From positions 1-23,539 of the IMG/VR virus record IMGVR_UViG_3300002144_000712: a stretch of 23,539 nt of DNA. One strand, 5' to 3'. Made by a program: the position numbers and the translations under genes. Below are positions 1 to 23,539 of the stretch, piece by piece; the stretch's first letter is position 1; every line of letters begins with the position of its first letter. The DNA is from a virus. Under the pieces are notes generated by a model, which searched no databases, was not told where the DNA came from, and saw only the letters and a list, made by a program, of their open reading frames with translations.

Positions 1-37
1 AAAGGGATACGTGTGTGATTTCATCTTTAATTTCCAT
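1..37 (-). CDS. Start of an unidentified gene, cut by window edge
   Basis: An ATG at 35-37 on the minus strand opens a frame that reads MEIKDEITHVSL and runs off the window. The start is supported by the leader AAATAAAAAAGTT directly before it, which closely matches the leader of several other genes here (those starting at 4602, 5099 and 16605). Only twelve residues are visible, so no function can be given. It lies 55 bases downstream of the TGT-like gene and is probably in the same transcript, so it is the first place to look for a partner in base modification. Confidence 0.55.
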   Translation of the reverse strand, partial: MEIKDEITHVSL

Positions 38-92
38 AACTTTTTTATTTTTGTTTAATATAAATATACGTAAAAACTTTTAATATTCCAAC

Positions 93-887
93 CTATAATC
101 CATTTATCTGTTTAAACATTTCAACATTGTAATGTACTAAACTTTTATCAACATACTTTTCCTCAATATCTGCATGGGAATTCATATTTGCTTGTGGTTT
201 GTGGTTGATTCCTAATACCCCGTATTCATCCCCCTCTAAAGCCGCCATTACTGGGTTTGAGGTATCAATAGATTCTACAAAAGGCATATTTTTATACATT
301 CCGAATTCAGCAGGCCATGAAGTTCCTAAAAGGTGAATCCTATCAGATTTTAATAAAAATCCACTCTTAAATAACTCAGATATCATCAAAAATCTCCCAA
401 CAGCTTTTCCAATATTTGAGTTAAGGTGTGGGCATAGGTTGTTATAGTATGAAGCACCATATGAATATGCTATTTTTTTATAGCCTAATTCTTTGTATAT
501 TTTAGTACACAACATAGCTTCCCCCAAACTTTGGGCTTGAACAACTGCTACCTTTGTTACCCCTTTAGGTAATTTGATTTTTGACCAGTAGCGAGCATTA
601 ACGATAGATTCAACTTGGTTCTCCCAGACATCTGGGACTATAAATTCATTGGGTTTTATCTCATTTATCCAATGTAATAATCGCTTTGAATCATATGCCT
701 TACCCAACTCATGTAATGAGTTATCCATTACAATATATCGACCTTCTTTCTTTGATTTGTAGAAAAAATCGCGATATTGTGGATTTTGATCCATTAAGTG
801 AGGTAAGCAATAGTCATAACCATTAAATGTTTTACTTTCCTCAAGTAAACAAAATGGCACCTCATGTGATATTTTAATCTTTTTCAT
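93..887 (-). CDS. tRNA-guanine transglycosylase-like TIM-barrel protein (possible DpdA-type DNA-modifying enzyme)
   Basis: 264 residues. Several motifs line up with the TGT/DpdA superfamily: MDNSLHELG at 54-62 (where TGT has DSGGFQ), VPD at 84-86, VVQAQS at 115-120 (TGT: VQGG), HLLGTSWPAEF at 185-195 (TGT: LMGVG-P) and ESIDTSNP at 205-212, which places Asp208 where the TGT nucleophile lies (FDCV-PTR). TGT enzymes exchange guanine for a 7-deazaguanine in tRNA; phage relatives of the DpdA group insert such bases into DNA. The protein is shorter than bacterial TGT (about 370) and I see no zinc-binding Cys cluster, which argues against ordinary queuosine synthesis. No preQ0 synthesis gene lies inside the window. 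Start ATG at 887 with an A/T-rich leader. The fold assignment is fairly safe; the DNA-versus-RNA substrate is inference. Confidence 0.65.
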   Translation of the reverse strand: MKKIKISHEVPFCLLEESKTFNGYDYCLPHLMDQNPQYRDFFYKSKKEGRYIVMDNSLHELGKAYDSKRLLHWINEIKPNEFIVPDVWENQVESIVNARYWSKIKLPKGVTKVAVVQAQSLGEAMLCTKIYKELGYKKIAYSYGASYYNNLCPHLNSNIGKAVGRFLMISELFKSGFLLKSDRIHLLGTSWPAEFGMYKNMPFVESIDTSNPVMAALEGDEYGVLGINHKPQANMNSHADIEEKYVDKSLVHYNVEMFKQINGL

Positions 888-900
888 ATTATAATGTAAT

Positions 901-928
901 TATAAACCAAGTACCCAACCGGTTTATA
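901..928 (-). other. Hairpin in the gap before the TGT-like gene
   Basis: TATAAACC at 901-908 pairs with GGTTTATA at 921-928 around a 12-base loop. It sits between the stop of the 123-residue gene and the TGT-like start at 887. There is no T-run after it on the minus strand, so it is not a standard terminator; it may be an RNA-processing or stability element. The left arm overlaps the inverted repeat at 904-919. Confidence 0.4.
904..919 (+). repeat. Inverted repeat, left arm
   Basis: AAACCAAGTACCCAAC. The reverse complement of 1329-1344 matches it at 15 of 16 bases. The two arms lie just outside the 123-residue gene, one on each side. Confidence 0.7.
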
Positions 929-936
929 CTATTTTG

Positions 937-1308
937 TTATCCTTTGATTAATTGTTTTTCTTGTTTAGCTGCAAGTTTGTCTACACGCGAATCAATGTGT
1001 CTATATAGCTCATCAACTGCATGGTCAAGTTGTACCTGCAATGAATCTATCCTGAGATGGGTTTCACGTGAGATCTCATTGAATCTAACATCAATTTCAC
1101 GATTGTCTCGATCAATGCTATTCATAATAGTCTTATCGACCATTGTTATGTCTCGATGAGCTGAATTCAATCCGTTGTTGACAGATCGTTCTAACTCTTG
1201 AATTGTTTGTGACAGCTTTGCCACCTTGAACATTGCCCAAACAGCAACCACAGCTATAACTGCGACTACTACTGAAGCAATACCTAAAGTAAAATAAAGT
1301 GTTTCCAT
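937..1308 (-). CDS. Small membrane-anchored coiled-coil protein, unknown function
   Basis: 123 residues. Residues 5-30 form one hydrophobic helix rich in Val and Ala (membrane anchor or uncleaved signal). Residues 32-120 are charged and helical with spaced Leu/Ile/Val, consistent with a coiled coil; HIDSRVDKL near the C-terminus is typical of such stalks. No enzyme motif is visible. The layout (N-terminal anchor plus periplasm-length coil) would fit a spanin-like or membrane-scaffold role, but it is far from the lysis genes and this is only a guess. The gene is bounded by a 16-base inverted repeat (904-919 and 1329-1344). Codon use looks a little less AT-biased than its neighbours (CGA, CGC and GTC are frequent), compatible with separate acquisition. 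Confidence 0.75.
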   Translation of the reverse strand: METLYFTLGIASVVVAVIAVVAVWAMFKVAKLSQTIQELERSVNNGLNSAHRDITMVDKTIMNSIDRDNREIDVRFNEISRETHLRIDSLQVQLDHAVDELYRHIDSRVDKLAAKQEKQLIKG

Positions 1309-1328
1309 AGTTTTGATTTTTATTTATT

Positions 1329-1344
1329 GTTGAGTACTTGGTTT
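1329..1344 (-). repeat. Inverted repeat, right arm
   Basis: On the minus strand it reads AAACCAAGTACTCAAC, one base different from 904-919. It ends directly at the stop codon of the 79-residue gene (1345). Confidence 0.7.
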
Positions 1345-1584
1345 TTAACTTAATTGATGAGGTGTAATTGATAATTTATATTTTATTCTTCGGCCTTCCA
1401 TGTCCATAATCCCCATAAACACTGATCCATCTTCCGGATTAATCATGGTAGGGGTTACGTAATAATCTTTCATATCCGAAAATAATTGTTGTATCTCATT
1501 AACTATATCAGCGGGTATTTTTGTTTCTATTACTGACTTTTCAAATGTTTCTGGGTTGATGTAACCTGCAGTGTATTTTTTCAT
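1345..1584 (-). CDS. Hypothetical protein, 79 residues
   Basis: Starts at ATG 1584, five bases after the thyA stop, so it is very likely co-transcribed with thyA. The protein is small, soluble and mixed alpha/beta in appearance, with an early MKKYTAGYINPETFEKS and a central Asp/Met-rich stretch. I do not recognise a family. Close spacing and the lack of a competing frame on either strand support that it is real. Confidence 0.7.
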   Translation of the reverse strand: MKKYTAGYINPETFEKSVIETKIPADIVNEIQQLFSDMKDYYVTPTMINPEDGSVFMGIMDMEGRRIKYKLSITPHQLS

Positions 1585-1589
1585 ATTTT

Positions 1590-2705
1590 TTAAGTTGATA
1601 ATGGTGCTTTAATTGTTGGGTGTGATTGATAGTTACTTAATTGTATATCTTCTTCTAATAAACATTTATAGAAGTGTACATTGTCAGGATGAAACACCGC
1701 TGCAGCATCTATACCTCCAATTCCACATTCACCGGATTCAGTTGGCCAAAACTCTGTGTTAATGTTTAAGGTTGGTAATGGATACGGTTCTCTTGTTAAT
1801 TGTTCCTTTGTTTGGTCAATATGATTCAAATACAAATGCATATCACCTAAATTACCAATCAATTCATCTGGAACCATATTAACTGCTTTAGCAATGATTT
1901 CAAGTAATAAACCATAAGAAGCAATGTTGAATGGTAAACCTAAGAATGTATCCACTGAACGTTGATTCCACATTAAAGAGATTGCTCTGGTTGGAATGCT
2001 ATAATCATCCAACATCTCATTATCATAAGGGTGTGAACCATTATTTTGTTTCTTAAATAATTCAAATCGTTCTTCCCAACTTAACTCTCTTGTATAAACT
2101 TGAAATCCATAATGACATGGTGGTAAAACCATTTGATCAAGTTCTCCAACATTCCAAGCTGAAACCATTAATCGTCTTGAGTCTGGATTTGTTTTGAGTT
2201 CAGATATTAGGTTTGCGATTTGGTCTATTTGTTCAGGTACCCAAGCAGTATGAGCATCAAGCTCTTTTGATTTATCTATCAATTTACCTTTCCATCTTCT
2301 CCATTGTTTACCATAAATTGGACCTAATTCACCCCACTTCTTAGCAAACTCATCATTTGTTTTGATAAAGTTGATTAATTCTTCTTTTGACATTTTTTTA
2401 CCTGTGCCAGCAATACAATGTTTCTCAAAGTTCTTATAAGCATCTCCGTCCCAAATATGACAATCATTATCAACAAGATATTTGATATTTGTATCACCAC
2501 GTAAGAACCATAACAACTCAGTTACAATTCCTTTGAAGTACATCTTCTTTGTAGTAATAAGAGGAAACCCTAAAGACATATCATGTCGGATTTGTCTACC
2601 AAACACTGATAATGTTCCGGTTCCCGTACGATCTTGTTTTTCTACTCCATTATCTAGAATGTCCTTGAGTAGTTTAAGATATTGATGTTCTATGTTTTTA
2701 CTCAT
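1590..2705 (-). CDS. thyA: Thymidylate synthase (ThyA type)
   Basis: Converts dUMP to dTMP using methylene-tetrahydrofolate. All family landmarks are present: DRTGTGT at 25-31 (phosphate-binding Arg26), FPLITTKK at 47-54, WFLRGDTN at 66-73, GPIYGKQWR at 128-136, the Arg pair 177-178 in SRRLMVSAWNVGELD, catalytic Cys197 in PPCHYGFQ, QRSVDTFLGLPFN at 248-260 and GDMHLYLNH at 287-295. At 371 residues it is about 100 longer than E. coli ThyA (264). The extra length lies mostly at about 92-122 and 140-158 in the small domain and about 205-240, just after the catalytic Cys. The catalytic residues are intact, so it should be active. The ATG at 2705 overlaps the preceding 40-residue gene by eight bases (ATGAGTAA), suggesting translational coupling. 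It fits with nrdAB as phage dNTP supply. Confidence 0.97.
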   Translation of the reverse strand: MSKNIEHQYLKLLKDILDNGVEKQDRTGTGTLSVFGRQIRHDMSLGFPLITTKKMYFKGIVTELLWFLRGDTNIKYLVDNDCHIWDGDAYKNFEKHCIAGTGKKMSKEELINFIKTNDEFAKKWGELGPIYGKQWRRWKGKLIDKSKELDAHTAWVPEQIDQIANLISELKTNPDSRRLMVSAWNVGELDQMVLPPCHYGFQVYTRELSWEERFELFKKQNNGSHPYDNEMLDDYSIPTRAISLMWNQRSVDTFLGLPFNIASYGLLLEIIAKAVNMVPDELIGNLGDMHLYLNHIDQTKEQLTREPYPLPTLNINTEFWPTESGECGIGGIDAAAVFHPDNVHFYKCLLEEDIQLSNYQSHPTIKAPLST

Positions 2706-2820
2706 CTTTGTTTTTCTTTCTAAATATTATTCTAAATAATAATTCTGGACCTTCTAAAAATAGGAAGAGTATTCCTATTAGTATTCCTATCCCTAAAAAC
2801 ACATATAATATATCACTCAT
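2698..2820 (-). CDS. Small single-span membrane protein, 40 residues
   Basis: ATG at 2818-2820, TAA at 2698-2700. The product begins MSDILYVFLGIGILIGILFL and continues with FLEGPELLFRIIFRKKNKDE: one hydrophobic helix (about 4-22) and a basic/acidic tail. The start is supported by the repeated leader AAACCAAAACAAAG shared with three other starts. The stop overlaps the thyA start by eight bases, and the last codons (AAC AAA GAT GAG TAA) come from the thyA leader. No function is recognisable; small inner-membrane peptides are common among phage early genes. Confidence 0.7.
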   Translation of the reverse strand: MSDILYVFLGIGILIGILFLFLEGPELLFRIIFRKKNKDE

Positions 2821-2834
2821 CTTTGTTTTGGTTT
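2815..2834 (-). repeat. Repeated translation-start cassette, copy 1
   Basis: On the minus strand: AAACCAAAACAAAG followed by ATGAGT, at the start of the 40-residue membrane protein. Identical 20-base copies lie at 3031-3050 and 3251-3270. A one-mismatch copy is at 4088-4107 and a shorter version precedes thyA (2700-2714). Confidence 0.85.
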
Positions 2835-3036
2835 ATAGTTGTCCATTAGTTTCTTTTAGGTATTCATCAACAATATTCTTTCCTTTGTCAATATCACCTT
2901 CACCTATTATTTGATAAGCTTTATTTGTTATCTCCATATGGCAATCACTGTTAAAGTTCTCACCTTGCATATCATATGCTTTTGGCACAACTTTAAGATT
3001 GTTACGTAGTACTTTACTGATTTCTTCTTTACTCAT
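2833..3036 (-). CDS. Hypothetical protein, 67 residues
   Basis: Begins MSKEEISKVL at 3036, overlapping the end of the 75-residue gene by eight bases (ATGAGTAA). It is a small soluble protein with no membrane segment and one Cys (in NSDCHMEI). It has no recognisable motif. Its leader is one of the repeated AAACCAAAACAAAG cassettes, and the first residues MSKE- match those of the gene upstream, so the cassette repeat reaches into the coding sequence. Confidence 0.7.
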   Translation of the reverse strand: MSKEEISKVLRNNLKVVPKAYDMQGENFNSDCHMEITNKAYQIIGEGDIDKGKNIVDEYLKETNGQL

Positions 3037-3256
3037 CTTTGTTTTGGTTTTTATCTAAATTGTCTAAGTCACCTGCCAATCCTTTTAGAGAATCTTTTAA
3101 ATTACTAAAACTTTTATCCTCTAATACCTTGAGTTTTTCCGTATCAGATAATTTAGAAACTTCTTTTTTTAAATCATTGACTCCATATTCAATTTTGTCA
3201 CCTAAAGACTTAGCTTGATTTAAAAGCTCGTCTAGTGTTGGTTTTTCTTTACTCAT
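3029..3256 (-). CDS. Hypothetical coiled-coil-like protein, 75 residues
   Basis: Starts MSKEKPTLDELL at 3256 behind the repeated leader. It is highly charged (Lys, Asp, Glu) with regular Leu spacing across residues 8-66, so mostly alpha-helical and possibly coiled coil. Its last residues (KNQNKDE) are written by the leader of the next gene, and its TAA stop lies inside that gene's ATGAGTAAA start. No family recognised. Confidence 0.7.
   Translation of the reverse strand: MSKEKPTLDELLNQAKSLGDKIEYGVNDLKKEVSKLSDTEKLKVLEDKSFSNLKDSLKGLAGDLDNLDKNQNKDE
3031..3050 (-). repeat. Repeated translation-start cassette, copy 2
   Basis: AAACCAAAACAAAG plus ATGAGT, identical to 2815-2834. With copy 3 the identity extends six further bases into the coding sequence (26 bases, 3025-3050 versus 3245-3270). 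Confidence 0.85.
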
Positions 3257-3270
3257 CTTTGTTTTGGTTT
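3251..3270 (-). repeat. Repeated translation-start cassette, copy 3
   Basis: Same 20 bases as copies 1 and 2. It overlaps the last two bases of the ABC-membrane-domain gene stop (3269-3271) and starts the 75-residue gene. Confidence 0.85.
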
Positions 3271-4093
3271 AATTAATTCTTTTTATAATATTGTTTAATC
3301 TAGAATACATCTCAACTGCGATAGGGATTGACATTAATGATATTAAAAAGTTATTAACATAAGAATATATTGTAACCACACTTCCTGTCGTAATATCGTT
3401 TGAAGTTGTTATTAGAATTATTATAGATAAAACTAAAAATATTGATTTTATCATACCAACCAAAAACCAATTTTTACCTTGTAATGTTGATTCAAATATT
3501 TCTAGTTTTCTTCTTCGATTAAAAAAAGAAACTGAAGCTTCATATCCATTTTGTACTGCAGTTACTTTATTTTCGTAATGATTGTTTCTAACATTAATAC
3601 CTTGTCTTATTTTTTTATAAAACATCAGAACAGCAAATATTATAACAATTAAAGCTAAAGTAACCAATAGCCCTACTTTATAATTTGAATAGTATATAAA
3701 ACCTATTGAACCAAAAATTGTAATTATTGTTGCAATATAGTAATGTACGTACCCTTCCAGAACTCCAACGATATCATGCGCCATATCGGTTCTTGCAACC
3801 TTTATAGAATTATCATCGTTTGACTTTTTTAAAAATCTTAAAACGATATCGTTATAGATTTGAGTATAAACTTTAGTATCATAAACCATTCTTTTATAGT
3901 TGAAAAGATTGGAAATTGAATAAGATAAGAATAATAAAACAATCCAAAACCAACCACCACTAATTAATCCATCAATGCTTTTACCAAGCAGAAATGGTTG
4001 AGATATAATTGACAACTCTGTTATCAGCATAAATAAATAAATTAATGATAATTTATACTTATACTCTTTGAATATATCTATGATTTTACTCAT
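3269..4093 (-). CDS. ABC transporter six-transmembrane domain protein without ATPase domain
   Basis: 274 residues, with six hydrophobic spans at about 14-34, 47-63, 114-134, 140-158, 209-229 and 235-258. The long cytoplasmic extensions between spans 2-3 and 4-5 are the layout of type IV ABC exporter membrane domains (the ABC_membrane_3-like family). An ATPase domain would normally follow for about 250 residues; here the protein ends at once after span 6 (LNNIIKRIN, stop), and no Walker A or LSGGQ motif exists in neighbouring genes. It may form a passive channel, pair with a host ATPase, or act as a superinfection or membrane-remodelling protein; this is inference. The start ATG lies behind cassette copy 4 and overlaps the 50-residue gene by eight bases. 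Confidence 0.7.
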   Translation of the reverse strand: MSKIIDIFKEYKYKLSLIYLFMLITELSIISQPFLLGKSIDGLISGGWFWIVLLFLSYSISNLFNYKRMVYDTKVYTQIYNDIVLRFLKKSNDDNSIKVARTDMAHDIVGVLEGYVHYYIATIITIFGSIGFIYYSNYKVGLLVTLALIVIIFAVLMFYKKIRQGINVRNNHYENKVTAVQNGYEASVSFFNRRRKLEIFESTLQGKNWFLVGMIKSIFLVLSIIILITTSNDITTGSVVTIYSYVNNFLISLMSIPIAVEMYSRLNNIIKRIN

Positions 4094-4238
4094 CTTGGTT
4101 TTGGTTTATGATTTCTTGTAATCTTTTAATTTCTTCAACAACATCATCACCTAAATCAATTTTAGACATCATTGATAAGTCTATTACTTGATTCATTAGC
4201 ACTCCAATTAGTGCGTCTTTTGCTTCTTCTTTATTCAT
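4086..4238 (-). CDS. Hypothetical protein, 50 residues
   Basis: ATG at 4236-4238, TAA at 4086-4088. Begins MNKEEAKDALIGVLMNQVID and ends INQNQDE. It is acidic and helical, with a cluster DLGDDVVEEIKRLQEII. It overlaps both neighbours by eight bases: its start lies over the stop of the 87-residue gene (ATGAATAA) and its stop over the ABC-domain start (ATGAGTAA). The shared 26-base start region with the 87-residue gene supports a real gene. Function unknown. Confidence 0.65.
   Translation of the reverse strand: MNKEEAKDALIGVLMNQVIDLSMMSKIDLGDDVVEEIKRLQEIINQNQDE
4088..4107 (-). repeat. Repeated translation-start cassette, copy 4 (one mismatch)
   Basis: AAACCAAAACCAAG plus ATGAGT; one base differs from copies 1-3. 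It starts the ABC-domain gene and encodes the C-terminal NQNQDE of the 50-residue protein. Confidence 0.8.
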
Positions 4239-4249
4239 AACTTTCTATT
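4224..4249 (-). repeat. Second repeated start cassette, copy A
   Basis: 26 bases identical to 4480-4505. On the minus strand AATAGAAAGTT is followed by ATG and codons for MNKEE. It begins the 50-residue gene and also writes the ESYE C-terminus of the 87-residue gene. Confidence 0.85.
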
Positions 4250-4494
4250 GTTTCGTTGTTGTATGTTGGACCACTGAATCCAGGAATATATATAATTCGC
4301 ATAGATGTGGTTTCTGCTTGTTCTTGACTATATCCTTTATCTAGGTACTTTTGAATCAAGTCGTTCTTTATTTTAATTTCTTCATCAATACTAACTTTAA
4401 ATTCTTCTACTGACATCCCTCTGGATTTAGCCATACCTTCAATTGAATATCGTTCTGCTAAACTTCTTCTTGGTGAAAATTCTTCTTTATTCAT
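4231..4494 (-). CDS. Hypothetical protein, 87 residues
   Basis: Begins MNKEEFSPRRSLAERYSIEG at 4494. It is charged, with a helical middle (VEEFKVSIDEEIKIKNDLIQKYL, about residues 29-51) followed by GYSQEQAETT, and no membrane span. No family recognised. Its start region is an exact 26-base copy of that of the next gene, and its final ESYE plus stop lie inside that gene's leader and start codon. Confidence 0.7.
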   Translation of the reverse strand: MNKEEFSPRRSLAERYSIEGMAKSRGMSVEEFKVSIDEEIKIKNDLIQKYLDKGYSQEQAETTSMRIIYIPGFSGPTYNNETIESYE

Positions 4495-4505
4495 AACTTT
4501 CTATT
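4480..4505 (-). repeat. Second repeated start cassette, copy B
   Basis: Exact 26-base copy of 4224-4249, at the start of the 87-residue gene. Confidence 0.85.
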
Positions 4506-4602
4506 ATTTTTCTTTAATTTTATTTATTATCGCAATAATGGCAACCAAAATAAAAAAGGATGTCCATGGGTACTCGTAAACTGCTTCTATAAAATCTCTC
4601 AT
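4504..4602 (-). CDS. Small single-span membrane protein, 32 residues
   Basis: ATG at 4600-4602, TAA at 4504-4506. Begins MRDFIEAVYEYPWTSFFILV; residues 13-27 are hydrophobic (one membrane span), then a short basic end (INKIKEK). It is preceded by the leader AAAATAAAAGTT, the same type used by the genes at 5099 and 16605, which is the main support at this length. It fills a gap that is otherwise empty. Function unknown. Confidence 0.6.
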   Translation of the reverse strand: MRDFIEAVYEYPWTSFFILVAIIAIINKIKEK

Positions 4603-4607
4603 AACTT

Positions 4608-5099
4608 TTATTTTTTGGGTCTTCCCCTACGTTCTTGTTTTTTCTTATCGAATGTTTTTAAACAGTAATAATAAAAATCCTCTATTGTACCATTAAAATT
4701 TTCTATATGAATATAATACTCTTCTTTGGACATTACAAATTCTCTTTGAAAATTCTTTTGTAAATCTATTAGAAGTTGGGATTCGGTTTTTTCAAAATCC
4801 TCAATTAAACGTTTTCTACGTGACAAATCAACTCCATTATTTTCTAGGAGTTTTTGAATATCACCTTTATATTTGATATACAAATCATTTAATTCTAGCT
4901 CGGTTAATTTCCATTGCCAGTAGTAATGTGAGAACTCATAGTCACCATTTTTTATGCGCTCTAAAAACGTAGATTTGGTGGGGAGAGGTTGATTTTTTGA
5001 TGTGTATCTCCTCCACCACATAAATTTATTGTAGTTGAGAGGTTGGAGCTTGCTTATCTCCTTTATAACCAATTTTTCATTTGAAATATCATATAACAT
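4608..5099 (-). CDS. Hypothetical protein with basic, AT-hook-like C-terminus
   Basis: 163 residues, first gene after the terminator at 5121-5146. It is rich in Tyr and Trp (FMWWRRY at 26-32, SHYYWQWKLTELEL at 57-70) and has a central helical charged stretch. The last residues RRGRPKK contain RGRP, the core of an AT-hook that binds the minor groove of AT-rich DNA; a single hook is weak evidence. The ATG at 5099 follows an AAATAAAGGTT leader. No enzyme motif seen; a DNA-binding or regulatory role is possible but unproven. Confidence 0.75.
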   Translation of the reverse strand: MLYDISNEKLVIKEISKLQPLNYNKFMWWRRYTSKNQPLPTKSTFLERIKNGDYEFSHYYWQWKLTELELNDLYIKYKGDIQKLLENNGVDLSRRKRLIEDFEKTESQLLIDLQKNFQREFVMSKEEYYIHIENFNGTIEDFYYYCLKTFDKKKQERRGRPKK

Positions 5100-5120
5100 A
5101 ACCTTTATTTTTGATGGAAT

Positions 5121-5146
5121 ATAAAAAGGCTCCTTTAAGGAGCCAA
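5121..5146 (-). terminator. Rho-independent terminator
   Basis: On the minus strand GGCTCCT-TAA-AGGAGCC (5128-5144, seven G/C-rich pairs and a 3-base loop) is followed by TTTTTAT. It lies eight bases after the stop of the membrane coiled-coil gene (5153) and only about 28 bases before the next start (5099). It closes the lysis unit. Confidence 0.88.
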
Positions 5147-5152
5147 GTTATT

Positions 5153-6235
5153 TTAATATTCTTTTGTATCTTCTGATGATCTTCTTTGTTTTCCTAACAC
5201 AGTAATCATTTGTTTTCTTTTTTTAGTTGAATACCCAGCATTGTTTATTCTATCTATTTCTTTCTGGAATGAATCAATAGGAGGAGTTTCGTTTCTATAT
5301 TGTGAGTTTGCTAAAGCGGTAGGTTCTTCCTCAATGTCTTGTTTTGTGGGGGAAGGGGGTTTATCTTCTTTTTTTAATTCTTTTACTTTATCCCATATAG
5401 GTTTTTCTTTTTTCTCCCCATATATGTTTTTTTTCTCTTTTGCGTTATGAAACGCTTGGTTTGTAGCTATAACAAGGGCAATGGCTAGAGGATCAAACAC
5501 AAATATTAGCACAAGTATGAACCAATTTGCCACTGTTTTAATTGGTTTTTGTGTGATTTCACTTAAATATTTTACTACACCCAATTCTCCATTTAAAGCC
5601 TCTGTAGTGTTTAAAGAGAGTACTTCCATTTCTAGCTTTGTAATACTATCGTTTAGATTATCTATTTGAGATGATAGTTTATCTCTACTTTCTATAGTGG
5701 TTTTAAGTTGTTGTTCAAAGGTTTTACGTGCTGAGGAGGATGTTGTACGGATAATTTCTCTGGTTTCTCTATCTTTATATTCTACTCTAGTTCCAGAGGA
5801 TAAAGCTTTACGAAGTTCAGAAATATCTTCATTGGTGAGGTTTCTTTCTGTTTCTTTTTCAAGTTTAATTTCCTCAAATCTACTTTTTTTAATTTCGATA
5901 TTTTCTATAATACTAGTGTTTACATCTAGCATTGCTATGTTTTCGGAAAATCCTTTACTCAATAAACCATATATCCCAATAGAGGTTATAATGGAAAGAG
6001 TTACTAAAGCAATAGTCAAATATATTTTTAAACTTAGTAAGGTTTGCTTCCACTGATTATGTAAATATGTTGCTATTACTAGTTTAGAGGCCTCTAGAAA
6101 TGACCCCATCACAATAACAGGTATAGCAACAGCTGAGAATACAATAGATAAACCTATTATACTGTAATATGCTGCGGTTGTGGATAAACCTAAAGCACAC
6201 ATCAGCATTAACCACGGTAATACTTTTTTGTTCAT
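5153..6235 (-). CDS. Conserved phage membrane protein with long coiled coil
   Basis: 360 residues. Spans at about 5-24, 27-50, 68-92 and 235-258; a charged helical region at 110-212 between spans 3 and 4 is probably a coiled coil; residues 262-360 form a polar, Pro/Lys-rich tail. The stretch AAYYSIIGLS (21-30) with MGSFLEASKLV (43-53) resembles a membrane/coil protein I recall in many marine T4-like phages, where it has no assigned function. With four spans both termini would be on the same side, leaving the coil on one face of the membrane. It follows the amidase and ends at a terminator, so it may assist lysis or membrane remodelling; that is inference. Confidence 0.8.
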   Translation of the reverse strand: MNKKVLPWLMLMCALGLSTTAAYYSIIGLSIVFSAVAIPVIVMGSFLEASKLVIATYLHNQWKQTLLSLKIYLTIALVTLSIITSIGIYGLLSKGFSENIAMLDVNTSIIENIEIKKSRFEEIKLEKETERNLTNEDISELRKALSSGTRVEYKDRETREIIRTTSSSARKTFEQQLKTTIESRDKLSSQIDNLNDSITKLEMEVLSLNTTEALNGELGVVKYLSEITQKPIKTVANWFILVLIFVFDPLAIALVIATNQAFHNAKEKKNIYGEKKEKPIWDKVKELKKEDKPPSPTKQDIEEEPTALANSQYRNETPPIDSFQKEIDRINNAGYSTKKRKQMITVLGKQRRSSEDTKEY

Positions 6236-6336
6236 GGTGATAAATATAAGAAAAGAAGTGGGATGGGAAAAGCTATTTTATAAAAATATGGGATTACTAG
6301 AAAATTATTTGAATGTTATTTTAGGTAAAGCAGCCA
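6236..6336. other. 101-base intergenic gap, no gene found
   Basis: Between the amidase stop and the membrane coiled-coil start. A TATATTTAT stretch lies about eight bases before the ATG at 6235 (minus strand) and could act as leader or as a -7-like box of Bacteroidota promoters, but no matching upstream box is convincing. A ten-codon frame overlapping the amidase stop (TAATG) is too short to call. Confidence 0.4.
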
Positions 6337-7212
6337 TTATAAACTCAATAACATATCGATTAATTCTGGTTGTGGAAACATATCCGCTTTATCTTTGCGA
6401 ACATTTGTGTGATTCCAAAGTCCCGGTGTTTTAGTTACATATGCGACATCAAAGAAATCAAAAGCATCAGCACCTCGTGTTTTAATTAACTCAGGTAAGC
6501 CCTTTCTTACATCAATATTATCTCTATCAGCAATAAATAAAATCCATTCTCTCAATACAGAAATTTGTGTATCTGAGTATCTATGCCAGGTTTTATGACC
6601 CCTAAATGGTTTATCTAAAGTAACAATTTGAGAAGGAAGAGCCGGTGTATTAACATAAGTTTTTCCGTCTCGTACCCATCCAAAGTTATTAACTTCTATC
6701 CCTACTGAATTACGATGCATGGTGTTGTTTCCGGTACCTAGATGCCATCCATATCCACCAGATGGAAATGCTTGTACTAATTCACCATCCCACGTTGAAT
6801 CTCCATCAGTAATCTTTTGTCCACCAAGCACAAACTCAGTAGCAATTGCACCTCGCTTGTCACGACTCCAATTATCTATAGTTTTATAAGGACTATTCCA
6901 ACCTGCTGTGTGATGTAGAAATACCCAATCCTTTTTTGTAGGGCCTGCAAAATACTCTCCGCGCGGCATGAAGTGTGTTTTGATGTCAAGTTCTCCCGTC
7001 TTGGTACGGCAATCTGTAGCGTCTGTAGTTAAAAGACCCATTGCTGACCATGTTTTCGGTCCAACTATTCCATCTGGTTCTAAACGATTATCTGATTGCC
7101 AAGATTTTACTGCTGCTTCGGTTCCTTTTCCAAAGATACCATCATTTCCAATATTTAAAAATTCTTGGAGTTGTTTTACCTCAGGGCCTCTGCTTCCTAC
7201 TTTTAAAAACAT
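6337..7212 (-). CDS. Endolysin: peptidoglycan-binding domain plus N-acetylmuramoyl-L-alanine amidase
   Basis: 291 residues. Residues 1-60 are a PG_binding_1 domain (LKVGSRGPEVKQLQEFL, then DGIFGKGTEAAVKSWQ and DGIVGPKTW). Residues 85-290 fit the Amidase_2/PGRP fold: FLHHTAGW at 98-105 gives His100/101, GWHLGTGNN at 155-163, SVGIEVNN at 169-176, and NHTNVRKDKADMFP at 267-280 supplies His268 and Asp277 in the HxxxxxxxxD spacing of the third and second zinc ligands. It would cut the bond between muramic acid and L-Ala. No signal peptide is visible, so export through the holin encoded just upstream is expected. It follows two membrane-protein genes in the lysis unit. The binding domain at the N-terminus rather than the C-terminus is usual for Gram-negative phage endolysins. 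Confidence 0.92.
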   Translation of the reverse strand: MFLKVGSRGPEVKQLQEFLNIGNDGIFGKGTEAAVKSWQSDNRLEPDGIVGPKTWSAMGLLTTDATDCRTKTGELDIKTHFMPRGEYFAGPTKKDWVFLHHTAGWNSPYKTIDNWSRDKRGAIATEFVLGGQKITDGDSTWDGELVQAFPSGGYGWHLGTGNNTMHRNSVGIEVNNFGWVRDGKTYVNTPALPSQIVTLDKPFRGHKTWHRYSDTQISVLREWILFIADRDNIDVRKGLPELIKTRGADAFDFFDVAYVTKTPGLWNHTNVRKDKADMFPQPELIDMLLSL

Positions 7213-7218
7213 TTTTAG

Positions 7219-7506
7219 TTATTTTTTGATTTCTGTATTAGGGCGTAAGATTTTGAATATGTCTACAATTTTACCTCCAAAAACATATCCCCCAAATAAT
7301 ACCATTGCAAACTCTAATGCATCTATCACTATTTTAAATTTAGTTAAATCTAAATCATTTGATTTGTGCATTCCGGCAAACAATAAAATTCCTACAGTAA
7401 GGTAATATGCTACAACAGATACTAAAAGATATATTCTACCTTGAGAAAACTCTTTTTCACCTGTTTCTTTATTAAATTCTTTTAAAATGTTACTTAGCTT
7501 TGTCAT
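7219..7506 (-). CDS. Small membrane protein in the lysis unit (possible second holin or antiholin)
   Basis: 95 residues with two hydrophobic spans at about 27-45 and 62-78, an acidic/basic N-terminal arm of about 24 residues and a charged C-terminus. It overlaps the holin gene upstream by 17 bases and ends six bases before the endolysin start, a position typical for holin partners. Sequence alone does not fix its family. An antiholin, or a second pore subunit, is plausible by position. Confidence 0.75.
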   Translation of the reverse strand: MTKLSNILKEFNKETGEKEFSQGRIYLLVSVVAYYLTVGILLFAGMHKSNDLDLTKFKIVIDALEFAMVLFGGYVFGGKIVDIFKILRPNTEIKK

Positions 7507-7963
7507 TTCTTATTCCTTTATGGTTATCTATTTTATCTAAAATTTCATTTAACAATTTAGCTTCAATATATCCAGCCATTGAAGCATTTTTCAAAGCACT
7601 AATGATCTGGAATACTAAAAATGGTAATATGATTACCTCACTTAGCCAATTAACTCCTACAAATCCTTTTTCAACCGATAGTAAAACTGCTAGGATTATT
7701 ATCCATACAAATGTAGTTCTTAATACTTTTAAAGCTTTGTATGTTTTAAATCCCTCCCTTTTTGCCCCAGCAATTATCCCAAATAATCCATCCAATAACA
7801 CAACTGCAATAACTGCTAAAAATGACTCAGCATTATTGAAAGTTATGTCATAAAAATAAGCTCCTATAAAGGATAGAGTGGAGGTAGATAAAATAATAGC
7901 CAAGTTGATTGGATTTTCTAGTTTTTGAATTGTGGAATTGATGAAATCAATATGGTTATTCAT
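7490..7963 (-). CDS. Holin (phage_holin_4-like)
   Basis: 157 residues from the ATG at 7963. Hydrophobic spans at about residues 18-36, 46-66, 80-97 and 106-125. The sequence VVLLDGLFGIIAGAKREGF followed by KALKVLR resembles the D-x-x-x-G...K motif of toxin-secretion/lysis holins of the phi29/phage_holin_4 type, and SALKNASMAGYI resembles their C-terminal Asn-Ala segment. An in-frame ATG at 8002 would add MYKHDPHPKNINT, but that start is only about seven bases after the T-run of a terminator and its extra residues look unstructured; 7963 follows an A-rich leader and is preferred. It is the first gene of the lysis unit, and the endolysin lies two genes downstream. Confidence 0.8.
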   Translation of the reverse strand: MNNHIDFINSTIQKLENPINLAIILSTSTLSFIGAYFYDITFNNAESFLAVIAVVLLDGLFGIIAGAKREGFKTYKALKVLRTTFVWIIILAVLLSVEKGFVGVNWLSEVIILPFLVFQIISALKNASMAGYIEAKLLNEILDKIDNHKGIRNDKAK

Positions 7964-8009
7964 AGTATTGATATTTTTAGGATGAGGATCATGCTTATAC
8001 ATATTAAAA

Positions 8010-8032
8010 AAGGGAACAAAAATTGTTCCCTT
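8010..8032 (-). terminator. Rho-independent terminator
   Basis: On the minus strand AAGGGAACAA pairs with TTGTTCCCTT around a short T/A loop (8010-8032) and is followed directly by TTTTAAT. It separates the replication/nrd transcript from the lysis unit. The T-run ends about 40 bases before the holin start at 7963. Confidence 0.88.
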
Positions 8033-8061
8033 CTATAGATTTACTATTTTAAAATGGTAGA

Positions 8062-8232
8062 TTATTTTTTTTCTAAATACGACCATACAAACCCAACGGC
8101 TGTCATTATCCCTCCTATAATTTCTGATACTACACTTTCCTCAAGATACCCTAAAATTACTAAAGCACCCCCAATAGCTGTTAAACCATGTCTAATTAAA
8201 CCGTTAATTTGGTATTTACTTAAATTTCCCAT
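8062..8232 (-). CDS. Holin-like small membrane protein
   Basis: 56 residues from ATG 8232. The pattern RHGLTAIGGALVILGYLEES, then GGIMTAVGFVWSYLEKK, is that of a widespread phage family (RHxLTxxGG...GGxxTxxGxxWS) often annotated as putative holin (Pam3-gp28-like); this is from memory. Two short hydrophobic segments (about 15-26 and 35-49). A longer frame from 8277 overlaps the nrdA stop, but ATG 8232 has the A-rich leader AAAACAAATAA and starts at the family's usual MGNLSKYQI-like N-terminus. It ends 30 bases before a terminator, so it belongs to the nrd transcript rather than to the lysis unit downstream. Confidence 0.75.
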   Translation of the reverse strand: MGNLSKYQINGLIRHGLTAIGGALVILGYLEESVVSEIIGGIMTAVGFVWSYLEKK

Positions 8233-8273
8233 ATTTATTTGTTTTTTATTTATTATACATATTATAAAGTCCA

Positions 8274-9998
8274 TCATCCTTCACAACTCACACAAGAATC
8301 GTCCCGTGATATAGTATCTCCTCTTAAAATACTTTCTGAGCGCATGTAGTAAAGGGTTTTAATACCTTCTTTCCATGCTAATTTATGAACATCACTTATA
8401 TATTTTGGAGAATCTGATGGAGTAAATGTTAAGTTAAGTGATATTGCTTGATCAACATATTTTTGTCTTATACCATTTTGTCTAACTATTTCGTAAGGAT
8501 TAATTTCTTTAAATGTTAAGAAGATTTCCTTCTCCTCATCTGTTAAAATGTAATCAGGTAACCCCATTACAGAACCTTTATCTTTTGAAATTTGTTCCCA
8601 AACACTATTTATGTTATATCCTTTTTCCTCTAATAACTTTTCTAAAGTTGGGTTCTTTTTAATAAAAGTACCTTTTGCAGTTTTCAAATTATAAACATTT
8701 GCTGGGATAGGTTCGATTGAAGGTGATACTCCACCTGAGATATGAGCATTTGATACAGTTGGAGCAATTGCTAAATGGTGTGTATGTCTTAATCCTGTAC
8801 CTTTACACCATTCTGGTTCTCCATATTCTTTTGCTTGATCACGAGATGCTTTTAAAGATTCTTTTTCAATAAATTCAAACATTAAACGTGTATAAGAACT
8901 TGCTTGCAAACCAGCAAATGGAATATTGTTTTCCTGGAGGTATGTATGCCAACCTAATGCTCCAATACCAATAGCTCTACCTTTTACCGCTGAGCGGTAA
9001 GTGTTTTCCATGAATTTAACATTTTTTGCTCTATCAATGAATTCTTGTATTACACCCTCTAAAAACCAACATGCTACCTCAGGTAAAGTCATATCGTTTT
9101 CAAACTTGTAATCTTTCCATTCATCCCAACGTGCTAAATTCAATGAAGATAAACAACAAATGAAAGAATGTAATGGATCGGTATAAAGTGCAATTTCAGA
9201 ACATATATTTGTCATCGAAACATGCAAGTTATTCTTTTTATATGCCTGAGGATTAGCATTATTTATGTTATCTTCAAACATAATGTAAGGTTCACCTGTT
9301 TCTAAACGCGTTTTTAAAATCTCACCCCATATTTTTATAGATTTAGGATCTTTATCCTCTACTTTTTGCATAAATTCATCATCAATAACAACACATTGAT
9401 GTAAATTTAAGCACTGTCTATTAACATCCCCTTTTGGGCGTCTAATCATTAAAAATTCTTCAATGTCTGGGTGTGAAATGTGTAGGTTAACTGAAGATGC
9501 TCCTCTTCTAACTGAACCTTGGTTAGTTGCTAAAATAGTTGAGTCATAAATTTTACACCATGGAACTACACCTTCACTTTTACCGTTTCCAGAAATTTCT
9601 TTACCTCTACCTCTAATACGAGATACACCAATTCCAACACCTCCACCTTGAGAGGATAAACGCATTAGTTCAGAATTAGATCCTGCAATTCCCTCAATTG
9701 AATCGTCTGTATCAATTCCAAAACATGAAATAGGCATACCACGTTCAGTACCTAAATTTGATAGGACAGGAGAAGCTAAACATAACCAATTTTTTTCAAT
9801 AGCTTCTTGGAATATGGGTTGGAGTTCTTTCTTTTTTAATCTACGAGATGCTGATTTTGAAACCCTTCTATATGCTTTAAAAACATCTTCTCCTGGTAGT
9901 AAATAACCTTTTGAAATCATTGATAATGAGATTTCATTCATCCATTCAGGATAGTGTTTTCCCTTAATCCAATTTGTTGTGTCTACTTGTATATTCAT
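8274..9998 (-). CDS. nrdA: Class Ia ribonucleotide reductase, large subunit
   Basis: 574 residues. It reduces ribonucleotides to deoxyribonucleotides with NrdB. Active-site elements: Cys92 (PISCFG) and Cys281/282 (ICCLSS) as the redox pair candidates, Asn264-Cys266-Glu268 in MTNICSEI for thiyl chemistry, Tyr550-Tyr551 (TLYYMRS) for radical transfer, and a C-terminal CVSC (Cys569, Cys572) to receive electrons from thioredoxin or glutaredoxin. GGVSPSIEP at 422-430 is also a family signature. There is no N-terminal ATP-cone, so dATP feedback inhibition is probably absent, as expected for a phage that needs high dNTP output. No intein or intron interrupts it. It lies 12 bases after nrdB. It has every residue expected for an active enzyme. 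Confidence 0.97.
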   Translation of the reverse strand: MNIQVDTTNWIKGKHYPEWMNEISLSMISKGYLLPGEDVFKAYRRVSKSASRRLKKKELQPIFQEAIEKNWLCLASPVLSNLGTERGMPISCFGIDTDDSIEGIAGSNSELMRLSSQGGGVGIGVSRIRGRGKEISGNGKSEGVVPWCKIYDSTILATNQGSVRRGASSVNLHISHPDIEEFLMIRRPKGDVNRQCLNLHQCVVIDDEFMQKVEDKDPKSIKIWGEILKTRLETGEPYIMFEDNINNANPQAYKKNNLHVSMTNICSEIALYTDPLHSFICCLSSLNLARWDEWKDYKFENDMTLPEVACWFLEGVIQEFIDRAKNVKFMENTYRSAVKGRAIGIGALGWHTYLQENNIPFAGLQASSYTRLMFEFIEKESLKASRDQAKEYGEPEWCKGTGLRHTHHLAIAPTVSNAHISGGVSPSIEPIPANVYNLKTAKGTFIKKNPTLEKLLEEKGYNINSVWEQISKDKGSVMGLPDYILTDEEKEIFLTFKEINPYEIVRQNGIRQKYVDQAISLNLTFTPSDSPKYISDVHKLAWKEGIKTLYYMRSESILRGDTISRDDSCVSCEG

Positions 9999-10010
9999 TT
10001 TTACCTAATT

Positions 10011-10961
10011 TTATAAATCGCTCCAATCAGCGGTTGATTTTGAATAATCTGTTACTCGGTTTGCAAAGAAATCTTGATGTGTTTTACCACTTGTTAAATG
10101 TCCAAACCATTCCATTTGCTTTAAAAGATTAGGATCAATATCATTATAAATTGGTGAGTATCCAAGTTCTACTAATTTTTGATTTGCTCTTTCTTTAATG
10201 AAGTTTTTCAATTGTTCTTTATTTAACCCCTCAATATTTCCCATCTCAAATGCTTTATCAATAAAATCAAATTCTAATTTAACTGATAAATCACATGCCT
10301 CATAAATTGCTTGAGTCATTTCTTTTGTATCTAGTTCTGGGGCTTCCTCTAATAGTGTTCTATATAACCAACAACCTGCTTTTGAATGTAATGATTCATC
10401 TCTAACAGACCATTCAACTATTTGACCTGTTCCTTTCATCATGTTGCGTAATTGAAAAGACATCAAAATAGCAAATGAGGAAAATAAATTAACACCTTCT
10501 GTAAATGCTGAGAATATAGCTAGTGAAAGTGCTTTATCTTGTAATGTTTCACTAGATTGTTCAACTAAGCGGTCAATTTTTGCTTTTGCTTCTTCATCTT
10601 CCATAAAAGCTTTAAAATCATCCAAACCTAATTCTTCATTTAAACGTGCATAAGCTTCAGCATGGATTGATTCAAAATCAGCGAATACACACGCCATAGC
10701 TTTAATTTCATGTTTTGGGAACCATACTGCTACCTTTGTTGACCAATAATCGTTTACGTACGTTTCAGTTTGAGCAAATGATTTTAAAATATTACCAATA
10801 AGATTTTTTTCACTTTCAGTTAAATTCATTTTCCAGTCATTCAAGTCTGATGCTAAAGGTACTTCATCTGCTAGCCAATGAGCTTGGTGTTGTTGTTTAT
10901 AAAAATCAAATGCGGTTTGATATTCAAAAGGTTTGTAGTGGGGTCTTAATTCTGTAATCAT
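10011..10961 (-). CDS. nrdB: Class Ia ribonucleotide reductase, small (radical) subunit
   Basis: 316 residues. Ligands of the di-iron centre can be placed at Glu66 (AQTETYV; Asp in E. coli), Glu97 and His100 with radical Tyr104 (FESIHAEAY), Glu155 (FTEGVN), and Glu189/His192 (RDESLHSKAG). The Tyr is kept, so it should be a standard tyrosyl-radical protein. The C-terminus (ADWSDL) would bind NrdA. It precedes nrdA by 12 bases and follows the ART-like gene by six; the order B then A is opposite to the common bacterial operon. Confidence 0.97.
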   Translation of the reverse strand: MITELRPHYKPFEYQTAFDFYKQQHQAHWLADEVPLASDLNDWKMNLTESEKNLIGNILKSFAQTETYVNDYWSTKVAVWFPKHEIKAMACVFADFESIHAEAYARLNEELGLDDFKAFMEDEEAKAKIDRLVEQSSETLQDKALSLAIFSAFTEGVNLFSSFAILMSFQLRNMMKGTGQIVEWSVRDESLHSKAGCWLYRTLLEEAPELDTKEMTQAIYEACDLSVKLEFDFIDKAFEMGNIEGLNKEQLKNFIKERANQKLVELGYSPIYNDIDPNLLKQMEWFGHLTSGKTHQDFFANRVTDYSKSTADWSDL

Positions 10962-10967
10962 AGTTTA

Positions 10968-11714
10968 TTATTCTGTTATTGGTTCATAGTTTATAATACT
11001 TGAAGGGGGAATATTTCCGTAAGTGTATATTCCTAAATTTTTAAAATTTGGGTCATTATAGAATGTATTGTTTAAACTTGTAGTATCAATTGTTAATAAA
11101 ACTCCATTTTTAATATGATACTTCATTTTTTCCCATAATCTATTATTTGCATCTTTATCTAATGAAAAATATATTCTTTCTGGGTGTGAAGATCTTTTGT
11201 TTAGTGTTTTAGGTTTTAAACCTGTTGATTTTATATTATCTATAAATTTAGAGTTAGTAATATGATATATGTAATTTGGTGGTTTTACTACATCATCATA
11301 TTTAGGTTCAAAAACAAATATAAGGTATGTAGGTTCATTTTCATCCATTAATTGTCTAAAATCTTTTGAATTATATCTTATACTATATTGTTTTGGTTGA
11401 TTATTTAATTCAAATTTTAATATAGAAGGAAAATATCCTAGGTTATTAACTAATTTTAAAAGATTAGATATTTTTGGGTCATAAATTTGATCTGTGTATC
11501 TGGAGTATTTAATATCTAAATATTCGGGTTTAAATCCCACAATTATCTCATTAGTTCTAGGATCATCAACTAAATCTAGTTCAGGATAACCATTAAGTTG
11601 TCTTGAAAGGATATCCATTGCTTGAGGTAATTCAATTGTTTTAATTAAACCTTCATAAATCTCTCCATTGAATGGATCTCTTAATACACCCTTTAAAATC
11701 TCTATTAATTTCAA
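10968..11714 (-). CDS. Possible ADP-ribosyltransferase-fold protein (KptA/DarT-like C-terminal half)
   Basis: 248 residues. The start is TTG at 11712-11714: an in-frame TAA lies just two codons upstream and the next ATG would cut off 32 residues; MKLIEIL is a common phage N-terminus. Residues 1-140 are unrecognised. From 148 the pattern YIYHITNSKFIDNIKSTGL, then HPERIYFSLD (177-186), and IYTYGNIPPSSI near the end resembles the H-[TS]...GL...Y core of KptA/Tpt1 and DarT-type ADP-ribosyltransferases: a first-strand His, a substrate loop and a Tyr. A catalytic Glu is not certain. It sits between the helicase and nrdB, with four bases to each side. Phage ARTs modify host proteins or nucleic acids; the target is unknown here. 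Assignment is tentative. Confidence 0.55.
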   Translation of the reverse strand: MKLIEILKGVLRDPFNGEIYEGLIKTIELPQAMDILSRQLNGYPELDLVDDPRTNEIIVGFKPEYLDIKYSRYTDQIYDPKISNLLKLVNNLGYFPSILKFELNNQPKQYSIRYNSKDFRQLMDENEPTYLIFVFEPKYDDVVKPPNYIYHITNSKFIDNIKSTGLKPKTLNKRSSHPERIYFSLDKDANNRLWEKMKYHIKNGVLLTIDTTSLNNTFYNDPNFKNLGIYTYGNIPPSSIINYEPITE

Positions 11715-11717
11715 ACC

Positions 11718-13070
11718 TTAAGTATTTAGTTCAAAAAATTTATTACTTAGCATCTTTCTATCAAATTCCTCATAATCACCACTTGACATTTTTTGAGGTG
11801 CATCTTCTTCTTCATTGTAATGATCTCCAATTAAAATTTGACCATTTGATGTATTAACATCTACTTTAAAAGTTAAACCGTCTATTCCATAACGGTTTTT
11901 CATAATATGTAAACGTCCAGTACCATTTACTTTGTCTTCTTTTTTACGTGATAAAGAAATTGAAAGGTCAGTTATCATCATTTTATCATAACTTCCCGCG
12001 GCTTTATCACCCTCAATAACATTATCTTTGGCACCTGCGCGGTTTACTTGCGAAACTGACCATATTGGAATATTTAATTGCCTAGCTAATCCCTTTGTGC
12101 TTGTATAAATATCATCAATTTCACCCTTACGATCTACATTTCGTTTTCTTGTTGATAAAAGATCTATGTAATCTATGATTATTAAATCAGGTTGCATGCC
12201 TAAGTCTTTAACTTTATTTATATGAGACTCTATAGTAGATATAGTAGTTTTACCCATAGGATACTCACGAATTATTAGTTCTCCTGGAAGTTGTGAGGTT
12301 ATATCTTCTACTTCTTCTTTATGATTTTCTAGTGAATCAACAGGATGACCTGTGAAAAAAGCGTCATATCGTCTTCCTGTATAAGATTCACTTAATTCTA
12401 AAGTATAATGGATAACATTAAATCCCATTCTAACAGCATACCCACCTAATGCAACTAAAGTCCAGGATTTACCACCACCAGGATTACCAAATATTAATCC
12501 TAAATCACCATTACCTAAACCACCTTGTACTAAATCATTTATAGGTTCCCAAGGTGTAGGAACAGTTGTTCTATGATCCTCTCTATAACGGGATTCTGTA
12601 TCTTTTTTATATTCGTGTCCTATATTTTTATCTTGACCTGCTTTCATAGCTGATTCAATCAAGTATTTTATAGAATCATAATCTCCAGCTTTTAGTAAAT
12701 CAACACTATTTAATAGTGCTTTTTTAAGTTGTTGGTTTTTACAAAATGTTGAAAATTCCTCTTGAACATATATTAGATCATCTAAATCTGCTTTATATGC
12801 TTCACGTAGTTGTTCTTTTATAGAAACTTTAAGTACCTCATTATCCAACTTCTTCATTTCAACCTTTAAGATATCCATTGACATAGTTGTATGATACTTT
12901 TCATAGTATTTTAAAATTTCATTTATGACCCATTTATGTGCTGGGTTGGAGAAATACTCATCACTCAATACATCATTTATATTCTGTAAGAATTCTTTGT
13001 GTGTTAATAGAGATGAAATAACTTTCATCTGAAACGCAGGACCGTATTCATCAATTGATTGTAACGTCAT
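11718..13070 (-). CDS. Replicative DNA helicase, DnaB/T4 gp41 type
   Basis: 450 residues. The N-terminal helical domain (about 1-150) would contact primase and the C-terminal RecA-like motor unwinds DNA 5'-3' on the lagging strand. Walker A is GNPGGGKSW (195-203), the catalytic Glu lies in TLELSES (about 223-229), Walker B is LIIIDYIDLL (296-305), and the sensor SVSQVNRAG follows near 340. DKAAGSYDKMMITDLSISLS and the later KNRYG with a TFKVD end are typical of DnaB-family enzymes. Length is close to T4 gp41 (475). No primase is visible in this window. It follows the exonuclease by 33 bases, with two AATAAAAGTTAT leader repeats in between. Confidence 0.94.
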   Translation of the reverse strand: MTLQSIDEYGPAFQMKVISSLLTHKEFLQNINDVLSDEYFSNPAHKWVINEILKYYEKYHTTMSMDILKVEMKKLDNEVLKVSIKEQLREAYKADLDDLIYVQEEFSTFCKNQQLKKALLNSVDLLKAGDYDSIKYLIESAMKAGQDKNIGHEYKKDTESRYREDHRTTVPTPWEPINDLVQGGLGNGDLGLIFGNPGGGKSWTLVALGGYAVRMGFNVIHYTLELSESYTGRRYDAFFTGHPVDSLENHKEEVEDITSQLPGELIIREYPMGKTTISTIESHINKVKDLGMQPDLIIIDYIDLLSTRKRNVDRKGEIDDIYTSTKGLARQLNIPIWSVSQVNRAGAKDNVIEGDKAAGSYDKMMITDLSISLSRKKEDKVNGTGRLHIMKNRYGIDGLTFKVDVNTSNGQILIGDHYNEEEDAPQKMSSGDYEEFDRKMLSNKFFELNT

Positions 13071-13075
13071 TTTTT

Positions 13076-13108
13076 ATAACTTTTATTTTGAATATAATAA
13101 CTTTTATT
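13076..13108 (-). repeat. Direct repeat of leader motif before helicase
   Basis: AATAAAAGTTAT occurs twice on the minus strand, at 13097-13108 and 13076-13087, 21 bases apart, ahead of the helicase start at 13070. The same motif ends in ATG at the starts at 4602 and 16605, but here no ATG follows directly. Confidence 0.6.
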
Positions 13109-14132
13109 GTTTTGGGCAAAGACCCTCAAATAGATCTTTTAACCAAGTGTCTACATTCCTTATTAAACCTCCTAATTGATCTTCCTCATACATTTTGGAA
13201 AATTGTTTTGGGTGGTAATTTAAGGGATGATTTTTGATAGTTTCAAGGGCATAAGCTTTTTCCTCTTCATCCATCATAGGATTTGATAAATCCATTACTC
13301 TATATTTATCCTCTAAACCATCTACATCATGTAATAATCGAGCATATGTAATATGTTCTTTTAATTTACTTTCAGCAATATCTAGTAAATCATCTAATGA
13401 TACATAATCTCCTTGGAGTTCTGGGAAGAATTTGAATAATTTTTTAGGACCTAATCCTTTTATACCTGTTATACCATCTGAGGAATCACCCATTAATAGT
13501 TTGTAAAGTATGAAGTTGTGGGGGTATACTCCAAATTTTTCCTTTACAGTATCAGCTGTGTAATATTCTTTTTCCATAGGTCTGTAAACAATTACATTTT
13601 CATTTATTAACTGTAAATAATCTTTATCACTGGATACTATAAAAGCTCTATCTGTTGGGTCTTTAATTAGATTTTGGCACAAATGGGCAATAATATCGTC
13701 TGCCTCTACTTTAGACATTGTGATAGTTTTGACAGGTAAAGTTTTCAAATATTGAATTATTCTAACTATTTGATTTACTTTGGAATCGTCTTCCTCTTCT
13801 AAATTTTCAAACACTTCCCAGTTTGTAACTCTACTAATATTTCTATTTGATTTGTATTCAGGGATCAAATTTTTTCTATTGTTTGAGGAACCAATTCCAT
13901 CAAAAACAACAAACACTTGTGTAGGTTGAATTTGACGGACAAGGGCACCTAAAGATCTGAAGAAGCCTCCTAAACCCCCTACATGGACTCCGTTTGGATT
14001 AACTGAATTTATGGCACTAAAATTTCTAAAAAATAAGTTGAGTCCATCAATGAACATATAACGTTCTTGTTGGGGTTGTTCCTCGCCATTTTCTTGTATG
14101 TTATCAAGGAGGTTTAAAAGGTCTTTCTTCAT
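13104..14132 (-). CDS. FEN-type 5'-3' exonuclease (T4 RNase H-like / PolI N-domain-like)
   Basis: 342 residues. It removes RNA primers and flaps. Metal-binding acids: Asp29 (FIDGLN), Asp78 (VVFDG), Glu143/Asp145/Asp146 (VEADDIIA), Asp169/Asp171 (SSDKDYLQL) and Asp216/Asp219 (GDSSDG), then the helix-hairpin-helix ITGIKGLGPKK (221-231). The set is complete. Length is near T4 RNase H (305); an N-terminal extension of about 24 residues precedes MFIDG. It lies between uvsX and the helicase. Since the polymerase here lacks an attached 5' nuclease, this protein supplies that function in trans. Confidence 0.93.
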   Translation of the reverse strand: MKKDLLNLLDNIQENGEEQPQQERYMFIDGLNLFFRNFSAINSVNPNGVHVGGLGGFFRSLGALVRQIQPTQVFVVFDGIGSSNNRKNLIPEYKSNRNISRVTNWEVFENLEEEDDSKVNQIVRIIQYLKTLPVKTITMSKVEADDIIAHLCQNLIKDPTDRAFIVSSDKDYLQLINENVIVYRPMEKEYYTADTVKEKFGVYPHNFILYKLLMGDSSDGITGIKGLGPKKLFKFFPELQGDYVSLDDLLDIAESKLKEHITYARLLHDVDGLEDKYRVMDLSNPMMDEEEKAYALETIKNHPLNYHPKQFSKMYEEDQLGGLIRNVDTWLKDLFEGLCPKQ

Positions 14133-14135
14133 ATT

Positions 14136-15215
14136 CTATTCTGGTTCTGAAATAAATGATTCTGCATTAACTGAGTGAGATTCTTCCTCTATGATATCAA
14201 ATCCGTCTCCACCTAAAATATCTTCCCATTCTTTTTTATGGGAATCTTTATATTCTTTAAGTGCTTTTTCATTATCCTCTATAAAGCCGTGGGGGGTAAT
14301 TACAATTCTACCTCTGGATTGGATACCATTGATATGATTTTTATCAATTTGTAGATTTGTGCGTTTTGCAAATTCAACTTGTTTACCATCTTTAATCGCT
14401 TTTAATTTGGAAGTTCCAGAATCAGCAACATTTCCAAATGTTACAACAAAAGTAGCATCAAACCACATTGCAAATCCACCTTTATTCATTAGTTTGGGTT
14501 GTGACATAGGGGTTTCTGCTTTCTTGGCCCATACCTTGTTTATACAAACTAAAGTATTCGTGTATTTTGAACTCTCTTTACGAGATAATGTGATTCGCTG
14601 GTTAACATTGTTACCGAATTGAGTTGACATTGCTCCTGCGTTCCATTCGTTGTTGTTTTTGTTTGATTTAACCGACATTTCACAAGGTACAGAACCAATA
14701 GAATCCCATAAAAATAATAGATCATATGGTAGGTTACCTTTTTTCTGCTCATCAATCATATCCAAAACAAATGCTGCAACATCCTCAATTGTATTGATTG
14801 TTTCTCTATCCACGTAAATGAAATTACCTGTATAATCAAGTAATTCACCTGTTTCCTCATCAACTACCTCCTCTACATTAAATCCCATCATTTGTGCATG
14901 CTCCCAAGACCATTTCATCTCTGTGATAATAAAAACAGGTAAAATACCACGTTTTTGGGCAGCAACCGCTGCCTCAAGCAACGCGGTAGTTTTTCCTGTA
15001 TCAGAGTGGCCTCTTAAAAGAATAATGTGTCCCATAGGAATTCCAGGTATAGAGGTAACATCTTGAAATGCTTGGGAAAGTGGTATCCATTCTTGTGGTT
15101 TAAATTTTACACTAGTGGATAGGCCTTTCTTTGATTTAAAACTGTTGATATTAAAACCTGATTTAATCTCCTTATCAACTGCCTCTGACAGTGATTTTCT
15201 TTGTTTTTTCGCCAT
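14136..15215 (-). CDS. uvsX: UvsX/RecA-like recombinase
   Basis: 359 residues. It would coat ssDNA with ATP and drive strand exchange and recombination-dependent replication. Walker A is GHSDTGKTT (69-77), the catalytic Glu is in FIITEMKWS (95-103), and Walker B is LLFLWDS (166-172). FIYVDRETINTIEDV and GAMSTQFGNNVNQRI (193-207, DNA-binding loop L2 region) support RecA-family identity, and SRGRIVITPHG is near the C-terminus, which ends acidic. T4 UvsX has 391 residues. Start ATG 15215. It is four bases before the exonuclease start and directly downstream of the SSB gene, the arrangement expected for partners at the replication fork. Confidence 0.9.
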   Translation of the reverse strand: MAKKQRKSLSEAVDKEIKSGFNINSFKSKKGLSTSVKFKPQEWIPLSQAFQDVTSIPGIPMGHIILLRGHSDTGKTTALLEAAVAAQKRGILPVFIITEMKWSWEHAQMMGFNVEEVVDEETGELLDYTGNFIYVDRETINTIEDVAAFVLDMIDEQKKGNLPYDLLFLWDSIGSVPCEMSVKSNKNNNEWNAGAMSTQFGNNVNQRITLSRKESSKYTNTLVCINKVWAKKAETPMSQPKLMNKGGFAMWFDATFVVTFGNVADSGTSKLKAIKDGKQVEFAKRTNLQIDKNHINGIQSRGRIVITPHGFIEDNEKALKEYKDSHKKEWEDILGGDGFDIIEEESHSVNAESFISEPE

Positions 15216-15235
15216 ATTTTATTGTTTGTTTTTAA

Positions 15236-16081
15236 TTAGAAGGGCAGATCATCATCATCCCCATCCTCTTCATCAAATAATTCATCAAATGCCTCTACTT
15301 TTGATTTTTTAGCAGCAGGTTTTGTTGATAAACTGTAATTTGATTGTGGTTCTGATGTTTTCTCATCCTCAAAACCATCATGTGATTCGGGAACAATATC
15401 TCCTTCTTCATCCTCTGGTGATAACCATTCTTGTAAAGCAGCTTTGATATCATCAAATGGGAGTGGTTTGTAAGTTTCTTTTGGATTTGTTTGATTTTCC
15501 AACCAACTTTCAATCTCTTTCTCATCTTGTGATAATGGAGATACTTTCATTGAAGGTGAGATAGTTGTTTTGTTGTACTTTGTACCGGTAACATCAGGAC
15601 CAACAGTAACAATTTTAATATCTCTACCAACTGCAACATCAGTAAAATCTCCTACTTCCTCATCAGCTGCCATTTGCAAAAATGCTTCGTAAATTTCTTT
15701 ACCAAATTGCCATAGTTGTACTCCTTCTTCCTCTTCTCCTCTTACAATAACAGGAGCAAAAATACGAATTTTAGGATCTAATGTTTTAGCCAAACGCCAG
15801 TTTTCCTTATCGTTTGTACCTCTTAATTGCTTTGCAAATTCTGCAATTGGGTCTTTCTCTCCCCAGTTTAATGGAGAAGCAATAACTTTTTTACTTCCAA
15901 TTCCATAGTAAAACTTCATTTCAGTAAATGGATATTCCTTGTTGTATTTGAAAGGCACAACACGAACTACTTGTTTACCGATTTGAGGTTTAAACTGTTT
16001 TGTTTTTTGATAATCACCACCTCCTCCTTTTGGGGTGCTTTGCATGGATTCTAACTTTTTCTTGATAGCATCTAGATTCAT
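15236..16081 (-). CDS. Single-stranded-DNA-binding protein, gp32-like, without zinc ligands and with SSB-like tail
   Basis: 281 residues from ATG 16081. A GTG at 16135 would add 18 residues containing the only Cys; 16081 follows a TTAAGTTATATT leader and starts with MNLDAIKKKLESMQ, like gp32 N-termini. The OB-fold core includes GKQVVRVVPFKYNKEYPF and AVGRDIKIVTVGPDVTGTKYNKTTI. In gp32 a zinc ion is held by a His and three Cys; in the aligned place here the chain reads MKFYYGIGSKKVIASP and then EKDPIAEFAKQL, so no ligands remain and the protein is Cys-free. The C-terminus is strongly acidic and ends DDDDLPF, close to the DDDIPF tail of bacterial SSB that recruits partners. It precedes uvsX, its usual partner. 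Identity as gp32-like is supported by position and pattern. Confidence 0.85.
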   Translation of the reverse strand: MNLDAIKKKLESMQSTPKGGGGDYQKTKQFKPQIGKQVVRVVPFKYNKEYPFTEMKFYYGIGSKKVIASPLNWGEKDPIAEFAKQLRGTNDKENWRLAKTLDPKIRIFAPVIVRGEEEEGVQLWQFGKEIYEAFLQMAADEEVGDFTDVAVGRDIKIVTVGPDVTGTKYNKTTISPSMKVSPLSQDEKEIESWLENQTNPKETYKPLPFDDIKAALQEWLSPEDEEGDIVPESHDGFEDEKTSEPQSNYSLSTKPAAKKSKVEAFDELFDEEDGDDDDLPF

Positions 16082-16143
16082 AATATAACTTAATTTAAAT
16101 TGTTTACAACTATTAATATAATAACCTTTATTCACTAAGCCAA

Positions 16144-16605
16144 CTATACTTCAATAATCTTGTAGATCTTTGTATTCAGTTGCTTTATTTCATTGTGTTG
16201 AGTGAGCAATATACAGTTTCTGTAGTGTTGCCAATTAACTGGGAATTTTGTATCAACTACACCTCCATTTAATTTTTTAATTAGCTCATTTAAAGCATTT
16301 ATCGTGTATAACGTATTTGATTCCTTTTTTCTATGCACCAAAATTGTGTTCTCAGGAATAGAATTAACATTACCTTGATCTACATTATATGTAACAACAT
16401 ATTCATCATTACTTTTAATGTACAATACAAACATTTTGTTGTACATTATAGTGTATCTACTAGATAACGTATCAATTAGAAATTCTAACTCGTTTAAGGG
16501 AGTGAAGGTACAAAAAAGTCTGTTGTTCACGGATATATAATCTTCGTAAGTGTTAAAGTCGTATCCGTTATACGTATATGGTTCTTGTTGTAAAGTGTTG
16601 TACAT
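16144..16605 (-). CDS. Hypothetical protein in replication block
   Basis: 153 residues, start ATG 16605 behind leader AAAATAAAAGTT. Tyr- and Asn-rich, mixed beta/alpha in appearance, without membrane segments or recognisable catalytic motifs. It lies five bases after the polymerase stop and 62 bases before the SSB start. Position suggests an accessory replication factor, but nothing in the sequence proves it. Confidence 0.75.
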   Translation of the reverse strand: MYNTLQQEPYTYNGYDFNTYEDYISVNNRLFCTFTPLNELEFLIDTLSSRYTIMYNKMFVLYIKSNDEYVVTYNVDQGNVNSIPENTILVHRKKESNTLYTINALNELIKKLNGGVVDTKFPVNWQHYRNCILLTQHNEIKQLNTKIYKIIEV

Positions 16606-16610
16606 AACTT

Positions 16611-17858
16611 TTATTTTAAATTATAGTTTTTACCTGTTTTAAATTTAACATTTAATTTATATTTTTTAAATACCTCTAATATTTCTTTTATTGTATCTTT
16701 TTCTTTCTTATCTGTATCCAATAAAAACGAATCATATACATACAATACAAGTTTTGTATTTTTTCCTCTTAAAATTTTAAAAATATCATATAATATAAGA
16801 ACATTAGTTGATGTCTCCAAGTTTTGTAGTAAGTAATTTAAAAGCTTTTGTGGATTCATCTCTTTTAACTTATCCTTTTCAAATCTATATTTTGATATCG
16901 GACACTCAATATATCCTTTTTGTTCAAACTCTTTCCATATTTCTTGTGTAAATGCTTTTACTTTCGAAAAAAACGGAAGATCCTCATATTGTTTAAAAAT
17001 ACCCCCATATAGTTGTTTAAAGGTAATCTCTTTTGCTTTGGCGTATTCCACTCCATACATTTTAGCAAAACTGTTATGCACGTCACTATCATCAAAACTG
17101 TAATCCAGTATATTGCCAAGCAAGGTAGGATGGTAAGCACTAATATCCATTTCAATAAAAATATCATTGCGGGGTATAAAACATTCTCTTTCACCTGTGT
17201 CTTTATTTAATGCTGAAAAATTTATGCCCCCAAAAGTATTTGATGGGCGTGTAGTTAACGTATTTAAATTATATTGTGTATAGACATATTCCTCGGTATC
17301 TACCCCAAAGTAATGTTTATATAACGTAGTATTTACTTTTATTCCGCTCTGTTCCAACATATTGAATACCAATGGTACTTTGTTGTTGTAAAAGTTGTTT
17401 GAGAGCTCAAAATTGTGGTTCTTGTAGTTTTCATTGCATACCTCATAATGTTTAACTATTGGTATAATTGTGTTTGTGTGTGTTATATTTGTATTATTTT
17501 GTATGTGTGTGTGGGATTTGGTTGGTTGTGGTATATACGTATTTAGGGAGGGGGAGGAGTGTAGTAAATGCTTTAGAGCAAAATAGTGTAAAAATTCTTT
17601 TTTATCTCTAACATATACTTCCTCTATGCTGTTTAGTACTTTTTTGCATACCTCTATATCTAAATTTATTGTTTCACTATGCTTAATTGGTATGATGTAT
17701 CCCTTTGTGTCTTTTAAAGGTCTAACAAATAATGCACATACTTGATTTTGTGAAGGGTGTAGGGTAGGGGAGGTTGGGATTATCTCCACGTATGCTTGTT
17801 TGTGTTTTTTTTCACACAACAATTCAATTTTTTCTACATCTTCAATCAGCCAGTACAT
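16611..17858 (-). CDS. Divergent family A DNA polymerase
   Basis: 415 residues. The palm/fingers motifs of the PolI family can be traced: TRPSNTFGGINF then GERECFIP (203-229, before motif A), motif A MDISAYHPTLL (237-247, Asp238; PolI: DYSQIELR), motif B AKAKEITFKQLYGG (273-286: Lys276, Phe280, Tyr284 kept, but Tyr272 where PolI has Arg754), and motif C VLYVYDSFLLD (371-381), with Asp376 kept but the usual HDE changed to YDS. LLNYLLQNLETSTN (339-352) resembles the NxxxQgxaAD helix. The first about 100 residues (YIIPIKHSE, VRDKKEFLHYF) look like a remnant of the 3'-5' exonuclease fold, without the full acidic set. Residues 102-133 are a Thr/His/Asn-rich linker. Much shorter than typical family A enzymes (600-900). 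T4-like phages normally use a family B polymerase. Confidence 0.75.
   Translation of the reverse strand: MYWLIEDVEKIELLCEKKHKQAYVEIIPTSPTLHPSQNQVCALFVRPLKDTKGYIIPIKHSETINLDIEVCKKVLNSIEEVYVRDKKEFLHYFALKHLLHSSPSLNTYIPQPTKSHTHIQNNTNITHTNTIIPIVKHYEVCNENYKNHNFELSNNFYNNKVPLVFNMLEQSGIKVNTTLYKHYFGVDTEEYVYTQYNLNTLTTRPSNTFGGINFSALNKDTGERECFIPRNDIFIEMDISAYHPTLLGNILDYSFDDSDVHNSFAKMYGVEYAKAKEITFKQLYGGIFKQYEDLPFFSKVKAFTQEIWKEFEQKGYIECPISKYRFEKDKLKEMNPQKLLNYLLQNLETSTNVLILYDIFKILRGKNTKLVLYVYDSFLLDTDKKEKDTIKEILEVFKKYKLNVKFKTGKNYNLK
17460..17555 (-). repeat. Low-complexity GT/AC-rich linker within polymerase gene
   Basis: The plus strand is GT-rich (TGTTTGTGTGTG, TATGTGTGTGTGGG) and the minus strand encodes the His/Thr/Asn-rich segment at residues 102-133 of the polymerase. 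It probably marks a flexible join between the N-terminal domain and the palm. Confidence 0.6.
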
Positions 17859-17882
17859 ATGATTAAAGATAAGAATAATATT

Positions 17883-18506
17883 TTAAGCAGACAAATTTTT
17901 ATAGTATTTTGTATAATCCTCTTTTAGGAATTTTGAAAAACCATTCCATTTTTTCTTTCGCTCTATATCTCTAACAATTATTGTGTTGTAATCATTTACT
18001 TGTTGTTTTTCAAAACCAGATATTATCCATTGTATTTGAACGGGTTCGTATAAATCCCATGCTATGTTTGAGGAACGTGAGTTTAGGTCTGTGTATGTTT
18101 GTTTTGATATTTCTAGATATCTTAGCTCATTTGTTTTTTTAGCAAAGTATCTTACCATTTTCCCGTTTTCGTAGTCTTGTGGAGTGGGGAGGGTGATGGA
18201 GGGAGAAGGGATTTCTGAAAATGCATTCTCACTGGTTACTCCTCTTAAGTTGCTGTATGAGGTTCCTAGTTCTGTTATGTATCTTAGTTTGTTTGGTTGA
18301 AGGGTAGTAACAATAGAATCTTCTAAAGATATAAAAGGTTCAAGCAATATATTATTTCCATCTTGAGGGGTTTTACCTGTATATTTTTGTCCTGTAGAGA
18401 TTTCATAGTAATATCCTATATATACCTCTCTAGTAGAAGAAAGAAGATATTCACCCCCATTAGTATAAAGGTTTGATTTTATTTGAGATTTAGGATAATA
18501 AGCCAT
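17883..18506 (-). CDS. Conserved phage protein, probably structural
   Basis: 207 residues beginning MAYYPKSQIKSNLYTNGGEYL. The start region with YYEISTGQKYTGKTPQDG (33-50) resembles a conserved protein I recall next to baseplate genes of marine T4-like phages, where it is unassigned. No membrane segment or enzyme motif; the C-terminus (KFLKEDYTKYYKNLSA) is basic and helical. It is 12 bases after the M15 peptidase and 24 bases before the polymerase, so it closes the virion block. A virion role is likely by position, not proven. Confidence 0.75.
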   Translation of the reverse strand: MAYYPKSQIKSNLYTNGGEYLLSSTREVYIGYYYEISTGQKYTGKTPQDGNNILLEPFISLEDSIVTTLQPNKLRYITELGTSYSNLRGVTSENAFSEIPSPSITLPTPQDYENGKMVRYFAKKTNELRYLEISKQTYTDLNSRSSNIAWDLYEPVQIQWIISGFEKQQVNDYNTIIVRDIERKKKWNGFSKFLKEDYTKYYKNLSA

Positions 18507-18518
18507 GTTTTTTTAAAA

Positions 18519-19184
18519 TTAAATAGGACCCCAATATTCAAAATGCCACATTTCATCTACGGTTCCAGATGAATCACTTAATCTCCAAGGATTATACCAA
18601 CCATATTTGGCACCAATTTCAGCAATTTGTTTATAAATAGCTATGGATATTCTTTTATTTTTATTTTTTATTGGATCTCCTGATCCTCCTACAAGTGCAT
18701 ATAAATTTCCAAAATCTAAGGCTCCACCCCACCCATGAGGAGAAGAACCAGGTTTAGCAACAGTTTTTCCACTTCCTAAGCCTGCTTGGTGGGATGTACT
18801 TCTATAGGCACTTGTTACTCTATAAAAAATTTTTTTATTATCCATTTCATCTCTCCATTTAAACCATGCTATTGCTGCTTTGGGGTGTAATCTAAAAAAC
18901 CCATCAGGATAATATGTTTTTACAGCCCCCTCTTGGATTTTTGTCATAGCATTTAGTGGGATTTTACCATTTTGATAAGTTTTAGCAAAATCTTTGGCTA
19001 AAAAGGAAGTGTTGTAGTAATCTGATCCTATTTTATCTGGGTTGATAAGAGGAGCAGGGTCTATACCCTCAAGTGGGGTTTCAGTAGAGGTAGTAGGGGT
19101 ACTTCCTCCTGTTGAAGGGGGTGGAACATCTTTAAGTAATTCAAATAACCTTTCATATAATAATATATAATCTCTTCTAGCCAT
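18519..19184 (-). CDS. M15-type peptidoglycan peptidase (VanY/D-Ala-D-Ala carboxypeptidase-like), tail-associated
   Basis: 221 residues. Zinc and catalytic residues of M15 enzymes are present: His150 and Asp157 in SSPHGWGGALDFG (SxHxxGxAxD pattern), then Glu211 and His214 in DEMWHFEYWGP (ExxWH). The Arg in TSAYRSTSHQAGLG (124-137) fits the substrate-binding SxYR. Residues 1-20 are helical and 20-45 a Pro/Thr/Ser-rich linker; no signal peptide. It would cleave cell-wall peptides. It lies among baseplate genes and far from the holin/amidase lysis unit, so I infer a virion enzyme that opens the wall during DNA injection rather than the endolysin. Confidence 0.85.
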   Translation of the reverse strand: MARRDYILLYERLFELLKDVPPPSTGGSTPTTSTETPLEGIDPAPLINPDKIGSDYYNTSFLAKDFAKTYQNGKIPLNAMTKIQEGAVKTYYPDGFFRLHPKAAIAWFKWRDEMDNKKIFYRVTSAYRSTSHQAGLGSGKTVAKPGSSPHGWGGALDFGNLYALVGGSGDPIKNKNKRISIAIYKQIAEIGAKYGWYNPWRLSDSSGTVDEMWHFEYWGPI

Positions 19185-19197
19185 ATCTTATCTATAT

Positions 19198-21786
19198 TTA
19201 GCTCCCAAATGAGTATGCTCCAGGCATTACTGTTGTATCAATACTTGTTTCCCAATCTCCATTTGAAAGTTTATGTGATACTCTTTTTATTATAAATTTA
19301 AGTGATTGAGGGTAATTGTAAGGTAAAAATCTAGTATCTATCTCTATTTTATTATATATTTTCATTCCAGATAACCCATCCATTGTTAATTGTAAATTAA
19401 ATGGGATAAAACCATTAGTAGTTGAAGATAAACTACCAGTTGAGGAATTTTTATTGTTATTATAGGTTTGAGCAGTTAAATATTTAAAAAATTCTGTAAC
19501 GGTTGAGATATTAGAATTAATTTTTTCTGTTTCTAGAGTAAGAGTTTGATTTACTAATCCACCTTTTTTATATCCTAGTTCATTATAATCTTCAAGAGTA
19601 ATATAGGTAGAATAGTTATTTAAAGGCTCATTAGGATCTTGTTGGTTATTTAAGTTTGGGGGTGGACGATATTCTTCTTGAAATCTATCAATTAAACCTT
19701 TATTCCAATTTGAAAAAGCTGTAGCTTCCATTCCTTTAACATAACCATTAGCTGTTGAACCAATAGTAACCATACTAGCATACTCAGGGGTAATTTCGGT
19801 TTTTAAGGTAACATTCCTAATAAAATTTGATTGACTATCTGTTCCTGAAAGACCATTATATCCATAGATTTGAAATATAGTTTGTGGTTCTTCAATCTTT
19901 TTGGAAGGGAGAGAAGAATCAATTATTCTTAGTGTATTAGTCTCTTCATCAATTGTAGGTTCTAAATTATTTACACCTCCTAAAGCTTTATTTAATTTAG
20001 TGCAAATATCTTCTATAAAATTAAATAGGGATAAATCTCCATTTTCATCAGTGTTATCTCCTAAAACTTCTTTAATCATGGAAAAATTTAAATAAATATT
20101 CATAACATCCCCAAAATAACTAAGAGGTTGATCTCTAAAATTCCTCCTAAAAGGTGGAAGGGGGTTAAATATATCATATTCATTTTCTCCCCCATATAGC
20201 ATTCTCCCCCTTATTAAACATACCCTAGGATCTAGAGAGATTTGATTAGGAAAATAATTACAATAGGTAGTAGTTGTTTTTATGTTTATAATTTTATCTC
20301 CACTTTTATTAATAGGTAATATATTTTCATTAATGGTATCTAAAAAATCTTTCATTCTAATATAATAGTTAGAATCTTCAAATAAAGAAGTTTGAATACT
20401 TTCTTGATCTTCAGAAGCATATCTCATAAAAAATGCCTCATTAGTTGAAACTTGTGTAGGGGGAGAGAATTTGCCAGATTCGATTTTTAGAGAGAAATAG
20501 ACGTCTCTATCAAACCATAAATTATTTTTATTTATAAATGTTTTTCTTTGTCCTTTTAAGTCATCTGTAGTGTTTTCAAGAAATTTGGATGGGGTACTTA
20601 AAGTATCAAAAGGAATAAGTTCTGTTGGAGTCTGGAGGCCCTCATTATATGTAATTTTTGGGTAGCCTCCTTCTATTAAAACTTTTATAATAGGATTATC
20701 TGTTAAAATATCTTCCTTTTCTTCATTTAAATCATCCTCATCATCATCATACTCAAAATATGTTTGACCTTTTACCTCTATAACACCCTCTGAGTTTTCA
20801 ATAAAATTACCATACCATTCTGTTGAAGTTGGGGGATTAGGGATAGGTAACTTTGGGAAAATTTTTCTTGATGGGTTTCTAGAAGTATTTGCATTAAAAG
20901 CATTTAATATTTTATAATTATTTAGATATTCTATAATTATATTACTCTTATCTCCATCATCATCTGGGGTGTTATAGGGTTTTGATGAGATAATATTTGT
21001 TTTTAGGGATTCTATAACATCCCCTAAGCTTATAAGTTTTAAAGTTATTTTATAGGTTCCATCAGGTTCAAAGTTCCAAGAAAAATTTTGTACTTTTGCT
21101 AAAAACCCATCATAGTTCCCATTATATTTACCTCTAGTAGATTCTATCTTAGATAAAAATTCTGAATGTTTTGGGTTTTGGGTTTTTGTGGTGAAAAATG
21201 AATTAAAATCTTCAACTAAAGTTGTACCCATTTTTTTATAGACTCCTGTATTATCTATATAATGACTATTACCCCATTCAAGCAATACGGTGTATCCTAA
21301 TCTTAAAAATAAAGTATCAATTATCTCAAGTTGTCTTCTGGAGTAGGCTTTTATTTGAACATCTGCCTCTTTTATGGAACCCCTATTTTTATCTTTAACA
21401 TCTATGCTTTCAATACCAGGCATTGGTACTAAACCAAAGTCTGTATCTGAGGTGTCATAGACTTGATCAAAAGTAGAGCGTTGTTGAAGAGCCCAAGTAG
21501 CATCAGATTGTTTTTTTCTTTCAGAAGTTCCACCAAATAAAACATTCTTTTGTGCTAATTGGGTTCCCATATATTCCGTGGTGGGGGTTAAACCAATATT
21601 ATTTAATCGGTCTTCAGCAAAAGAACCAGAAAGGAAAACACCTGAGGCTAACTTTATCCATGCTGTTTTTGAATTTGCCCATGCTATCATTTCGGGACCT
21701 CTATCAGAGAGTTTTCCCATTAACTCTTGACGTATTCTTATCTGTCCGTCAACATAAGATTTAAATGGTTCTCCAATAATAGACAT
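19198..21786 (-). CDS. Large baseplate protein, probable hub (gp27/late-control-like)
   Basis: 862 residues. N-terminal part (MSIIGEPFKSYVDGQIRIRQ, then SKTAWIKLASGVFL) and the segment PMPGIESIDVKDKNRGSIKEA to LFLRLGYTVLLEWGNS resemble a conserved baseplate protein of marine T4-like phages that I recall only by pattern. FLAKVQNFSWNFEPDGTYKITLKL is typical of tail-hub beta domains. The last about 70 residues (MDGLSGMKIYNKIEIDTRFLPY, FIIKRVSHKLSNGDWETSIDT) match the hub signature of gp27/gpD-like proteins (Y/F-x-v-x-x-V-x-H-x-i-x-x-x-x-W-x-T). An acidic linker of Asp/Glu (about 340-355) splits it. It would sit at the tip of the tail tube and hold the spike. It is 13 bases upstream of the M15 peptidase gene. 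Confidence 0.7.
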   Translation of the reverse strand: MSIIGEPFKSYVDGQIRIRQELMGKLSDRGPEMIAWANSKTAWIKLASGVFLSGSFAEDRLNNIGLTPTTEYMGTQLAQKNVLFGGTSERKKQSDATWALQQRSTFDQVYDTSDTDFGLVPMPGIESIDVKDKNRGSIKEADVQIKAYSRRQLEIIDTLFLRLGYTVLLEWGNSHYIDNTGVYKKMGTTLVEDFNSFFTTKTQNPKHSEFLSKIESTRGKYNGNYDGFLAKVQNFSWNFEPDGTYKITLKLISLGDVIESLKTNIISSKPYNTPDDDGDKSNIIIEYLNNYKILNAFNANTSRNPSRKIFPKLPIPNPPTSTEWYGNFIENSEGVIEVKGQTYFEYDDDEDDLNEEKEDILTDNPIIKVLIEGGYPKITYNEGLQTPTELIPFDTLSTPSKFLENTTDDLKGQRKTFINKNNLWFDRDVYFSLKIESGKFSPPTQVSTNEAFFMRYASEDQESIQTSLFEDSNYYIRMKDFLDTINENILPINKSGDKIINIKTTTTYCNYFPNQISLDPRVCLIRGRMLYGGENEYDIFNPLPPFRRNFRDQPLSYFGDVMNIYLNFSMIKEVLGDNTDENGDLSLFNFIEDICTKLNKALGGVNNLEPTIDEETNTLRIIDSSLPSKKIEEPQTIFQIYGYNGLSGTDSQSNFIRNVTLKTEITPEYASMVTIGSTANGYVKGMEATAFSNWNKGLIDRFQEEYRPPPNLNNQQDPNEPLNNYSTYITLEDYNELGYKKGGLVNQTLTLETEKINSNISTVTEFFKYLTAQTYNNNKNSSTGSLSSTTNGFIPFNLQLTMDGLSGMKIYNKIEIDTRFLPYNYPQSLKFIIKRVSHKLSNGDWETSIDTTVMPGAYSFGS

Positions 21787-21800
21787 AACATATTAATTTT

Positions 21801-22091
21801 TTAAGAATATAAGCCCGCTATACTAGTAGCGGTTGAAATATTTGGTATACGTATTTGTACCCCAATCTCTGGGATTAGTGAATTTAGATCTTGTGAAGGG
21901 TTTGCTAAGGCAATAATATACCATAAAGATGAATCTTTATAATATTGAAATGCTAAAGAATCATATCTATCACCAACTGTAGTGTAAACATATGTGTCTG
22001 TAGGAGATACAGGTATCTCTACATATGTTGTAGTTTGAAGGAGTGATTTTCCATCAATTGATTTAGTTGGTGTTCTGTTGTATCTTGGCAT
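21801..22091 (-). CDS. LysM/tail protein X-like baseplate protein (gp53-like)
   Basis: 96 residues. Residues 38-86 (YVYTTVGDRYDSLAFQYYKD, then LWYIIALANPSQD and GVQIRIP) match the LysM-type fold of P2 gpX and the LysM-like part of T4 gp53: Gly-Asp-x-x-x-x-Leu-Ala near the start, a Trp-Tyr-x-Ile-Ala-x-Ala-Asn-Pro core and a final I-x-I-P strand. Such proteins link baseplate wedge or hub to the tube. It is encoded between the tail protein and the hub, with five and 14 bases to each side. Confidence 0.8.
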   Translation of the reverse strand: MPRYNRTPTKSIDGKSLLQTTTYVEIPVSPTDTYVYTTVGDRYDSLAFQYYKDSSLWYIIALANPSQDLNSLIPEIGVQIRIPNISTATSIAGLYS

Positions 22092-22096
22092 ATTAT

Positions 22097-23539
22097 TTAA
22101 ACTATTGCATCATATCCCTTTAAATTAAGATCATTTGTGATATATCTTTGAGTTGGTTTTGGTGTATTAATATCTCCTACAATTTCTGGTCTGAAGTTAT
22201 GGATTGGGGTGAATTTCAATCCTGTTACTTTTATCATAAAAGGTAATTTATCTGGGTTTAAATCATCTCTTGAGATTTCTAAGTTTTGTGGGTTTAAAGA
22301 AAGGTCCCAAGATGAATCTTGTGGTACATCATAAGTTATTGATGATATAAACCCATATTGCTCAAAAATATAATCTCCTACAGTCATTTTACATATATTT
22401 CCTGCCATATATCCTTGTGGAGTATATGTAGGTGCTAAACTAGAGGCAAGATAATTTAACTTTTGATACATTCCACGCATTTCTCCCATAGATTGTGCAA
22501 CTACTGTAAAAGCCATTGAAATGCTTCTATCAAACCCACCATACTTATAGAATTTTTCTCCTCTACCCATATATGATTGTGCCTTCCAATCTGAATTGTA
22601 TGAATCTGAGAATGAATCAATAAATGAACGGAAATTCATGTATGTTACATTTCCTTTTGGTTCATTTGGATCAATTATCCCTATTCTAAATGAGACTAAA
22701 TCGTTATATTCTCCACTATTTCTTCCTGTAGGGTTAGAAGTTGAGTATAAAGCAGAAGCATTTATTTTATCTAATGGTTCAGCATCTGGGTTATAAGATG
22801 CTTTGTGGTCTCTTGCTCCAGGATCTCCTAAATTAACTCTACTTTCTATGTTTAATTGAGCAAAGTCTCCATTACCACCATAAAGTTTTGCTAATCTAGT
22901 TTTTTTATATGTATCAAAAATGTAAGTGGTATCATCTTTTGGTAGTGAAACCTGATTTTGAATAATTTTATTATATGTTATGTCAGGAGAAATTGGTTCT
23001 ATAAGATTTGATCCTATTTCTTTATATGGACTATTTATAAGTTTTCCACTAAGAGTTATATTGTTGTCTGATAATGGGTCTAAACCTTGAGAAGTACTAG
23101 CCCCTAAATAATTTTTATAGTTAAAACCAGTGGAATTGTCAAGTGGTTGTTTTCCAATTGATAAAAGAAGTAAATTAGTTTCTTCTGTATCTGTAGGGTG
23201 CAATCTAATTCCTCCTTTATAAAAATATTTTTGTAAGGATTCAGTTGATTTTGCTAGTAAGTTATTTACACCTGTGCGTTGATCTGCAAATTTAATGCGT
23301 GTTTTTCCTACCCCCAAAGTTGAACCAGGACCACCATTATACTCTAAAACATTAGAATTATTGTTGGAAAATAGTTGATTTTCTTTAAAAAGATTTATTA
23401 ATCTATTATCTATTACTGGTTTGTTTTTTACAACATTCTCATATTTATTTAAACTTAAAAGAGGAGATAACCCAGTAGGATCAATTCCTTTTTGATTTAA
23501 ATGTATACCTAAATACCCAACTCCAGCTTGTGCTAAAGT
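22097..23539 (-). CDS. Baseplate/tail structural protein, 5' end outside window
   Basis: The frame stays open from 23539 to a stop at 22097 (480 codons), so the gene begins beyond the window; a TTG at 23317 is an internal codon (GSTLGVGKTR), not the start. Visible parts include LAQAGVGYLGIHLNQKG at the beginning and a C-terminal domain, residues 310-410 of the visible part, with FRSFIDSFSDSYNSDW, SYMGRGEKFYKYGGFDRSIS, YQKLNYLASSLAP and QYGFISSITYDVPQDSSWDL. This domain resembles a tube-initiator/LysM-partner protein (gp48/gp54-like position) common in marine T4-like phages. It ends five bases before the gpX-like gene, in the same block as the hub. The exact T4 counterpart is uncertain. Confidence 0.7.
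   Translation of the reverse strand, partial: TLAQAGVGYLGIHLNQKGIDPTGLSPLLSLNKYENVVKNKPVIDNRLINLFKENQLFSNNNSNVLEYNGGPGSTLGVGKTRIKFADQRTGVNNLLAKSTESLQKYFYKGGIRLHPTDTEETNLLLLSIGKQPLDNSTGFNYKNYLGASTSQGLDPLSDNNITLSGKLINSPYKEIGSNLIEPISPDITYNKIIQNQVSLPKDDTTYIFDTYKKTRLAKLYGGNGDFAQLNIESRVNLGDPGARDHKASYNPDAEPLDKINASALYSTSNPTGRNSGEYNDLVSFRIGIIDPNEPKGNVTYMNFRSFIDSFSDSYNSDWKAQSYMGRGEKFYKYGGFDRSISMAFTVVAQSMGEMRGMYQKLNYLASSLAPTYTPQGYMAGNICKMTVGDYIFEQYGFISSITYDVPQDSSWDLSLNPQNLEISRDDLNPDKLPFMIKVTGLKFTPIHNFRPEIVGDINTPKPTQRYITNDLNLKGYDAIV

Follow-up and report, generated by a model that had tools for sequence, protein, structure and literature searches.

Positions 16,611 to 17,858 of the window, on the minus strand, encode a compact family A DNA polymerase of 415 residues that has no thumb and a dead exonuclease domain, and that is an additional member of the already known divPolA1 family. 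By the window we mean the whole stretch of DNA analysed, a linear IMG/VR viral record of 23,539 nucleotides that constitutes a 23.5-kb fragment of a larger genome. The family A fold and the assignment to divPolA1 are close to certain. Judged from the sequences of the protein and its relatives, it is very probably an active polymerase and not the main replicase of the phage.

Fold and family of the polymerase

An earlier note on this DNA had proposed a compact family A polymerase at this location, an identification that stands with a single correction, which concerns the strand: the gene is on the minus one. There it forms one complete open reading frame with an ATG start; in the same interval the plus strand has stops throughout and no coding frame. 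The AlphaFold2 model (mean pLDDT 93.2, pTM 0.91) exhibits a Klenow-type fold including the palm, and the Klenow fragment was its best match in the PDB (Foldseek E 1.3e-17, TM 0.73 over the query), with the apicoplast polymerase, M. smegmatis Pol1 and Pol theta among the further top matches. Structure prediction with a fold search was one of the checks named in the note, another being a profile comparison with family A polymerases. As a single sequence the protein scored 22.3 bits against Pfam DNA_pol_A, under the 34.3-bit cut-off that members of the immuto clade exceed, and matched PHROG 17 'DNA polymerase' (E 4e-8). When the PDB was searched with a profile from 59 homologues, Klenow aligned across motifs A, B and C, and comparison by hhalign with the aligned sequences of E. 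coli Pol I, T7 gp5 and phage PolAs gave a probability of 96% (E 2.4e-9), so that the register versus E. coli Pol I was checked in two ways. None of the outcomes that the note had listed as speaking against a polymerase was observed, i.e. the lack of a palm fold, a profile match to a non-polymerase family, or loss of Asp238 and Asp376 in all homologues.

The divPolA1 family was described by Yutin et al. in 2024 in 14 immuto-group phages. According to the passages of that paper on divPolA1 (PMC11348598), these proteins have a truncated thumb, replacements of the exonuclease catalytic aspartates and an intact palm, they accompany a regular polymerase, which may belong to family A, B or C, and conserved replication genes lie downstream. 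The window protein exhibits 37% identity to immuto gp001 over 91% (tblastn E 3e-70), and the present results, reached independently, agree with the published account. The thumb is truncated, the exonuclease aspartates are gone, the palm residues are kept, a replicase is encoded beside it in relatives and the same downstream genes are conserved, with no difference in kind from the immuto protein as those passages present it. New with respect to them (PMC11348598) are the His243/Tyr272/Tyr375 signature, the extent of the thumb loss, the neighbouring gene p153, and a far wider range, with members in Microcystis phage Mel-JY01 and in the 484-kb LR756508.

More than 580 matching stretches were found in IMG/VR among the matches listed. 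In 84,980 cellular genomes there were seven matches, all in MAGs, and these are probably binned phage contigs. The carriers are large T4-like phages, mainly flavobacterial, but also cyanobacterial and others. A similar case is divPolA2 of barbaviruses, likewise an extra family A polymerase beside PolB, without a standard thumb and with an inactive exonuclease; going by its description in the same passages (PMC11348598), it differs from divPolA1 in having an unrelated N-terminal domain and a variable gene neighbourhood.

Active-site signature, thumb and N-terminal domain

Conservation was counted in 256 distinct near-full-length homologues with identities to the window protein down to 24%. The catalytic residues are retained: Arg204 (R668 in E. 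coli Pol I), Asp238 (D705), Lys276 (K758), Tyr284 (Y766) and Gln345 (Q849) each occur in 256/256, Phe280 (F762) in 255/256 and the motif C aspartate Asp376 (D882) in 255/255, and the equivalent of N845 is also kept. Four other positions have changed. His243 replaces E710 in 256/256 homologues, Tyr272 replaces R754 in 253/256 and Tyr375 replaces H881 in 254/255, while the E883 position is Ser in 124 and Ala in 131. Motif B (RxxxKxxx[FY]xxxYG) has kept its Lys, Phe, Tyr and Gly and exchanged its Arg. The earlier note had correctly picked out Asp238, Lys276/Phe280/Tyr284 and Asp376, as well as the Tyr at the Arg754 position and the YDS in place of HDE, and its description of motifs B and C as altered holds in the verified register; the change from Glu710 to His243 is additional. 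Since the pattern is kept in 256 distinct homologues, and dN/dS for divPolA1 versus window-clade relatives is 0.07-0.20, it is not a product of chance.

E710 is the steric gate of Pol I (PMC13228545), and R668, Q849 and H881 correspond to the 'fidelity switch' of Pol gamma (PMC11122685). In Pol I, the penalty is about 1300-fold when R668 is lost and about 10-fold when H881 is lost, with a kcat that is lowered approximately 10-fold and an activity that is not abolished when His881 is mutated (PMC11122685). The divPolA1 family retains the costly fidelity-switch residues and swaps the tolerant ones.

An analogy drawn in the earlier note between YDS and the HDS of T7-like RNA polymerases was found to carry no weight. 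Motif C does lack Glu in both groups (it reads YDS or YDA in divPolA1), but divPolA1 retains the DNA-polymerase residues Phe280 and Tyr284. Kinship with T7 RNA polymerase was rejected, as the top folds are DNA polymerases and half of the homologues have Ala in place of the Ser.

The loss of the thumb is seen in the spacing between Glu169 and Arg204, which is 35 residues (range 23-43 in all homologues) compared with 127 between E541 and R668 in Pol I, with E169 anchored as the equivalent of E541. About 90 thumb residues of Pol I are absent from every one of the 256 homologues. The fingers are shortened too, by stretches of about 14 and about 22 residues near motif B, and residues 184-223 of the AlphaFold2 model contain no helix.

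The N-terminal part had been called degenerate and nuclease-like, a view upheld by the fold match and not by sequence, as a profile comparison of the domain alone matched nothing. The assignment as an exonuclease domain comes from the fold, since the polymerase part alone (about 220 of the 415 residues) cannot give a TM of 0.73. The DEDD carboxylates are absent, and near-invariant acids within residues 1-140 are confined to positions 62 and 139. The domain also has invariant His34, His60 and Lys87, and residue 62 is always acidic (Asp or Glu). A Thr/His/Asn linker, pointed out in the earlier note, exists in the window sequence and exhibits no conservation in the alignment.

Accompanying replicase and gene neighbourhood

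Thirty-three long phage records carrying divPolA1 were searched for other polymerases. A standard replicase is also encoded in 29 of them, being of family B in 20 and a full-length family A enzyme (approximately 780 aa) in nine, and no record among the 33 has both. On the strand of divPolA1, this replicase gene is found 19-55 kb further downstream. The other four records (G011, G015, G019, G030) stop 2-8 kb downstream, before the expected replicase place, and a search of these four for a family C polymerase gave nothing. The PolB motifs are intact (DLTSLYPS, KILLNSLYG and DTDS), as are those of the full-length PolA. The earlier note had left a choice between the main replicase and a specialised polymerase beside another one outside the window, and had suggested a search for a family B polymerase elsewhere; the relatives speak for the second option. 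Because every record that extends far enough downstream proved to have a separate replicase, a role of divPolA1 as main replicase is disfavoured. For the phage of the window, of which only 23.5 kb are at hand, the relatives in its clade point to a PolB as the probable replicase.

Immuto-clade phages have the full-length PolA and the other clades PolB, and in the gene tree (midpoint root, for drawing only) the PolA clade branches inside PolB-bearing lineages. In phage immuto itself, which infects Flavobacterium sp. LMO8, the PolA is gp199. The replicase was probably swapped between clades while divPolA1 remained. A DnaG-type primase was present in all eight examined genomes of at least 150 kb, including immuto's own annotated gene. 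The T4-type clamp model PF02916, which control genomes show to be weak, gave nothing above cut-off in 11 records.

In many relatives of the window clade, PolB is encoded by two abutting open reading frames (approximately 560-590 and 310-320 aa) that together keep all motifs, the split falling between motifs B and C (L108:502-3101, L109, L111, L357 and L358). This is reminiscent of the split gp43 in Aeromonas phages. In the 484-kb phage LR756508.1 (W03; positions 47415, 241534 and 260623) three polymerase families occur together, since divPolA1 is joined there by a family B enzyme in two open reading frames and by a match to the family C alpha subunit (E 2.5e-42).

The T4-like gp32/UvsX/FEN/gp41 block around the polymerase, as recognised in the earlier note, was borne out. 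All genes concerned are on the minus strand. Downstream of divPolA1 follow p153 (16,144-16,605; 153 aa), a gp32-like single-strand binding protein (15,236-16,135; PF08804 E 1.2e-11, phrog_1192), a UvsX/RecA-like recombinase (14,136-15,215; PF00154 E 3e-7, phrog_97), a 5'-3' exonuclease of the FEN/T4 RNase H type (13,104-14,132; PF02739 E 6.7e-35, phrog_107) and a gp41/DnaB-like replicative helicase (11,718-13,070; PF03796, phrog_19 E 3.8e-73). Directly upstream, in a conserved position, is up207 (17,883-18,506; 207 aa), which diverges very fast, with 105 clusters at 60% identity compared with 6 for p153. The order LTP-LysM-hub-up207-divPolA1-p153-gp32-uvsX-FEN-gp41 on one strand is shared by the window, immuto and Mel clades. 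It recurs in less complete form, with no uvsX detected or with only some of the genes, in L176, LR756508 and the small L177 clade.

The product of p153 (130-150 aa in the family) is encoded directly downstream of divPolA1 at 70 of 70 loci, all found by searching with p153 itself, and within 300 bases at 68 of them. Among annotated phage records, the six with a clear divPolA1 match are the same six that have p153. A fold search with p153 gave no match below E 0.1, and no Pfam or PHROG family scored above noise. RegA, suggested by the position near a polymerase gene, was rejected (hhalign probability 0.2%). From its co-conservation p153 is a candidate partner, and a physical partnership with divPolA1 is a tentative and rather unlikely proposition.

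Three further minus-strand genes of the window were noted. The product of 10,968-11,714, between the helicase gene and nrdB, has a weak RNA 2'-phosphotransferase/Tpt1 match (phrog_5470, E 8.5e-5), was seen in just one other locus and is possibly an enzyme with an ADP-ribosyltransferase fold. The gene at 3,269-4,093 encodes an ABC-transporter transmembrane region (PF13748, E 1.8e-21) with no ATPase domain, which is unusual for a phage. The 264-residue product of 93-887 is 32% identical to immuto's annotated DNA guanine transglycosylase DpdA, and the window phage may have 7-deazaguanine DNA modification.

Possible roles of divPolA1

The role that we tentatively put forward, with p153 left aside, is gap filling or recombination, at a probability that falls just short of even. 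A separate replicase, PolB in the clade of the window, would copy the genome, and divPolA1 would make short stretches of DNA distributively and without proofreading. We infer such short synthesis because the thumb is lost, proofreading is absent, and FEN, gp32 and UvsX are the company of the gene. The enzyme would fill gaps after primer removal by FEN and/or extend the 3' ends of intermediates that arise in gp32/UvsX recombination and repair, and p153 would perhaps hold it on the DNA in place of the thumb. Together, divPolA1 and its neighbours would be a split version of the work that bacterial Pol I does in a single chain. Against this role, His243, Tyr272 and Tyr375 could slow the enzyme greatly or alter its substrate, and the fixed synteny says little about a shared pathway because vertical inheritance of one block would give the same order.

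A bolder version has divPolA1 and p153 as a two-protein polymerase with p153 as the thumb, the dead exonuclease pocket remodelled around His34, His60, Asp/Glu62 and Lys87 for binding or cutting 3' or 5' ends, and His243, Tyr272 and Tyr375 conferring unusual nucleotide selectivity; we consider it improbable.

A function of divPolA1 in translesion synthesis or damage tolerance, in which a widened active site would serve for lesion bypass or for copying modified phage DNA, is also unlikely. The dead exonuclease, the changed steric gate and fidelity-switch residues and the proximity to UvsX and gp32 fit such a function, as do the tolerance of Pol I for His881 mutation at the lower kcat given above (PMC11122685) and the DpdA-like modification gene that immuto and the window share. 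However, both fingers and thumb are reduced rather than enlarged, and no extra loops of the Pol theta kind were noted.

A role for divPolA1 as the chief replicative enzyme, or as one member of a pair at the fork (e.g. for the lagging strand), with the regular polymerase specialised, appears distinctly unlikely. A phage genome of 150 kb normally requires a processive proofreading enzyme, and divPolA1 has neither proofreading residues nor a thumb and its fidelity residues are altered, whereas the motifs of the regular polymerases are complete. On the other hand, in every clade divPolA1 keeps its place in the conserved gp32-uvsX-FEN-gp41 block, while the other polymerase switches between PolB and PolA. 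In their passages on divPolA1, Yutin et al. suggest that it takes part in replication, interpreting the synteny to mean that it is 'involved in replication' and regarding the function of the regular polymerase as less obvious (PMC11348598).

Synthesis of RNA or mixed primers, where a His at the steric gate would admit rNTPs as in a primase or RNA polymerase, is very doubtful. This proposal draws on the replacement of the E710 gate (PMC13228545) by His in every homologue, on a motif C ending in Ser or Ala, and on the RNA-polymerase option which the passages in question raise for divPolA2 and not for divPolA1 (PMC11348598). However, the bulky His may still block the 2'-OH, Phe280 and Tyr284 near the gate are kept, the best structural matches are DNA polymerases, and a function as sole primase is disfavoured because the DnaG-type primase is encoded elsewhere in the same genomes. 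A catalytically dead relic with a structural role, in line with the many changed non-catalytic active-site residues and the already dead exonuclease part, is extremely improbable in view of both metal-binding Asp and the equivalents of R668, K758, Y766 and Q849 being invariant in 256 sequences with identities down to 24%.

With divPolA1 as an active polymerase beside the replicase, the preferred reading, many of the large aquatic phages possess a pair of polymerases, one being a natural Klenow that lacks thumb and proofreading. Such an enzyme, with four active-site positions changed, offers a ready-made test of what the thumb, the steric gate and the residues of the fidelity switch do. It also raises the question why a second polymerase is kept by a phage that has a full replicase, and the family is made testable by its signature and by the linked p153 gene.
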